Assembly: GCA_910575585.1 (NCBI GenBank)
Contig: CAJTGF010000007.1
Span: 1 to 64,000 of the forward strand
DNA: 64,000 bases
Direction of reading: 5' to 3'
From: Clostridiaceae bacterium
GTDB lineage: Bacteria; Bacillota; Clostridia; Lachnospirales; Lachnospiraceae
A model generated the notes under the pieces. That model was not told the DNA's origin, made no database searches, and was given only the letters and a program-made list of their open reading frames with translations. The translations under genes were made by a program, and so were the position numbers. Below are positions 1 through 64,000 of the stretch, piece after piece (within the stretch, counting starts at the first letter, position 1; every line of letters starts with the position of its first letter).

Positions 1-48
1 AAAAACAGTCTGTTAAAAATGGAATCTTTAAGGTATAATAAGCGGTAG

Positions 49-133
49 ATACAAACTCATCTCTTTTCGTGTGGATTTTGGTTTGGTTGCTTAAATTATA
101 CCGCAAAGAGGCTGAGTTTGTATTTTATTTTTT
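49..133 (+). terminator. Long-loop hairpin followed by T-rich tract
   Basis: ATACAAACTCA (49-59) and CTCTTT (61-66) pair with AAAGAG (105-110) and TGAGTTTGTAT (113-123), followed directly by a T-rich run. This looks like a rho-independent terminator with a 38-base loop for a plus-strand gene that ends at or before the window start. Frame 1 is open from base 1 to a TAG at 46-48, which could be the tail of that gene. Confidence 0.5.
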
Positions 134-296
134 AAATATCAAAAAGTTGTAAACTGGTGGCAGGGAAAGATATCCAGTTATAGTATGGCTTATATTACGG
201 ATGTTAAGATTAAGGTGAATCCGGAGACCGTACCTTATATTGAGAGCTGTTATGTGATCCGGTGACTGCTATGTGGGATGGTGTCGCCGCAAAATC
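134..296. other. Intergenic stretch with one tiny ORF
   Basis: No recognisable gene lies here. A 26-codon frame starting MAYITDVK (185-265, plus strand) has no clear ribosome binding site. It may be a small peptide, a gene remnant or chance. Confidence 0.25.
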
Positions 297-338
297 AAAT
301 GGAGGGCGAGATCAACTGTCTGATCTCGCCCTCCATTT
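297..338 (-). terminator. Terminator of the diguanylate cyclase gene
   Basis: An 18-bp perfect stem, AAATGGAGGGCGAGATCA (297-314) with its complement at 321-338, closes a six-base loop. It sits 22 bases past the stop codon of the minus-strand gene and is followed on that strand by a moderately T-rich stretch. Confidence 0.75.
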
Positions 339-360
339 ATTAAAATGTAATTTCCTGCCA

Positions 361-2271
361 TTACAAACTATCCTGATCCATCTTCCGTCTCCGTTTCTGC
401 TGATACATCCTTTTATCAGCCTCCTTCATCATATCATGGTAATCCATATTTTCCCTTGCCAAACAGTAACCGAATGAGAACCTAAGAGGAACGCTCACCT
501 TATCATTAAGAGGCGTCAGGCTGTCATTCTGTATTGTTTTCAATGTATGGACGGCGTCAATCAGTTCCTGTTCCGTGTCATACTGATACCAGAATAATAC
601 AAACTCATCGCCGCCCAATCGGGCTGCTACAGAATGGCTGATGGGCAGGCTGGTAAGAAGTTTAGAGATCTCTTTGAGATAAACATCTCCTGCTTCATGG
701 CCGTAGGTGTCATTGATCATTTTGAGATTATCGGCATCAATCATGATCAGTGTACTGTGTCCTAATTCCGTTGGCGAGCTGAACAAAGAAGTAAGGCGGG
801 TCTCTAATCCCCGGCGATTATACAAACCGGTCAAAAGGTCAATATCCCGCTCTGCCTCGATCTTTTTGCGCGCTCGGATGGTGTCTGTTACATTGATGAT
901 AACACCAAAGATCCCATTATTATCATTGATCTCTTCCAGCTTGACATACTGGTCATTAAGCTGGTATACGCCCGTATCATTGGGAATGGGCTTTTCGCGC
1001 AGTTTATCAATGAACTCCTTAAACACTTTGTAATCGGAAGACAACCGCTGGATTTCGGTGTGGTCCAACGAGAGGATTTGCGGTACATATTCTGTAAAGC
1101 GGACCCGTTTCATATGCTGGTTGTATTCATATACGCCGATATACATATTGGTTTTGCTTAAAACGTAGGACATCTTTTTGTTGTTGTCCAGAAGGCTGTT
1201 TTTCATGGTGTTGATGTAACTGCTCAGTTCCGAAAATTCCATGCTGCTGTGGATATCGATCATCTCGTCTAAATTGCCCTGTGTGATCTGGTGCAGTTTG
1301 TCATTAATGCTGTGGATGCCGTCTACCACATATCGGTTCATGTACTTGGTTACTGCGTGGGAGAGGATCAGAGCGATCACGATCAGACCGGCGGCCAGCA
1401 TGAAGGTAGTCCATGAGATCCGTTGATAAAGCTTACAGGACGCAATTACGCGTCCGATATAATTATTTCCGATCTTTTTGAAAATACAATAGGACTTTAC
1501 ACCATTTACGACCCCATGGCGGCCTGACTCATAATCCGGAAGGCTGTCCAGGGTGAAACCCAGTTGGGAAAGGTTCTTTCCAACCAATGTCAAATCTGTG
1601 GAACCGACGATCTCCCCGCTTTGGGAATCTATGGCATAATATCCGGCTTCCAGATTAACCCGAAATAAAGAGAACAGGAAAGACAGTTCGTTTTTGGCGC
1701 TGGCTTTCATGACATTGACAGGCTCCATGCCGATCTGGACGATAAATTCTTCGTTTTTGCTCCAGAGAGCAGAATACTGCATCATTTTGGCCTCGGCGGT
1801 ATTGGGCGTGATCTCCTGAACAAGTTTCAGGGACTTATCGTTTAACATGGGCTTAAAGAAGCGCATCTGATCGCCGGAGTCAAAGGTAAAGTCATAATAT
1901 TGAGGATGGGTCCCGGCGTAAATGCGCCCCGTTTTGTCGAAGATGTGGATCTCGTCTACTTCCATAAGTTCCGCGATATTTTTTAATTTCGCGATGCTTC
2001 CCAGCATGGAAGGTTCCTTTTCGATCATGTAGGCGATTGCTTCGGCATTGTGAAGGCAGGTTTCGCTGTAACTTTTCTGGATCTCTTCAAGTTCTTCCTG
2101 GTTCTGGTTTAAAACCTGCTCAATCTGATAAAAGGTTCTGACGGCACTTTCGTAAGCATGTCTGTGCTCATTGGTTATCTGGATGTATACGATGATGGCC
2201 AGTATAATGATGACTAAAAAACAGGTAACCTGGCGCATATAGCGGCTGATGATTTTTTCCAGTGTCTCCAT
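361..2271 (-). CDS. Membrane-anchored diguanylate cyclase (GGDEF)
   Basis: Predicted to make the second messenger c-di-GMP from two GTP at the inner face of the membrane. The 636-residue protein has a membrane segment at about 13-31, an extracytoplasmic sensor region of about 250 residues, a second membrane segment at about 287-305, a HAMP-like linker, a PAS-like region and a C-terminal GGDEF domain. The GGDEF motif is intact at residues 553-557. No RxxD inhibitory site is seen just upstream of it, so product inhibition through that site is unlikely. There is no EAL or HD-GYP domain. The gene stands alone with its own promoter and terminator. The signal it senses cannot be told from sequence. 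Confidence 0.92.
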   Translation of the reverse strand: METLEKIISRYMRQVTCFLVIIILAIIVYIQITNEHRHAYESAVRTFYQIEQVLNQNQEELEEIQKSYSETCLHNAEAIAYMIEKEPSMLGSIAKLKNIAELMEVDEIHIFDKTGRIYAGTHPQYYDFTFDSGDQMRFFKPMLNDKSLKLVQEITPNTAEAKMMQYSALWSKNEEFIVQIGMEPVNVMKASAKNELSFLFSLFRVNLEAGYYAIDSQSGEIVGSTDLTLVGKNLSQLGFTLDSLPDYESGRHGVVNGVKSYCIFKKIGNNYIGRVIASCKLYQRISWTTFMLAAGLIVIALILSHAVTKYMNRYVVDGIHSINDKLHQITQGNLDEMIDIHSSMEFSELSSYINTMKNSLLDNNKKMSYVLSKTNMYIGVYEYNQHMKRVRFTEYVPQILSLDHTEIQRLSSDYKVFKEFIDKLREKPIPNDTGVYQLNDQYVKLEEINDNNGIFGVIINVTDTIRARKKIEAERDIDLLTGLYNRRGLETRLTSLFSSPTELGHSTLIMIDADNLKMINDTYGHEAGDVYLKEISKLLTSLPISHSVAARLGGDEFVLFWYQYDTEQELIDAVHTLKTIQNDSLTPLNDKVSVPLRFSFGYCLARENMDYHDMMKEADKRMYQQKRRRKMDQDSL

Positions 2272-2326
2272 GGAAGTTCTCCTTGTCCTGAAGTAAATGA
2301 AATGTCCCTATATGTTGTATGTATAA

Positions 2327-2355
2327 AGTATAGTATAGTTGGGTGTTTTTTTCAA
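2327..2355 (-). promoter_or_regulatory. Promoter of the diguanylate cyclase gene
   Basis: On the minus strand TTGAAA (2350-2355) and TATACT (2327-2332) are separated by 17 bases, about 55 bases before the start codon. Confidence 0.6.
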
Positions 2356-2427
2356 TTATCCAGCCTTTTGATACACTGACAATGTATGGCGCTTTTTGGG
2401 CGATTTGTTCCTTTCGTCTTGGATATG

Positions 2428-2436
2428 TGGTATAAT
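2428..2436 (+). promoter_or_regulatory. Extended -10 promoter
   Basis: TGGTATAAT is an extended -10 element (TG-N-TATAAT) about 50 bases before the small gene at 2488. The best -35 candidate (TTGTTC, 2405-2410) is 20 bases away, so recognition would rest mainly on the TG motif. Confidence 0.5.
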
Positions 2437-2487
2437 CTACGAGGAAAGAAACGATTCAGGCACATGGAGTTTAAGGAGAGTTAACCG

Positions 2488-2796
2488 ATGGCAGACAAGG
2501 ATCAAAAGAAAATAGCCATAAAGGAAACGGCAGACTGGATGGAGCGACAGGTGGAACACGTTTGGCGCGCTCTGGGCGTGTGGGGCGAGAGAGCAGACAG
2601 GGAGCTTAGGACAAATGGCAGGGGCCCAGAGACCGAGTATCTGTTTATGTACAGAGGGAAGATCTTGGCAAAGGCCAGAAGCTATTTCAGCCGCCATGAG
2701 AGACAGTGGAAGTTTGAACTGACAGAGGCAGACCAGGAGCGGTATGAGGCGGTAAAAGAATATTTTGCCGGACTGCGGACTGTGGGTGATCTGTGA
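2488..2796 (+). CDS. Small hypothetical protein
   Basis: A 102-residue soluble, charged protein (starts MADKDQKKIA) that I do not recognise. It has no membrane segment or known motif; a Trp/Arg-rich N-terminal half and an acidic C-terminal helix are visible. It begins after a good AAGGAGAG ribosome binding site and an extended -10 promoter, which support it as a real gene. The next gene, kduI, has its own promoter, so the two need not be functionally linked. Confidence 0.6.
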   Translation: MADKDQKKIAIKETADWMERQVEHVWRALGVWGERADRELRTNGRGPETEYLFMYRGKILAKARSYFSRHERQWKFELTEADQERYEAVKEYFAGLRTVGDL

Positions 2797-2858
2797 GACA
2801 GGGCGTTCTTTTGCGCAAACATACCAAAAAATAAGTGATAATTTGGCACAAGTGCATA

Positions 2859-2887
2859 TTGCGGAAAGCGGCCGGGTCAGGTATAAT
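2859..2887 (+). promoter_or_regulatory. kduI promoter
   Basis: TTGCGG (2859-2864) and TATAAT (2882-2887) with 17-base spacing, 55 bases before the kduI start. Confidence 0.65.
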
Positions 2888-2899
2888 GATTTTATATTA

Positions 2900-2920
2900 T
2901 TTGTATACAAAGTATACAAA
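2900..2920 (+). promoter_or_regulatory. Palindromic operator, likely for the GntR/FCD regulator
   Basis: TTTGTATAC (2900-2908), AAA, GTATACAAA (2912-2920) is a perfect 9-bp inverted repeat 13 bases downstream of the -10 box. It contains TTGTATACAA, which fits the T-N-G-T-(n)-A-C-N-A pattern of FadR-subfamily GntR regulators, and such a regulator is encoded just downstream. A repressor bound here would sit over the transcription start. The pairing of site and regulator is inference. Confidence 0.6.
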
Positions 2921-2941
2921 ATTAGATCAGGAGGAAATATC

Positions 2942-3784
2942 ATGGACGTTCGCTATTCTGCTAACCAGAGGGATGTAAAGCGCTATACCACAGAGGAGTT
3001 AAGGGATGAATTTTTGATCCAGGATTTATACGCGCCGGATGAGGTGCATGCCGTGTATTCCCATGTGGACCGCATGGTGACTTTAGGGTGTATGCCTGTT
3101 TCGGAGCAGGTTTCCATTGACAAGGGGATTGATTGCTGGAAGAATTTCGGCACGGATTATTTTCTGGAGAGACGGGAGATCGGCATCTTCAATATCGGAG
3201 GACCGGGGAAGATCCAGGCGGATGACGAGACATTTTCCCTGGAGTACAAGGACTGTTTGTACATTACCATGGGAACGAAGAAGGTTTTGTTTTCCAGCGA
3301 TGACGCTGCCAATCCGGCCAAGTTCTATATGGTCAGCGCGCCGGCCCACACTTCCTATAAGACCACATTTATTTCTATAAAAGACGCGGCCAAAAGGACT
3401 TTGGGGGATCAGAAAACTTGCAATAAGAGAACGATCAACCAGTTTATCCATCCCGATGTGCTTAAGACCTGCCAGCTGTCTATGGGTATGACGGTCCTGG
3501 AGGAGGGGAGCATCTGGAATACCATGCCGTGCCACACCCACGAGCGCCGCATGGAGGTTTACATGTATTTTGAGGTTCCGGAGAACAATGTAGTGTTCCA
3601 CTTAATGGGTGAGCCTTCCCAGACTCGGCATATTGTCATGAAGAATGAGGAGGCGGTCATCAGCCCGTCCTGGAGCATCCATTCCGGCGCAGGGACGTCC
3701 AGCTACACCTTTATCTGGGCTATGGGCGGTGAGAACCAGGCGTTTGACGATATGGATAACTTAGATCCGGTAGACTTAAAATGA
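2942..3784 (+). CDS. kduI: 5-dehydro-4-deoxy-D-glucuronate isomerase (KduI)
   Basis: Interconverts 5-dehydro-4-deoxy-D-glucuronate and 3-deoxy-D-glycero-2,5-hexodiulosonate in the cytoplasmic breakdown of pectin or glycosaminoglycan unsaturated uronates. The protein is 280 residues, the usual KduI length, and resembles the family end to end. The cupin zinc site is visible as CHTHERRMEVYMYF (two His and a Glu) with a fourth His in PSWSIHSGAG. I chose the ATG at 2942, six bases after AGGAGGAAAT, rather than the longer frame from 2765. The usual partner kduD is not adjacent. The neighbouring GntR regulator probably controls it. Confidence 0.93.
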   Translation: MDVRYSANQRDVKRYTTEELRDEFLIQDLYAPDEVHAVYSHVDRMVTLGCMPVSEQVSIDKGIDCWKNFGTDYFLERREIGIFNIGGPGKIQADDETFSLEYKDCLYITMGTKKVLFSSDDAANPAKFYMVSAPAHTSYKTTFISIKDAAKRTLGDQKTCNKRTINQFIHPDVLKTCQLSMGMTVLEEGSIWNTMPCHTHERRMEVYMYFEVPENNVVFHLMGEPSQTRHIVMKNEEAVISPSWSIHSGAGTSSYTFIWAMGGENQAFDDMDNLDPVDLK

Positions 3785-3841
3785 TCGGGCCCCGGCATGG
3801 ACAGGATCTAAGATCATAAAAAAGCGGAAAAGGGTGAAAGC

Positions 3842-4549
3842 ATGGAGGAAGTGACCTATAAGAATCGGGAAGAGATGGTCTATCAGGTATTGAAAGAGGA
3901 GATACTGAATCTGGAGCTGAAGCCCGGACAGGTGATCAAGGAAAATGAGATCTGCCAGCGTTTTTCCGTGTCCAGGACTCCGGTGCGGGATGCGCTGCGC
4001 CTTTTGCAGGAGCAGGGATTTGTGGTCACGGTGCCTTACCGGGGGATCTATGTGACGCTTTTAAGCCTAAGCAACATCAAGCAGATGATCTATATGCGGG
4101 TGGCGGTGGAGACCATGGTGATGCGGGATTTTTCCCAGATTGTCACGCCTTTCCTTATGGAGGACGTGTACTATATGCTGCGCAAGCAGAAAGCCCTGGT
4201 GCAGACCGGGAATTTTAAGCCGGAGCAGTTTTACCGGCTGGATGCCCAGCTGCACGGTTTCTGGTTTGAGGCCATGAAGAAAAGCTGGTTGTGGAAGCTT
4301 CTCCAGGAGCAGCAGCTCCATTACACCCGGTTTCGGATGCTGGACTTTGTGACGGAGACGGATTTTGACCGGATCATCCATGAGCATGAGAAGCTTATCG
4401 GTTTTCTGGAGGCGAAAAATATTGCCGGTATGGAGGAGGAGCTAAAGAACCATCTGTATTTCAGCATGAAGCGGATGCGCCGCTCCATTGATGTAGATTA
4501 CCGGGAATATTTTGAGGAGGAGGACCCGGAAGGGAAGTTCGATATTTAA
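3842..4549 (+). CDS. GntR-family regulator, FCD subfamily
   Basis: A 235-residue transcription regulator. Residues 1-75 form a winged helix-turn-helix of GntR type (ENEICQRFSVSRTPVRDALR is the recognition region); the rest is an all-helical FCD effector domain, which usually binds a sugar acid through a metal held by His/Asp residues. It follows kduI by 57 bases with no terminator between, so it is probably cotranscribed and may repress its own operon through the palindrome at 2900-2920. Likely ligands are uronates or their breakdown products, but this is inference from position. Confidence 0.85.
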   Translation: MEEVTYKNREEMVYQVLKEEILNLELKPGQVIKENEICQRFSVSRTPVRDALRLLQEQGFVVTVPYRGIYVTLLSLSNIKQMIYMRVAVETMVMRDFSQIVTPFLMEDVYYMLRKQKALVQTGNFKPEQFYRLDAQLHGFWFEAMKKSWLWKLLQEQQLHYTRFRMLDFVTETDFDRIIHEHEKLIGFLEAKNIAGMEEELKNHLYFSMKRMRRSIDVDYREYFEEEDPEGKFDI

Positions 4550-4657
4550 ATATAGAAACTACAGAATGTGTGGCGGGATCTGGCTGTGTTTATGTGTACG
4601 GCGTTTCCCGTCACTGCTTATTGGGGGACAGGCCCATAAAAACGGAGGATACAGGGG

Positions 4658-5503
4658 ATGGACGCAAGACTTACGCTTGAGAAAAGAATTGAGGCAGAAC
4701 TTGAAAGTTATGACGGGACCATGTGTATTTATGCCGATGATCTTCATGGAAATGTGATCGCCATGGGGGCGGATGAGAAGGTTGAGACGGCCAGCACGAT
4801 CAAGACTTACATACTGGCCTGCCTGTTTGATGAGGTGGAGAAGGGGACTGTGGATCTGGACCAAATGTTGACCTATAAGAAGGAGCATTTTGTGGACGGA
4901 AGCGGGGTGCTCAATGCCCTGGAGACAGGGGCGGTCATGAGGGTGCGGGATATCGCCGCGCTGATGATTATTGTCAGCGATAATGTTGCTACCAATATGA
5001 TGATTGATCATCTGGGCATTGAAAAGATCAATAAGTGCATCGAGACATTGGGGTGCAGGGATACGGCGCTGCACAATTCCCTGCATTTTGACAGATACCG
5101 GCAGCTTGGAACCACGACTGCCAGGGATTACGGAAGTATTTTTGCCAGACTTGTCAGGGGGCAGCTGATAAGCGAGCGGGCGGACAGGCAGATGGTGGAG
5201 ATCTTGAAAAAGCAGCACTACAACAGCATGATCACCAAGGATTTTCCGCCGGTTTACATGGACAGTGACAACACGGATGATATCCTGATTCAGGTGGCGT
5301 CTAAAAGCGGCAGCATGGATGCCTGCAGGAATGACGGGGGGATCGTGTATACGCCTTACGGGCCTTATGTGCTGGTGATGCTGAACAAAGGGTTCAGCGA
5401 TGCCATGTATTATCCGGATCATCCGGCCACCGTGTTCGGAGCAAGGGTCAGCAGGATGCTTCTGGATCAGTTTTTGGCGCTGGAGGGGAGGTTTGTGTTG
5501 TAA
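4658..5503 (+). CDS. Beta-lactamase-fold serine hydrolase, apparently cytoplasmic
   Basis: A 281-residue protein of the class A beta-lactamase/DD-peptidase fold. The three active-site elements are present: STIK (Ser46, Lys49), SDN (107-109) and KSG (216-218). The usual class A ExxLN loop that deacylates penicillins is not evident, so efficient beta-lactam hydrolysis is doubtful. No signal peptide or membrane segment is seen; the protein begins MDARLTLEKR and reaches STIK within 46 residues, shorter than exported relatives. It starts after ACGGAGGA and has no cotranscribed partner. It could be an esterase or peptidase rather than a resistance enzyme. Confidence 0.8.
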   Translation: MDARLTLEKRIEAELESYDGTMCIYADDLHGNVIAMGADEKVETASTIKTYILACLFDEVEKGTVDLDQMLTYKKEHFVDGSGVLNALETGAVMRVRDIAALMIIVSDNVATNMMIDHLGIEKINKCIETLGCRDTALHNSLHFDRYRQLGTTTARDYGSIFARLVRGQLISERADRQMVEILKKQHYNSMITKDFPPVYMDSDNTDDILIQVASKSGSMDACRNDGGIVYTPYGPYVLVMLNKGFSDAMYYPDHPATVFGARVSRMLLDQFLALEGRFVL

Positions 5504-5612
5504 TGAATGTAGAAAGAGGCGGTTGACAAAGATATTGTTTATAGAGTATTTGGGGCGGCAGCTTACTTATAGTTGCTGCCCCATGTTTCATTTACACAGG
5601 TGTCATTACGCA

Positions 5613-5690
5613 GTTACTGTTCACAGGTCCCCTGTGAACGTAACCGCATATGCCCATTTAAAATCGCCTGCGGCGATGGGGCAAGCATAT
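5613..5690. repeat. Tandem pair of long hairpins
   Basis: The first hairpin is GTTAC-t-GTTCACAGG (5613-5627) pairing with CCTGTGAACGTAAC (5631-5644). The second has ATCGCC (5663-5668) and GGCGAT (5672-5677) inside an outer TGCCCAT/ATGGGGCA pairing. They lie within a 312-base gap between two plus-strand genes. They may be a REP-like repeat or RNA structure; neither has a T-run typical of a terminator. Confidence 0.5.
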
Positions 5691-5711
5691 TGTTTCTATT
5701 ATTTTAATGGC

Positions 5712-5740
5712 TTGTCGGAGGATCAACTTTCGGATATAAT
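5712..5740 (+). promoter_or_regulatory. Promoter of the barnase-barstar genes
   Basis: TTGTCG (5712-5717) and TATAAT (5735-5740), spacing 17, about 75 bases before the ribonuclease start. Confidence 0.6.
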
Positions 5741-5815
5741 GTGATGGTATATAGTTCCAAAGCGTGTTAAACGATTATTTTTAGGTGATGAATTTTCAGA
5801 AATGGTCCAGAGAAA

Positions 5816-6640
5816 GTGAGGAAAGAGCGCGAGATGGGGAAGAGAAAGGGAAAGAACAGGAATACAGGCATCAGGTCCTGGGGAGTTCTTGGGGCGTTAT
5901 GGCTGGTGCTGTTTTGTCTGGTGGGATGCAAAGTGTCAGGCAGCGGCGGGGGATCCGGAATTGAGGGGAATAGGGCGGTCCAGGCATCCTCCCTGGAAAC
6001 CGAGATCAGTGAGGCAGAAAACCGTGGTATAGGAAACGGGATCACAGAGGCCGGGACAATAGATGCCGCAAAGCCGGAGACCGGAAAGTTAGAGACAGAA
6101 GGGCCGGCGGCCCAACAGACGGAGACAGAAAACGGGAATACAGAGCCCGAGGAGACAAAAGCCGAAAACGCAGAGGCCGGGGAGCCGGAAAATGAACAGA
6201 TAAAAGCCGGAGAGACGGCGGATGGGATGCCAAAAACCGACGGCAGTGAGAAAAAGGACGAAGCTGTCGAAGCAAAGGAGGAAGGCGAGCCGATTGAAGA
6301 AGACGGTGTCTACACTTCAAAGGATGAGGTGGCGGCGTATCTTCACATATACGGAAGACTTCCCCAAAACTACATTACCAAGAAAGAAGCAGAGAAAGCG
6401 GGCTGGGACAGCAGGAAAGGGAATCTCTGGGAGGTGGCTCCGGGGATGAGTATCGGCGGCAGCCATTTCGGAAATTATGAGGGGGCCTTGCCGGATAAGA
6501 AGGGGCGGAAGTATTATGAGTGCGATATTGATTATGACGGCGGTTACCGCGGGGCAAAAAGGCTGATCTATTCCAGTGACGGATTGATCTTCTATACGGA
6601 GGACCATTATAGTACATTTGAACAGCTGTACAGCCAGTGA
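5816..6640 (+). CDS. Lipoprotein ribonuclease of the barnase family
   Basis: Predicted secreted guanyl-specific RNase tethered to the membrane. A signal peptide of lipoprotein type ends at the lipobox LVGC (about residues 35-38). A low-complexity stalk rich in Glu, Ala, Thr and Gly follows (about 45-165). The C-terminal 110 residues match barnase closely (LPQNYITKKEA, KGNLWEVAPG, SIGG). The catalytic trio is conserved: Glu235, Arg249 and His264, equal to barnase Glu73, Arg87 and His102. The barstar gene follows 14 bases later, which protects the cytoplasm. An internal ATG at 5834 is an alternative start. It could act as an antibacterial effector or in nutrient RNA scavenging; which one is unknown. 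Confidence 0.88.
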   Translation: MRKEREMGKRKGKNRNTGIRSWGVLGALWLVLFCLVGCKVSGSGGGSGIEGNRAVQASSLETEISEAENRGIGNGITEAGTIDAAKPETGKLETEGPAAQQTETENGNTEPEETKAENAEAGEPENEQIKAGETADGMPKTDGSEKKDEAVEAKEEGEPIEEDGVYTSKDEVAAYLHIYGRLPQNYITKKEAEKAGWDSRKGNLWEVAPGMSIGGSHFGNYEGALPDKKGRKYYECDIDYDGGYRGAKRLIYSSDGLIFYTEDHYSTFEQLYSQ

Positions 6641-6654
6641 CGAGGAGGGAGCCA

Positions 6655-6951
6655 ATGAGAAAGGTATTGCTGGATTTGAACCCGGCCAGGTCTGTGGAAT
6701 GGATCCATGAGTATTTAAAGTTTGAACTGGAATTTGAAGAGTATTACGGAAACAATCTGGATGCGCTGTACGACCAGCTGACCAGTATTACGGAGGATAC
6801 GTGTCTGGGAGTGTTCTGCCCGTTAAAGGAGGATACGAAGCTGTCTAAGTATCTGGAAAAGGTAAAAAAGGTGATAAAGGACGCAGAGCTTGACAACCCC
6901 TGCCTCTGTGTAATCTTTGGGGATATGGAAGAGAACTATGATGAGGAATGA
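6655..6951 (+). CDS. Barstar-like ribonuclease inhibitor
   Basis: A 98-residue acidic protein of the barstar family, the cytoplasmic inhibitor that plugs the active site of barnase. The conserved EEYYGNNLDALYDQLT segment, which carries the Tyr and Asp residues that contact barnase, is clear. I chose the ATG at 6655 after GAGGAGGGAG over an upstream in-frame start at 6637 that overlaps the ribonuclease stop. It directly follows its target gene, as expected for a toxin-immunity pair, and overlaps the next gene by 14 bases. Confidence 0.87.
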   Translation: MRKVLLDLNPARSVEWIHEYLKFELEFEEYYGNNLDALYDQLTSITEDTCLGVFCPLKEDTKLSKYLEKVKKVIKDAELDNPCLCVIFGDMEENYDEE

Positions 6952-7513
6952 GGAAACGATTTCTTATGAGGTGATCCGTTCCGGGAGAAAGACCAGCGCC
7001 ATTGAGGTGAAGCGGGACGGAACCGTGGTGGTCAGATGTCCTATGTGGGTTGCGGACCGGGAGATCGGGGAGTTTGTGGAAAAGCACAGGAACTGGATCA
7101 TGGAACACCGCGCAAAGGTTCTGCAGCAGCTGGAGAAAAGGACGGTTTATACACAGGACCAGGTGAAAGAGTTCAGGCAGCATGCAAGATGGATGCTGGC
7201 CCAGAAGACGTGGCAATGGGCTCAGAAAATGCAGGTGACTTACGGCAAGCTGACCATCCGGCAGCAGGCGACCAGGTGGGGAAGCTGCAGCGGCAGAGGG
7301 AATTTGAACTTTAACTGGAAATTGGTTCTGGTACCGGAGGACTTGGTGGATTATGTGGTGGTCCACGAGCTGGCCCACCGCAAAGAGATGAATCACTCTC
7401 CCAGGTTTTGGAAGCTTGTGGAGGAACAGCTGCCGGATTACAGGGAGAGACGAAAACGGCTGCGGGAATATGAGACGGAGATTGAGATAGCAGAAAGCGG
7501 AAAACCCAACTGA
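6938..7513 (+). CDS. YgjP-like zinc metallopeptidase domain protein
   Basis: A 191-residue protein of the M48-related YgjP/DUF45 family. The zinc site is HELAH (143-147) with a third His in MNHSPRFW (153). The family also shows the conserved TRWGSCS motif here. Members are often found as stand-alone proteins or near restriction systems; substrates are unknown. No signal peptide or membrane segment, so it should be cytoplasmic. The start at 6938 lies inside the barstar gene, giving translational coupling; ATG 6941 is equally possible. Confidence 0.82.
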   Translation: MMRNEETISYEVIRSGRKTSAIEVKRDGTVVVRCPMWVADREIGEFVEKHRNWIMEHRAKVLQQLEKRTVYTQDQVKEFRQHARWMLAQKTWQWAQKMQVTYGKLTIRQQATRWGSCSGRGNLNFNWKLVLVPEDLVDYVVVHELAHRKEMNHSPRFWKLVEEQLPDYRERRKRLREYETEIEIAESGKPN

Positions 7514-7528
7514 CAGGAAGGACATACT

Positions 7529-9235
7529 ATGACAGCAAAATGGATGTTATATGCGAAAAAGGCGGATTTTGACGGGATCGCCAGAGAATTTCACATTAAC
7601 CCGGTGACGGCAAGGGTTATGAGGAACCGGGATGTGGAGGGAAGCGAGGCGATCCGCAGGTATTTGTATGGAACAAAGAAGGATTTTTATTCTCCCCATC
7701 TGTTGAAGGACGCAGACAGGGCCGCGGAGATTTTGGAGGAAAAGGCGTCCCAGGGAAAACGGATACGGATCGTGGGGGATTACGATATCGACGGGGTGTG
7801 TTCCACCTACATACTTTTTAAGGCTCTTTGCCGCATCGGAGCCGTGGCGGATTATGAGATCCCTGACCGGGTGAAAGACGGATATGGGATCAACGAACAT
7901 ATTATTGAGGCGGCTTATGAAGACGGGGTGGATACCATTTTGACCTGTGATAACGGGATCTCGGCGGTGGAGCAGATGCGCAGGGCCAAAGAGCTGGGAA
8001 TGACAGTGATCATAACGGATCATCATGATATTGCCAAGGAGGAGGGAAAGGAGATCCTGCCAAAAGCGGATGCCATCGTAAATCCCAAACAGCAAAACTG
8101 CGCCTATCCCTGGAAAGAGATATGCGGGGCTGTGGTTGCCTACAAGGTGGTCAAGGTGTTGTATGAGCGGTTCGGCATTGACGACAGCCAGTGGGAGGAG
8201 ATGATGGAGTTTGCGGCCATTGCCACGGTGGGGGATGTGATGCGGCTTCAGGATGAAAACCGGATTTTGGTAAGAGAGGGCCTGGCCAGGATGGCTTTGA
8301 CCAAAAGCGTTGGGCTTCGGAAGCTGGTGGAAAAGAACAAGCTGGATATTGAACATCTGACAGCATTCCATATCGGATTTGTCATTGGGCCTTGCCTCAA
8401 TGCGGGAGGGAGACTGCAGACAGCCAAGATGGCTTTGGAGCTTCTCTTAAGCGAGGACCAGGGGGAGGCGGACAGGCTGGCAAAGGAACTGAAACTGCTG
8501 AATGACCAGAGGAAAGATATGACCGGCAGGGGGACGGAGCAGGCGGCAGTCCAGGTAGAGGAGAAGTATTTGAACCATAAGGTCCTGGTGGTGTATCTGC
8601 CGGAATGCCACGAATCGCTGGCCGGCATTATTGCGGGGCGGCTGAGGGAGCGGTATCACAAACCTTCTATTGTCCTGACTAAGGCGGAGGAGGGGGTAAA
8701 AGGCTCCGGAAGGTCTATCGAAGGGTATCACATGTTTGAGGCCCTTTTGGAGGTGAAGGAGCTTTTGACCAAGTTTGGCGGGCATCCCATGGCAGCGGGG
8801 CTTTCCCTTAAGGAGGAGAACGTTGAGGCTCTTCGGAACGCGCTCAATGACAATGCCAGGCTGACAAAAGAGGATTTTATTCCGAAGATATGGATTGACG
8901 TGCCTATGCCTATGGAGTATGTGTCGGAACCGCTGATTCGGGAACTGGAGATGCTGGAGCCTTTTGGCCAGGGAAATGAAAAGCCCCAGTTTGCCCAGAA
9001 GGGGATCCGTATCCGCAGCGCCAGGGTGCTTGGCAAAAACAGGAATGCGGTAAAACTATCCATGGTGACGCCTAATGGGGTGGCTGTGGACGGGATCGCC
9101 TTTACGGACGGGGATGCGTTTATGGAGGAGATGGGGACGAGAAAGGAGATGGATGTGATTTATTATCCGGGGATCAATGAGTATAACGGGAACCGGACTA
9201 TTCAGATGGTGGTGAAAGAGTGGAAATTTTGCTGA
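7529..9235 (+). CDS. recJ: Single-stranded-DNA-specific exonuclease RecJ
   Basis: 5'-3' exonuclease for single-stranded DNA used in recombination and repair. The 568-residue protein has the DHH phosphoesterase core: DYDIDG at 84-89, the DN of CDNGIS at 141-142 and DHH at 164-166, which bind two metal ions. The DHHA1 part carries the GGHPMAAG motif near 418-425, and a C-terminal OB-like domain follows. Length fits a compact RecJ without the extra domain found in some Bacilli. It follows the YgjP gene by 15 bases and is probably in the same operon as the barnase genes, though no functional link is implied. Confidence 0.93.
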   Translation: MTAKWMLYAKKADFDGIAREFHINPVTARVMRNRDVEGSEAIRRYLYGTKKDFYSPHLLKDADRAAEILEEKASQGKRIRIVGDYDIDGVCSTYILFKALCRIGAVADYEIPDRVKDGYGINEHIIEAAYEDGVDTILTCDNGISAVEQMRRAKELGMTVIITDHHDIAKEEGKEILPKADAIVNPKQQNCAYPWKEICGAVVAYKVVKVLYERFGIDDSQWEEMMEFAAIATVGDVMRLQDENRILVREGLARMALTKSVGLRKLVEKNKLDIEHLTAFHIGFVIGPCLNAGGRLQTAKMALELLLSEDQGEADRLAKELKLLNDQRKDMTGRGTEQAAVQVEEKYLNHKVLVVYLPECHESLAGIIAGRLRERYHKPSIVLTKAEEGVKGSGRSIEGYHMFEALLEVKELLTKFGGHPMAAGLSLKEENVEALRNALNDNARLTKEDFIPKIWIDVPMPMEYVSEPLIRELEMLEPFGQGNEKPQFAQKGIRIRSARVLGKNRNAVKLSMVTPNGVAVDGIAFTDGDAFMEEMGTRKEMDVIYYPGINEYNGNRTIQMVVKEWKFC

Positions 9236-9293
9236 CGCGATGGAGGTATGCCCGGCTGGATTGAGAAATGGAATACCGGAGTCCATATGGTTC

Positions 9294-9322
9294 TTGACAC
9301 GGAATATGAGAAACCATATAAT
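9294..9322 (+). promoter_or_regulatory. Consensus promoter of glyA
   Basis: TTGACA (9294-9299) and TATAAT (9317-9322) with 17-base spacing: a perfect housekeeping promoter 41 bases before the start. Confidence 0.85.
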
Positions 9323-9363
9323 AAGGAAAATCGGCAATTTACAAGCAGTTTGAGAGGAGAATA

Positions 9364-10617
9364 ATGATGGTTAATGAAGTTATGGAGTTTATTACCAAAC
9401 TTGATGCGGAAGTAGGGCAGGCCATTGAGGCGGAAGCGGCCCGCCAGAGAAGGAATCTGGAGCTGATCGCGTCGGAGAATATCGTTTCCGAGGCGGTTAT
9501 GATGACCATGGGTACGGTGCTGACCAACAAGTACGCGGAAGGCTATTCGGGAAAGCGGTACTACGGCGGATGTCAGTGCGTGGACGTAGTGGAGACTCTG
9601 GCCATAGAAAGGGCTAAGAAGCTGTTTGGCTGTGACTATGCCAATGTGCAGCCTCACTCCGGCGCCCAGGCCAACATGGCGGTTTTTGTAGCCATGCTGA
9701 AACCGGGGGATACGGTTATGGGCATGAACCTGGACCACGGCGGCCATCTGACCCACGGAAGCCCGGTGAACTTTTCCGGCCTTTACTTTAATATAGTGCC
9801 TTACGGCGTCAATGACGAGGGCTATATCGATTATGACGAACTGGAGAGGATCGCTCTTGAGGCAAAGCCCAAGCTGATCGTGGCCGGAGCCAGCGCTTAT
9901 GCCAGGACCATTGACTTTAAGCGTTTTCGTCAGGTAGCGGACAAGGTGGGCGCTTACCTGATGGTAGATATGGCTCACATTGCCGGGTTGGTGGCAGCAG
10001 GGCTCCACCCAAGTCCCATTCCCTATGCGGATGTGGTGACTACCACCACCCACAAGACGTTAAGAGGGCCCAGAGGCGGCATGATTCTGGCCAATAAAGA
10101 GGCGGCGGAGAAGTTTAACTTTAACAAGGCTATTTTCCCGGGAACCCAGGGCGGCCCCTTAGAGCATGTGATCGGAGCCAAGGCCGTTTGCTTTGGGGAA
10201 GCTTTGAAGCCGGAGTTTAAGACCTACCAGGAGCAGGTGGTGAAGAACGCGGCAGCGCTGGCAAAGGCTCTTGAAAACCAGGGCTTTAAGATCCTCACAG
10301 GAGGTACGGACAATCATCTGATGCTGGTGGATCTAAGAGGGATGGAGATCTCCGGCAAGGAACTGCAGAACCGGTGCGATGAAGTTTACATCACCTTAAA
10401 TAAAAATACGGTTCCCAATGATCCCAGAAGCCCCTTCGTGACTTCCGGTGTCAGGATCGGCACGCCGGCGGTCACTTCCAGAGGGCTTAAAGAAACGGAT
10501 ATGGAAAAGATCGCGGAGTGCGTGTGGCTGGCAGCTACGGACTTTGACGGGAAGGTCGACTATATCCGGAACGAGGTTACGAAGATCTGCGATGCCCATC
10601 CCATTTATGAAGGATGA
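9364..10617 (+). CDS. glyA: Serine hydroxymethyltransferase
   Basis: Pyridoxal-phosphate enzyme that converts serine and tetrahydrofolate to glycine and methylene-tetrahydrofolate, the main one-carbon source for nucleotide synthesis. The 417-residue sequence matches the family throughout: NLELIASEN near the start, the HSGAQAN stretch, and the cofactor lysine in [14 protein letters not shown]. It starts at ATG 9364 (a second ATG follows at once) after GAGAGGAG. Its own strong promoter lies upstream and a palindromic repeat follows its stop. Confidence 0.96.
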
Positions 10618-10631
10618 TAACTTTCCTATTA

Positions 10632-10745
10632 ATGTACTCTCGGAATCTCTCTTGCACCTGCCTTTGTGGCTGATTTTCCGTCATATGCGCATCTGACAAA
10701 AAATCATCTCACAAAATCAGGCACAAAGAGACTCCGAGAGTACAT
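10632..10745. repeat. Palindromic dispersed repeat, copy 1 (114 bp)
   Basis: Ends in near-perfect inverted repeats: ATGTACTCTCGGAATCTCT at 10632-10650 against AGAGACTCCGAGAGTACAT at 10727-10745 (18 of 19 positions pair). Inner sequences pair as well (TGATTTT..GTCA with TGAC..AAAATCA). A longer copy in the same orientation lies at 24100-24261. It has no coding capacity, as in a MITE- or REP-like element, and lies between glyA and mazG. Confidence 0.8.
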
Positions 10746-10772
10746 CATATTAAAACGAAGGAGGAGACACCC

Positions 10773-11153
10773 ATGTATACATTTCACGATTTGGCGGATA
10801 TCATAGCCAAACTCCGCTCCACGGATGGATGTCCCTGGGATAAGGCCCAGACCTATGAGAGCATGAAGCCCTGCCTTGCCGACGAGGTGCAGGAAGTGTG
10901 TGACGCGATAGACAACCATGACATGGACAATCTGTGTGAGGAACTGGGGGATGTGCTTTTTCTTCTGCTGTTCAACTGCCAGATCGCGAAAGAACAGGGG
11001 GCGTTTACCATTGACGATGTTATCGACGGGATCAGCCGGAAGATGATACGCAGACATCCCCATGTATTCGGTGATGGGAAGGCGGAAACTCCCGAGGAAT
11101 GCTTAAAATTGTGGAATGCAATAAAAGCGCGGGAAAAAGCCGAAAGACCTTGA
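10773..11153 (+). CDS. mazG: MazG-type nucleotide pyrophosphohydrolase
   Basis: A 126-residue single-domain MazG protein that hydrolyses nucleoside triphosphates to monophosphates and pyrophosphate, a house-cleaning role. The start motif LRSTDGCPWDKAQTYESM and the metal-binding EVQEVCDAI...EELGDVLFLLLF are those of MazG. It equals one half of the duplicated E. coli protein; in many Firmicutes the domain is fused to a methyltransferase region (YabN), which is absent here. Starts after AAGGAGGAGA, 28 bases past the palindromic repeat. Its position before hup and yabP-yabQ is typical of Firmicutes. Confidence 0.9.
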   Translation: MYTFHDLADIIAKLRSTDGCPWDKAQTYESMKPCLADEVQEVCDAIDNHDMDNLCEELGDVLFLLLFNCQIAKEQGAFTIDDVIDGISRKMIRRHPHVFGDGKAETPEECLKLWNAIKAREKAERP

Positions 11154-11178
11154 CAAAACAGGGCAAAAAAGCTATATT
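11150..11178 (+). promoter_or_regulatory. hup promoter
   Basis: TTGACA (11150-11155) overlaps the mazG stop; TATATT (11173-11178) follows after 17 bases. Confidence 0.75.
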
Positions 11179-11251
11179 AGAAAAGCTACAAAATTGAGAG
11201 GTGTGAAATCGTGGCGTAATTCAGAAGCCATAGTATTAGGAGGAAATTTCG

Positions 11252-11527
11252 ATGAATAAAACTGAGTTGATTACAGCAATGGCTGAACAGGCAGAGCTTT
11301 CCAAGAAAGATACAGAGAAAGCCCTGAAAGCCTTTGTTGATGTTATTTCTGATGAACTGGTAAAGGGCGAGAAGATCCAGATTGTGGGCTTTGGTACATT
11401 TGAGGTTGTGGAGAGGAAAGAGAGAGAAGGCAAAAAGCCGGGTACTGACGAGATCATTACCATTCCTGCATCCAAGTCCCCCAAGTTCAAAGCCGGAAAG
11501 GCGCTGAAGGACAAGGTAAACGTATAA
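11252..11527 (+). CDS. hup: HU-type DNA-binding protein
   Basis: A 91-residue histone-like protein that bends and compacts DNA as a dimer. The family signature is seen in GFGTFEVVERKEREGKKPGT, the beta-arm region, followed by the Pro-containing tip (TIPASKSPKFKAGKALK). Starts at an ATG after TTAGGAGG. It has its own strong promoter and is followed after four bases by rqcP, so the two are cotranscribed up to the terminator at 11786-11837. Confidence 0.95.
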   Translation: MNKTELITAMAEQAELSKKDTEKALKAFVDVISDELVKGEKIQIVGFGTFEVVERKEREGKKPGTDEIITIPASKSPKFKAGKALKDKVNV

Positions 11528-11531
11528 TAAT

Positions 11532-11771
11532 ATGAGACTAGACAAGTTTTTGAAGGTTTCGCGTTTAATCAAGCGGAGGACTGTAGCCAATGAGGCTTGC
11601 GACGCAGGACGTGTTCTGGTAAACGATAAACCGGCCAAGGCTTCCCTGAACATAAAGATCGGCGATACCATAGAGATCCAATTTGGGACAAATTCGGTAA
11701 AAGTGGAAGTGCTGGATGTACAGGAGACAGTAAAGAAAGATGAAGCAAAAGAGCTTTATCGCTATATCTGA
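11532..11771 (+). CDS. rqcP: S4-domain ribosome quality-control protein RqcP (YabO)
   Basis: A 79-residue S4 RNA-binding protein, homologous to B. subtilis YabO/RqcP and to Hsp15. RqcP works with RqcH on stalled 50S subunits to add alanine tails to unfinished peptides. The S4 motif is the first 60 residues (MRLDKFLKVSRLIKRR..., NDKPAKAS, GDTIEIQFG). It sits four bases after hup with a weak own ribosome site, suggesting translational coupling, and before yabP-yabQ-divIC, the same order as in B. subtilis. Confidence 0.9.
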   Translation: MRLDKFLKVSRLIKRRTVANEACDAGRVLVNDKPAKASLNIKIGDTIEIQFGTNSVKVEVLDVQETVKKDEAKELYRYI

Positions 11772-11785
11772 CGCATAAACGGCAG

Positions 11786-11837
11786 GACCCCCTAATATAC
11801 TTAACCAAGGATGTAAGTATATTGGGAGGTCTTTTTT
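11786..11837 (+). terminator. Terminator after hup-rqcP, overlapping the yabP ribosome site
   Basis: Two 18-base arms (11786-11803 and 11814-11831) pair with one mismatch and one wobble, followed by six T (11832-11837). The right arm contains GGGAGGT, which is also the only good ribosome binding site for yabP at 11839. Transcripts that read through would therefore fold the yabP start region into this hairpin. Confidence 0.85.
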
Positions 11838-11838
11838 G

Positions 11839-12123
11839 ATGGAAGAAAAGACAGGCACAAGACCCCACAGGCTGATGATGATAAACCGCTCCGCCTTAAG
11901 CATCGGCGGAATCCGGGATGTGGTCTCCTTTGACGAAAATCAGGTGATCCTGGACACGGATATGGGACTTCTGACAATGAAGGGAAAAGACCTGCATGTG
12001 AGCCGGCTGACACTGGAAAAGGGAGAGGTGGACGTGGACGGCACCGTAGACAGCCTGGTGTATTCGTCCAATGACTCCTACCGGAAGTCCGGGGAATCCC
12101 TGTTTAACCGGCTGTTCCGGTAA
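11839..12123 (+). CDS. yabP: Sporulation protein YabP
   Basis: A 94-residue protein of the YabP/YqfC family, a small beta-rich protein needed for spore cortex formation in B. subtilis. Typical features are HRLMMINRSALSIGGIRDVVSFD and the later glycine/valine-rich strands. ATG 11839 begins two bases after a terminator hairpin whose right arm holds its ribosome binding site; a TTG three bases earlier is less likely. Followed by yabQ after nine bases, forming the conserved sporulation pair. Confidence 0.9.
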   Translation: MEEKTGTRPHRLMMINRSALSIGGIRDVVSFDENQVILDTDMGLLTMKGKDLHVSRLTLEKGEVDVDGTVDSLVYSSNDSYRKSGESLFNRLFR

Positions 12124-12132
12124 GGAGGGGCC

Positions 12133-12495
12133 ATGAGCGTCAGCATCCGTTATGAGGCACAGCTGTTTCTTATGAGTATCTGCACCGGGGTGGGACTGGT
12201 GATGGTCTATGACTGCGTCAGGTTTTTCCGCATGGTATGTCCCCATAAAATGTGGGTGGTGGGAGCGGAAGATCTGGTCTACGGGTTCTACTGCGCGGTA
12301 ATGACTTTTTCTCTCCTGTATCAGCAAAATGACGGGAATTTGCGGGGATTTAGCATAGGCGGAGTCATTATGGGAATGACGGTCTACCAGTACGCCATAA
12401 GCAGAAAGGTATTAAAACGCTTGCAAAAGGCGGTGGAATGGATTAAAATGAAAACGAGAAAGCGTCAGAACCGATTCAAGCGGGAGAGAAAATGA
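12133..12495 (+). CDS. yabQ: Spore cortex biosynthesis membrane protein YabQ
   Basis: A 120-residue membrane protein with about three membrane segments (roughly 12-32, 47-65 and 70-90) and a strongly basic tail. It matches YabQ of spore formers, which locates to the outer forespore membrane and is needed for cortex assembly. Preceded by AAGGAGG. Its last four bases overlap the divIC start (ATGA), which couples the two. Confidence 0.85.
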   Translation: MSVSIRYEAQLFLMSICTGVGLVMVYDCVRFFRMVCPHKMWVVGAEDLVYGFYCAVMTFSLLYQQNDGNLRGFSIGGVIMGMTVYQYAISRKVLKRLQKAVEWIKMKTRKRQNRFKRERK

Positions 12496-12815
12496 GAGAA
12501 GCAGGAAGATCGAGATCGGTACGAAAGAAGAGAGAACGGCTGGGCAACCGCATGGCTATGGTAGGCATTACCTTCGTGGTCATGAGCATGGCGGTAGTGA
12601 TGCATATCCGGGGGGAGACCCTTCGAGAAAAGGACCTGGCATATCAGATAAAAGAAGAGAATCTAACTGATCAGCTGGAGGAGGAGAGAAAGCGGGCAGA
12701 GGAACTGGAAGAACAGAGGATCTACGTTCAGACCAAGGAATATATCGAGAAGGTAGCCAAAGAAAAGCTTGGGCTGGTGAATCCGGATGAGATTCTCCTG
12801 AAACCCATACAGTGA
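12492..12815 (+). CDS. divIC: Septum formation initiator DivIC (FtsB family)
   Basis: A 107-residue bitopic membrane protein of the cell-division complex that bridges FtsL and later division proteins. It has a basic cytoplasmic N-terminus, one membrane segment (about 21-39), a coiled coil (about 45-78) and the FtsB/DivIC end motif KEYIEKVAKEKLGLVNPDEILL. The start overlaps the yabQ stop. Its place after yabQ is conserved in Bacilli and Clostridia. Confidence 0.9.
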   Translation: MREAGRSRSVRKKRERLGNRMAMVGITFVVMSMAVVMHIRGETLREKDLAYQIKEENLTDQLEEERKRAEELEEQRIYVQTKEYIEKVAKEKLGLVNPDEILLKPIQ

Positions 12816-12846
12816 ATGTATGAACGATGCGCTGACTGCCGGAAAG

Positions 12847-12912
12847 TGTCGAAGGATTTTTTGGACAGGCAGTCCCGATTTGACAAATATTTCCCTTTTG
12901 ACTGTGTATAAT
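12847..12912 (+). promoter_or_regulatory. Spo0A-type promoter of spoIIE
   Basis: TTGACA (12880-12885) and TATAAT (12907-12912) are separated by 21 bases, not 17. The B. subtilis spoIIE and spoIIG promoters have the same unusual spacing and need phosphorylated Spo0A with sigma A. A Spo0A box TGTCGAA lies at 12847-12853, and TTTGACAAA (12879-12887) over the -35 is the reverse complement of TTTGTCAAA, an exact match to TTTGTCRAA. Confidence 0.8.
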
Positions 12913-12973
12913 TCATACGGAGGTTTTCTGCGTTGAGGCAGAAAGCCTGTATGTAAAGTCAGGAGGGATTTTT

Positions 12974-14395
12974 GTGTTTTACCGGAAAGAAGTCCATAGG
13001 GATATGGAGGGGATCCATGTATATACGGCCAGGAAGTTAAGCGACATGGCCAATTCTCTGGAAAGCCTGGCAAAGGCTTTTGACAGAGAGAAAGGCGCAG
13101 GCGGGCTCAGCAGGGAAGACGGCCTGGCTGCGCTGCAGATGGCGGGGGCTATGGTCTGTGGTGACTGCAGCAAATGCAATCTGTATTCCGATAGCGAAAA
13201 AGAGGACAGCTATTATCTGTATTACCTGCTGAGGGCATTTGAGCAGAAAGGCAATGTGGATTTTGAGGATATGCCCAGGCTGTTTCGGGAATCCTGCAAA
13301 CGGCAGGAGGATTATGTAGGGCATTTGAACCGCAATCTGGGCCGGGCCACTATGAACCTGACATGGAAGAATCGCTTTTTGGAGAGCCGTGACGCGGTGA
13401 TCAGCCAGTTTCGGGAGCTGGCTGTCATCTTAGAGGAGTTTGCCAGGCAGATGGAACAGGCGGTGGATGTGACCGCACAGGCGGAATCAGCCGTAAGGCG
13501 GATATTTCTGCGGCATCATATGGTCATTGACCACATGCTGATGCTGGAATATGACAATAAACACAAAGAGGCATACATTACGGTGCGCACCAACAACGGC
13601 AGGTGCATTATGGCCAAAGATGCAGGTGAATTTCTGGGGCAGGCCGTGGGAAACCGCGGGTGGGTGGCGGCAAAGGACAGCCGGTCCGTGATAAACCGCC
13701 AGTTTGCCACAGTCCGGTTTATTGAGGCCGGTTCTTACCGGGTTATGTGGGGCGCGGCCCAGGCAGTCAAAAGCGGGGAGGCGGTGTCAGGCGACAATTA
13801 CACCTTTTCCCAAAACACCCCGGGCCAGGTGATCATGAGCCTGTCCGACGGTATGGGGAGCGGGGAGACAGCGGCCAGGGAAAGCCAAAGGGTCATAGAG
13901 CTGGCGGAGCAGCTGCTGGAGGCGGGCTATACGGCCAGGGCGGCCTTAAAGCTGGTAAACACCGTGCTGCTTTTAGCCGGAGAGGAGCAGCACCCGGCTA
14001 CGGTGGATCTGTGCTGCATCGATCTGTATACGGGAGTGCTGGAGACCATGAAGCTGGGAGCCGTGGCTACCTATGTGCTGGACGAGAGCGGGGTGGAGCT
14101 ATTGCAGGCAGCTCAGGCTCCGGCAGGCGTCTTGGAGCAGGTGGAACCGGTCCTTTTGTCCAGAAAGCTGTGGGCCAGCTGCCAGGTGGTCATGATCAGC
14201 GACGGAGTGCTGGAGGCGCTGCCGGGGGAGGACAAGGAACAGGTAATGAAAGAATACCTGGAAGACGCAAAAGGCGGTGATCCCCAGGAGCTGGCAGAAG
14301 ATATCCTGGAATTTGCCATGTCCTTTGGGCAGGAGAACCGGGACGACATGACGGTCCTGACGGCGCAGGTGTGGAAGCGGGACATAAACAGATAG
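12974..14395 (+). CDS. spoIIE: SpoIIE-like PP2C serine phosphatase without membrane domain
   Basis: Predicted stage II sporulation phosphatase, which dephosphorylates SpoIIAA and so frees sigma F in the forespore. The protein is 473 residues, against about 830 for B. subtilis SpoIIE, and lacks the ten-helix membrane region. It keeps a Cys-bearing central segment (CGDCSKCNLY) and the C-terminal PP2C domain with SLSDGMGSGETAARES and the late MISDGVLEA and RDDMTVL metal sites. Start is GTG 12974, six bases after AGGAGGG. Upstream is a complete promoter and then divIC, so the membrane part has not been split off nearby. Followed by tilS, as in B. subtilis. Confidence 0.85.
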   Translation: MFYRKEVHRDMEGIHVYTARKLSDMANSLESLAKAFDREKGAGGLSREDGLAALQMAGAMVCGDCSKCNLYSDSEKEDSYYLYYLLRAFEQKGNVDFEDMPRLFRESCKRQEDYVGHLNRNLGRATMNLTWKNRFLESRDAVISQFRELAVILEEFARQMEQAVDVTAQAESAVRRIFLRHHMVIDHMLMLEYDNKHKEAYITVRTNNGRCIMAKDAGEFLGQAVGNRGWVAAKDSRSVINRQFATVRFIEAGSYRVMWGAAQAVKSGEAVSGDNYTFSQNTPGQVIMSLSDGMGSGETAARESQRVIELAEQLLEAGYTARAALKLVNTVLLLAGEEQHPATVDLCCIDLYTGVLETMKLGAVATYVLDESGVELLQAAQAPAGVLEQVEPVLLSRKLWASCQVVMISDGVLEALPGEDKEQVMKEYLEDAKGGDPQELAEDILEFAMSFGQENRDDMTVLTAQVWKRDINR

Positions 14396-14423
14396 AGAAA
14401 CGGACAAAAGAAGAGGAGGAGAT

Positions 14424-15863
14424 ATGGAGAAAAAAGCAGAGGCATATATCCGAACATACCATATGTTGGAACAGGGAAGCCGGGTGGTGGCGGCAGTATC
14501 AGGCGGAGCGGATTCGGTCTGCCTTCTCCACATCCTGGTATCCCTAAAGGAGCGGTTCGATCTAAAGATCCAGGCGGTCCACATTCACCATGGCCTGCGG
14601 GGAGCGGAGGCGGACCGGGACGCAAGGTTTGTCAGGGAACTTTCAGACATGTGGGAAGTTCCCTGTCTTGTGGTATACCGGAATGCGGCGTCATATGCCG
14701 CCGAAAAAGGGATCAGTGTGGAGGAAGCGGGGAGAGAACTTCGTTATCAGGCCCTTTATGAGGCGGCAAAGGCCCTGGGCGGGGCTAAGATCGCGGTGGC
14801 CCACCACCAGGAAGACCAGGCGGAAACCATTCTCCACAATCTGTTTCGGGGCAGCGGTCTTAAGGGTCTGGGCGGCATGGCTCCGGTGCGGGACGATATC
14901 ATCCGGCCCCTTTTGTGTTTCGGACGAAGAGAGATCCTTGGGTATCTAAAAAGCCAGCAAATCCCCTGGCGCCAGGATTCCACCAATGACTGCATGGACT
15001 ATACCAGGAATAAACTGCGCCATAAAGTGCTCCCCACCGTCTGTCAGGAGGTAAATTCCCAGGCTGTGGAGCATATTGTGGCAGCAGGGGAAAGAATGCG
15101 GCAGGCACAGGCGTATTTTGAGGCGGAGGCCCAAAGGCTGTGGAGAAACTACGGGCAGACCCAGGGGGACAGCCAGGGCAGGTACAGGCGGCTCGGTATT
15201 TCAAAAGAGGTCATAACAGGGCTTCCGCATATTGTGCAGGCATACATGGTCATGGAGATGACCAGCAGGCTTTGGGGATCCCGCAGAGATATTTCGGCCG
15301 TCCATGTGGAACAGGTCCTAGACCTGACAAAAAAGGAAACCGGCAAAAGCTTTCTTCTCCCCTGGGGCATCAGGGCATATCGGGAGTATGATATGATCTG
15401 GATGGAGATTGGGCAGAAAGAGGCAAAAAAGGAGCCGGCACTGCTGTTAGACCACCCTTCCTTTTCGGTCAAATGTTTTCCGGCCTCTGTTTTGAGAGAA
15501 AAACACCAGAAAATTCCGGAAAAGAAGTATACGAAATGGTTTGATTATGATAAAATAAAAGGTACGTTATCTGTAAGGACCAGGCAGACCGGCGACTATT
15601 TTACCCTAAAAGACGGTAAGAAAAAGACCGTAAAGGCATTTATGATTGATGAGAAGATTCCCAGGTCCAAGAGGGATGAGATGCTGCTCCTTGCCGAAGG
15701 CCATCATGTGCTGTGGATTATAGGATGCCGAATAAGCGAATTTTACAAAATAACAGATGAAACGCAACAGATCTTACAAGTGAAAACAGATGGAGGAGAA
15801 GAACATGGAGGAGAAGATTCGTGTCCTGATTTCAGAGGAGGATGTGAACAAGAAGATCAGTGA
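14424..15863 (+). CDS. tilS: tRNA(Ile)-lysidine synthase
   Basis: Essential enzyme that modifies cytidine 34 of the CAU-anticodon tRNA-Ile to lysidine with ATP, so the tRNA reads AUA. The 479-residue protein has the N-terminal PP-loop SGGADS at 26-31, the HIHHGLRG segment, HHQEDQAET, and the tRNA-binding C-terminal domain (RQTGDYFTLKDGKKKTVKAF). It starts after GAGGAGGAG, 28 bases past spoIIE, and its last 59 bases overlap hpt. Confidence 0.94.
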   Translation: MEKKAEAYIRTYHMLEQGSRVVAAVSGGADSVCLLHILVSLKERFDLKIQAVHIHHGLRGAEADRDARFVRELSDMWEVPCLVVYRNAASYAAEKGISVEEAGRELRYQALYEAAKALGGAKIAVAHHQEDQAETILHNLFRGSGLKGLGGMAPVRDDIIRPLLCFGRREILGYLKSQQIPWRQDSTNDCMDYTRNKLRHKVLPTVCQEVNSQAVEHIVAAGERMRQAQAYFEAEAQRLWRNYGQTQGDSQGRYRRLGISKEVITGLPHIVQAYMVMEMTSRLWGSRRDISAVHVEQVLDLTKKETGKSFLLPWGIRAYREYDMIWMEIGQKEAKKEPALLLDHPSFSVKCFPASVLREKHQKIPEKKYTKWFDYDKIKGTLSVRTRQTGDYFTLKDGKKKTVKAFMIDEKIPRSKRDEMLLLAEGHHVLWIIGCRISEFYKITDETQQILQVKTDGGEEHGGEDSCPDFRGGCEQEDQ

Positions 15864-16329
15864 AGTCGCATCGCAGATAAGCAGAGATTATGAGGGAAAA
15901 GAAGTGCATTTGATCTGTATTCTGAAAGGCGGCGTATTCTTTACCTGTGAGCTGGCAAAACGGCTTACGATCCCTGTGTCACTGGATTTTATGTCCGTTT
16001 CCAGCTATGGCGCAGGCACAAAGTCCAGCGGTGTGGTGAAGATCATCAAGGATCTTGACGAGCCTTTGGAGGGAAAGCATGTGGTCATCGTGGAGGATAT
16101 CATCGACTCTGGCAGGACGCTGTCCTATTTGCTGGAGATCCTAAAAAAGCGCGGGCCAAAGGATATCCGCCTGTGTACCTTGCTTGACAAGCCGGAGAGA
16201 AGGGTAAAGAAGCAGGTCAAGGTAGATTACACATGTTTTACGATCCCGGATGAATTTGTTGTGGGATATGGTCTGGACTATGATCAGAAATACAGAAATC
16301 TTCCATATATTGGAGTAGTGGAACAGTAA
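15805..16329 (+). CDS. hpt: Hypoxanthine-guanine phosphoribosyltransferase
   Basis: Purine salvage enzyme joining hypoxanthine or guanine to PRPP. The 174-residue protein has the PRPP loop VVIVEDIIDSGRTL and the family motifs LICILKGG and VDYTCF..DEFVVGYGLDY. I chose ATG 15805, six bases after GGAGGAG, in preference to the in-frame ATG at 15790. It starts inside the end of tilS, so the two are coupled. The tilS-hpt-ftsH order is conserved in Firmicutes. Confidence 0.95.
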   Translation: MEEKIRVLISEEDVNKKISEVASQISRDYEGKEVHLICILKGGVFFTCELAKRLTIPVSLDFMSVSSYGAGTKSSGVVKIIKDLDEPLEGKHVVIVEDIIDSGRTLSYLLEILKKRGPKDIRLCTLLDKPERRVKKQVKVDYTCFTIPDEFVVGYGLDYDQKYRNLPYIGVVEQ

Positions 16330-16341
16330 GGAGGCAGTTAG

Positions 16342-18147
16342 TTGAGACAGCGACAATCTATAAGCGGCATGGGACTTTTGCTGGCAATGATGATAGTGAT
16401 GGTCCTGGTGTTCCGCATTACGGGAAACATGGGGGAGGAGACGCCTACGCAGCAGGACTATATCCATGCGGTGCAGGAAAAACAGGTGGCATCGGCCATC
16501 ATCCGTCCCAACAAGGAGACTCCCACAGGCGAACTGGCGCTTACCATGAAGGACGGAAGACAGTGGGTGGTCTATGTGGCTGACGTGAAGGAGGAGCAGA
16601 AGTTTCTCATGGATCAGGGGGTAGCCTGTATCATGGGCAACGTTCCCCAGGAAAGCTATCTTTTGACCATGATCGTGCCTGTCCTTCTCTCCGGCGTGGT
16701 GCTGGTGGTGGTGTTCATGATGATGAACGCCAGGACAACAGGAGGAGGCGCCAACGCCAGGATGATGAATTTTGGCAAAAGCCGGGCAAAGCTTAGCAGG
16801 GATGCCAGCAAATACAATTTTAAAAAAGTGGCAGGACTGCGGGAGGAGAAGGAGGATCTGGAAGAGCTGGTGGATTTTTTGAAGAGTCCTCAAAAGTATA
16901 CCGGCGTAGGCGCCAGGATCCCCAAAGGCATTCTTCTGGTGGGGCCTCCGGGAACCGGAAAAACCCTGTTAGCCAAGGCGGTGGCAGGGGAGTCGGGCGT
17001 TCCTTTTTTCAGTATCTCCGGTTCCGACTTTGTGGAGATGTTTGTGGGCGTAGGCGCGTCCAGAGTCCGGGACCTGTTTGAGGAGGCCAAGAAGAACGCT
17101 CCCTGTATCGTATTTATTGATGAGATTGACGCTGTGGCAAGGCAGAGAGGGACCGGCCTTGGAGGCGGCCATGACGAGAGAGAGCAGACCTTAAACCAGC
17201 TTTTGGTGGAGATGGACGGATTCGGCGTCAATGAAGGGATCATCGTTTTGGCGGCTACCAACCGGGTGGATATTCTGGATCCGGCCATTCTGCGGCCAGG
17301 GCGTTTTGACCGGAAGATCATGGTGGGGCGTCCGGATGTCCGGGGCAGGGAGGAGATCTTAAAGGTCCATGCCCAGGATAAGCCCCTGGGGGACGATGTG
17401 GATCTGGAACGGGTGGCCAGGACCACCGCCGGATTTACGGGAGCCGACTTAGAAAGCCTGCTTAATGAGTCCGCCATCCTTGCGGCTAAAGAAGGACGTA
17501 CTTTTGTGCGTCAGAATGATATTGACCGCTCTTTTATCCGGGTGGGGATCGGGACCGAGAAGCGCAGCCGGGTGATCTCCGACAAGGAGAAGCGGATAAC
17601 GGCCTATCACGAGGCAGGCCACGCCATCCTGTTCCACCTGCTTCCCGAAGTGGGGCCGGTACACACCATATCCATTATCCCTACGGGAAACGGCGCTGCA
17701 GGATACACGATGCCTTTGCCGGAGAAAGACGAGATGTTCAACACAAAGGGGAAGATGCTCCAGACGATCATGGTATCTCTGGGCGGCCGTATTGCGGAGG
17801 AGCTTATTCTGGATGACATTACCACAGGCGCTTCCCAGGATATCAAACAGGCCACGGCCCTTGCCCGTTCCATGGTGGTGAAATACGGCATGTCGGAAAA
17901 AGTGGGTATGATCAATTATGAGACCGAGGGTGATGAAGTGTTCATCGGGCGGGAGATCGGACATACGAAGAGTTACGGCGATGATGTGGCGGCAGCCATA
18001 GACAGCGAGGTAAAGCGGATTATTGATCAGTGCTATGAAAAGGCCAAAGCCATGATTCATGAACATGAGTATGTGCTCCACAAATGTACGGAGGTCCTTC
18101 TGGAGAAAGAGAAAGTTGGGCAGGAAGAATTCGAACTTATGTTTTAA
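16342..18147 (+). CDS. ftsH: ATP-dependent zinc metalloprotease FtsH
   Basis: Membrane-bound AAA+ protease that removes misassembled membrane proteins and short-lived regulators. The 601-residue protein has two membrane segments (about 9-26 and 107-127) around a short extracytoplasmic domain, Walker A GPPGTGKT at 201-208, the SRH region ([17 protein letters not shown]) and the protease zinc site HEAGH at 423-427. The start is a TTG at 16342 nine bases after AAGGAGG; no ATG is available at this position. Slightly shorter than most homologues because the acidic C-terminal tail is reduced. Ends the operon. Confidence 0.95.
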
Positions 18148-18306
18148 AAATATGCAATATAAACAAAAAATAGATATGATTTTTGGTAAGTTTGTGCATG
18201 CTGGTTCTTGGAATATTGGAATCGCTGTGGTATTATAATAGACGTAACCCCCCAATACATTATATAGTTTTTGCTACACCCCATAAGAAACGAAATACCT
18301 TCTCCT
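18148..18306. other. Gap after ftsH
   Basis: AT-rich stretch with a TATAAT at 18234-18239 but no -35 at good spacing. It holds no ORF of note and ends at the terminator hairpin. Confidence 0.4.
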
Positions 18307-18336
18307 AAAAGAGCCAGCTACCCCGCTGGCTCTTTT
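18307..18336 (+). terminator. Terminator downstream of ftsH
   Basis: AAAAGAGCCAGC, TACCCC, GCTGGCTCTTTT: a 12-bp perfect stem with a six-base loop and T-run; symmetric, so it can act on both strands. Confidence 0.85.
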
Positions 18337-18469
18337 ACTTTAAAAAACCTGTTATGCAAAAGTCTCCAACAGAAAAAAGAATTATTTGGCAGTATTTTAG
18401 GTTGTATTATTTGTGGGAATCATTTAGAATAGGAAGGCAGGGGATTTATCATAGGAAGGAAAAAGGTGT

Positions 18470-20536
18470 ATGAGGTTTGAAGATCAGGAAACTATCAACA
18501 GGCAGGCCCTGTTTGCGGATGAGAATGAAGAATTCCGCATTCCCGCGCAACCGGATGCGGGACAAGTTGTAACCTTGCGTTTCAGGACTGCCCGAGATAA
18601 CATAGATAATGTATATTATCAGGAAGAGGGGATGGCACAGGAGGAAGCGCTTACAAAGGCGGAATCCGATGAACTGTTTGATTACTACGAATACAAAAAA
18701 GGGGTGCCGGACACCCCGGTCAGATACCGTTTTCGAGTGGTAAAAGGCCAGGAGTCTTGTTACTATAATCGCCTGGGGATCTGCCAGGATGCCCAGGAAT
18801 GTTTCGATTACCGCATAACACCCGGGTTCCATACGCCGGAGTGGGTCAAGGGGGCGGTCATGTATCAGATCTTTGTGGACCGTTTCTGCAACGGAGACCC
18901 GGACAATGATGTGCAGGACTGCGAGTACATGTATATCGGCAGGCCGGTGAGCCAGGTAAAGGACTGGGACCAGAATCCTTCCACCATGGATGTAGGGTGT
19001 TTTTACGGAGGGGATCTTCAGGGAGTGTGGAACAAACTGGACTACCTCCAGGGCCTGGGGGTGGAGGTTATCTATTTTAACCCTCTGTTTGTCTCTCCGT
19101 CTAACCACAAATACGATACCCAGGATTATGATCACATTGATCCCCATTACGGGCGCATCGTGAAAGACGGCGGGGATGTGCTGGGGCCGGAAGCTGCCAA
19201 CAACGAGAATGCCTCCAAGTACCGGCTCCGTTCCGCGGACCCGGACAATCTGAAAGCCAGCAATGAATTTTTTGCCAAGTTTGTGGAGGAAGTCCACCGC
19301 AGGGGCATGCGAGTGATCATGGACGGCGTGTTCAACCACTGCGGGTCTTTTAATAAGTGGCTGGACAGGGAGCAGATCTACCAGGGCAGCGACAGCTATG
19401 AAGCAGGGGCCTATGTATCGGAGGAAAGCCCTTACCGCTCCTTTTTCAAATTCCACAGGGAAGATGCCTGGCCCAATAATCCCCACTATGACGGATGGTG
19501 GGGCCACGACACGCTTCCAAAGCTGAACTATGCGGATCCAAAACTGTACAAGTACGTAATGGATATTGCCAGGAAGTGGGTCTCCCCGCCGTATCATGTG
19601 GACGGCTGGCGTCTGGATGTGGCGGCGGACTTAGGCCACACCAGCGAGGATAACCACAAGTTCTGGAGGGATTTCCGCAAGGTAGTGAAAGAGGCGAATC
19701 CGGAGGCGGTCATCCTGGCGGAACACTATGGAGACCCGGGCAGCTGGCTTCAGGGCGACCAGTGGGATACGGTGATGAATTACGACGCGTTTATGGAGCC
19801 GGTGACATGGTTCCTTACCGGCATGGAGAAGCACAGCGACGAGTACAACGAGACCATGTACGGCAATGGGGAAGCCTTTTTCCTTTCCATGTTCTACCAT
19901 ATGAGCAAGATGCAGACCCAGTCAATGCAGATCTCCATGAACGAGTTGTCCAATCACGACCACAGCCGGTTCCTTACCAGGACAAACCGGACCGTGGGCC
20001 GCATCAATACGGCTGGGGCGGAGGCGGCGGACAGAGGCGTCAACAAGGGTATCTTTAGGGAAGCCGTGCTCATCCAGATGACATGGCCCGGCGCTCCTAC
20101 CGTGTATTACGGAGACGAAGCCGGCCTGTGCGGGTGGACAGACCCGGATAACCGCAGGACGTACCCCTGGGGGAAGGAAGATCTGGATCTGATCGAATTT
20201 CACAGATATGTGATCTCCCTCCACAAGAGATGCCCGGCGCTGCGGAAAGGTTCTGTCAAACAGCTTTTGGCAGATTACCAGTTTATCAGCTACGGCCGGT
20301 TCTTTGGCCGCAACCGGTGCGTTGTGGCGGTAAACAACAGCGATGGCCAGCGGGAAGTGAAGCTGCCTGTGTGGGAGATCGGGATTACAGACAAAGACAC
20401 CGTGACCCAGGTTATTACCACAAGCACAGAGGGATACGAAGCGGATTTTCTTGTCCATGAGGTTTTGGATGGATGTGTGTCCCTTACCATGAAACCGTAC
20501 AGCGGAATTTTACTGATTTCCAACAAAAAACCTTGA
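18470..20536 (+). CDS. GH13 alpha-amylase/neopullulanase-like enzyme
   Basis: A 688-residue cytoplasmic glycoside hydrolase of family 13, best described as cyclomaltodextrinase/neopullulanase-like. Residues 1-115 form an N-terminal beta domain; the catalytic barrel follows from about 125 (VMYQIFVDRFCNGD). The nucleophile is Asp383 (GWRLDVA), the acid/base Glu418 (ILAEHYG) and the third carboxylate Asp497 (LSNHDHSRF). An insertion around residues 220-265 is longer than in many relatives. No signal peptide, so it should act on imported maltodextrins. It stands alone between terminators; glgB lies 27 kb away. Confidence 0.88.
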   Translation: MRFEDQETINRQALFADENEEFRIPAQPDAGQVVTLRFRTARDNIDNVYYQEEGMAQEEALTKAESDELFDYYEYKKGVPDTPVRYRFRVVKGQESCYYNRLGICQDAQECFDYRITPGFHTPEWVKGAVMYQIFVDRFCNGDPDNDVQDCEYMYIGRPVSQVKDWDQNPSTMDVGCFYGGDLQGVWNKLDYLQGLGVEVIYFNPLFVSPSNHKYDTQDYDHIDPHYGRIVKDGGDVLGPEAANNENASKYRLRSADPDNLKASNEFFAKFVEEVHRRGMRVIMDGVFNHCGSFNKWLDREQIYQGSDSYEAGAYVSEESPYRSFFKFHREDAWPNNPHYDGWWGHDTLPKLNYADPKLYKYVMDIARKWVSPPYHVDGWRLDVAADLGHTSEDNHKFWRDFRKVVKEANPEAVILAEHYGDPGSWLQGDQWDTVMNYDAFMEPVTWFLTGMEKHSDEYNETMYGNGEAFFLSMFYHMSKMQTQSMQISMNELSNHDHSRFLTRTNRTVGRINTAGAEAADRGVNKGIFREAVLIQMTWPGAPTVYYGDEAGLCGWTDPDNRRTYPWGKEDLDLIEFHRYVISLHKRCPALRKGSVKQLLADYQFISYGRFFGRNRCVVAVNNSDGQREVKLPVWEIGITDKDTVTQVITTSTEGYEADFLVHEVLDGCVSLTMKPYSGILLISNKKP

Positions 20537-20561
20537 TTTTTTTCCATGGCTGTGATAATAT
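20533..20561 (+). promoter_or_regulatory. Promoter of the tRNA-Tyr/tRNA-Leu genes
   Basis: TTGATT (20533-20538) and TAATAT (20556-20561), spacing 17, beginning just before the end of the GH13 gene and 24 bases upstream of tRNA-Tyr. Confidence 0.5.
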
Positions 20562-20585
20562 AGTTATCGCTTGTCAGAGCCATAT

Positions 20586-20667
20586 GGATGGGTTCCCGAG
20601 TGGCCAAAGGGGGCAGACTGTAAATCTGTTGCGACACGCTTCGATGGTTCGAATCCATCTCCATCCA
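20586..20667 (+). tRNA. tRNA-Tyr (GUA)
   Basis: Full cloverleaf with a long variable arm. The anticodon loop CTGTAAA gives GUA. Acceptor GGATGGG pairs with TCCATCC with one G-U; discriminator A. CCA is not encoded. Confidence 0.95.
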
Positions 20668-20694
20668 TTTTTCCTGTCAGAGAATGGGAGACCT

Positions 20695-20780
20695 GCCGCA
20701 GTGGCGGAACTGGCAGACGCACAGGACTTAAAATCCTGCGGGACTAATCTCTCGTGCCGGTTCGATTCCGGCCTGCGGCA
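20695..20780 (+). tRNA. tRNA-Leu (UAA)
   Basis: 86-base class II tRNA. Acceptor GCCGCAG pairs with CTGCGGC, the anticodon loop CTTAAAA gives UAA and the variable arm is long. CCA is not encoded. Lies 27 bases after tRNA-Tyr. Confidence 0.95.
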
Positions 20781-20782
20781 TT

Positions 20783-20818
20783 AAAAAAGCCTCGGTTTTC
20801 CGGGGCTTTTTTATTTTT
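20783..20818 (+). terminator. Terminator of the Tyr-Leu tRNA unit
   Basis: AAAAAAGCCTCGG, TTTT, CCGGGGCTTTTTT: a short GC stem with a T-run directly after tRNA-Leu. Confidence 0.8.
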
Positions 20819-20880
20819 ATACCCCCGTTTGAAACAGCCGGATGTAGAAAGATCGTATAAGAAGGAGGCAGTAAGACAGT

Positions 20881-22035
20881 ATGAACAAAAAAGAAGTTTC
20901 TGAGATCCGCAAGCAGTACACGCCGGAGCACTGTACCATTTCCCGCATATGCGGATGCTACATAGACGCGGAAAAGAATATTAAGACAGAACTTAAGGAG
21001 GCATTTCTCTCCCTGCCTGAGGATGATGCCTTCAAATACTTTACCATTTTTAAAAAGACGCTGTCCGGGACTTTGGGGCGTAATCTGCTGAATCTGGATT
21101 TTCCGCTGGAGGAGGAAAAAGAGGGAGGAGCCCAGGAGTTTCTTTTAAAGCTGCGGGACAGCCAGCTAAAAGATGACGACCTGATCCATCAGTTTTACAA
21201 CAAGGTCATTGAGAATTTTGAGTATGGGGAAAATTATTATATTATCCTGATCCATGTCTCCTATGATGTTCCCGGCAAGGCCGCAGATGGCATAGAGATG
21301 TATGACGCTTCTGACAATGTATACAATTACATACTCTGCAGCATCTGTCCGGTACATTTGTCAAAGCCGGGGCTGGGATACAATATTGAGAAAAACTGCA
21401 TTGAGAACAGGACCCAGGACTGGATCGTGGATCAGCCGGTAAAAGGGTTTTTGTTCCCCTGTTTTAATGAACGTTATACTGACATCCACAGCATGCTCTA
21501 TTATACGAAAAATGCTGCCGAACTTCAGGAGGACTTTATCCAGAAAATGTTTGGCTGCAGCCGCATCCCTCTTTCGGCGGACGATCAGAAGGAGACGTTT
21601 AATGCCCTGCTGTCTGACACTCTGGGGGAGGACTGTGATTACGACGTCATAAAAAATATCCATGAGACTTTAAATACCAGGCTGGAAGAATTTAAAGACG
21701 AGCCGGAGCCTTTGGAGCTGGGCAAGCAGGAGGTGCGCCGTCTTTTGGAGGACAGCGGTGTGCCGGATGAGAAGCTGGAGGAATTTGACCAGCATTACGA
21801 CCAATGCGCAGGAGAGTCCACATCCTTTTTGGCTTCCAATATTGTCAATGCCAGGGGCTTTCACATTGAGACGGCGGATGTGGTGGTGCAGGTGAAGCCG
21901 GAGGCGGCAGACCTGGTGGAGACCAGGTTCATCGGCGGACGCCAGTGCCTGGTCATTGCCATCAATGAACATGTGGAGGTTAACGGGGTCAACGTCAGGA
22001 TTATGGAGGAGAAAGAGGAAGAGGGGGAACAGTAA
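20881..22035 (+). CDS. DUF4317 family protein
   Basis: A 384-residue soluble protein of unknown function, starting MNKKEVSEIRKQYTPEHCTI, a start I associate with the Clostridia-specific DUF4317 family. It contains the CGCYID motif near the N-terminus, an acidic central part and a C-terminal domain (about 300-375) with alternating Val-rich strands. No signal peptide or membrane segment. It follows the tRNA terminator with its own AAGGAGG site and has no clear operon partner; the next gene is convergent. Confidence 0.75.
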   Translation: MNKKEVSEIRKQYTPEHCTISRICGCYIDAEKNIKTELKEAFLSLPEDDAFKYFTIFKKTLSGTLGRNLLNLDFPLEEEKEGGAQEFLLKLRDSQLKDDDLIHQFYNKVIENFEYGENYYIILIHVSYDVPGKAADGIEMYDASDNVYNYILCSICPVHLSKPGLGYNIEKNCIENRTQDWIVDQPVKGFLFPCFNERYTDIHSMLYYTKNAAELQEDFIQKMFGCSRIPLSADDQKETFNALLSDTLGEDCDYDVIKNIHETLNTRLEEFKDEPEPLELGKQEVRRLLEDSGVPDEKLEEFDQHYDQCAGESTSFLASNIVNARGFHIETADVVVQVKPEAADLVETRFIGGRQCLVIAINEHVEVNGVNVRIMEEKEEEGEQ

Positions 22036-22057
22036 TTTTGGCAGGTCGTCCCTCCTG

Positions 22058-22678
22058 TCAACTGCGCGCCCCGCTTCTGTTCTCATAGTATTGGATCCAC
22101 TCATCTAAACTCCACGGCTCGTAATCAGAGTACATGCAGAAACAGTTGATCATGTTGCAGGGAATATGCCGCTCATTGCCCTGAACGTCCGTGATTACGG
22201 TTTGTCTGGTGATCTGCTGGAACTGCTCCACAAGCCGCTGGTCTTTGGTGTCGTGGACATGGCCGTAAAGCATATAGGTTTTGGGGAAGCCTTTTGCGGT
22301 CAGATGGTATTGGCTGTTGTAGCACAGGATCGGGTAGTGGCACAGCACAACTTTCCGGTTATTGTCCGACATCTCCGCATAGGGTTTTATCCACACGAAG
22401 CGGGAGGTGTTAGCCTCCCTGTGATTCAGAAAACGGTCGTGATTACCCTGGATCATGTATAGTTTTCCGTGAAGCTGTTGCAAAAGCGTATTGGTATCCT
22501 GGACATTACCCCAGGACAGATCGCCCAGGATGACCACTTCGTCTTTTTTGCGGACTTTTTGGTTCCATTTTTCGATCATATATGTGTTCATCTGGTGGGT
22601 GTCCTCAAAACCGCGCTTATCCATGTGGGTATTCATAGCCTGATGAAAAAAATGGAGATCTGCAATATAATATCTCAT
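22058..22678 (-). CDS. Calcineurin-like metallophosphoesterase
   Basis: A 206-residue cytoplasmic phosphoesterase with the metal-binding motifs in order: DLH (7-9), GDLSWG, GNHD, and the later CHYP and GHVHD. Substrate cannot be told; small members of this family cleave phosphomonoesters or diesters. Starts after GGAGGA on the minus strand. It is convergent with the DUF4317 gene, 22 bases from its stop, without a clear terminator between. Confidence 0.85.
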   Translation of the reverse strand: MRYYIADLHFFHQAMNTHMDKRGFEDTHQMNTYMIEKWNQKVRKKDEVVILGDLSWGNVQDTNTLLQQLHGKLYMIQGNHDRFLNHREANTSRFVWIKPYAEMSDNNRKVVLCHYPILCYNSQYHLTAKGFPKTYMLYGHVHDTKDQRLVEQFQQITRQTVITDVQGNERHIPCNMINCFCMYSDYEPWSLDEWIQYYENRSGARS

Positions 22679-22825
22679 AAAATCCTCCCTGTTTTCTGGA
22701 AAAAACGTAATATGACGGAGGATTTTGTGAGATTCTCCGAAAATATCTGTTTATTTGACCTTGGATACCACTATATTACTACTTTTTGTTAAGGTGTGCA
22801 ATACGAAAAAGGAAGGAAAAAAAGA

Positions 22826-22854
22826 TTGACAACAGCAGAAAAGTATTGTAAACT
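22826..22854 (+). promoter_or_regulatory. Promoter of the tRNA-Phe/tRNA-Gly genes
   Basis: TTGACA (22826-22831) and TAAACT (22849-22854), spacing 17, 43 bases before tRNA-Phe. Confidence 0.7.
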
Positions 22855-22897
22855 ATGTAAGTCTGAAGTCGCCGGAAGTATGATGGAGGGATGACGG

Positions 22898-22970
<73 letters not shown>

Positions 22971-23025
22971 TGGAGCAGGAAACATCAGAAGGAAAACTGC
23001 ATATAGTAAAGTATAGATAAGATTT

Positions 23026-23096
23026 GCGGGTGTAGTTCAATGGTAGAACACCAGCCTTCCAAGCTGGATACGTGGGTTCGATTCCCATCACCCGCT
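23026..23096 (+). tRNA. tRNA-Gly (UCC)
   Basis: 71-base tRNA. Acceptor GCGGGTG pairs with CACCCGC; the anticodon loop CTTCCAA gives UCC; discriminator T, CCA not encoded. Confidence 0.95.
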
Positions 23097-23105
23097 CTAT
23101 TTTTT

Positions 23106-23142
23106 GAGAGAGGGATTTTCAGCGAAAAGCTGACCATCCCTC
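23106..23142 (+). terminator. Hairpin after tRNA-Gly
   Basis: AGAGGGAT and ATCCCTCT pair around an inner CAGC/GCTG stem; only three T follow, so termination may be weak. Confidence 0.5.
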
Positions 23143-23179
23143 TTTGGCTTTGAGGAGGACGATATTTCCTCCATTACGT

Positions 23180-24076
23180 CTAAGATATTCTCGGAGTCCC
23201 TTTCTCCCTGTCCAGTTCATCCATCCCCAGTTTTAACGCCCCCAGGATCCCCTGATCGTCATTGAGAGAGGGAAGCACGATGTAGCTGTCCAAATCCTCC
23301 AACTCCTTCGTCACAAGGTATCCGCCGATCATGTCCTTTACATACTGGCGGATCCGCCCCATAAGATGGGTCTGATGCATCACGCCGCCTCCCAGGATGA
23401 TCTTCTGGGGGGACAATATCATGATATAGCTTGTCAGAGCGTGAGCCAGGTAGTAAGCCTCCAGATCCCACACCTGGGGCCTGTCTGCCAGTTCTTTGGC
23501 AGGAGCGCCCCACCGGGCCTCGATAGCAGGACCGGAGGCCAGACCTTCCAGACAGGTTCCGTGGTAAGGGCATTTTCCTTTATAGGTATCATCAGAACGG
23601 ACAGGCATAAGGATGTGCCCGCCCTCCGGGTGCAGCATGCCATGGAGGAGTTTTCCGTCCGCCATGATTCCGACTCCGATACCGGTACCTACGGTAATAT
23701 AGATAGCGGAATCCAGGCCCCTGGCACAGCCCCAGGTAGCCTCCCCAAGCATAGAGCCGTTGACATCTGTATCAAACCCAACCGGAACATTTAATTGTTC
23801 CCTGAAATAGCCGCAGATATCATAATTTTTCCACGGCAGTTTCGGCGTTGTGGTAATGTAACCGTAGGTTTTTGAGCTGCGGTTTAAATCAATAGGGCCG
23901 AAACACCCGATTCCAAGAGCGGCAATGCCCTTGTCCAGAAAAAATTCCGCCAGTTTCGGCATGGTACCGTCCGGTGTCTGTGTGGGAATGGAGATCCGCT
24001 CCAGAATTTCTCCCTGCTCATTGCCGATGGCGCACACCATCTTTGTGCCGCCCGCTTCCAGCGCTCCAAATAACAT
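23180..24076 (-). CDS. ROK-family sugar kinase (fructokinase type)
   Basis: A 298-residue ATP-dependent sugar kinase very like B. subtilis GmuE/YdhR, a fructokinase. The ATP loop is GALEAGGTKMVC at the start; DTDVNGSMLGE and TVGTGIGVG are present; the ROK zinc motif appears as HPEGGH...CPYHGTCLEGLASGPA. Its likely role is to phosphorylate fructose, linking with the mannose-6-phosphate isomerase encoded just upstream. It is the last gene of the minus-strand sugar cluster; a 162-bp palindromic repeat separates it from manA. Confidence 0.88.
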   Translation of the reverse strand: MLFGALEAGGTKMVCAIGNEQGEILERISIPTQTPDGTMPKLAEFFLDKGIAALGIGCFGPIDLNRSSKTYGYITTTPKLPWKNYDICGYFREQLNVPVGFDTDVNGSMLGEATWGCARGLDSAIYITVGTGIGVGIMADGKLLHGMLHPEGGHILMPVRSDDTYKGKCPYHGTCLEGLASGPAIEARWGAPAKELADRPQVWDLEAYYLAHALTSYIMILSPQKIILGGGVMHQTHLMGRIRQYVKDMIGGYLVTKELEDLDSYIVLPSLNDDQGILGALKLGMDELDREKGTPRIS

Positions 24077-24099
24077 AGTATATCCTCCTCCTGATTAGG

Positions 24100-24261
24100 A
24101 TGTACTCTCGTAATCGCTCTTGCACCTGCCTTTGTGGATGATTTTCCGTCATATGTACATAAATTTAATAACGTACATTCCACGTACGCCTCATAAATTT
24201 ATGCACATCTGACAAAAAATCATCTCACAAAATCAGGCACAAAGAGACTCCGAGAGTACAT
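24100..24261. repeat. Palindromic dispersed repeat, copy 2 (162 bp)
   Basis: Same element as at 10632-10745, in the same orientation, with matching ends (ATGTACTCTCG at 24100-24110 and CCGAGAGTACAT at 24250-24261). It carries about 48 extra bases at the apex. That insert is itself palindromic: CATAAATTTA and TAAATTTATG flank ACGTAC repeats. It lies between the manA stop and the ROK kinase start, so the cluster transcript would carry it as a long hairpin. Confidence 0.8.
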
Positions 24262-24277
24262 TAGATTGCAATTTTGT

Positions 24278-25219
24278 TTACACATGTGTAATGATCAGTT
24301 CCATTTCACCCTGACACTTGAGCATCCCGTATCCCGTGGGAACCAGAAGATGATCCCCCGCCTTAACCGGATATGCGTTTAACATGCCGTTGCCCGCCGT
24401 AACGTCGATGAGCATAAACGGATAATTCTGGCTGATGGAAACATGAGTTTTCACATTCCATTTGGTTACGGAAAAGTAGGGGCCGTTTACCAGAATGCGG
24501 GTTTCGTAGTCTCCATGGTCCTCCGTATCTCCCATGGTATCCATGGCTTGGTGGGGACAGGTGATTACGTCCATACTCTCCTTTAGATGAAGCTGCCTTG
24601 GCTTTCCGTCCTGGAGACGTCCATAATCATACAGACGGTAAGTGGTATCGCTGTTCTGCTGAACTTCCAGAAGCAGAGTCCCTTTCCGGATGGCATGAAC
24701 GGTTCCGGCAGGGATATAGAAAAAGTCTCCCTTGCGGATGGAAAATTTCCTGAGAAGATCATCCCATCTGTCCTCCGCGATCATCTGTTTCAGTTCTTCC
24801 CTGCTTTTTGCGTGGTGTCCGATGATAATGTCCGCGCCTTCATCACAGTCCAGAATATACCAGCACTCGGTCTTTCCCTGGCTGCCGTTCTCATGGACAA
24901 ATGCGTACGCATCATCCGGATGTACCTGGATGCTTAGATGGTCATTGGCGTCAATGACCTTCACCAGCAGAGGAAATTCCTTTCCTTCCATGCCGCCGAA
25001 CAGTTCCCGATGGTTCTCCCAAAGGCTGTCCAGGGTCTGTCCGTCATAGGTTCCGCCCATAACCGTGCTTGCCCCGTGGGCATTGGCGCTGATGACCCAG
25101 GCTTCCCCCGTGTCGTCTCCCGGAATGGGGTAGCTGTAGACATCCCGCATCTTATGGCCGCCCCAAAGGACCTGTTTGAAAAACGGTCTGAAAAATATCA
25201 GCTCATTCATATGTTTCAC
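24278..25219 (-). CDS. manA: Mannose-6-phosphate isomerase, class I
   Basis: Zinc enzyme interconverting mannose-6-phosphate and fructose-6-phosphate. The 313-residue length is that of the short Firmicute type (ManA/GmuF). Zinc ligands are visible in IQVHPDD, GKTECWY and GTVHAI. The start is a GTG at 25219 after AGGAGGA; an ATG three codons in is possible but poorly spaced. It lies between the PTS gene and the ROK kinase, so the cluster can bring mannose and fructose units into glycolysis. Confidence 0.92.
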   Translation of the reverse strand: MKHMNELIFFRPFFKQVLWGGHKMRDVYSYPIPGDDTGEAWVISANAHGASTVMGGTYDGQTLDSLWENHRELFGGMEGKEFPLLVKVIDANDHLSIQVHPDDAYAFVHENGSQGKTECWYILDCDEGADIIIGHHAKSREELKQMIAEDRWDDLLRKFSIRKGDFFYIPAGTVHAIRKGTLLLEVQQNSDTTYRLYDYGRLQDGKPRQLHLKESMDVITCPHQAMDTMGDTEDHGDYETRILVNGPYFSVTKWNVKTHVSISQNYPFMLIDVTAGNGMLNAYPVKAGDHLLVPTGYGMLKCQGEMELIITHV

Positions 25220-25287
25220 AAGCGTTCCTCCTCATAATTATAATATAAAGATAGCACAAACAGGGACAAAATAAAAGCAAAAGCATT

Positions 25288-25332
25288 AAAAATCCCCTGT
25301 ATGGAGGAGGGTTCATCTTCCGATACAGGGGA
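25288..25332 (-). terminator. Terminator after the PTS EIIC gene
   Basis: On the minus strand TCCCCTGTAT pairs with ATACAGGGGA (10 bp) around a 20-base loop, followed by TTTTT. It separates the GH1-EIIC pair from manA-ROK, which may use a weak promoter between (TTGTCC-16-TATATT just upstream of the manA ribosome site). Confidence 0.75.
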
Positions 25333-25347
25333 ACGAAAAAGAGAAGA

Positions 25348-26664
25348 TTATTCGTTTTCTTGCGCAGAAACCTGGTCCATCAGTTTATCGTTGATCTTAA
25401 CAAAAGGCAGGTATAAAAGCACGCCTACGGCTATGATGACAATCTGGACGATGACAGCCCGGAAATCGCCGCTGGTAGCCAGATAGCCGCTTAAAAGCGG
25501 TGGAGTCGTCCAGGGAATGTACACAACGCACTCATTGATAAAATTCAGCGCGGTAGCCGCATAGCCGATGATGATGCCGATAGCCGGAAGCAGCACAAAA
25601 GGAATGATCATGGTGATATTATACACAATGGAGTATCCGAAAATGATCGGCTCATTGATGTTAAAACATCCCGGCGCCACAGACAGCTTGCAGATGGTCT
25701 TGGTGGCTTTGTTGCGGCCAAACAGCAGCGTGGCGATGATCAGGGCGATGGTGGAACCGGAACCGCCCATCATGCCGAAGGTGGGTACAAATGCAGCGTT
25801 GATAATGTCCGGGATCGGTTCCCCTGCGGCATAGGCTGCCATGCACTGGGTCATGTTGACCATCAGAAGGGGCTCTAACAGGGAGCCGTTAAGGACGGTC
25901 TGGTGAATACCGAACAGCCATAAAAGGTTGCCCAGAGAGTAGATGAGCACGCAGCCAAACAGCCCGGTGGTAACGCCCCGAAGCGGTTCCTGGATCATAA
26001 CCGTGATAATGGAGATCAAATCCGTGTGGAACACATTGTAGAGGACTGCGGAAATGACTGCAAAAAGGGCCATAACGATAATAAACGGTATCAATACGGA
26101 GAAAGATTTTCCCACAGCCGGCGGAATGCTGTCGCCCATATTGATCTGTAATTTCTTGATGTTGGATATGTAGATAAATAATTCCGTTGCCGCCAGGCCG
26201 ATGATAATGCCTGCAAACATGGCCTGTGTGCCGATATTGTTAAAAGACAGCACGCCGGAAACCACTACGCCGTCAGCAGCTCCGTCGGGAACCACGGTAA
26301 TAGAGCCGGGCATCATGATGATCAAAGTCGCCAGCGATACCAGGGACGCGGCAATAGGATTGTCATACCCTCTGTTTCTGGACAGGCAGTACCCGATTAC
26401 TGTGGCGATCAGCAGGGAACTGATATTTAATGTTGCATTTACCAGAAGATTGCCCCAATACTGGGCGCTGGCCAGGGAAGGACCGCTTAAAAACCACTGG
26501 AAAATGGTATTGTTGAATAAAACTGCCACGCCTGCCAGGATATAGAGAGGCATGATCGTCGCGAATGCGTCCCGGAGGGAGCTTAGATGGATCTGACTCC
26601 CCAGCTTTGCCGCAAACTCAGTAAATTTATCTACAAATTTCGAATTCTGTAATGAAGCTCCCAT
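25348..26664 (-). CDS. PTS EIIC permease, cellobiose/lactose type
   Basis: A 438-residue membrane permease (about 10 membrane segments) of the phosphotransferase system, CelB/GmuC type. It takes up beta-linked disaccharides and phosphorylates them. The IIC signature NEPIIFG appears about two-thirds along, with MMGGSGSTIAL before it. I chose the ATG at 26664 (MGASLQ), with its AGGAGG site inside the end of the GH1 gene, rather than the longer frame from 26691. One base separates it from the GH1 stop. No EIIA or EIIB gene is in the cluster, so these must be supplied from elsewhere. Confidence 0.9.
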   Translation of the reverse strand: MGASLQNSKFVDKFTEFAAKLGSQIHLSSLRDAFATIMPLYILAGVAVLFNNTIFQWFLSGPSLASAQYWGNLLVNATLNISSLLIATVIGYCLSRNRGYDNPIAASLVSLATLIIMMPGSITVVPDGAADGVVVSGVLSFNNIGTQAMFAGIIIGLAATELFIYISNIKKLQINMGDSIPPAVGKSFSVLIPFIIVMALFAVISAVLYNVFHTDLISIITVMIQEPLRGVTTGLFGCVLIYSLGNLLWLFGIHQTVLNGSLLEPLLMVNMTQCMAAYAAGEPIPDIINAAFVPTFGMMGGSGSTIALIIATLLFGRNKATKTICKLSVAPGCFNINEPIIFGYSIVYNITMIIPFVLLPAIGIIIGYAATALNFINECVVYIPWTTPPLLSGYLATSGDFRAVIVQIVIIAVGVLLYLPFVKINDKLMDQVSAQENE

Positions 26665-26665
26665 A

Positions 26666-28066
26666 CTAATCCTCCCTGTCTCTCTGCTCAATAAGATTCT
26701 TGATCCAATGGGCAGATTTTTTTAATCTTCTCTCATAGTTGTTCATTAGATCCACTTCAATAAAACCGTACCTGTTTTTAAATGCATTACTCCAGGACCA
26801 GTTGTCGATCACTGCCCAATAGTGGTAGCCAACACAGTTGGCGCCCTCTTCAATGGCTTTCATAACCCATTCCAGGTGGTCGCGTACAAACTCAATGCGG
26901 TAGTCGTCCTGGATTTCGCCCTCCTCATTGCGGAAACGGTCCTCATGTTCCACGCCCATGCCGTTTTCCGAGATAAAGAACTTCATGTCCGGATATTCCT
27001 GCTTCATCTTCATGCCGAAGTCATAAATTCCCTTGGGGTAAATCTCCCATCCCCGATAAATATTCATCTTTCTCTCCGGCCAGATATAGGGATCCGCAAA
27101 TCTGGGGTAACCGTTTTCGTTGGTTTTCTCCCTGGGAGCCTGCACTCTGGTGGGCTGGTAGTAGTTGAATCCCAGCCAGTCTACGCGGCCGCACTTTAAG
27201 ATCTCCTTGTCACCGGGCCGCATCTCCGGAAGGGCATCATATTCTTCCAGGGTATCGAAGATATCCTGGGGCAGGGTTCCGGAAGTACAAAGATCAAGCC
27301 ACCAGCGGTTGTGGATGCCGTCGGTCATGCGCAGAGCTTCCAGGTCTTCGGGAGTAGGATCCTCTTTCGTGTAAGGAGGCGCAAATGCATTGATCAGACC
27401 GATCTGGGCATCCTCCATAAGATATCCTTCTTCTTTGGCCTTGTGGAACTCGCGGACTGCCAGGCTGTGGGCCAGGGCGATGTGGTACTGAACCTGAAGG
27501 CCCCGCTTCTCATCTTTGATAAATGGATACCAGTTCCCGTCCCGGTATTCCTGATCCGGTTCCACAATAGGCTCGTTAAATGTGAACCAGTAGCGGATCT
27601 CCTTGCCAAACTCGCGGAATGCGGTTCTGGCATAGACAGCGTACGCTTCCACCACTTCCCGGTTCTCCCAGCCCCCTCTGGCGAACAGATAAGCAGGCAT
27701 GTCAAAATGATACAGGTTCATAAACAGTTCAATCTCATTCTCCCTGGCACAGGCACACACTTTATGGTAAAATGCGGCGCCCTCCGGGTTCAGCTTCTGG
27801 TTCTGGTCCATAAGCCTGGTCCACTGGATGGAGGTGCGGAAAGAGTCTAAGCGGAGGCTTTTTAACAGCTTGATGTCCTCCTCATACTTCTCGTAAAAGT
27901 TATTGCCCACATAGCTGCCTACCTTGTTGTAAAAATCGGAGATTGACAGATCGGACCAGGTGTCCCAGAAACTCTCCAGACGGTGATCTTTCTTGTAAGC
28001 CCCCTCGGTCTGCGGGCCGGACATGGCTGCTCCCATGAAGAACCCCTTTGGAATTGATAGCTGCAT
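26666..28066 (-). CDS. GH1 6-phospho-beta-glucosidase
   Basis: A 466-residue cytoplasmic glycoside hydrolase of family 1. The acid/base is in TFNEP and the nucleophile in FISENGMG. With a PTS EIIC encoded next, the substrate is probably a phosphorylated beta-disaccharide such as cellobiose-6-phosphate, or a manno/gluco mixture as for B. subtilis GmuD. The gene starts after GAAAGGAGAAG and is the first gene of the cluster's main operon; a promoter with an inverted repeat downstream of the -10 lies just before it. Confidence 0.92.
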   Translation of the reverse strand: MQLSIPKGFFMGAAMSGPQTEGAYKKDHRLESFWDTWSDLSISDFYNKVGSYVGNNFYEKYEEDIKLLKSLRLDSFRTSIQWTRLMDQNQKLNPEGAAFYHKVCACARENEIELFMNLYHFDMPAYLFARGGWENREVVEAYAVYARTAFREFGKEIRYWFTFNEPIVEPDQEYRDGNWYPFIKDEKRGLQVQYHIALAHSLAVREFHKAKEEGYLMEDAQIGLINAFAPPYTKEDPTPEDLEALRMTDGIHNRWWLDLCTSGTLPQDIFDTLEEYDALPEMRPGDKEILKCGRVDWLGFNYYQPTRVQAPREKTNENGYPRFADPYIWPERKMNIYRGWEIYPKGIYDFGMKMKQEYPDMKFFISENGMGVEHEDRFRNEEGEIQDDYRIEFVRDHLEWVMKAIEEGANCVGYHYWAVIDNWSWSNAFKNRYGFIEVDLMNNYERRLKKSAHWIKNLIEQRDRED

Positions 28067-28113
28067 ACGCTTCTCCTTTCAGAATTTAGCCATATTTATT
28101 ATGACTTTTAATT

Positions 28114-28162
28114 AATATGTTATATCATATTTTTATAATATCATAATTTTATAAAAATGCAA
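28114..28162 (-). promoter_or_regulatory. Promoter and possible operator of the GH1-EIIC operon
   Basis: On the minus strand TTGCAT (28157-28162) and TATTAT (28135-28140) are 16 bases apart. Just downstream of the -10, AATATG (28114-28119) and CATATT (28126-28131) form an inverted repeat that could bind the neighbouring GntR/UTRA regulator. The area is very AT-rich, so the operator call is tentative. Confidence 0.45.
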
Positions 28163-28234
28163 GAGGTTTTTTACAAGTTTTTAATTTTTTGGAAAATTCC
28201 TATTGATCACATGAGAAAAAGAGCTGGAAAAGGC

Positions 28235-28278
28235 AAAAAAATACTGCCGATTTTCAGCAAAAGCTGTCTTTCGGCAGT
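28235..28278 (-). terminator. Terminator of the GntR/UTRA gene
   Basis: ACTGCCGA (28243-28250) pairs with TCGGCAGT (28271-28278) around an inner CAGC/GCTG stem; on the minus strand seven T follow. Confidence 0.85.
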
Positions 28279-28303
28279 ATGGAAGTCCGAATATGGTGTG
28301 TGA

Positions 28304-29023
28304 TCATTGAATGCTGACTGTGCGGAGTTCAAAACAGTCCGCGCGATGTCTGGATTTTGAATACTCAAAAATCCGCCCGTCTCCAAGGTAGGCAACCTGT
28401 TCCACCTCCAGGACAGGAAGAGGAGCGTCGCCGATTTCCAGCCACACCCGTTCCTGGTCCGTGGGCATGGAAGCGCGGGCGATGCGGTGGGCGCTTTGGA
28501 CTTTCAGCTTCAGGACGTTCTCGATATAGGAATAGATGGAGCCTTCAAGGACCTTGTCTGTGATTCCGGTGATAATGTCCGCAGGCATATAGGTGTACTC
28601 TGTTGTGTAAGGGATTCCGTCCACCTTTCTGGTACGGCAGATATAACAGACAAAGGAGCCTTCGGGAATCTGCAGCTGTTCAGCCACCGGGGCAGAAGCC
28701 TTTAAGGGCTGAAATTCGTGGATTACGGAAGTGATGTGATGGCCCGGATGGTCCTTGGCAAAGCCGCCGAACTGTTGAGAGCGGGCAAAGCCCTCGTGGT
28801 TGACGGAACCGCCGGATATCGCTTTGACAAAGGTGCCGGATCCCCGGCGTTTGGTGATAAGTCCATTGTGTACCAGGTGTTCCATAGCTTCCCGGATGGT
28901 GATGCGGCTGGCATCATACTGTTTGCACAGTTCATGTTCCTGGGGGAGCTTTTCGTCCGGCTTGTAAAAGCCGGAGAGGATTTTTGACTGGATGTCCTGG
29001 GCTATGATTTCATATTTATACAT
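28304..29023 (-). CDS. GntR-family regulator, HutC/UTRA subfamily
   Basis: A 239-residue regulator with an N-terminal winged helix-turn-helix (about 1-70, ELCKQYDASRITIREAMEHL) and a C-terminal UTRA ligand domain, similar to B. subtilis GmuR, which senses phosphorylated sugars. I chose the ATG at 29023 (MYKYEIIAQDIQ), with GGAGAG upstream; the open frame runs on to 29236 only because it crosses the tRNA-Gly gene. It is encoded next to the GH1-EIIC operon, which it probably represses. A broken relative lies at 29278-29427. Confidence 0.9.
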   Translation of the reverse strand: MYKYEIIAQDIQSKILSGFYKPDEKLPQEHELCKQYDASRITIREAMEHLVHNGLITKRRGSGTFVKAISGGSVNHEGFARSQQFGGFAKDHPGHHITSVIHEFQPLKASAPVAEQLQIPEGSFVCYICRTRKVDGIPYTTEYTYMPADIITGITDKVLEGSIYSYIENVLKLKVQSAHRIARASMPTDQERVWLEIGDAPLPVLEVEQVAYLGDGRIFEYSKSRHRADCFELRTVSIQ

Positions 29024-29112
29024 AATAGTATGCGCTCTCCTGATAATAATGTGGTACTTACATGAAAAGAACCGGGAAACCACAAGACTGCGGTCTACCG
29101 GCAAAAAATAGA

Positions 29113-29184
29113 AGCGCGAGACGGGATTCGAACCCGCGACCCTCGCCTTGGCAAGGCGATACTCCACCACTGAGCCACTCGCGC
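29113..29184 (-). tRNA. tRNA-Gly (GCC)
   Basis: 72 bases on the minus strand. Acceptor GCGCGAG pairs with CTCGCGC; the anticodon loop TTGCCAA gives GCC; discriminator T, CCA not encoded. It lies between an intact and a broken GntR/UTRA gene. Confidence 0.95.
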
Positions 29185-29277
29185 GTAAAAATATGATGTT
29201 GTCGCTGTCTTTCGCTGACAAAACATATTTTATCATATCTTTTTTTTAAAATCAAGGACTAATCGGATATTTTTATT

Positions 29278-29427
29278 TTATCTTAAGGACACCGTCTTAA
29301 ATTCATAGTTATCTCCGATATAATGCTGTTCTGTGTACTCAAAGGGCGTGCCGTTGTCCAGATAGCCCACCTGCTCAATAGACAAGACAGGGTCTGTATT
29401 GGTCAGCTTTAAATAAGATATATCTTT
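29278..29427 (-). pseudogene. C-terminal remnant of a GntR/UTRA regulator
   Basis: The minus strand encodes about 49 residues ending at a TAA (29278-29280): ...DPVLSIEQVGYLDNG, TPFEYTEQHY, NYEFKTVSLR. These align with the end of the intact regulator at 28304 (LPVLEVEQVAYLGDG, IFEYSKSRH, CFELRTVSIQ). Upstream the frame stops at once, so the DNA-binding domain and most of the UTRA domain are missing. A paralogous regulator has been deleted down to its tail. Confidence 0.8.
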
Positions 29428-29505
29428 TTATGAAAGAAAACATATGAGAAACCAGTATGATCTTTACAAAGGGGATTGGGTCAAAACGCAGAAAGCGGTG
29501 AAATA
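29428..29505. other. Sequence between the regulator remnant and the next terminator
   Basis: Contains only a 20-codon plus-strand frame (MRNQYDLYKG..., 29442-29504). It has no identifiable function and may be debris from the same deletion. Confidence 0.25.
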
Positions 29506-29550
29506 AGAAACAGGAAGAGCGTATGGAGAAGGATGGCTCTTCCTGTTTCT
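29506..29550 (-). terminator. Terminator of the histidine phosphatase gene
   Basis: AGAAACAGGAAGAGC (29506-29520) and its perfect complement (29536-29550) form a 15-bp stem 23 bases past the stop of the minus-strand gene. The T-run after it is short. Confidence 0.65.
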
Positions 29551-29572
29551 ACTATAAATAATGCCTCATGTT

Positions 29573-30349
29573 CTAATGCCTCTGGTCTTTATTGCTGTAT
29601 ACTTCGCAGAATCTGGCCGCAAAGGAAGGCGGCTCCTGTCCGGCATACAGGTGGGAGATATCTCCCACCCGCAGAGCGCGGAAGGAGGCAATGCCCTGCT
29701 GACGCTCCTCCGATACGATCTCTGTCACGGAGGTGGGGGCCAGGGCGACGCCGTGCCAGAGGATGAAGGGGGACATATTCCACAGGTGGGATAAAAGGGC
29801 GCATATGATGCCGAAATGGCAGTAGCAGGCTATGGTGGTGGTATTTTCCCTGCGCACCCGGTAGCAGCAGTTATCTCTTTCGTATCCGTATGTCTCTAAA
29901 AGGCTGTCAAATTCCCGGCATACACGGTCGTAGACCGGGGCGGCATCGCCGCATCTGGCCACAAGGGACTGCTTCCACTGGGCCGGATCCATATATTCGG
30001 CGCGCTGGGCCCAGTAGGAAGGCATCAGATCCCAGATAACATTGCGGGCCTCATAGAGGCTGTCCTTTTTGTCTGCGTCAGAGTAAGCCCGGGCCAACTC
30101 CTCTGACAGATTCAAATCTACGGCTGCGGGAAATTCCGTGAGCCAGTTAAGGGTCTTGGCTTCTTTTCCCATGGCTTTCAGGGAATAGGAGGCCGTGTCC
30201 CTGGCTCTTCCCAGGGGGGAGACGTAGCAGTCGTCAATATGCATGCGGGGGGCGGCCTGGGCTAAGAGCGCGGCCTCACGACGTCCTTTTTCGGTCAGTG
30301 TGTCATGGTCGTAGTCAGGGTCTCCGTGACGGATGAGCAGGATCCTCAT
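29573..30349 (-). CDS. Histidine phosphatase family protein
   Basis: A 258-residue protein of the phosphoglycerate mutase-like superfamily. The catalytic RHG is in LIRHGDPDYD at the start, the second Arg in SPLGRARDTA, and a late His in CYCHFGI. These proteins transfer or remove phosphate through a phospho-histidine; the exact substrate is unknown. It has no signal peptide. Transcribed alone on the minus strand, divergent from the ATP synthase operon. Confidence 0.85.
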   Translation of the reverse strand: MRILLIRHGDPDYDHDTLTEKGRREAALLAQAAPRMHIDDCYVSPLGRARDTASYSLKAMGKEAKTLNWLTEFPAAVDLNLSEELARAYSDADKKDSLYEARNVIWDLMPSYWAQRAEYMDPAQWKQSLVARCGDAAPVYDRVCREFDSLLETYGYERDNCCYRVRRENTTTIACYCHFGIICALLSHLWNMSPFILWHGVALAPTSVTEIVSEERQQGIASFRALRVGDISHLYAGQEPPSFAARFCEVYSNKDQRH

Positions 30350-30496
30350 AATTTTATCTCCTTTGATCTTTTGGGCAATGTAACCGCTGCAATCTTATCA
30401 AAAGGCAGGAAAGGTGTCAATAAAAATAATAGATCATCCCGGTTTTTGACGAAGGGATTTAAAATGGAGAAATTGTGACGAAAAACTTACAAAACA

Positions 30497-30525
30497 TGGA
30501 CAAATGAAGAAAGATTGGTTATAAT
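30497..30525 (+). promoter_or_regulatory. Promoter of the ATP synthase operon
   Basis: TGGACA (30497-30502) and TATAAT (30520-30525), spacing 17, 37 bases before atpZ. No terminator is seen until 37903, so it can drive the whole operon. Confidence 0.7.
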
Positions 30526-30562
30526 GTAAAATACATATGTAAAGACGGGAGATGAGATAGGT

Positions 30563-30925
30563 ATGGGATACAAGAAAAGCGTGTTCCAAAGTCTGGCCAT
30601 GGTGACCCAGTTAGGGCTGTGCGTGGTGACGCCTGTTCTGTTTTGCGTCTTTGCGGGTAATTACATCGATTCCAGGTATGGAACGAAGACACTGGTATTT
30701 CTTCTGATCCTTGGCACACTGGGAGGAGGGCGCGGCGCGTATGTCATGGCTAAGCGTCTCATTGACCGGCAGGCTAAGGAGGAGGAAGAGGAGAGGCTGC
30801 GGCTTTTGGAGTCGGCGCTCAAATGTGAGGACCGGTCCGTGACAAAGCCTAAGATGCCAGGCAGGATTCGTTTTGTCAGGGAGGAGACGGATGCCAGGGA
30901 GGGCAGGGAGGAGCTGCATGAGTGA
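30563..30925 (+). CDS. atpZ: AtpZ-like ATP synthase accessory membrane protein
   Basis: A 120-residue protein with two membrane segments (about 10-30 and 42-62) and a charged C-terminal tail. It matches the AtpZ/AtpI type encoded at the head of F-ATPase operons, proposed to help ring assembly or divalent cation supply. TPVLFCVFAGNYID and GTLGGGRGAYVMAKRLI are the recognisable parts. Its end overlaps the next gene by eight bases. Confidence 0.75.
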   Translation: MGYKKSVFQSLAMVTQLGLCVVTPVLFCVFAGNYIDSRYGTKTLVFLLILGTLGGGRGAYVMAKRLIDRQAKEEEEERLRLLESALKCEDRSVTKPKMPGRIRFVREETDAREGREELHE

Positions 30926-31412
30926 TCACTTGAAACACCTTGTTCTGGAGATGTCAGTCGGGATGTTTGCCTATGTGCTAATCTTGGGAGGCTTGGCGGT
31001 TATCTTTCAACATGGCCTGGCAGGCGCAGGGTTCTTATTGGGGCCTGTGCTGGTGGGGCTTTTTCTTGGTTTTGCGGCGGACGTGGCGATGCTTGTCCAT
31101 ATGGCGGTCATCACAGAGCGGGCTGCCGAGAGCCGGGATGAGGGGTATGCCAACAGGATGACCGTGGTACAGTCCGCCATGCGAAGGGTGGTCTTTATCA
31201 TTGCGTTAGTACTCCTGGGAAGCCGTCCGCAGGTTGATGCGGTGGCTATGATCATCGGGGCTTTGGGCCTCAAGGCGGGGGCGCTGCTCCAGCCGGCAGT
31301 ACACAGGACTTTCTTTGGGGGAGCCGAACAAGACCCTTTGGAAAGTACCATTGAGGAAAGGAGGACGGTGTATGGGAATGATGAAAATTCCGATGGTAGT
31401 TCACGAGCCTGA
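30918..31412 (+). CDS. atpI: ATP synthase subunit I-like membrane protein
   Basis: A 164-residue protein with four probable membrane segments, like the AtpI (subunit I) proteins that help insert the c-ring. I chose ATG 30918 (MSDHLKHL), which overlaps the atpZ end, rather than the longer frame from 30873. The last 41 bases overlap the start of atpB. Sequence conservation in this family is low, so the call rests on position and topology. Confidence 0.7.
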   Translation: MSDHLKHLVLEMSVGMFAYVLILGGLAVIFQHGLAGAGFLLGPVLVGLFLGFAADVAMLVHMAVITERAAESRDEGYANRMTVVQSAMRRVVFIIALVLLGSRPQVDAVAMIIGALGLKAGALLQPAVHRTFFGGAEQDPLESTIEERRTVYGNDENSDGSSRA

Positions 31413-32091
31413 CTTCATGATTCATGGCGTATTAAAATATGAGGCATTTGGGCAGGAACTGTGGATTACGGACACTACTGTGGGGGCATGGATTATCACG
31501 GCTGTGCTGCTTCTGATCGGTTTTATTGCCAACAGAAAGATCAAGGCGGCTACTGACAGCAGTATTCCCGGGGCGTTTCAGAATGCTCTGGAGATGGGCA
31601 TGGAAGCCTTGGAGAATATGGCTCAGGGGATTTTGGCCGGTAACGCCAGAAAGTTTGTCAATTACATCGGAACCATTTTTTTGTTCATTCTGTTCTGCAA
31701 CCTGAGCGGCCTGTTTGGCCTTAGGGCTCCGACAGCAGATTTTGGTGTTACCTTTTTACTTGGTATGTTCACATTCTTTATCGTAAATTATCAGGGATTG
31801 AAAAACCGGGGAGTCGGGCATTTTACCAGCCTGTTCCAGCCGATTCCGATCTTGTTTCCGATCAACCTGATCGGTGAAGTGGCAAACCCCATATCCATTT
31901 CCCTGCGTTTGTTTGCGAATCTGCTTTCAGGCGTGATTATTATGGGACTTTGGTACGGCATGATGCCATGGTTTGTTAAGATCGGTATTCCGGCGGCGCT
32001 TCATGTGTACTGCGATCTATTCTCCGGATGTATACAGACCTATGTGTTCTGTATGCTGACCATGGTTTACATTAACGATAAGATGGAGTAA
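31372..32091 (+). CDS. atpB: ATP synthase F0 subunit a
   Basis: Stator subunit that forms the ion half-channels beside the c-ring. A 239-residue protein with five or six membrane helices; the essential arginine is in SISLRLFANLLSG. I chose ATG 31372, after AAAGGAGGACG, over the longer frame from 31315. Followed by a hairpin and atpE. Confidence 0.93.
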   Translation: MGMMKIPMVVHEPDFMIHGVLKYEAFGQELWITDTTVGAWIITAVLLLIGFIANRKIKAATDSSIPGAFQNALEMGMEALENMAQGILAGNARKFVNYIGTIFLFILFCNLSGLFGLRAPTADFGVTFLLGMFTFFIVNYQGLKNRGVGHFTSLFQPIPILFPINLIGEVANPISISLRLFANLLSGVIIMGLWYGMMPWFVKIGIPAALHVYCDLFSGCIQTYVFCMLTMVYINDKME

Positions 32092-32098
32092 GCAGTTA

Positions 32099-32114
32099 CC
32101 GCCTGAAAGGGCGG
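32099..32114 (+). other. Small hairpin before atpE
   Basis: CCGCC-TGAAAG-GGCGG. The same loop with a different, still complementary stem occurs before atpD (36017-36032). No T-run follows. It may protect the atpE message end or control its level. Confidence 0.5.
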
Positions 32115-32143
32115 AAAGAATAAAAATAAGATTTTTATTTTAG

Positions 32144-32410
<267 letters not shown>

Positions 32411-32442
32411 TTTGGGAGAGGAGCAGAAAGGAGGCTTAAGAG

Positions 32443-32964
32443 TTGGGATTAGATCGTTTGATAGGATTTGACGCGCAGCTGCTTTCCGAAGCATTCTGGA
32501 CAGCGATCAATATCTTTATTCTGTTTGCCGGGCTGTCTTACCTTCTGTTTAATCCGGTGCGGGAAGTGCTGGAAAAGAGAAGGCAGAAGATCGCCGGGGA
32601 ACTGGCGGAGGCGGCAGATGATAAAAAGAACGCTGCAGCCTTGAAAGCCGAGTATGAGGCAAAGCTTAAGGATGTTTCCAGGGAGGCGGACGCCATTTTG
32701 GAGGATGCCAGAAGAAAAGCCAAGGCCAGAGAGACGGAGATCGTGGATGAGGCCAAGGCAGAGGCTGCCAGGATCATCGAGCGGGCAGGCCGCGAGGTGG
32801 AACTGGAGAAGAAGAAAGCCCTTGATGATATGAAGCAGGAGATCATTTCCATCGCTTCCCTTATGGCAGGCAAGGTGGTGGCTGCTTCCATTGACACCAC
32901 GATCCAGGACACGCTGATTGACGAGACGCTGAAGGAGATGGGTGAGAGCACATGGCAAAGCTAG
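32443..32964 (+). CDS. atpF: ATP synthase F0 subunit b
   Basis: Peripheral stalk subunit, 173 residues: one membrane helix (about 17-36) and a long charged coiled coil that reaches F1. The start is a TTG at 32443, seven bases after AAGGAGGC; no ATG is suitably placed. The end overlaps atpH by 13 bases. Confidence 0.92.
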   Translation: MGLDRLIGFDAQLLSEAFWTAINIFILFAGLSYLLFNPVREVLEKRRQKIAGELAEAADDKKNAAALKAEYEAKLKDVSREADAILEDARRKAKARETEIVDEAKAEAARIIERAGREVELEKKKALDDMKQEIISIASLMAGKVVAASIDTTIQDTLIDETLKEMGESTWQS

Positions 32965-33500
32965 TATCAAAGGTATACGGCGATGCGCTGATGCAGGCGG
33001 CCAGGGACAAGAGTAAGCTGGATGAGGTCTTTGAGGAGTCTATGGAGCTTTACAGGATCTTTAAAGAGCAGCAGGATTTGATTCATCTTCTGGATCACCC
33101 GCAGGTGGTGAAGGAGGAGAAGATCCAGATCATCCGCAATGTCTTTCAGAGCAGGCTTTCCGATGAGATGATGGGCTTTCTGACGGCGATCGTTGACAAG
33201 GGACGGCAGAATGAGATCCTTTCCATCCTGGACTATTTTATCGCCCAGGTGAAAGAGGAGAAGGGAATCGGGACCGCCCGGGTGACTTCCGCGGTGGAGA
33301 TGACAAGCGCTCAGAAGGAGCAGGTAAAGAAAAGGCTTCTGGCCACAACCCGGTATGTGGAGTTTGATATGGATTATTCCGTGGACCCCTCTCTTATCGG
33401 AGGCATGGTTATCCGCATCGGTGACAGAGTCGTTGACAGCAGCATTAAGACCCGGCTGTATGAATTGAAGAAGCAGCTTCTTAATGTGCAGCTGGCCTAA
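32952..33500 (+). CDS. atpH: ATP synthase F1 subunit delta
   Basis: Joins the b stalk to the top of F1. 182 residues, with the helical N-terminal domain (MAKLVSKVYGDALMQAA) and the conserved C-terminal GGMVIRIGDRVVDSSIKTRL. It starts inside atpF. A hairpin lies in the 99-base gap before atpA. Confidence 0.93.
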   Translation: MAKLVSKVYGDALMQAARDKSKLDEVFEESMELYRIFKEQQDLIHLLDHPQVVKEEKIQIIRNVFQSRLSDEMMGFLTAIVDKGRQNEILSILDYFIAQVKEEKGIGTARVTSAVEMTSAQKEQVKKRLLATTRYVEFDMDYSVDPSLIGGMVIRIGDRVVDSSIKTRLYELKKQLLNVQLA

Positions 33501-33517
33501 GCGCCAGCATATTCGTT

Positions 33518-33542
33518 ATGGAAAGTGTAAGCGGCTTTCCAT
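33518..33542 (+). other. Hairpin between atpH and atpA
   Basis: ATGGAAAG (33518-33525) pairs with CTTTCCAT (33535-33542) around a nine-base loop. No T-run, so it is not a typical terminator; it could be a processing or stability element. Confidence 0.45.
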
Positions 33543-33575
33543 GATCAGATTCGGGGCTTTGGCCCTCAGCTATAA

Positions 33576-35102
<1,527 letters not shown>

Positions 35103-35121
35103 GGAAAGCAGGTGAAAGATC

Positions 35122-35976
35122 ATGGCATCCATGAGAGATATTAAACGGAGAAGAGACAGTATCCAAAGCACTGAGCAGATCACAAAGGCCATGAAACTGG
35201 TATCCACGGTAAAGCTGCAGAAATCCAAAAGCAAGGCGGAAGCATCCAAACCCTATTTTAATCTGATGTATCAGACCATCAGCTCCATCTTAAGAAAGTC
35301 GGAGAACCTGGACCACAAATATCTGCGTCCCGGCACTTCTCCGAAAAAGGCAGTGGTGGCGATCACCTCCAACCGGGGTCTGGCGGGAGGATACAACAAC
35401 AATATTGTTAAGCTCATAAACGCGGAGCTTCCTGTAGGGGATACCATCGTGTATTCCATCGGAAGGAAGGGGCGGGACGGGCTGCAGAGAAAAGGGTATG
35501 GGATCAAGGCGGATTATTCCGAGGTTATTAACGAGCCTTTATACCAGGATGCCGCGGATCTGACTCTGGAACTGCTGGACAGTTTTGCCAGAGGCGAGAT
35601 TGGCGAGATCTACCTTGCCTACACCTCGTTTAAGAATACGGTGACCCATATCCCGAAGCTGATCAAGCTCCTTCCGGTGGAGATGGAAGCAGGTGAGGAC
35701 AGTGAGGGGAAAGCCCATGCGCTTATGACCTATGAGCCGGAGGAGGAGGAAGTATTGAACTCCATCGTGCCTAAATATATGAGCAGCCTGATCTATGGAG
35801 CGCTTCTTGAGGCTGTGGCCAGTGAGAACGGAGCCCGTATGACGGCGATGGACAATGCCACCAGCAACGCGGAGGAGATGATCGAGGCTTTGAGCCTGCA
35901 GTACAACCGCGCCAGACAGGGGGCCATTACTCAGGAGCTTACGGAGATTGTGGCAGGCGCCAATGCGATCTCTTAA
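35122..35976 (+). CDS. atpG: ATP synthase F1 subunit gamma
   Basis: Central rotor shaft, 284 residues. The N-terminal MASMRDIKRRRDSIQSTEQITKAMKLVST and C-terminal MTAMDNATSNAEEMIEALSLQYNRARQ helices, which form the coiled-coil shaft, are clear. Lies 19 bases after atpA. Confidence 0.96.
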   Translation: MASMRDIKRRRDSIQSTEQITKAMKLVSTVKLQKSKSKAEASKPYFNLMYQTISSILRKSENLDHKYLRPGTSPKKAVVAITSNRGLAGGYNNNIVKLINAELPVGDTIVYSIGRKGRDGLQRKGYGIKADYSEVINEPLYQDAADLTLELLDSFARGEIGEIYLAYTSFKNTVTHIPKLIKLLPVEMEAGEDSEGKAHALMTYEPEEEEVLNSIVPKYMSSLIYGALLEAVASENGARMTAMDNATSNAEEMIEALSLQYNRARQGAITQELTEIVAGANAIS

Positions 35977-36016
35977 GGTCGGCAAAGGCGTCGGCAGTTT
36001 GGTGAAAGCCTGATTT

Positions 36017-36053
36017 CTGCCTGAAAGGGCAGGAGTATGCTGCCAGCGGGCAG
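36017..36053 (+). other. Two hairpins before atpD
   Basis: CTGCC-TGAAAG-GGCAG (36017-36032), and CTGCC (36040-36044) with GGCAG (36049-36053). The first shares its loop with the hairpin before atpE, with a compensatory change in the stem. Confidence 0.5.
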
Positions 36054-36056
36054 TGA

Positions 36057-37475
<1,419 letters not shown>

Positions 37476-37486
37476 GAGGGTGGAAC

Positions 37487-37885
37487 ATGGCTGATATGTT
37501 TAAATTGCAGATTGTCACTCCGGAAAGAGTTTTCTATGAGGGAGACGCGTCCATGGTGGAGCTGTCTACCACGGAGGGGGATATCGGTGTGTATGCCAGC
37601 CATATTCCCATGACAGCGATCGTGTCCCCCGGCATATTAAAGATCCACGAGGGGACCCAGGTAAAAAAGGCGGCCCTTCATGCAGGATTTATTGAGGTCC
37701 TGCCCCAGGAGATCACCATCATGGCCGAGGTTGTGGAGTGGCCGGATGAGATTGACATAAAACGTGCCGACGAGGCCCGTATCCGCGCGGAAAGACGTCT
37801 TAAGGATCATAACGCCGAGATTGACGTGCTGCGCGCCAAGATGGCGCTTAGAAGGGCTTTGACCCGTCTATCCACCAGACAGTAA
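37487..37885 (+). CDS. atpC: ATP synthase F1 subunit epsilon
   Basis: Rotor subunit that regulates ATP hydrolysis, 132 residues: an N-terminal beta sandwich (FKLQIVTPERVFYEGDASMV, GDIGVYASHIPMTAIVSPG) and a C-terminal helical hairpin ending RRALTRLSTRQ. Last gene of the operon, followed by a terminator. Confidence 0.95.
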   Translation: MADMFKLQIVTPERVFYEGDASMVELSTTEGDIGVYASHIPMTAIVSPGILKIHEGTQVKKAALHAGFIEVLPQEITIMAEVVEWPDEIDIKRADEARIRAERRLKDHNAEIDVLRAKMALRRALTRLSTRQ

Positions 37886-37902
37886 TCATTTTTATAGAAG
37901 AG

Positions 37903-37939
37903 ATGCCGCATTGACCGGGAAGGTTGACGCGGCATTTTT
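37903..37939 (+). terminator. Terminator of the ATP synthase operon
   Basis: ATGCCGC (37903-37909) pairs with GCGGCAT (37929-37935), followed by TTTT; the 19-base loop is long but the stem and T-run are clear. Confidence 0.75.
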
Positions 37940-37953
37940 GGCGGTTTATAAAT

Positions 37954-37982
37954 TTGCCTTTTACCGGTTCCTATGGTATACT
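37954..37982 (+). promoter_or_regulatory. Promoter of the nucleotidyltransferase gene
   Basis: TTGCCT (37954-37959) and TATACT (37977-37982), spacing 17, 54 bases before the start. Confidence 0.6.
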
Positions 37983-38036
37983 CAAAAGAAGGATAAAAAG
38001 TACACCACATTTGCTGTAAGACAGAGGAGAGGTATT

Positions 38037-38960
38037 ATGAGAGACGCGACATTGGTAATTATGGCTGCGGGGATCGGAAGTCGGTTCGGTGGGGGGATCA
38101 AGCAGCTGGAACCTGTGGGGCCGGGCGGAGAGATCATTATGGATTATTCGATCCATGATGCCTTAAAGGCAGGCTTCCAAAAGATCATATTTATCATCCG
38201 AAAGGATTTGGAGAAAGATTTTAAGGAGATCATCGGCCATCGGATCGAGAAGATCGCCAAGGTGGAGTACGCGTTCCAGGAGCTGGACGACCTTCCGAAA
38301 GGGTATGCAAGGCCGGCGGACAGGAAGAAACCGTGGGGGACAGGCCAGGCGGTTTTAAGCATTAAAGGGCTGGTGGACGGGCCGTTTTTGGTGATCAATG
38401 CGGATGATTATTACGGAAAAGAGGGATTTAAAAAGATCCATGACTACATGGTTCATGAGATGAAGGAAGATGCCAAGGTCTATGATCTGTGTATGGGCGG
38501 GTTTATGCTGGCCAATACGCTAAGCGACAACGGCGGAGTGACCAGAGGCGTCTGCCAGGTAGACCAGGACGGATATCTGAAAAATGTGGTGGAGACTTAT
38601 GAGATCAGGCGCTGCGGCGACGGCCTGACGGCGGTTGACGAGGAAGGCGCTCCTGTGTCAGTGGCTATGGACTGCCATGTGTCCATGAACATGTGGGGCC
38701 TGCCGGGTTCGTTTCTTGAGGTGCTGGAAAAGGGATTTCCGGAGTTTCTGGCAGGGATCAAAGAGGGGGACGTAAAATCGGAATACCTGCTTCCAAGGAT
38801 CATAGATAAACTGGTGAAGGAGAAAAAAGCGTCGGTAAAAGTGCTGGAGACATCGGATAAGTGGTTCGGAGTTACTTATAAGGAAGATAAACAGGCTGTG
38901 GTGGACTCTTTGAGAGCCCTGATCGCTAAGGGAGAGTATCCTGAGAGATTGTATGAATGA
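38037..38960 (+). CDS. Sugar-phosphate nucleotidyltransferase-like protein
   Basis: A 307-residue cytoplasmic protein of the NTP-transferase fold. The start VIMAAGIGSRFGGGIKQLEPVG is a variant of the GXGXRxxPxT nucleotide loop, and INADDYYGKEGF holds the metal-binding Asp. The sugar and nucleotide cannot be told. I chose ATG 38037 after GAGGAGAGG; the frame runs open from 37911 but that part crosses the terminator and promoter. Probably cotranscribed with the Pro/Gly protein downstream or transcribed alone. Confidence 0.8.
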   Translation: MRDATLVIMAAGIGSRFGGGIKQLEPVGPGGEIIMDYSIHDALKAGFQKIIFIIRKDLEKDFKEIIGHRIEKIAKVEYAFQELDDLPKGYARPADRKKPWGTGQAVLSIKGLVDGPFLVINADDYYGKEGFKKIHDYMVHEMKEDAKVYDLCMGGFMLANTLSDNGGVTRGVCQVDQDGYLKNVVETYEIRRCGDGLTAVDEEGAPVSVAMDCHVSMNMWGLPGSFLEVLEKGFPEFLAGIKEGDVKSEYLLPRIIDKLVKEKKASVKVLETSDKWFGVTYKEDKQAVVDSLRALIAKGEYPERLYE

Positions 38961-39045
38961 GAAACCAACCACATTACAGAAGGGTGACAGGTTTCACTGC
39001 CGAAAGAAACGCATATGATGGAGTAAAGAGGATCAGGAGAAACCT

Positions 39046-39660
39046 ATGACAGAATATTCTCCCCAGTGGAAAGAAAAGAGTCCGCCGGAAGCTTACGCCG
39101 CCCGGGACATGGACTATTTCCAGGGGATGTATCCGTGGAGGATAAAGGAGATCCAAAGGTATGTCATATATCAGTGCGATGCCATGGACTACAGCGGAAG
39201 CCCTATTTATGACGAATACCCGGATGTGTTGATGATCGAGCAGGCATGCCGGTCTGTATGCGGAATGATCCCCCAGAACTGGATAGCAGGGGAAGAGGCA
39301 GACAATGGGGCGGAGGAAGCATCGGAGACGGAGGAGGAGACTTATACGGCTCAGGACGTGGAGGTGATCCAGAACCGCCCAGGAGGCCCGCCACCATGGG
39401 GTCCGCCGCCGGGAGGTTCGCCGCCAGGAGGCCCGCCGCCGGGAGGCCCGCCACCATGGGGTCCGCCGCCAGGAGGCCCGCCGCCATGGGGTCCGCCGCC
39501 ATGGGGTCCGCCGCCAGGAGGCCCGCCGCCGGGAGGTCCGCCGCCATGGGGTCCGCCGCCAGGCAGTCCTCCTCCGCGCAATAACTGGCTGGATGATATT
39601 GTGAAAGTATTATTTATGAATGAGATCCAAAGAAGAAGATGCCGTATGGGCAGATGTTAA
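39046..39660 (+). CDS. Pro/Gly-repeat protein with conserved ends, unknown function
   Basis: A 204-residue protein. Residues 1-90 are an ordered domain with the stretch YFQGMYPWRIKEIQRYV, CDAMDY and YDEYP; I recall similar ends in uncharacterised Clostridia proteins but cannot confirm this. Residues about 112-178 are a proline/glycine/tryptophan linker made of GPPPWGPPPGG-type units. The last 25 residues, NNWLDDIVKVLFMNEIQRRR, are a basic amphipathic helix. No signal peptide. The linker suggests a structural or coat-associated role, which is inference. Confidence 0.65.
   Translation: MTEYSPQWKEKSPPEAYAARDMDYFQGMYPWRIKEIQRYVIYQCDAMDYSGSPIYDEYPDVLMIEQACRSVCGMIPQNWIAGEEADNGAEEASETEEETYTAQDVEVIQNRPGGPPPWGPPPGGSPPGGPPPGGPPPWGPPPGGPPPWGPPPWGPPPGGPPPGGPPPWGPPPGSPPPRNNWLDDIVKVLFMNEIQRRRCRMGRC
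39388..39560 (+). repeat. GC-rich tandem repeat coding for the Pro/Gly linker
   Basis: About 12 units of 15-18 bases built on CCGCCGGGAGG and CCGCCATGGGGT. The two unit types encode PPPGG and PPPWG and are interleaved irregularly, typical of slippage and unequal exchange. Confidence 0.85.
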
Positions 39661-39669
39661 GACCGCAGA

Positions 39670-39695
39670 GACGCCGGAGATATTCGGCGTCTTTT
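39670..39695 (+). terminator. Terminator after the Pro/Gly protein gene
   Basis: GACGCCG (39670-39676), GAGATATT, CGGCGTC (39685-39691), TTTT. Confidence 0.85.
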
Positions 39696-39727
39696 CAATT
39701 ATCGGGACAACTTTATAAAAGATTAAG

Positions 39728-39756
39728 TTGTAGTTTTTTTGGTTAGCATTTACAAT
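39728..39756 (+). promoter_or_regulatory. Promoter of the gene at 39789
   Basis: TTGTAG (39728-39733) and TACAAT (39751-39756), spacing 17, 32 bases before the start. Confidence 0.6.
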
Positions 39757-39788
39757 AGAGAAAATGCAAATAAAGGAAGTTTTCATAT

Positions 39789-42269
39789 ATGAGTAAAATG
39801 ATCAAAAGAACTTTAATCCTGGCGGGTGTGTTCGTAACAGCCCTTGGGATTTATTTTATAACGGCCCACAGCACCATGAACCGATCGGAAGCCGTGTACA
39901 CAGTCATGGAAGATCCCACGCTTCCCATAGCCTATGCCCGGATGTACGAGGGTGAGGAGAGCCGGCTGACACCGTACCTTCAGGAGATGGATCAGTCGGT
40001 TTTGCGGGAGTCGCTGACGGTATTGCCGGAGGACAGGCGGCTGGATATACGGATCGCTTACAGCGGATCCCAGATAGTAGAGGCCCAGTACGAGATACGA
40101 AGTATGGATCTGAAACGGCTGGTGGAGCGGACGCCTGTGGAGGATCTGGGGCAGGAGGGAACGGACGTCCGGATGACGCTCCCCATTCAGAATCTGCTGT
40201 CACGGGACACGGAGTACATGCTGCATCTGATGATAGGAACGGCAGATAAGGAGATCATCCACTACTATACCCGGATCTTGTGGACGGAGAATGACTATGG
40301 AGCCCAGATGATGAATCTGGCAAGAGAATTTTCCACCAAAAGCATGACTCCGGGACAGGCCGGCGATTTGGTGACCTATCTGGAGACTTCGGAGACAGCG
40401 GATAATTCCTCTCTGGGCCATGTTACCATAAAGTCCAGCTTTTCCCAGCTGACATGGGCGGGGCTTGATATAAAGCTGGAGGAGGATATGCAGGTGATGC
40501 TGAAAGATCTGGACGGGATCATGGGACAAGTCCAGGTTCAGTACCATGTAAGCCGCCTGTCAGAATCCGGGGAAAAAGAATATTATGAAGTCAATGACTA
40601 TTACACCATGCGGTGGAATACAAAGAGAATCTATATGATGGATTTTGACCGGGTGACCAACCAGATATTTTCCGGCGAGCGGGAGCTGTACTCCGGCCGC
40701 AGGCTCATGCTGGGCATTGGCAATGACGAGGTCATCCAGCTGGTAAAAAGTCCTGACAGCCGGTATCTTGGCTTTGTATTTAACCGGGATTTGTGGTGCT
40801 ATGACCAGAAGAAGGACGAGACAAAAGCCGTCAAGCTATTTTCGTTCAGGAGCAGTTCAGACGAAAGCGGCAGGAGCAGCTATGACCAGCATGACATCCG
40901 GATCGTGTCCGTAAGCGACGAGGGGGATGTGGTATTTCTGGTGTACGGGTATATGAACCGGGGCAGGCATGAGGGCAGACAGGGCATCAGCCTGTGCCGC
41001 TATGACCACTCCGGAGCCATTGAAGAGCGGTTTTTCATTCCGGCAAAGGAATCGTTTGACCAGATGAAGCTGGATATTGAGAAGCTTTGCTATTACAGTG
41101 AGAAGGGGATGCTGTATTTTTTCCGCGGTGAGACGATCTTCGGGGTAGATCTGTCCAGCAATGAGAATATTGTGGTGGCTGACGGTCTGCGGGAGGGGAC
41201 TTACGCCATCAGCAGCGACAGCCGGAAAGTGGCCTGGCAGGAGGGGGCGGACGACGGAGGCACGGTTATACATCTTTTTGATCTGGCCACAGGAGAAAAC
41301 CGGGAGATACGGGCAAAAGAGGGGGAGCGGATCCAGTGTCTGGGATTTGTTCAGGATGATTTTGTCTACGGGCTCTCTGATGAGAACAGCATGTGGATTC
41401 TTAACGGGCGGCAGGAAAGCCAGCCCATGTATGCCCTGGAGATCGTGGACAGCGACTTACAGCTGCAGACCCGATACGAAAAAGAGGGCAGCTATGTGGC
41501 TGATGTGGAGGTGGAAAACGCCCGTATCCATGTAAGACGGTATGGGCGGTACGGGGAACATGATTACGCCTTTATAGACAATGACACCATTGTCTGCAAT
41601 ACGGCTGTGGAAGAGCCTTACATGGAGGGGATCGGGTGGTTCGCGTCAGAGATCCGCAGAAAGCTTTACTTTATCCAGCTGGATTCGGAGGTAAAGTCCA
41701 ACAGGACCGTGAAGGTGGCGGCAGCCAGGCGGATCACCTATGATCAGTCGGAGATCATAGACTTAAGATCAGCCCTTCCGGTGTCAGGCATGCGGTTCTA
41801 TGCCTATGGCCAGGGCCGTCTTCTGGGCATTTACGAGGAATTTGCCGACGCCGTGGAGGCATCTTACGAAAAAATGGGATTGGTGACCGACGAAAAGCAG
41901 CGGATCGTGTGGAACCGGGTAAACCGGGACACCACAGCCACTATCCGGGACGCCCAGAAGCAGGCTTACGACATTATCCGCAATATCGGAGGGTTTAGGG
42001 AGAGCATGAATACGGACAGCGGCGTTACTGTTGTTGACGCCAGGGGCTGTTCCCTGAACCAGGTGCTGTACTTTATCGGACAGGGCTATCCGGTGTTAGC
42101 GTATGTGGAAAACGGGGCCTACGTCCTGCTCAATGGGTTTGACCAGTATAATGTTTCCATTTTCGATCCGTCCACAGGCCAGACCACAAAAATGGGGCTC
42201 AATGACGGCGGCGAGTATTTTGCAAGCCATAAAAATGATTTTATTTGTGCCGTAAAAACGGGGGATTGA
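39789..42269 (+). CDS. Large membrane-anchored protein of unknown function
   Basis: An 826-residue protein I cannot name. It has an N-terminal signal anchor (about 8-25), a mostly beta extracytoplasmic part with repeated strands like those of a propeller (for example SPDSRYLGFVFNRDLWCYDQ, SSDSRKVAWQEG, DLATGENREI), and a C-terminal segment (about 745-826). That last segment, with GCSLNQVLYFIGQGYPVLAYV and GFDQYNVSIFDPSTGQT, resembles C39-like papain-fold domains but lacks the usual His before the GFD motif, so it may be inactive. Transcribed alone between a terminator and the murA promoter. A sensor or cell-wall role is possible but unproven. Confidence 0.7.
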   Translation: MSKMIKRTLILAGVFVTALGIYFITAHSTMNRSEAVYTVMEDPTLPIAYARMYEGEESRLTPYLQEMDQSVLRESLTVLPEDRRLDIRIAYSGSQIVEAQYEIRSMDLKRLVERTPVEDLGQEGTDVRMTLPIQNLLSRDTEYMLHLMIGTADKEIIHYYTRILWTENDYGAQMMNLAREFSTKSMTPGQAGDLVTYLETSETADNSSLGHVTIKSSFSQLTWAGLDIKLEEDMQVMLKDLDGIMGQVQVQYHVSRLSESGEKEYYEVNDYYTMRWNTKRIYMMDFDRVTNQIFSGERELYSGRRLMLGIGNDEVIQLVKSPDSRYLGFVFNRDLWCYDQKKDETKAVKLFSFRSSSDESGRSSYDQHDIRIVSVSDEGDVVFLVYGYMNRGRHEGRQGISLCRYDHSGAIEERFFIPAKESFDQMKLDIEKLCYYSEKGMLYFFRGETIFGVDLSSNENIVVADGLREGTYAISSDSRKVAWQEGADDGGTVIHLFDLATGENREIRAKEGERIQCLGFVQDDFVYGLSDENSMWILNGRQESQPMYALEIVDSDLQLQTRYEKEGSYVADVEVENARIHVRRYGRYGEHDYAFIDNDTIVCNTAVEEPYMEGIGWFASEIRRKLYFIQLDSEVKSNRTVKVAAARRITYDQSEIIDLRSALPVSGMRFYAYGQGRLLGIYEEFADAVEASYEKMGLVTDEKQRIVWNRVNRDTTATIRDAQKQAYDIIRNIGGFRESMNTDSGVTVVDARGCSLNQVLYFIGQGYPVLAYVENGAYVLLNGFDQYNVSIFDPSTGQTTKMGLNDGGEYFASHKNDFICAVKTGD

Positions 42270-42301
42270 GGGGCCAAGGACTCCCAAACTGACAGCCGGG
42301 C

Positions 42302-42330
42302 TTGACGACTTCCTTTTCATGGAGTATAAT
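42302..42330 (+). promoter_or_regulatory. murA promoter
   Basis: TTGACG (42302-42307) and TATAAT (42325-42330), spacing 17, 66 bases before the start. Confidence 0.75.
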
Positions 42331-42396
42331 TTACATGAGCGAAAGAAAAAAGTAAAATGTTTGTAAGAGAATAGATTGATCATATAGAGGTGCGGA

Positions 42397-43689
42397 ATGG
42401 AACAGTATATTATGAAAGGCGGCAATCCGCTGGCAGGAGAAGTGACCATCAGCGGAGCTAAAAATGCTGCTCTCGGCATTTTGGCGGCGGCGATCATGAC
42501 AGATGAAGATGTTGTCATAGACAACCTTCCGGATGTCAGGGATATCAATGTCCTTTTAGAGGCCATTGAGGAGATCGGAGCCAGTGTCAAGAGGATCAAC
42601 AGACATACTGTAAGAATTAACGCAAAAGATATCCATGAAGTGGAAGTGGACGACGAGTATATACGAAGGATCCGGGCGTCCTACTATTTTATAGGAGCCC
42701 TTTTAGGAAAATATAAAAGCGCCCAGGTGCCATTGCCCGGCGGGTGCAATATCGGGAGCAGGCCCATTGACCTTCATTTGAAGGGGTTTCGGGCTCTGGG
42801 GGCAAAGATTGAGATTGAGCGGGGCGCAGTGGTGGCCCATGCCATAGACCTGGTGGGTAGCCACATTTACCTGGACAAGGTGTCTGTGGGGGCTACGATC
42901 AATATCATGATGGCCGCTTCCCTGGCGGAGGGCCTGACTATCATTGAAAATGTGGCAAAGGAGCCTCATGTTGTGGATGTTGCCAATTTTCTCAACAGCA
43001 TGGGAGCCAATATCAAAGGCGCAGGCACGGATATCATCCGTATTCGGGGCGTCAGACGGCTTCACGGAACGGAATATTCCATTATTCCGGATCAGATCGA
43101 GGCCGGGACGTTTATGTGCGCCGCAGCGGTGACCAGAGGAGACGTGACGGTAAAGAACGTGATCCCCAAGCATTTGGAGGCCATCTCCGCCAAGCTTCTG
43201 GAGATCGGGTGCGAGGTTGTGGAGTTTGACGACGCCGTGCGGGTGGTGGGAAAGACGTATCAGAAACATACGAATATCAATACGCTGCCTTATCCGGGAT
43301 TTCCTACGGACATGCAGCCTCAGATGTCAGTGACATTGGCGCTGGCCCACGGCACCAGCATTGTGACAGAGGGGATTTTTGAGAACCGATTCAAATATGT
43401 GGACGAGCTGGCCCGCATGGGCAGCAATATCAAAGTGGAAGGCAACGTGGCCATCATTGACGGGGTGGGCTGCTTTACAGGCGCTTCGGTCAATGCGCCG
43501 GACCTTCGGGCAGGGGCTGCCCTGGTGCTTGCGGGTCTTGCGGCCGACGGATACACGGTGGTGGATGAGATCGGGTATATCCAGCGGGGTTATGAGCATT
43601 TTGAGGAGAAGCTAAGGGGCCTGGGAGCCATGATCGAGCGGGTGGACTGCGATAAGGACCAGCAGAAATTTCGTCTGAAGATCGGATGA
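42397..43689 (+). CDS. murA: UDP-N-acetylglucosamine 1-carboxyvinyltransferase
   Basis: First committed step of peptidoglycan synthesis: adds enolpyruvate from PEP to UDP-GlcNAc. The 430-residue protein has ISGAKNAAL (20-28 region) and the catalytic Cys117 in PLPGGCNIGSRP, the residue attacked by fosfomycin. Firmicutes often have two copies; this single gene cannot be assigned to MurA or MurZ type with certainty. Own promoter, no partner. Confidence 0.95.
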   Translation: MEQYIMKGGNPLAGEVTISGAKNAALGILAAAIMTDEDVVIDNLPDVRDINVLLEAIEEIGASVKRINRHTVRINAKDIHEVEVDDEYIRRIRASYYFIGALLGKYKSAQVPLPGGCNIGSRPIDLHLKGFRALGAKIEIERGAVVAHAIDLVGSHIYLDKVSVGATINIMMAASLAEGLTIIENVAKEPHVVDVANFLNSMGANIKGAGTDIIRIRGVRRLHGTEYSIIPDQIEAGTFMCAAAVTRGDVTVKNVIPKHLEAISAKLLEIGCEVVEFDDAVRVVGKTYQKHTNINTLPYPGFPTDMQPQMSVTLALAHGTSIVTEGIFENRFKYVDELARMGSNIKVEGNVAIIDGVGCFTGASVNAPDLRAGAALVLAGLAADGYTVVDEIGYIQRGYEHFEEKLRGLGAMIERVDCDKDQQKFRLKIG

Positions 43690-43820
43690 CTGATGTTTGT
43701 CTTCCACAGTCTGCGGGCATGGGCCTGAAAGACGATGGCATCGGATGCGTAACAGTTTAAGGGTTATCTGAACTGTTACTTCTGGATAAATTTAGTATAG
43801 GGAAATTTGCGCCGGAATGC

Positions 43821-43849
43821 TTGACAGTACGGGGAAAATCCGCTATAAT
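43821..43849 (+). promoter_or_regulatory. Consensus promoter of metK
   Basis: TTGACA (43821-43826) and TATAAT (43844-43849), spacing 17, about 45 bases before the riboswitch. Confidence 0.85.
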
Positions 43850-43895
43850 TCTTGTGTTACATGTATTATTTGACAATTGAAAAGTACGTATATCC

Positions 43896-44011
43896 CTTAT
43901 TCAGAGTGATGGAGATACAAAGGATCTGTGAAGTCACGGCAACCCCCGGCAGGTACGCGAAAGCATACAGGCCAGGAAGGTGCCAACCTGAGCGAGAAAT
44001 CGAACAATAAG
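43896..44011 (+). promoter_or_regulatory. SAM-I (S-box) riboswitch
   Basis: Binds S-adenosylmethionine in the metK leader. P1 is CTTATT (43896-43901) with AATAAG (44006-44011). The conserved cores are visible: CAGAGTGATGGAGA after P1, CACGGCAACCCCC, and AAGGTGCCAACCTG before CGAGAAATCG. The 3' end leads into a terminator, so high SAM should stop transcription before metK. Confidence 0.93.
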
Positions 44012-44032
44012 AGGATTTGATGTAAAGTGATC

Positions 44033-44064
44033 AAGTCCGCAGTTCGCACTACGGACTTTTCTTT
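44033..44064 (+). terminator. Riboswitch-controlled terminator
   Basis: AAGTCCG (44033-44039) pairs with CGGACTT (44052-44058), followed by a T-rich run. It ends 30 bases before metK and is the expression platform of the S-box. Confidence 0.85.
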
Positions 44065-44094
44065 GTGCCTAAATGATTCCAAGGAGGAAAAGTG

Positions 44095-45285
44095 ATGGAA
44101 AGATTATTATTTACATCTGAGTCCGTGACAGAAGGACATCCGGATAAGATGTGCGACGCGATCTCCGATGCCATTCTGGACGCGCTGCTGGAACAGGATC
44201 CTATGAGCCGCGTGGCCTGTGAGACTGCGGTGACCACAGGCATTGTTATGGTCATGGGAGAGATCACCACCAAGGCATATGTGGATATGCAGAAGATTGT
44301 CCGCGAGACCATCCGCGAAATTGGCTACGACAGGGCAAAATATGGTTTTGACTGCGACACCTGCGGCGTTATCACGGCCATTGACGAGCAGTCCACAGAT
44401 ATTGCCATGGGCGTGGACAAAGCTCTGGAGGCAAAAGAGAACAAGATGAGCGACGCGGAGATCGAGGCCATCGGAGCAGGCGACCAGGGTATGATGTTCG
44501 GTTTTGCCAGCAATGAGACAGAGGAGTACATGCCGTATCCCATTGCCCTGGCCCACAAGCTGGTGCTGCAGCTTACCAAGGTGCGCAAGGACGGCACGCT
44601 TACCTACCTTCGCCCTGACGGCAAGAGCCAGGTGACCGTGGAGTATGATGAAAGCGGCAAGGCAGTGCGCTTAGACGCCGTGGTCCTTTCCACCCAGCAT
44701 GACGAGAACGTGACCCAGGAGCAGATCCACGCGGACATTAAAAAGTACGTGTTTGATCCGGTGCTTCCCGCGGATATGGTGGATGAGAACACAAAGTTCT
44801 TTATCAATCCTACCGGGAGATTTGTTATCGGCGGACCTCACGGGGACAGCGGACTGACAGGAAGAAAGATCATTGTTGATACATACGGCGGCTATGCCCG
44901 TCACGGCGGCGGCGCTTTTTCCGGCAAGGACTGCACCAAGGTGGACCGGTCCGCAGCCTATGCGGCCAGATACGTGGCAAAGAACATCGTGGCGGCAGGT
45001 CTTGCGGACAAGTGCGAGATCCAGCTTTCCTATGCCATCGGAGTGGCGCAGCCCACATCCGTTATGGTGGACACCTTTGGCACCGGCAAGGTAAGCGACA
45101 GCCGTTTGGTGGAGATCATCCGTGAGAATTTTGACTTAAGGCCGGCAGGCATCATCAAGATGCTGGATTTAAGGAGACCGATCTATAAGCAGACCGCAGC
45201 TTACGGCCATTTCGGGAGAAATGACCTGAATCTGCCTTGGGAGAAACTGGACAAGGCAGAGCTTTTAAAAAAATATCTTGGCTAA
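44095..45285 (+). CDS. metK: S-adenosylmethionine synthetase
   Basis: Makes SAM from methionine and ATP. The 396-residue protein shows [13 protein letters not shown] at the start, [10 protein letters not shown], and the phosphate loop [12 protein letters not shown] 44095 follows GGAGGAAAAG; a GTG just before it is less likely. Feedback-regulated at transcription by the riboswitch upstream. Ends at a strong bidirectional terminator shared with lepB. Confidence 0.97.
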
Positions 45286-45310
45286 ACCTTACAGGTAAAA
45301 GACCATAGAC

Positions 45311-45351
45311 AAAAATCCCCCGCCCGGGTTTGGCCCGGTGGGGGATTTTTT
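45311..45351. terminator. Bidirectional terminator between metK and lepB
   Basis: AAAAATCCCCC, inner CCCGG stem, GGGGGATTTTTT: a long GC stem with A-run before and T-run after, serving convergent genes. Its right edge touches the lepB stop codon. Confidence 0.9.
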
Positions 45352-45913
45352 ATTGGATGCGTCCGATGCTGGGGAAGTATCGGAACAGCACCTTTGCGAT
45401 GATCTTTTCCTTCTTTACAAATGTATTTTTCCAGAAGCGGGAGTCGGCGGACCAGTTGCGGTTGTCGCCAAGCATAAAGTAGCAGCCCTCCGGCACTTCG
45501 TAGTGCAGTTCCTCCGGCGTCTCCATAGGTTCTTTAATGTAGGGTTCGTCCAGAGGGGTATCGGAGCCGTTTAAGTATACGTGACCGTCCCGTATGTCAA
45601 TGGTGTCGCCCGGCAGTCCGATGACACGTTTTACATAGTAGGTTTTTTCGGTTATGTCGTCGGGAAAATAAAAAATAGCCACATCTCCCCTTTCCGGATC
45701 GCTGAAATAGTAAGTCAGCCGGGAACCAATGACTCTGTCCTTGGTCATAATGGTATTTTCCATGGAAGCGCTTGGCACTCTGCTGTTGGCAATGATAAAC
45801 CGATTGAGCACAAAGGCGATGAGGGCGGCGATCACCAGTACCTGGATCCAGCTGAGCAGTTCGGCTTTCCAGTTAAATGGTTCTTTTTCCGTGGGATTAG
45901 GATTCTCTTTCAT
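45350..45913 (-). CDS. lepB: Signal peptidase I
   Basis: Membrane protease that removes signal peptides from exported proteins. 187 residues, with one N-terminal membrane anchor (about 22-42) as in Gram-positive enzymes, catalytic Ser50 (PSASM) and Lys95 (YVKRVIGLPGD), and GDNRNWSADSR near the end. Transcribed alone on the minus strand from its own promoter. Likely needed for the secreted proteins encoded in this window, among others. Confidence 0.93.
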   Translation of the reverse strand: MKENPNPTEKEPFNWKAELLSWIQVLVIAALIAFVLNRFIIANSRVPSASMENTIMTKDRVIGSRLTYYFSDPERGDVAIFYFPDDITEKTYYVKRVIGLPGDTIDIRDGHVYLNGSDTPLDEPYIKEPMETPEELHYEVPEGCYFMLGDNRNWSADSRFWKNTFVKKEKIIAKVLFRYFPSIGRIQ

Positions 45914-45942
45914 AATGTACCTTCTTTCTGTCTTATGTTTTT

Positions 45943-45971
45943 AGTGTAAATGACTTCCCGGTTTTGTGCAA
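45943..45971 (-). promoter_or_regulatory. lepB promoter
   Basis: On the minus strand TTGCAC (45966-45971) and TACACT (45943-45948), spacing 17, 30 bases before the start. Confidence 0.65.
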
Positions 45972-46066
45972 GGACTTTTACAAAATGGTAAGAAAAAATT
46001 TGAGGAATTTTAAATCCAGATATGGTAAAATTAAGAGCAGACAATGCAGACTACAAGGAGAAGGAC

Positions 46067-47113
46067 ATGGAACATACAGGGGAAAAGAAACAGGAGAAAC
46101 GCGTCGCGGCCGCGGGTCTGGCGCTTTTGGCTCTGGCAGGGGCGGGCCAGATCGGAGCCAGGAATCTGGAGGGATTCGCCCGATGGTATTCCATACATAT
46201 TTATTCCGCCATTGTGGCAGTGGTAGGGAGGATCTGCGGCCTGGTCCCTGTGTCCGTGGTAGAATTTGGCCTCTATGCCCTGGCGGCAGTGTCTTTGTGG
46301 TATGTGTTTGGAAAGAGAAGACGGTGGATCAGCGTAGCGTCCAGGACCGTATTCCTTGTGGGGGCGGCTGCATTTTTGTACACCTTTAACTGCGGCATCA
46401 ATTACTACCGCCCGCCTTTTTCCAGCGAATTGGATCTGGACATGAGGGAGTCTTCGGTGGAGGAGTTAAAAGCCTTGTGCGATTATCTGATCCAAAAGGT
46501 CAATGAGACGGTAGATGACAGTCCTTATGAGGCTGCGTGGGCTGTCTGGGGGCGGGATGCCATGGCGGCTTTGGGGCAGGAGTACCCCGGCCTTTCCGGC
46601 TATTACCCAAGGGCCAAGCCGGTTACCGTATCGTGGATATTGTCCGTACAGCAGCTTAGCGGCATCTACTCCCCGTTTACGGTGGAGGGTAACTACAACA
46701 GAGCCATGACAGACTACAACATCCCCCACACCATCTGCCACGAACTGTCCCACCTGCGGGGATTTATGAGGGAGGACGAAGCCAACTTTATCGGTTATCT
46801 GGCATGTATCGGCTCTGACAAGAAAGCTTTTCAGTACAGCGGTTATCTGACCGGGTGGGTCTATGCAGGCAATGCGCTGGCCCGTCAGGACATGGACAGC
46901 TATCGGGAGTTTTACGGGAAGCTGCACCCCAAAGCGGCGGCGGATCTGGCTGACAATACCAGATTCTGGAACCGGTATGAGGGGAAGGTGGCCCAGGTGT
47001 CCAACCAGGTCAATGACACGTATCTGAAAATGAACGATCAGAAAGAGGGCGTGAAGACCTACGGGCGGATGGTGGATCTGATGCTGGCTTATCACAGGGA
47101 GGAAGAAGAGTAG
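46067..47113 (+). CDS. DUF3810 membrane protein with zinc-peptidase motif
   Basis: A 348-residue protein with two or three N-terminal membrane segments (about 14-30, 50-70, 88-108) and a large domain with HELSH at residues 225-229, followed by RGFMREDEANF, which offers the third zinc ligand Glu. This is the DUF3810 pattern, a family of putative membrane zinc peptidases. I chose ATG 46067 after AAGGAGAAGG; an in-frame ATG at 46022 has no good ribosome site. Substrate unknown. It precedes glgB, which has its own promoter. Confidence 0.8.
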   Translation: MEHTGEKKQEKRVAAAGLALLALAGAGQIGARNLEGFARWYSIHIYSAIVAVVGRICGLVPVSVVEFGLYALAAVSLWYVFGKRRRWISVASRTVFLVGAAAFLYTFNCGINYYRPPFSSELDLDMRESSVEELKALCDYLIQKVNETVDDSPYEAAWAVWGRDAMAALGQEYPGLSGYYPRAKPVTVSWILSVQQLSGIYSPFTVEGNYNRAMTDYNIPHTICHELSHLRGFMREDEANFIGYLACIGSDKKAFQYSGYLTGWVYAGNALARQDMDSYREFYGKLHPKAAADLADNTRFWNRYEGKVAQVSNQVNDTYLKMNDQKEGVKTYGRMVDLMLAYHREEEE

Positions 47114-47120
47114 GTTTTCA

Positions 47121-47149
47121 TTGTAATCCCTATAAATTAATGGTAGAAT
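47121..47149 (+). promoter_or_regulatory. glgB promoter
   Basis: TTGTAA (47121-47126) and TAGAAT (47144-47149), spacing 17, with an extended TG motif before the -10. Confidence 0.6.
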
Positions 47150-47184
47150 AGGAAGCAAGAAACTATTACGGAGGGGGAACATTT

Positions 47185-49668
47185 ATGGGCAAGACACTGT
47201 ATGACATGATGGATTGGGCGGGGATCGAAGAGCTGGTGTATTCCGAGGCAGCAAATCCTCACGGACTGCTTGGACCGCATATGACGGAGGAAGGGATGCT
47301 GGTGCAGGTATTTATACCCACCGCTTTGGCAGTTACCGTGAAGCTGGAGGGGGACGGCGGGGAATTTCCTATGGAGAAGATGGAGGACCCGGGATTTTTT
47401 GCGGTTCTGATCCCTCAAAAGACGCTGGCAGACTACACGCTGGCGGTGTCCTATGACAATGGGACGGTTCAGGAGATGGGAGATCCTTATGCTTATGAGC
47501 CTCAGTTTGACGAGGCCAGGCTGAAAAAGTTTGACGCCGGCATCTGCTATGATGTGTATGAGAAGATGGGCGCCCATGTTATGGAGATCAAGGGTGTGAA
47601 GGGCGTCTATTTTGCGGTGTGGGCTCCCTGCGCTATGCGCGTCAGCGTGGTAGGCGACTTTAATATGTGGGACGGCCGCCGCCATCAGATGAGAAGGCTT
47701 GGGGATCATGGGGTGTTTGAGTTGTTTATTCCCGGCCTGGATGCGGGAACGGTCTACAAGTATGAGGTGAAGGCAAAGAACGGGGATGCCATGTTAAAGG
47801 CAGACCCATACGGAAGTTACGGGGAGCTGCGGCCCAACAATGCTTCCATCGTGTGGGATATTGACCGCTACCAGTGGACTGATGATCCGTGGATGAAGGA
47901 GCGGGACAAGACAGACAGCAAAAAGAAACCCATGTCCATCTATGAGATGCACCTTGGTTCCTGGATCCGCAAGCCGTTTGCCGTGGATGAGGACGGCAAG
48001 GAGATTGTGGGAAGCGAGTTTTATAATTACCGGGAGATCGCCGGGAAGCTGGCGGAATACGTGAAAGAGATGGGGTATACCCATGTGGAGCTTCTGCCTG
48101 TGATGGAACACCCGCTGGACGCGTCCTGGGGATATCAGGTGACCGGGTACTACGCGCCTACCAGCCGCTACGGCACGCCGGATGATTTTCAGTATTTCGT
48201 GGATTATCTTCACGGACAGGGGATCGGCGTGATCCTTGACTGGGTGCCGGCTCATTTCCCAAGGGATCTTGCGGGACTGGCCTGCTTTGACGGAACCTGC
48301 GTGTATGAGCACAAAGACCCGAGACAGGGCGCTCATCCTCACTGGGGGACGTTGATCTATAATTACGGAAGGCCCCAGGTATCCAACTTCCTGATCGCCA
48401 ACGCCCTTTACTGGGCCAAGAAGTTCCATGCCGACGGGATCCGCATGGACGCGGTGGCTTCCATGCTGTATCTGGATTACGGCAAGAACCCCGGCGAGTG
48501 GGTTGCCAATATCTACGGAGGCCATGAGAATCTGGAGGCAGTGGAGTTTTTAAAGCATCTTAATTCCATTTTCAAGAAACAGACCGGCGGAGCCATGCTC
48601 ATTGCCGAGGAGTCCACGGCATGGCCAAAGATCACCGGAGATGTGAAAGAAGGCTCTCTGGGTTTTGATTACAAGTGGAACATGGGCTGGATGAATGATT
48701 TCTTGGGCTATATGCAGTGTGACCCCTATTTCCGGTGCCATCATTACGGTGGGCTTACGTTCAGCATGCTGTACGCCTACAGTGAGGACTTTGTGCTGGT
48801 ATTCTCCCATGACGAGGTGGTTCATGGGAAGGGATCCATCGCCGGAAAAATGCCGGGAGACACGTTTGAGGCCAAGTTCTCCAACTTAAGGGCCGCCTAC
48901 GGCTTTATGATGACCCACCCGGGCAAAAAGCTTCTGTTTATGGGCCAGGAGATGGGACAGATCTCCGAGTGGAACGAGAATGAAAGCCTGCCGTGGAACC
49001 TTCTTGAGTACGACATTCACAGGCAGACGAAAGAGTATGTGAAGGATTTGAATCATCTTTACAGGGAGTATCCGGCGCTTTACGAAATGGATTATGATCC
49101 GGAAGGGTTCCAGTGGATTGATTGCGCCAGCAGTCAGGATAATATCGTTGTGTTTATACGTAAGACCAAGAAGCCGGAGGAGACGCTTCTGGTGGTATGC
49201 AACTTTGCTCCGGTGCAGCATGACGATTATCAGGTGGGCGTGCCTTTCCACGGGAAATATAAGGAGATCTTTAACAGCGAGAGCGAAAGTTACGGCGGCT
49301 GCGGCGTGACCAATCCGCGGGTAAAGACCTCCAAGGCTGAGGAATGCAAAGGCAGAGACGAGTCCATAAAGATCCAGCTGGCACCTTTGGGCGTGCAGAT
49401 CTTTACCTGCACACCGGTGAAAGAAGTGAAAGAAGTCACAGAGGTTAAGGCGGAGCCGAGAAAGAGCGGGAAGACGGCGGAGAAAGCAGATAAGGCGGAG
49501 GCCAAGAAGCCGGATCAGGCGGCTGCGGAAGAAGCTAAAGAGCCGGTTAAGGCGGAAGCTGAGGCAGAGGTAAAGAAGGTGAAACAGTCTAAGGAAGTTG
49601 TGAAAGAGGAGAAAGGCAGTCCTAAGGCGGGGAAGGGAAAAAGTGGTGATAGTGCGGTTAAGGGGTAG
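47185..49668 (+). CDS. glgB: 1,4-alpha-glucan branching enzyme with charged C-terminal tail
   Basis: Introduces alpha-1,6 branches into glycogen. The 827-residue protein has two N-terminal beta domains (about 1-110 and 120-220) and a GH13 barrel with nucleophile Asp422 (DGIRMDAVAS), acid/base Glu475 (LIAEEST) and Asp543 (FSHDEVVHGKGS). After the normal end near residue 742, about 85 residues of Lys, Ala and Glu repeats follow, which is not usual in GlgB. No other glycogen gene (glgC, glgA, glgP) is adjacent. Confidence 0.93.
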   Translation: MGKTLYDMMDWAGIEELVYSEAANPHGLLGPHMTEEGMLVQVFIPTALAVTVKLEGDGGEFPMEKMEDPGFFAVLIPQKTLADYTLAVSYDNGTVQEMGDPYAYEPQFDEARLKKFDAGICYDVYEKMGAHVMEIKGVKGVYFAVWAPCAMRVSVVGDFNMWDGRRHQMRRLGDHGVFELFIPGLDAGTVYKYEVKAKNGDAMLKADPYGSYGELRPNNASIVWDIDRYQWTDDPWMKERDKTDSKKKPMSIYEMHLGSWIRKPFAVDEDGKEIVGSEFYNYREIAGKLAEYVKEMGYTHVELLPVMEHPLDASWGYQVTGYYAPTSRYGTPDDFQYFVDYLHGQGIGVILDWVPAHFPRDLAGLACFDGTCVYEHKDPRQGAHPHWGTLIYNYGRPQVSNFLIANALYWAKKFHADGIRMDAVASMLYLDYGKNPGEWVANIYGGHENLEAVEFLKHLNSIFKKQTGGAMLIAEESTAWPKITGDVKEGSLGFDYKWNMGWMNDFLGYMQCDPYFRCHHYGGLTFSMLYAYSEDFVLVFSHDEVVHGKGSIAGKMPGDTFEAKFSNLRAAYGFMMTHPGKKLLFMGQEMGQISEWNENESLPWNLLEYDIHRQTKEYVKDLNHLYREYPALYEMDYDPEGFQWIDCASSQDNIVVFIRKTKKPEETLLVVCNFAPVQHDDYQVGVPFHGKYKEIFNSESESYGGCGVTNPRVKTSKAEECKGRDESIKIQLAPLGVQIFTCTPVKEVKEVTEVKAEPRKSGKTAEKADKAEAKKPDQAAAEEAKEPVKAEAEAEVKKVKQSKEVVKEEKGSPKAGKGKSGDSAVKG

Positions 49669-49721
49669 GTGATATAGGGATTGATGTATTGTTGAGTGAG
49701 TAAAGTCGGGGTTGTGGCGGA

Positions 49722-49887
49722 GCCAGGGAGGGAAGGGAGGCATGGCGCCGACCGGGTTCAGATATGCCAGACATTGCGATGAGCCCAAAGCGGAAAACAC
49801 TCGGGGTTAGGCCCTCCTGTTTTCCTGGTCTCATCTCCATGGCATATATTCACCCGTCCGGTGCCATGCCTCCCTTCCCTCCCTGGC
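49722..49887. repeat. Long hairpin element, copy 1
   Basis: Arms GCCAGGGAGGG... (49722-49746) and their perfect 25-base complement (49863-49887) enclose a core (49753-49856). The core folds on as ATATGCCA/TGGCATAT, GATGAG/CTCATC and GGAAAACA/TGTTTTCC around an apical GGGGTTAGGCCC. The core recurs in reverse complement at 50360-50466, about 90% identical, with different outer arms. The flank AAAAGCAGAATTCGC (49888-49902) also recurs there. Coding potential is absent. Confidence 0.85.
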
Positions 49888-49902
49888 AAAAGCAGAATTC
49901 GC

Positions 49903-50320
49903 TGGCTGGGGTTGCTTGCTTAAGATGTTTCCGATAGGGGGAGATGTTTTAACTGTGCAGCGAAAAGATATGTGTTTTATTGGCAGTAATCGTTTGTGTA
50001 TCGCATTTATGGGAACAAATCCGGCTTCTATAATTTTTATGTCAGTCAATGCCTGCGTTGGCTGGCATATTTTTTAATAGCTCGTATAAAAATGCGAAAA
50101 ATGTGGGGTTCTTATGGTTTTTTATTGCTGTATACCCAAAGGGCATGCCGGAATGCAGGCTTCTTCGGAGCAGGGACACTGCCCATTGGAGGGTATGCAT
50201 ACATAAAACTCGAATATGCCGCTTTGCGAAAGGATCCAAACATTGCTATTGGTTTCAATCTTACAGGTAGCCGTTTTCTAACCAGTCAGGAATAACATTC
50301 GGCCGGCTAAATTTAAGCTG
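49903..50320. other. Gene-free interior between the two hairpin elements
   Basis: About 420 bases with no convincing gene. Short frames exist on both strands (up to about 99 codons at 49996-50295) without ribosome sites. A hairpin with T-run (ATGCC 50049-50053, GGCAT 50064-50068, then ATTTTTT) could terminate a plus-strand transcript starting near the first element. Confidence 0.4.
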
Positions 50321-50335
50321 GCGAATCCTGCTTTT

Positions 50336-50490
50336 ACCCATGAGGATCTGTGTGCTGTCCGGGTGAATATATGCCATGGAGATGAGACCAAAGAAAACAG
50401 GAGGGCCTAACCCCGAGTGTTTTCTGCTTTAGGGGCTCATCGGAATGTTTGGCATATTTGAACCCGGACAGCACACAGATCCTCATGGGT
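50336..50490. repeat. Long hairpin element, copy 2 (inverted)
   Basis: Arms ACCCATGAGGATCTG... (50336-50364) and their perfect 29-base complement (50462-50490) enclose the same core as copy 1, in reverse complement (50360-50466). The flank 50321-50335 is the complement of AAAAGCAGGATTCGC, one base different from copy 1. On the other side both copies share GTTGT and GGAG shortly before the arm. The arm sequences of the two copies are unrelated. Confidence 0.85.
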
Positions 50491-50551
50491 CTCCAACAAC
50501 GTCGCCTAAACAATCCCCCTAACAGCTTACAAACACGCTCTAGAGCGAGTC

Positions 50552-50580
50552 TTGAATTTCAGTAGTAAAAACTGTATAAT
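50552..50580 (+). promoter_or_regulatory. Promoter of the MscS-like gene
   Basis: TTGAAT (50552-50557) and TATAAT (50575-50580), spacing 17. A perfect palindrome CGCTCTAGAGCG (50536-50547) lies just upstream of the -35 and may be a regulator site. Confidence 0.65.
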
Positions 50581-50632
50581 GGACGTAAACTTATAAAAAT
50601 CCACATTCCACATAGAGCAGGAGACAAATGCA

Positions 50633-51523
50633 ATGATATGGAGAGAGGCGGAAGAACTGACGGAGACTTTGGAACTTGTTCAGGAGGTGCAGCAGGATTT
50701 GGCGCAGTTAAAGCCCAATGTAGTATTGGAGACGATGAAAAGCTGGATACCAGGTCTTATCAAGCTGGGATACCGGCTTTTAGCCGTGTGCGTCATTTTG
50801 GCGGTTGGATTTAAGATTGCGGGGATTGTGCGCAGGATGCTGGGAAAGACCTTTGACCGCATGGATATGGAAGTTTCCTTAAGGAAATTTCTTCTGTCGG
50901 CAGTGTATGTGTGTATCTGCGGGCTGGCGGTGTTTGTGGCCGCGGAAAAGCTTGGGATCAATTCCGCTTCTATCATAGCCCTTATCGGGTCGGCAGGTCT
51001 GGCCTTAAGTTTGTCGCTGCAGAACATGCTGGGCAATTTTGCAGGCGGGGTAGCCCTTTTGATGCTGAAACCATTTAAGGTGGGAGATTACATCATCTGC
51101 GGAGCCGAGGAGGGGACCGTGTCAGCTATCGGGCTGGTATACACCACCCTCCATACGATGGACAACCGGCAGGTCACGCTTCCAAACGGCTCTTTGTCCA
51201 ACAGCAATCTGACCAATGTGACGGCCCAGGAAAAACGGCGTCTGGAGATCAAGGTGATGATCGGGTATCAGTCGGACCTTAAGAGAGCCAAGGAGATTTT
51301 GGAGGAGCTGTTTACAGACAATGCGCTGATAAAACAGGAGGAAGGGATCCTGGTTTTTGTGGACAGTTTAGGGGACAGCGGCGTGGTCTTGGGGGCCAGA
51401 GCCTGGGTGGCTACAGGGGATTACTGGAGTGTTAAGTGGGATCTGACCGAGAAGATCAAACTGTCCTTTGACGAGGAGGGGATCGAGATCCCATACCAGC
51501 AGGTGGATGTCCATCAGAGGTGA
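50633..51523 (+). CDS. mscS: MscS-family mechanosensitive ion channel
   Basis: Opens under membrane tension to release solutes on osmotic downshock. 296 residues: three membrane helices (about 44-64, 82-102, 108-135), the pore helix GSAGLALSLSLQNMLGNFAGGVALL, then the beta domain (VGDYIICGAEEGTVSAIGLVYTTL, PNGSLSNSNLTN) and an alpha-beta C-terminal part. Length matches small-conductance MscS. Own promoter, single gene. Confidence 0.92.
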   Translation: MIWREAEELTETLELVQEVQQDLAQLKPNVVLETMKSWIPGLIKLGYRLLAVCVILAVGFKIAGIVRRMLGKTFDRMDMEVSLRKFLLSAVYVCICGLAVFVAAEKLGINSASIIALIGSAGLALSLSLQNMLGNFAGGVALLMLKPFKVGDYIICGAEEGTVSAIGLVYTTLHTMDNRQVTLPNGSLSNSNLTNVTAQEKRRLEIKVMIGYQSDLKRAKEILEELFTDNALIKQEEGILVFVDSLGDSGVVLGARAWVATGDYWSVKWDLTEKIKLSFDEEGIEIPYQQVDVHQR

Positions 51524-51583
51524 CAGCGGGGGAAAAATTGGCTCACTGGCAAGCCTTCTTTGGTTTGTTAGTACATAGGAAAG

Positions 51584-51952
51584 TTATTTAATAGCTTTTC
51601 CAATATGTTTGTCCAATCTCCATTTAGGCGCAATGCCATCATCTGCCCAATATTCATCAACTGCTGCAATTTTGTCATTAATAACCTTAATGAAAGATGT
51701 AACATGAAATGATAGAGTTTTATCTTTGGAATACACATGAGTTACTGTAATAAATAAATCATTTATTTTTTCAATTCTTTCCACTTCCCCGTCCCAGTCG
51801 CCGGGATATTCGCAATTTGCAATAATAAATTCATTTACGTTAAAATGCTCATTGGTGCAATGCCAATTTATATAAGCATTCTCGTCAAAATAATCTTTGA
51901 TAGCATCTGCATTTTGCTCTAAAACATCTTTCCAAAATTTGTAGATATCCAT
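51584..51952 (-). CDS. NTF2-like (SnoaL-type) small protein
   Basis: A 122-residue soluble protein with the cone-shaped NTF2-like fold pattern: an N-terminal helix (FWKDVLEQNADAIKDYFDENAYINWH) and later strands ending DEYWADDG. Such proteins are enzymes or binding proteins with a pocket; the role is unknown. Its base composition is much more AT-rich than the neighbours, suggesting recent acquisition. Starts after AGGCGAGGAG on the minus strand. Confidence 0.75.
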   Translation of the reverse strand: MDIYKFWKDVLEQNADAIKDYFDENAYINWHCTNEHFNVNEFIIANCEYPGDWDGEVERIEKINDLFITVTHVYSKDKTLSFHVTSFIKVINDKIAAVDEYWADDGIAPKWRLDKHIGKAIK

Positions 51953-52278
51953 AACTCCTCGCCTTTCTCCTGTTCCCAGACTCTTTTAGAGAGTTCCGCT
52001 GATATACTTTCTTTAAGGCTATTATATCATAATTTCGAATATTTCGTATATGCCATAGAATACAATATTTAAGTTTGCACAGATCAAAATCCCCTCTTGC
52101 ATTCTTCCTGATTTTGTGATATGCTATTTCTACATTTCGGGAATTTCTTTCCTGATCAATCTGTGACATGAGTGATATCCATGTCATATATGGCCGTTTC
52201 GGCCAGAGTTTTTCCTTACGTTTCACTATAACATATAACAGGCGTATTTCTTAGGGACGCACAGAGAAAAGGAGGACT
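51953..52278. other. AT-rich gap between divergent genes
   Basis: 326 bases with no convincing gene. A minus-strand frame (51885-52226) overlaps the NTF2-like start and has no known features. TGGCC-GTTTC-GGCCA (about 52192-52206) forms a small hairpin. TATAAT on the minus strand (52021-52026) may serve the NTF2-like gene. The next plus-strand gene has AAAGGAGGA at 52269. Confidence 0.4.
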
Positions 52279-54342
52279 ATGAAGAAAACGTTGCGCAAAA
52301 AGGCGGCGATCTGTTTCTGCACCGCCGAAATGGCCGTTTGGGCTGCCTTTACTTCCTACGGAGCCTGGCAGGCTGACGCAGGCCAATGGAAGTACACGCC
52401 CCCCGGTTCCGGAGAGGTGGTACGATCATCCTGGTATCAGGTGAACGGTCAATGGTACTGGTTTGACAAAAACGGCGTTATGAAAACAGGCTGGCATCTG
52501 GATCCGGACGGCCGGTGGTATTTTCTGAATCCCATATCAGACGGGACGAAAGGCAGGATGGTCACAGGCTGGCAGTGGATTGACGGCTGCTGCTATTATC
52601 TGTCGGAGGAGACAACACCCAAATATCCCCAAGGCGCCATGTACGCAGGGGAGCGGACCCGGGACGGCTATCTGGTAAACAAAAGCGGAGCCTGGGTAAA
52701 GGAGGACGGTTCCCCGGTGTACCAACCAGGCAAAGGGATCGTCACGTCAACAGGGGGCCAAAGCAGCAGTAAAAGCCGTGCAAAAACTGTGATAGTCAGA
52801 AGCGGAGGCAACAGTCCGGCACAAAAGAGCCAGACCATGAAAACGGCTGCCCAACAAGAGGACGATCCTCTGGTTTTTGATGACAACTCTTGGGATAATG
52901 GGGACAAAGAGGGCATGGAAGCGGACGAGAGAGACGATGATGCCCAGTTAGACCGCCCGGACACCAGGGGAGATCCGTCTGACGATAGCGCAGAACAAGT
53001 ACATTGGAAGATACATTTCACCGATCTATCTACACATCAAACGCAATTAGCGCCTTCTAAAACCGGAAATATTAAGGAAGGCGAGAATCTGACAATCTAT
53101 TTTCAAACAAAAATCATAGATGGCGAAAACCGCATCTGGAAATCATTACAAAAATCCCCCTATGTCATTACGGTCACAGAACCTTGGGACAGGGTTATCT
53201 ATGTAGAATACGAAGAAATGGGGCAAGTCCATCAGGAGCAGGACCCATGGAAGGAGGAAAAAGAGCATCTGCAGACATGGATGGAACTTGCCAGGAAGCA
53301 GGAAGCAGCTTTTTTGGGAGACGGTCAGGAGTATTTGGACTCCCGTTTTCTTGCCGAAGACAAAAACAGCTGCGATAAAAGGCTTAAATCTGCCGCGTCC
53401 AGGATCGAGCCGGGAGAAAAAGGCGCTTTCTACATTATCGGAAAAAATTATATACCGGAAGGTACTGCGCTGGCAAAGGTGTATGGAGATGATATGGAGT
53501 ATTCCAATACCGTGGAGGACAAGATAACCCTGGATCAGGATGTCTATGTGTTATCCAGGTTTCAGCTGCATAGAAAAAAGCCGCTTATTGAAGAGGATCA
53601 CATCTGGTCTCCAAACGAGAAACAGCACTGGAACTTAGGGGATGTGCAGCAGCGAAATTTGGACGGGAAGGTGTACCGTTTTCGCTGCATTGACCAGAAT
53701 TACGGCGATGAGGCGGACCGCAGCAGGCAGAAAGCGCTGTTTCTGTGTGAAAGCGTCATAGCTGCCGATACAGGTTCTTTCTATTCCTACGAAAAACAAG
53801 AGGACGGAACCTACGGATATACATTTTATCCCGGACCTGTGGTATCTTTCGGAGATTCTGACAGCTATAAACACTCCAATATCCGGGCGTGGCTGAAACA
53901 GGCGGAGGTGGATTTTGAAGACGCCCAGGAGATCTCCACAGGCGTGAGCCGGGCCTATGAGGGGTGTACAAAGGCAGGGGGAGGAGGGGCAGCGGCGTTA
54001 TCAGGCCAGGGATTAAAATCCTCTTACATAGGAAGTCAGGCCATGACGGACCGGCTGTTCATCCTGTCCGTGGAGGATGCCATAAAATACGGTTCCTGGC
54101 TGTGGACCTTTGACGGAGCAGAGGAAGAAAATCCAGAAAGCCAGCAAAGCTCATTCTGTAAAAGCTATTGGCTGCGGAATCCGTCTGCCCAAAAAGGGGA
54201 GGAGAAGGTCTATGTTGTGGATCTGATCCAGAAAAACATCCGCTGTCAGGACATAAAACCCAGAGGAGACAGCAAAGATCCGGAAATCAGCGTGACCGGA
54301 ACCACAGGGGGCAGACCTGCGTTCACGGTGAGACAGCGGTAA
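52279..54342 (+). CDS. Secreted protein with choline-binding-type repeats and a C-terminal DUF6273-like domain
   Basis: A 687-residue exported protein. After a signal peptide (about 1-33) come cell-wall-binding repeats of the YG type (about 37-150: WYQVNGQWYWFDKNGVMKTGW, GRWYFLNP, GRMVTGWQWIDG). A polar, acidic linker follows (about 160-235). The C-terminal part (about 430-687) resembles DUF6273, ending YWLRNPSA...VYVVDLI...GGRPAFTVRQ. It is the first of three adjacent large surface proteins and lies 24 bases from the next. Function unknown; probably attached non-covalently to the cell wall. Confidence 0.8.
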   Translation: MKKTLRKKAAICFCTAEMAVWAAFTSYGAWQADAGQWKYTPPGSGEVVRSSWYQVNGQWYWFDKNGVMKTGWHLDPDGRWYFLNPISDGTKGRMVTGWQWIDGCCYYLSEETTPKYPQGAMYAGERTRDGYLVNKSGAWVKEDGSPVYQPGKGIVTSTGGQSSSKSRAKTVIVRSGGNSPAQKSQTMKTAAQQEDDPLVFDDNSWDNGDKEGMEADERDDDAQLDRPDTRGDPSDDSAEQVHWKIHFTDLSTHQTQLAPSKTGNIKEGENLTIYFQTKIIDGENRIWKSLQKSPYVITVTEPWDRVIYVEYEEMGQVHQEQDPWKEEKEHLQTWMELARKQEAAFLGDGQEYLDSRFLAEDKNSCDKRLKSAASRIEPGEKGAFYIIGKNYIPEGTALAKVYGDDMEYSNTVEDKITLDQDVYVLSRFQLHRKKPLIEEDHIWSPNEKQHWNLGDVQQRNLDGKVYRFRCIDQNYGDEADRSRQKALFLCESVIAADTGSFYSYEKQEDGTYGYTFYPGPVVSFGDSDSYKHSNIRAWLKQAEVDFEDAQEISTGVSRAYEGCTKAGGGGAAALSGQGLKSSYIGSQAMTDRLFILSVEDAIKYGSWLWTFDGAEEENPESQQSSFCKSYWLRNPSAQKGEEKVYVVDLIQKNIRCQDIKPRGDSKDPEISVTGTTGGRPAFTVRQR

Positions 54343-54366
54343 GGCAAAAAGAAAGTGAGGAAAAAA

Positions 54367-57300
54367 ATGAAGAAAATAAAAAGCAGAGTTTTATTGTGCG
54401 CCATAACATCAGGGCTTATGTTTCAGGTTCTGGCCCCGGGGACATCTGTGTACGGTTCCGTAAAAAGCAGGGTGGAGCAGTCGGCAAAGACCGTATCCAG
54501 AGTCATGGGAGAAAAGGAAGGCGCATTCAGCGGTGAGGGATCGGCAGGTTTTTTTGCGGAAGGCATAAAAACCGAGGCATCCCCGTCCAATGCGTCTCCA
54601 TCTGATGGATCCTACAACAGGCTCCCCCTTATGAAAGCCTCCTCCACAGGGGATTTATGGGATAACTGGGAGGGAGATACGGACTTTCCAGGGGATGGGA
54701 CAAAGACAAGCCCGTATCAGATAAGCAGCCTGGCCCAACTTATGGGATTGTCGGAGCTGGTGGCGGCAGGCAATGATTTCAGAGGAAAATACTTTGAGAT
54801 GGTCCAGGACATTGACCTGGGCAATCTGACCATTAACAACAGAAGCTGGAACCCCATCGGATGGTATGAGACCAAAAGCCAGATGGGCAGCGGCGTATCC
54901 CACGGCTTTTCCGGCAATTTTGACGGCTGCGGTAACACCATCACAGGGCTGAAAATACGGTCCATAGGCGAAGCGCCTGATCACGCAGGGCTGTTTGGCC
55001 TGATTGACGGCGGCACGGTGACCAGATTAAAGGTCAGGGCCGATGAGATCTACGGCGGAGACTGTGTGGGAGTGCTGGCTGGAGCAGTCACAGGCAATGC
55101 CAGGATCTATGATGTGCAGGTGTCCGGGTACGTCCGGGCCACAGGGGACGCAGGGGGAATCGCCGGAGCCGTGGAGGGAAAGGACGGCAGAGTCACTGTG
55201 GAAAACTGCGCGGCACAGGGGATCGCCATATTGTCGGAAGGCAAAGACAGTTTTGTGGGAGGCATCGCCGGACAGGTATCCGGGGCGGATCTGGTGGACA
55301 ATGAGGTGATGACCCAGAACAGCAGCCAGGACCGTATCCAGGGAGGCGGCTTTATCGGAGGCATCGCCGGGGCCATGGAAGACGCCAACATTTACAATTC
55401 CTATGTGGAGGGAACCATCGGCGGAAACGGTTCAAAAGCCGTTGGAGGCATAGTGGGGACGTATAAAAGCGGCAACCTGATCCTGGCCAGATTTGCGGGA
55501 GACATAGGGCGGACAAGCAATGGAACGGCATCTATGGAGGGGACTTTTGTGGGGAGTCGTCAGGGGATGTTTACCTACGGCACGGAAAAAGGGAGCAATC
55601 TGGCTTACCTTTTTACCAACACTGCCGGAAAGGCAAAAACCGTATTCGGTTCCAGTGAAGACGGAAATAACCTGTTTACCAGCCATGCCCATATCGGCTA
55701 CTGGACAGACAATGGGAAGAAGTATGTCACCATGGCAGGGATCACGGAGATGGGCTGCGGTGACCGGTATTTCTATGAGGAGCTGGAGGACGGGATCCGG
55801 TATCTGGTGACTCAGAAGCTGGAAAAAGAATTTACGGCGGAAGATTATGCCAAAGGGCTGGCATTTCGGATCGACCATTTTGCGCCGGGATATCAAGGGG
55901 AGCCAGTGAAAGGATATCTTCTGTCAGTCCCCCGGATCGACGCGCTCAATGCCAACGGAACTTACGATACGGACGTGGCGACGCTGTCAGCCATTCCGTC
56001 AGGCTCCAATACTTACTACCGCACATTTACCCGCAGCCACTGCGGCGCCGTGGCCCCGGGAGTCACTGTGTCGGTGGCGACTGCGGCGAAAAATACAGGT
56101 GACAGTCGGTATCAGATGGTTTTGGATAACGAATGTCCAGGAGGAGTAAGACCGCCATCTTATATGAACGAGTCAGGAGAACAAGTTCCCATGACCTATG
56201 TAAACGGAGGAACCTACAGTTTTTCCATGCCGGAGTGTGATACACAGATCAATGCCGAGTATGTGAAGGTGACTACCAAGGTGCTCCTTGATCCGGAGGA
56301 AACCGTGATCTCGGTAACGCAGACCAGAAAAGGGGACCGGAAAAATCCGGATATCCTTACGGAGGTCCGGAACCAGGCGGGGATCCTCATTGCCCGGTAT
56401 ATTAACGGCAATTTGGACACGGCAGTCCAGGCGCAGCCGGTTACGATCCACGGGGAACACAATAACGCGGGAAATACGGCGGATCAGTCTCTGGCATGGT
56501 CTGTGGATGATGCCGATCTTCTGATCCTGGATTGTCCGTCAGGGTATACCAGGCAGGATGCCGCGGTTATGCCAAACCTGGACAGCTCTTTTATTCAGGG
56601 CATATTAAACCGGGAAGTAAAAAATCAGGCAGACAATGATTATCTGGAGCCCATCAGTCCTGTGGTATATGACCAGAGCGGCGTGATCACCGGGGCGTCT
56701 AACCCGGAAACCTCGGCCGATGGCAGAGCCGTCTACGGCAACAGCAAAGTCACAGTGACTTTCCAGATCCTGGATCAGACCACCAGAAGGGTGGAGGGAC
56801 TGAATTTAAGTGAAGCCGATCTGGTGTGCAGGGTCACAAGAACGCTGACCGGAGACAGAAAAAATCCACAAGAACAGATCACATGCACCGATTTGGCCAT
56901 TCTGGCAGCAGACTTATATCCCAGACAGCCGTTTTATAAAAACGTAACCTGGAAAGATGACAACAGCGGACAGATCATACGCCTGACCCCTTCCGGCGAC
57001 AATCAGGAAAATTGCGGGATAGAGGTAAGATTCGATCCGTCTGGGAAGGCCAACCCGGCCTGGATCCAGAACGTGATCCAGGCGGACGACCAGATAAAGA
57101 AGGAGGACCCATATCGAAAATTGGAAGGCAGCGCCGTATACAAGGAGACGGTAACGGCCACGGCCCAGGATCAGACCCATGGAGTGGTATCGGCCAGATG
57201 CAATGTGACCATTGAGTTTGTGACCAGGGATGAGACGGAGATCTGGCCGGAGGACATAACCATAGCGCCGTCTACAAAGCAATACCAGCTGTCAGTGGTG

Positions 57301-58209
57301 AGAACAGGGGACCGCTCCAACCCGTCCGTATCGTACCAGGGATTTGACACTGTGAAGCTGCAGGCGTCCGCTCTGTTGGACTGTCCCGACGGGGAAAGTT
57401 ATGAACCATATGCCGGAGACATCCTATGGAGCAGCGATGATCCCCAAGCCCTTGCCGTTACCGGGGACGGCGCTGTCTGTCCTTCCCAGAGCGCTGCCTG
57501 GATCCAGGAGACGTTAAACGCGGCGTCATCTGCAGGGACCAGGAAAGCTCAGGCAGAAAAAAAGGTGGCAGTCTGGGCAAAGGCAAAAAAAGGCCAGGCA
57601 GAAAGCGTCATGGAGGTAACATTGGTTCTGACTGCGGAAGATAAGACAATGCAGTACACCCCGAGACCTTTTGTGGCAGGAGGTTCCGGGCGGATAACGG
57701 GAAGCTCTGATTCCGGACCGGGGGTGGAGGCTGTCATGACCAGCAACAGCATAAAAAATCTGGGTCAGGGCAGCCCTGATCTGACGCCGGAAGCCAAAAA
57801 AGGTCAGTGGGCCAGGACAGAGCAGGGTGATTGGACCTTTACCGTAGATGGGAAGCTGTGTAAAGATGCGTGGATCTATGCCCAGAATCCCTATGCGGAT
57901 GCGAAGAAAGGACAGAGCAGTCGGGACTGGTTCCGTTTTGACGCCCAGGGGCGGATGGTGACCGGATGGTATACCGACAAGGACGGCAGCCGTTATTATC
58001 TTAATCCGGTGTCTGACAACACCAAAGGCCGTATGATGACAGGGTGGAACTGGATCACAGGAAAGGACAAATGGCTTCGGTGTTACTACTTCCAGGAAAA
58101 TTCCAACGGAACAAAGGGGGCCCTGTTTAAGAACAAGACAACGCCTGACGGGTATATTGTCAACACGGAGGGAGAGTGGACCGTGGACAAACAGGTACAG
58201 AAGAAATAA
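54367..58209 (+). CDS. Large secreted surface protein with GLUG-like and choline-binding-type repeats
   Basis: A 1280-residue exported protein. A signal peptide (about 1-31) is followed by a region with glycine-rich beta-helix repeats like GLUG motifs (about 180-375: GNFDGCGNTITGL, GGIAGAV, GGIAGQVSG, GGIVGTY). Three Ig-like repeats begin near residues 646, 818 and 974, each with (R)xGDRxNP. The C-terminal 140 residues are choline-binding-type repeats (GRMVTGWYTDKDGSRYYLNP, GRMMTGWNW). The same YG-type end module occurs at the N-terminus of the preceding protein. Start ATG 54367 is preferred to GTG 54355. Likely a wall-associated adhesin or scaffold. Confidence 0.82.
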   Translation: MKKIKSRVLLCAITSGLMFQVLAPGTSVYGSVKSRVEQSAKTVSRVMGEKEGAFSGEGSAGFFAEGIKTEASPSNASPSDGSYNRLPLMKASSTGDLWDNWEGDTDFPGDGTKTSPYQISSLAQLMGLSELVAAGNDFRGKYFEMVQDIDLGNLTINNRSWNPIGWYETKSQMGSGVSHGFSGNFDGCGNTITGLKIRSIGEAPDHAGLFGLIDGGTVTRLKVRADEIYGGDCVGVLAGAVTGNARIYDVQVSGYVRATGDAGGIAGAVEGKDGRVTVENCAAQGIAILSEGKDSFVGGIAGQVSGADLVDNEVMTQNSSQDRIQGGGFIGGIAGAMEDANIYNSYVEGTIGGNGSKAVGGIVGTYKSGNLILARFAGDIGRTSNGTASMEGTFVGSRQGMFTYGTEKGSNLAYLFTNTAGKAKTVFGSSEDGNNLFTSHAHIGYWTDNGKKYVTMAGITEMGCGDRYFYEELEDGIRYLVTQKLEKEFTAEDYAKGLAFRIDHFAPGYQGEPVKGYLLSVPRIDALNANGTYDTDVATLSAIPSGSNTYYRTFTRSHCGAVAPGVTVSVATAAKNTGDSRYQMVLDNECPGGVRPPSYMNESGEQVPMTYVNGGTYSFSMPECDTQINAEYVKVTTKVLLDPEETVISVTQTRKGDRKNPDILTEVRNQAGILIARYINGNLDTAVQAQPVTIHGEHNNAGNTADQSLAWSVDDADLLILDCPSGYTRQDAAVMPNLDSSFIQGILNREVKNQADNDYLEPISPVVYDQSGVITGASNPETSADGRAVYGNSKVTVTFQILDQTTRRVEGLNLSEADLVCRVTRTLTGDRKNPQEQITCTDLAILAADLYPRQPFYKNVTWKDDNSGQIIRLTPSGDNQENCGIEVRFDPSGKANPAWIQNVIQADDQIKKEDPYRKLEGSAVYKETVTATAQDQTHGVVSARCNVTIEFVTRDETEIWPEDITIAPSTKQYQLSVVRTGDRSNPSVSYQGFDTVKLQASALLDCPDGESYEPYAGDILWSSDDPQALAVTGDGAVCPSQSAAWIQETLNAASSAGTRKAQAEKKVAVWAKAKKGQAESVMEVTLVLTAEDKTMQYTPRPFVAGGSGRITGSSDSGPGVEAVMTSNSIKNLGQGSPDLTPEAKKGQWARTEQGDWTFTVDGKLCKDAWIYAQNPYADAKKGQSSRDWFRFDAQGRMVTGWYTDKDGSRYYLNPVSDNTKGRMMTGWNWITGKDKWLRCYYFQENSNGTKGALFKNKTTPDGYIVNTEGEWTVDKQVQKK

Positions 58210-58236
58210 AGCCTTAGAACAAGGGGGAACATACAG

Positions 58237-61200
58237 GTGTACAGGATAAAACAAATGTCACAAAAAGTCTTGGCATGGATCTTAATGACGGTAATAGTTT
58301 GGGAACTGATCTTTTCGTATCTTCCGGCATGGACAGTCATGGCAGACAGCGGGACTGTACTGGCCTGGAGCGGGGATTGGCACCATTACTGCATCGACGG
58401 CTCCGGATACGCCCACAATACCGCCAGCACAAAGAACGACAAATATATGCGGATCGACACAGCCGAGGGGCTAAATTCCCAAGAGCGGGCCATTTTGTTC
58501 TGGGCTATGCTGTCCTTTAAGGCGGTATACTGCCAGGATTCGGCGGCTATGGGCAAAATTTCCGCCATCAACGACCATGCTTCGGCCGCGGGGCTAAAGC
58601 CCATAACCTCCGGCGTATCGGAGGAGGATTTAAAGGGGGTTATCCATTCTTCAAAGGTCCGTGGAAAGTACGGGTGGCTGGACTATGCGGTATCCCACGG
58701 GGAAGCCTATTTGAGGCTGGCAGGGCTTTTAGGCGGTACAGGTAAAGGAAGCGGACAAAAAGCTGTTCCGGCCCTCCTTCAAAGCGCCACATCCCTGGAT
58801 AGAGCCGTCCGGGCAGCAGGCCAGGGGGAATCCTATACGTTTGACTTTGACCCATCAGGCAGAGACGGGGATTTTCTGGCCAAGGTGCCGCTGCGGTTGT
58901 CGGCGGACGGAGTGAGCTGGATGGCAGGGAGCGTAAATGGCTGGAACGTACAAAAAAGCACAACCCAGATAACGCTTACCAATCCCGACCCTCAAGCCCA
59001 GCCTGTATACCTGAAGTTTGACCCGGCGGGAACGGACTATGCGCTTTCATCAGGGGGATTTGCTTCCCCTGATGAGTGCTACAGCCAGACGCTGCAGGTG
59101 TGGAAATGTGTGGAGTGCGCAGGGACCCATGCCACAGGCGGCAAAGTCCATCCCCTGGAAAACCACCAGAGGACTATTTGGATGGAGCTGACAGATGTGC
59201 CGGCTGGCGCGTACTACGGCGCTGCGGGAAAGGGGGAACTGGTAAAGGAAAGCGGGGAGCTGCATTTTCAGATCTACCGCCATGAAGAAGATATGGATGG
59301 GGACTACCTTGTGCAGCTGCGAAAATATGATTATGAGACGGGAAAACCTCTGCAGGGAGCCGTTTTTGAGCTGTATGAACGTTTTGATGATATGGATAAG
59401 GTGGAGACGGGAAACTGGGGTCAGGGAGCGATCTATGAAGAGGAGCTGAAACATACGCCGGTTTTGTGGGACGGTTTTCGTCTGGTGACCTCGGTACAGA
59501 CAGACCAGGAAGGCCATGCGTCCTACAGGCTGGAAAAAGGGTATCACTATGACAAAACTTTCTGTGACGGCCATCCGGCTCCGATGTTTGGCAGCGTTTT
59601 GGAGGAGGACAGTCAGGAGGAAGGAGAAGAGGAAGAGGAAGAGGGATACGGATATGGCGAAAGGAGGGATATGGGGGAACCAGAGGAAGAGGAACCAGAG
59701 GAAGAAGGAGGGGCCGGCAATGCAGAGCTGGCCAGGGAGTGGCTGGAGTGCGTGACAGCCTGCGAGGCCAAAGCAGAGGATGGGACTCATTTCCACTGGA
59801 TCATGGACGAGGTAGACGAAGATGCCATTGACGCTGCATCCTTATCCGGTGAGAGCGGGGATATGGGATGTACAGAAAGCGCCGATGCCCAAAGAGCCTA
59901 CGAAGAATCCGGGTGCAGAAGAGATTGTGAGGAAACATACAAAGCATTTATTTCCATGAAATACAGCTATACTTTTGTGGAGAAAGCAGCCAGAGAAGGG
60001 TATGTACTCCATGGGCGACACAAAGACGATATACCGGTGGAGATCATCACAACAGACGCATCACAGAATGGTGCCAACGGAAGTTTCGGAGGCGGCTACA
60101 GCGACAGTATCCGGAGGAGCAGTCTGGAGTCCAGAGCTTTTTCAGCTGGGGCGCACCAGGAGGAAGACGGAGGACAGCCGGAAAACGGCAGTGAGGAGAA
60201 AGGAGCCTTTTATGGGAGTGAAATACGGATGCAGGGACTTATGGCTGCAGTCAGAAAGCTGGTGGAGTATGAAAGGGATGACCAGCAGGAGGCAGAGTCA
60301 GAAGGCCATATGGAAGAACCAGATCTTTTGCCGGAAGAAACTTTGGAGGACGGCGCGGGATCAGAGGAGCGGGCAAACAAGGAGCTGCCGGAAGAACTAA
60401 CAGGGACTCCGTCAGACAGCCTTAAAGCCGAGAAGATTCCGGTTTCTACACCAAGGGTAAAAGCCGGGATTGCTACCTATGCAAACGCCGTAAGACAAGT
60501 TAAGGCAGTTGCGAAACGGGAGACAGGCGCGGATTCGCCGCTTTTTGAAAATGCCTATGAACAGGCATTGCATTCGCCCAGTCAGGGGGAGGAGACAGAG
60601 AAAGGGCCGTCGGATCTTTTCTCCCACGGCGGCGGTAACGACGGGGAAGAGGAGGGATGGAAGATTTATGATCACCGGACAGAGGGGGAGATTCACATCA
60701 ACAAGCGGGATATGGCCCTTTGGCAGCAGGAAAAAGACGGGTATTCTTCCTACGGCGACACCCAGGGGGACGCTGTGCTGGAAGGGGCGGTATACGGTCT
60801 GTTTGCCGCTGACGATCTGATCCATCCAGACGGAAGTACGGGGATCGTTTTCAAACAAAATGACCTGGTAGCCATAACAACTACGGATAAGGAAGGCGAC
60901 GCGTCCTTTATGGCCATTACCGAAGCCCCGGGCCATAAGTATGATTACAAAACAGGTTCCGTGACAAGCACACAACAGGGGTGGGATCTGACAGCGCCAA
61001 AAAATCTTTATACTGCCGCCCGGGATGTGGATGATTACAGGCATGACGGAAGATATGTCAGAAGCTACCTGGACAATGAATCCCAAAACGGAAACTGCTG
61101 GATTGGAAGGCCTTTGCTTATGGGAAATTATTACATTAAAGAGTTAAGCCGGTCGGAAGGGTATGAGCTATCGGTCAGCGGGCAGACAGACCCGGTGAGC

Positions 61201-64000
61201 AATTACGGCTACAGCCTTGATGTGACCATTCCCAGAGGTGAGGGGGCGGTGGCGGTCACCAGGGCTCCCTATGTGGAACTGCAGTCCTCCGGAGAGGAGG
61301 AGGACACTATGCCCAATGTCATAAATTTTGCGGTTACTTCCCAGGGTACCGGACAAAAAGGGTATGACATAGCCCTGAATTTGTTTCCTGAAGGCACTAA
61401 GCTGTACCGGAAGGATACTTCTACCCGGGAGCAGCAGGTGGAGGCAGCCACAGGCCAGAAAGAAAAGAAGTATCTCTTTGATCTGTTGGGACAGCCTGTC
61501 TACCAGAGGGCCGACGCGGATAATGTATATCCCAAACTCAATGGGGACGGCAGCTTTATGACAGAGGAGACAGCGGTAAACGCAGTGGTCTCCTCCATGG
61601 GAGAGGCAAAGCGGTATGCCATAGAGGAATCTGTGGTAAACGATATTTTGAATCATAATCCGGACGGAGGAGAAGACTGGGACGGCAATGGAAGCCCTCT
61701 GGCCATCAGCGGTCCCAACAGCCCCCAGTTTCTGTATATAAAAATGAAGGTTGAACAGATCCTGCGGGAATGTGGGTTTGAGACGCCAAAACACATGACC
61801 GTGTCAGAAACCGGGGAAGTCATGGGTGTGAGGTATTCCGATAGAACAAAGGGGATCTATAACCGAGGCGCGCGCCAGGGGGAGACAGACCATGAGGGCA
61901 TCTGGGGAGCAGCCCCGGGAGAGACGGCGGCAAAAACCGTTTACGGACATCCTGTCATAGCGGTGGATGTTCCGAAGCAGAGGCAGGACGGCAGCCCGGT
62001 TACAGTGGGGGACGCCATACTTTCTCTCCTGGATTTTTATGAACAGGATTCATGGTACGGTTTCGGAGGGCTTCACGACTGTAAAGAGACCGAAAACAGC
62101 TGGCAGTTTCGCCTTTATGCCGGAGTGCCGGGAAGTCCGGCCAATTTTGCCGTATTGGGGCCCCAGGAGGGGGAGCCTGTTATTTATCATCGTATTCCCT
62201 GGATCCCCGACAATATTGTGGAGAGTCCCAGGTGGATGTACGCGGTCTATAAAAGCAGTCCGTCTCCGGATGCTTTTGGAACTTACGAAGATCTCTGTTC
62301 CTGGCAGACCCTGGGCCAGCGCCGGTACAGCGCTGTTTTGGTAAGCGATGCCAGGGCTCTGGGAGACGGGACTATTGTGTCCAGGACAGTGGGGCAGAAT
62401 GTGTACTATAAAAAAGGAGAAATCCTTCGGGACCATGACGGCAGCCCTCTGCAGGCATATGAGTGGGTGGATGTGATGGATGTGGTGACACAGGTTCAGG
62501 AGATCTACACCTGGACAGAGATCCCTGTCACAAAGAAAAACGGGAGTTTGATAGGCCACAGCAGCGGAAGCTTTACAGATGCCTATGGAGCGGTGAGCAG
62601 CGACAAAGAGGAAAGTCTGACAGTTACCTATAAGCTGGTGCTGCCCCGGCGGGAGATCACTCTGACACAGGAGGAGATAGACAGATTTCCGCCGGAATGT
62701 GGATACCACGTGGGAGACACAGCAGGGTATGGAGACTATATGCTTCGGGCTGTGGGAGCCTGGGTGCAGGCATATCTGGATTATGACCATCAGACGATGG
62801 CAGGTTCTGGCCTGTATGTGAAACCTGTCAGCCTTATTTATCCCGGACAGGACTTCGTGTACCAGGACGGAGCCGCAAAGCCTGGGGAAGGTACCAGAAA
62901 GAACCCTGTGGGCGTGCAGGAGCGGGTTATCGGACAGTCGGTGAAGGTGACCAAAGCTATCCATCAATCCGATGAAGCAGTGGGGAACTTTCGGTTTAAA
63001 GTTTATCTGAAAAGCAATCTGGAACGGCTTTACCGGGATCAGGAGGGAACGGTCATCTGGATGGACAGAAAGGGAAATGAAACGGACCCGGTCAATAGAT
63101 CTTACCCCGCTCTTGTGCCGAAACTTTATACAAAGACGGCTCATAAGACTGCGCCGCTGTACAAAGATCCACAGGAAAGCGTAATTGCCAACCATGTTTT
63201 GTATGGGATGGACGGCGGTTTCATCAGCAGCCGGCCGAACTCCGGCTACACGGCAGTTTTGGAGACTGATGCCGGCGTCTGCAATTACGAAAAGTTTTTT
63301 GATGCCATTGCCGTTGCCAATAAAGACAAATGGAAGGATGCATCCCCATCCCACACATCCCACAGACCTCTTGGCAACAAGGTAAACCGTACTTCTAAGG
63401 CGGAGGAGAATATAACCGTATCGGATCAGGTGCGGCAGTTTGCCATTGACTGGTATCTGGATAGGGAAGTGGAAAAGCTGCTGAAAAACGAGGAGGAAAA
63501 ATCCACAGGCACAGGGATGGCTTACAGCGATCAGCTGTATGACCAGGCTCTGTGGGAGGCCATAAAAAAATCGGAGAATTATCTGAAGCCGTTTTTTGCC
63601 TACGACCTGGATAGTATTTACGCGGTCAGATGGGACTTGGAACCGGGAGGCGGAAAGGACGGCGACGAGACCACATTAAGCGCGGATAAAGAGGAGGCAC
63701 AGCGGTGTTTCGGTCTGTCCCGCTCGCTTCCCTACGGAACCTATGTGATCGTGGAACAGCAGCCCCAGTACGCGGAACTGGAGGATCTAAAGAACCGGCA
63801 TTACGATACGGATACTCCCAAAGAGATCCTTGTCCCTTCCGTTTATGAGAGTTATGAGGGAGCCATGGAAACACCTGGGAAGATGAGCGGCTATTATACA
63901 TACCGCAGGGACTTGTCCCCCGGTGAGCTGGCGTCCAGATATCAGATCCGGTTTAATCAGGAAGACCATGTGGTGAAAGCTCACACCAATTTCGGCGATT
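58237..64000 (+). CDS. Giant Cna-B/SpaA-type surface protein (partial, runs off window)
   Basis: The reading frame from GTG 58237 (seven bases after AAGGGGGAAC) stays open to the last base, at least 1921 codons. A signal peptide (about 8-38, AWILMTVIVWELIFSYLPAW) is followed by a domain with HHYCIDGSG, which hints at a thioester-type adhesin head. Cna-B/SpaA-like domains follow: about 350-450 (VQLRKYDYETGKPLQGAVFELYE) and about 808-975 (HINKRDMA...LEGAVYGLFAADD...YYIKELSRSEGYEL). An acidic low-complexity stretch (about 455-495) lies between. A late segment PYGTYVIVEQQP near residue 1833 is also SpaA-like. Probably a covalently anchored or pilin-like adhesin; its C-terminal anchor is outside the window. 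Confidence 0.8.
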   Translation, partial: MYRIKQMSQKVLAWILMTVIVWELIFSYLPAWTVMADSGTVLAWSGDWHHYCIDGSGYAHNTASTKNDKYMRIDTAEGLNSQERAILFWAMLSFKAVYCQDSAAMGKISAINDHASAAGLKPITSGVSEEDLKGVIHSSKVRGKYGWLDYAVSHGEAYLRLAGLLGGTGKGSGQKAVPALLQSATSLDRAVRAAGQGESYTFDFDPSGRDGDFLAKVPLRLSADGVSWMAGSVNGWNVQKSTTQITLTNPDPQAQPVYLKFDPAGTDYALSSGGFASPDECYSQTLQVWKCVECAGTHATGGKVHPLENHQRTIWMELTDVPAGAYYGAAGKGELVKESGELHFQIYRHEEDMDGDYLVQLRKYDYETGKPLQGAVFELYERFDDMDKVETGNWGQGAIYEEELKHTPVLWDGFRLVTSVQTDQEGHASYRLEKGYHYDKTFCDGHPAPMFGSVLEEDSQEEGEEEEEEGYGYGERRDMGEPEEEEPEEEGGAGNAELAREWLECVTACEAKAEDGTHFHWIMDEVDEDAIDAASLSGESGDMGCTESADAQRAYEESGCRRDCEETYKAFISMKYSYTFVEKAAREGYVLHGRHKDDIPVEIITTDASQNGANGSFGGGYSDSIRRSSLESRAFSAGAHQEEDGGQPENGSEEKGAFYGSEIRMQGLMAAVRKLVEYERDDQQEAESEGHMEEPDLLPEETLEDGAGSEERANKELPEELTGTPSDSLKAEKIPVSTPRVKAGIATYANAVRQVKAVAKRETGADSPLFENAYEQALHSPSQGEETEKGPSDLFSHGGGNDGEEEGWKIYDHRTEGEIHINKRDMALWQQEKDGYSSYGDTQGDAVLEGAVYGLFAADDLIHPDGSTGIVFKQNDLVAITTTDKEGDASFMAITEAPGHKYDYKTGSVTSTQQGWDLTAPKNLYTAARDVDDYRHDGRYVRSYLDNESQNGNCWIGRPLLMGNYYIKELSRSEGYELSVSGQTDPVSNYGYSLDVTIPRGEGAVAVTRAPYVELQSSGEEEDTMPNVINFAVTSQGTGQKGYDIALNLFPEGTKLYRKDTSTREQQVEAATGQKEKKYLFDLLGQPVYQRADADNVYPKLNGDGSFMTEETAVNAVVSSMGEAKRYAIEESVVNDILNHNPDGGEDWDGNGSPLAISGPNSPQFLYIKMKVEQILRECGFETPKHMTVSETGEVMGVRYSDRTKGIYNRGARQGETDHEGIWGAAPGETAAKTVYGHPVIAVDVPKQRQDGSPVTVGDAILSLLDFYEQDSWYGFGGLHDCKETENSWQFRLYAGVPGSPANFAVLGPQEGEPVIYHRIPWIPDNIVESPRWMYAVYKSSPSPDAFGTYEDLCSWQTLGQRRYSAVLVSDARALGDGTIVSRTVGQNVYYKKGEILRDHDGSPLQAYEWVDVMDVVTQVQEIYTWTEIPVTKKNGSLIGHSSGSFTDAYGAVSSDKEESLTVTYKLVLPRREITLTQEEIDRFPPECGYHVGDTAGYGDYMLRAVGAWVQAYLDYDHQTMAGSGLYVKPVSLIYPGQDFVYQDGAAKPGEGTRKNPVGVQERVIGQSVKVTKAIHQSDEAVGNFRFKVYLKSNLERLYRDQEGTVIWMDRKGNETDPVNRSYPALVPKLYTKTAHKTAPLYKDPQESVIANHVLYGMDGGFISSRPNSGYTAVLETDAGVCNYEKFFDAIAVANKDKWKDASPSHTSHRPLGNKVNRTSKAEENITVSDQVRQFAIDWYLDREVEKLLKNEEEKSTGTGMAYSDQLYDQALWEAIKKSENYLKPFFAYDLDSIYAVRWDLEPGGGKDGDETTLSADKEEAQRCFGLSRSLPYGTYVIVEQQPQYAELEDLKNRHYDTDTPKEILVPSVYESYEGAMETPGKMSGYYTYRRDLSPGELASRYQIRFNQEDHVVKAHTNFGD

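What the first reader, a model, noticed from the sequence alone, without database searches (positions are those of the whole stretch)
49708..50515. Two long hairpin elements with a shared core but unrelated, perfectly paired outer stems
The copies at 49722-49887 and 50336-50490 have cores of 104 and 107 bases that are about 90% identical (in reverse complement). They share a 15-base outer flank (AAAAGCAGRATTCGC) and traces of the other flank (GTTGT, GGAG). Between core and flank, the outer arms are completely different (25 and 29 bases), yet each is perfectly complementary to its own partner. Normal divergence would not replace a stem and keep it perfect. This implies either strong selection for pairing (structured RNA) or a mechanism that copies one arm from the other or from a target, as in hairpin-based mobile elements. 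I cannot match it to a known RNA or repeat family.
Basis: partly seen in the sequence, partly recalled or inferred. Interest (0 to 1): 0.88.

Follow-up and report, generated by a model that had tools for sequence, protein, structure and literature searches.

The report
Drifting-arm hairpin transposon of gut bacteria
The two hairpins are the ends of an old copy of a mobile DNA element, of a kind I found no description of, whose hairpin centre is strongly conserved in a family of gut bacteria while its outer arms drift yet stay matched to each other, which suggests that one arm is repeatedly copied from the other.

Summary
The hairpins (49722-49887, 50336-50490) are the convergent ends of one old insertion between glgB and an mscS gene, missing in three sister genomes. 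The genome (Hungatella, Lachnospiraceae) holds 46 and 48 copies of the two element ends; 33 double-hairpin loci were read. One element sits exactly inside another copy's core, which shows mobility. Young copies follow TTAG and end GGGTTAG, IS200/IS605-like. IS200-type tnpA lies between hairpins in two degenerate loci and one intact locus, and beside one in a fourth. A core covariance model finds the hairpin in 20 of 397 Lachnospiraceae genomes, 18 of 334 genera. Core loops are conserved. Arms fall into classes or, in one Eisenbergiella, differ between most copies (66-161 nt; 16 of 21 with 2-5 mismatches); related arms change in concert. G.T mismatches are rare and not clearly commoner than A.C, which points to arm-to-arm copying at DNA level rather than RNA function. 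The two hairpins of a locus never share arms (0 of 33). The mover is unsolved: 9 of 20 carriers lack Y1 transposase.

The parts
49677..50516 (.). whole two-hairpin element, old copy; extent is where similarity to other copies ends
   Evidence: BLAST extents against other copies (right limit from the L148 hit); absent between the two genes in G010, G011 and G005
49711..49716 (+). 5'-foot tag GTTGTG of hairpin A
   Evidence: GTYGTG lies upstream of 10 of 34 chosen hairpins from 8 genomes, 0 of 34 at the mirror position
49722..49751 (+). hairpin A, 5' outer arm
49752..49856 (+). hairpin A, conserved core with internal loops
   Evidence: 93% identical to core B; covariance model
49857..49887 (+). 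hairpin A, 3' outer arm
49888..49902 (+). conserved 3' flank AAAAGCAGAATTCGC, on the inner side of the element
49903..50320 (.). middle of the element; partly shared with other double elements; no Y1 transposase recognised
   Evidence: 72-73% alignment to L009 and L010 across the element; ORFs listed; PF01797 search of the genome gives no match here
50321..50335 (-). conserved 3' flank AAAAGCAGGATTCGC of hairpin B
50336..50359 (-). hairpin B, 3' outer arm
50360..50467 (-). hairpin B, conserved core; nearly the same sequence as the host core interrupted in L036
50468..50490 (-). hairpin B, 5' outer arm
50495..50500 (-). GTTGTT, possible 5'-foot tag variant of hairpin B
   Evidence: sequence

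Best explanation
The finding is an old, non-autonomous transposable element with one long hairpin at each end, pointing inwards. Each hairpin belongs to a family widespread in Lachnospiraceae with a conserved core (a stem broken by internal loops, presumably a recognition site) and free-drifting outer arms. SHOWN: the family is dispersed and mobile. SHOWN: arms of one copy change together while arms of different copies diverge. INFERRED: this is because replication, or repair of the extruded hairpin, copies one arm from the other (template switching on a quasi-palindrome), so mutations are either erased or doubled; only the loops are held by selection. INFERRED: in Hungatella the element moves as single-stranded DNA by a Y1 (HUH) transposase acting in trans and inserts 3' of TTAG. 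INFERRED: the two ends must keep different arms, so that each hairpin folds locally and the element does not become one long palindrome prone to deletion.
For: Mobility: L036 is a 631-bp element inside another copy's core; the joined host matches window core B at 85 of 86 bases across the junction, no gap. The window site is empty in G010, G011 and G005. Ends: of 23 rows with both ends (two rows share one right end), 22 finish in TTAG and 19 have TTAG on the left. Concert: Eisenbergiella L381 vs L384, 24 concerted and 2 unconcerted stem columns; L344 vs L376, 20 and 7. Of 21 G156 copies with arms of 66-161 nt, 16 have 2-5 mismatches; both arms of L344 lie inside the insertion relative to the G451 empty site. 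DNA level: 105 hairpins of the Hungatella type, WC 2742, G.T 6, A.C 16; beyond five bases from the core, WC 2341, G.T 6, A.C 9 (107 hairpins); 55 hairpins across genera, WC 1730, G.T 39 (17 at one loop-closing position), A.C 16, with all four Watson-Crick types at 18 or more of 34 pairs. Different arms per locus: similarity 0.22 vs 0.47 on random re-pairing, 0 of 5000 as low. Deletion derivatives (L119-L121) exist. IS200-type TnpA lies between hairpins in L143, L148 and L177 and beside one in L146. A strand-specific 5' tag GTYGTG is enriched.
Against: Y1 transposase (PF01797) is absent from 9 of 20 carrier genomes, two of them single-contig (G280, G429). Only 4 of 58 Y1 loci have a hairpin in the stretch held, all Hungatella. 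The IS200 copies without hairpins do not have TTAG next to their left end. A 4-bp TTAG duplication is not excluded; left and right tetranucleotides differ in 5 of 23 rows. In G007, G022, G224 and G440 the core sits in a MITE with terminal repeats, and 11 copies share 10-13-base words at the two junctions; in Eisenbergiella it sits in bare hairpins without either. So one mechanism does not cover the family. Same-strand neighbours occur in other genomes (L234, L266; L398). Low arm similarity within loci partly reflects inheritance of a few heterodimeric elements. Five of 21 G156 copies have 6-18 mismatches. Compensation by selection alone, without copying, is not formally excluded.
Confidence: 0.55

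Rival explanations
1. Structured non-coding RNA: the hairpins are transcribed and selection on base pairing produces the compensatory changes; the two copies are paralogous RNA genes.
For: Conserved internal loops and apical motif; 23 of 34 pairs with changes on both sides; the covariance model reaches genera not used to build it (best E 4.9e-29 in G440). In the cross-genus set G.T (39) exceeds A.C (16), although 17 of the G.T fall at one loop-closing position (22 vs 14 without it).
Against: No Rfam 15 family at gathering threshold; below it plant miRNA precursors and a few other low scorers. In Hungatella-type arms G.T is not commoner than A.C (6 vs 16; 6 vs 9 beyond five bases from the core). 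A fixed T.C mismatch is carried by 25 class-1 hairpins. Copies lie next to unrelated genes.
Confidence: 0.12
2. Mobile hairpins whose arms stay matched only because mispaired copies cannot transpose (selection on the single-stranded DNA hairpin), without physical copying between arms.
For: Same data as the copying model; the internal loops next to the core stay unpaired in the copies read, so not everything is corrected to perfect pairing.
Against: The eight G156 copies have arms of 90-145 nt with 0-3 mismatches, far more pairing than recognition should need; a 3-nt length change is matched on both arms (class 1 vs 1'); both matched states exist on either side of transversion mismatches.
Confidence: 0.22
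3. DDE-type MITE: all versions are moved by cut-and-paste transposases; TTAG is a 4-bp target duplication in Hungatella, and 10-13-bp duplications occur in related genomes.
For: Terminal repeats near YAGGYAATTGCGAAAC and shared junction words of 10-13 bases in 11 copies (L226, L229, L230, L238, L246, L262, two in L263, L310, L337, L338) among the 25 loci scanned, some of them the same copy; TTAG on both sides in 18 of 23 rows of young Hungatella copies.
Against: The outermost 40 bases of the two Hungatella ends are not inverted repeats of each other, though both share a subterminal segment next to the hairpin foot; left and right tetranucleotides differ in 5 of 23 rows; no terminal repeat or consistent duplication in Eisenbergiella.
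Confidence: 0.2

Closest known systems
REPIN (inverted REP doublet mobilised by RAYT/TnpA_REP)
   Same: Two inverted imperfect palindromes as one non-coding mobile unit; multi-copy; conserved mismatch within the stem; strand-specific tag at the 5' foot; Y1 transposase relatives nearby in Hungatella (PMC3116915: abstract and passages; PMC8266576: passages).
   Different: Hairpins of about 150-400 nt here, against REPs described as 20-40 bp (abstract of PMC3733652 in a search listing); tag GTYGTG not GTAG; arms differ between the two ends; the TnpA scores as IS200 and not as RAYT; 9 of 20 carrier genomes lack Y1.
IS200/IS605-derived non-autonomous elements (PATEs)
   Same: No terminal inverted repeats at the outermost ends, no long duplication, insertion 3' of a tetranucleotide, subterminal hairpins, tnpA present in relatives (PMC7290912: passages).
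   Different: Two giant hairpins inside the ends; no autonomous element with the same ends found.
Template-switch maintenance of hairpins (quasipalindrome correction)
   Same: Explains concerted multi-base changes in both arms with few G-U intermediates (PMC8794818: abstract and one section).
   Different: Described there for RNA genes; here arms up to 161 nt in mobile elements, with loops spared.
Long perfect inverted repeats in Nematomorpha mitochondrial genes
   Same: Near-perfect arms far longer than any obvious need (PMC6649704: abstract and outline).
   Different: Coding; not described as mobile in the abstract.

Membership tests
REPIN / REPtron | inverted doublet of palindromes as the unit | tested here: met
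   33 convergent double loci in the own genome and no other order within 1.3 kb except one hairpin called twice; pairs also in G280 and G401; but single hairpins in many genomes, and same-strand neighbours in L234, L266 and L398
REPIN / REPtron | GTAG tetranucleotide at the 5' foot | tested here: not met
   GTAG was not scored as such; no such tag is visible in common in the flanks of 45 hairpins (by eye), and a different tag, GTYGTG, is in 10 of 34
REPIN / REPtron | associated RAYT-type transposase | tested here: not met
   L177 TnpA: NF033573 138 bits (cut-off 55), NF047646 26 bits (cut-off 80); no Y1 in 9 of 20 carriers
IS200/IS605 non-autonomous element | insertion 3' of a tetra- or pentanucleotide without duplication | tested here: inconclusive
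   L036 exact nested site fits but a 4-bp TTAG duplication would look the same; left and right differ in 5 of 23 rows
IS200/IS605 non-autonomous element | subterminal hairpins, no terminal inverted repeats | tested here: met
   Outermost ends differ; CCGG-TTTAT-CCGG one base before TTAG
IS200/IS605 non-autonomous element | autonomous relative with the same ends and tnpA | tested here: not met
   tnpA between or beside hairpins in L143, L146, L148, L177, but the IS200 ends differ from the element's ends; the largest end-to-end span encodes a collagen-like ORF
Rfam structured RNA | match above a curated threshold | tested here: not met
Structured RNA, general | excess of G-U over A-C mismatches in stems | tested here: inconclusive
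   6 vs 16 in Hungatella-type arms, 6 vs 9 beyond five bases from the core; 39 vs 16 across genera, 22 vs 14 without one loop-closing position
DDE MITE | terminal inverted repeats and fixed-length duplication | tested here: not met
   Not in the Hungatella double element; met for 11 copies of other carriers of the core

The most novel reading that the evidence does not exclude
A mobile element defined only by a structured core: the mobilising machinery recognises the hairpin's internal loops and cuts wherever the palindrome ends, so no terminal sequence is conserved, and the arms are rewritten from each other in every copy. In one Eisenbergiella genome 21 such bare hairpins with arms of 66-161 nt were read, without shared ends or consistent target duplications.
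Probability: 0.3. Interest if true: 0.85.

Novelty: new variant of a known kind. Interest (0 to 1): 0.7.

Why it matters
It is a natural experiment on how long palindromes survive in bacteria: dozens of copies with arms of tens to over a hundred bases that diverge between copies yet stay matched within each. It makes arm-to-arm copying measurable in genomes, and it shows that covariation, usually taken as proof of RNA structure, may arise at DNA level. It may also point to an unknown transposase that reads a structured hairpin core.

Tried and rejected
Rfam at both thresholds: nothing on the hairpins above a gathering score. Arms as duplicated host DNA: rejected for L344, where both arms lie inside the insertion. 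Shared arms: BLAST of eight arms against nine G156 loci found only the arm's own locus, but alignment then showed diverged homology for some pairs. Autonomous TTAG element: none found; the 4.1-kb span in L126 encodes a collagen-like protein and L122 shows no recognisable transposase among its ORFs by eye. IS200 relic as driver of the TTAG ends: the IS200 copies' own left flanks are not TTAG. Plasmid and phage records: no match. Viral contigs: one pattern match, judged chance. Exact empty junction for the window copy: flanks too diverged. Joined-flank search of other insertions: the two loci aligned were too diverged to place junctions. Literature: seven term searches listed no paper whose title or abstract start describes this family; some of them were aimed at other points, and the library lacks most subscription papers. 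L288 and L290 (one genus) match the model but show no outer arm in my pairing, so they are doubtful. The G.T/A.C test has no outside RNA control. The GTYGTG tag was chosen after looking at the flanks, and the 34 hairpins tested were my choice (most Hungatella and all Eisenbergiella copies left out). The order-wide search lists only same-family genomes by name, so I cannot say that the family stops at Lachnospiraceae.

Full report
WHAT IS THERE. Both hairpins are present as described: cores 93% identical in reverse complement, shared AAAAGCAGRATTCGC flank, and outer arms perfectly paired over 25 and 29 bases. They lie between glgB (ends 49668) and an mscS-type channel gene (starts 50633). The sister genomes G010, G011 and G005 have the two genes adjacent without the element, so this is one insertion of about 840 bp, not two independent RNA genes.

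A REPEAT FAMILY IN THE GENOME. A whole-genome search gave 156 BLAST matches. I fetched 40 regions including the window's own and 20 more. Oriented flanks show that young elements have two different ends, one starting ACCCTTAAGAACG after TTAG, the other finishing GGTTTATCCGGGTTAG; both share a subterminal segment next to the hairpin foot. Pattern searches with up to three mismatches found 46 and 48 of them, against 0 in the reversed controls. Of the 23 rows with both ends (two rows share one right end), 22 have TTAG on the right (one GTAG) and 19 on the left (TCAG, TTAT, ATAG, ATAG otherwise); the next right base is G in 22. L036 is a copy inserted in the core of another copy: with it removed, the host matches window core B at 85 of 86 bases across the junction without a gap. 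That shows movement, and an insertion with no more than TTAG in common, as in IS200/IS605 elements, although a TTAG duplication would look the same.

TWO ENDS, DIFFERENT ARMS. I collected 33 distinct convergent pairs in the own genome; among neighbouring hairpins less than 1.3 kb apart no other order was seen, except one hairpin called on both strands. Arm similarity within a locus is 0.22, against 0.47 (sd 0.05) when hairpins are re-paired at random; none of 5000 shuffles is as low, 0 of 33 pairs exceed 0.6 where 10.2 are expected, and the cores are 0.80 similar. Shared descent of a few heterodimeric elements contributes, so the shuffle overstates independence. In other genomes same-strand neighbours occur (L234, L266; L398). 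Short derivatives of 269-324 bp, in which half-hairpins are fused or one hairpin is lost (L119, L120, L121), fit deletion between the inverted ends. A hybrid with unmatched arms exists (L214).

A FAMILY ACROSS LACHNOSPIRACEAE. An exact pattern scan of the species-genome collection hit 45 stretches, 38 titled Hungatella; of the other seven, five hold true cores (L231, L233, L248, L255 and L257, the last Eisenbergiella porci) and two look like chance (L228, L241). A covariance model from 24 cores (A1; 34 pairs, 23 with changes on both sides) found the hairpin in 20 of 397 genomes of the family (18 of 334 genera), 15 of the 20 with two or more matches, and in 13 of 392 genomes of the order, all 13 in the same family. 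That is 28 different genomes. An earlier BLAST search of 61 relatives hit 10, one of them (G052, another family) a 26-base match that looks like chance. Two of the 28 (G061 and G385, one genus) are doubtful because no outer arms were found. That G156 is an Eisenbergiella rests on its sharing a genus with G448, whose contig C13 has the length and hairpin of the E. porci record.

ARMS DRIFT, PAIRING STAYS. In G156, 21 copies with arms of 66-161 nt were read; 16 have 2-5 mismatches, including constant ones beside the core, and five have 6-18. No arm of the first eight loci matches another of the nine loci by BLAST. The sister genome G451 has an empty site for L344, so both arms came with the element. 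Some copies have recognisably related arms: L381 and L384 differ at 24 stem columns in which both arms changed and at 2 where they did not; L344 and L376, 20 and 7; L376 and L382, a poor pair, 23 and 18. Median arm identity over the 253 pairs of 23 copies (21 of G156, one each of G451 and G448) is 0.51. Not every genome behaves so: the five G367 copies and the four G224 copies read share their arms. In Hungatella about five arm classes occur, with matched states on either side of transversion mismatches and a 3-nt length change matched on both arms.

DNA RATHER THAN RNA. In 105 of 112 Hungatella-type hairpins (seven dropped because the arm start was not found) the arms have 2742 Watson-Crick pairs, 6 G.T, 16 A.C and 116 T.C mismatches. 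In a recount on 107 hairpins, 86 of the 116 T.C lie within two bases of the core and 25 are one class-1 mismatch; beyond five bases from the core there are 2341 Watson-Crick, 6 G.T and 9 A.C. Across genera (55 distinct of 60 matches; four opposite-strand shadows and one duplicate dropped) there are 1730 Watson-Crick, 39 G.T (17 at one loop-closing position), 16 A.C and 70 other cells, on an alignment fitted to the model. Two-step compensation in rRNA goes mostly through G-U (78.5% in PMC8794818, section read). Here such intermediates are scarce, which fits template-switch copying between arms. Selection for pairing of the DNA hairpin remains possible, and the cross-genus G.T excess leaves some room for RNA.

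WHAT MOVES IT. In Hungatella, IS200-type tnpA lies between the hairpins in two degenerate loci (L143, L148), beside one in L146 near a contig start, and intact in L177 of G005, where the second hairpin has a broken arm. Against a general role: Y1 genes are missing from 9 of 20 carrier genomes, two of them single-contig, and 54 of 58 Y1 loci examined have no hairpin in the stretch held. Elsewhere the same core sits in a MITE with terminal repeats near YAGGYAATTGCGAAAC; of 25 loci scanned (some the same copy) 11 copies share words of 10-13 bases at the two junctions, while others share 4-9. In Eisenbergiella the hairpins have neither feature consistently. A tag GTYGTG lies within 25 nt of the 5' foot in 10 of 34 chosen hairpins from 8 genomes, 0 of 34 at the mirror position, and in 49 of 7264 background stretches. 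It was chosen after inspection, but its strand bias resembles the GTAG of REPs (PMC8266576, passages).

COMPARISON. It works like a REPIN or a PATE but meets only part of either definition (see membership test). I found no description of a family with this core: Rfam 15 has none at threshold, seven literature searches list none, and plasmid and phage records hold no match.

Noticed in passing
window 43894-44013: SAM riboswitch (61 bits) upstream of an ORF at 44092-45285 that reads like S-adenosylmethionine synthetase (by eye); ordinary.
   Followed up: no
L214 1963-2084 (G005:C90): A hairpin with unmatched arms (class 4 left, class 1' right), apparently a recombinant between copies.
   Followed up: partly
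L119, L120, L121, L123, L133: Compact derivatives in which half-hairpins are fused or only one hairpin or its arms remain.
   Followed up: partly
G280 (single contig), nine best hairpins: All nine scored hairpins lie on the + strand, although two have an inverted partner; the bias is unexplained.
   Followed up: no
L126 2618-4657 (G000:C19): Long collagen-like (GPTGPTG) ORF beside a hairpin copy.
   Followed up: no
L122, beside the hairpin element at about 2600-2800 (G000:C34): A different small repeat with inverted ends (ACTAGTATAACCCGTTTTAAATA) next to a hairpin element (locus L107).
   Followed up: no
L245 6313-6455: A core with about 58 extra bases between its two conserved halves; looks like another insertion into a core.
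   Followed up: no
L344 (G156:C4): 8-bp direct repeat GGGCGGCC around the element, a possible duplication, not seen consistently at other copies.
   Followed up: partly
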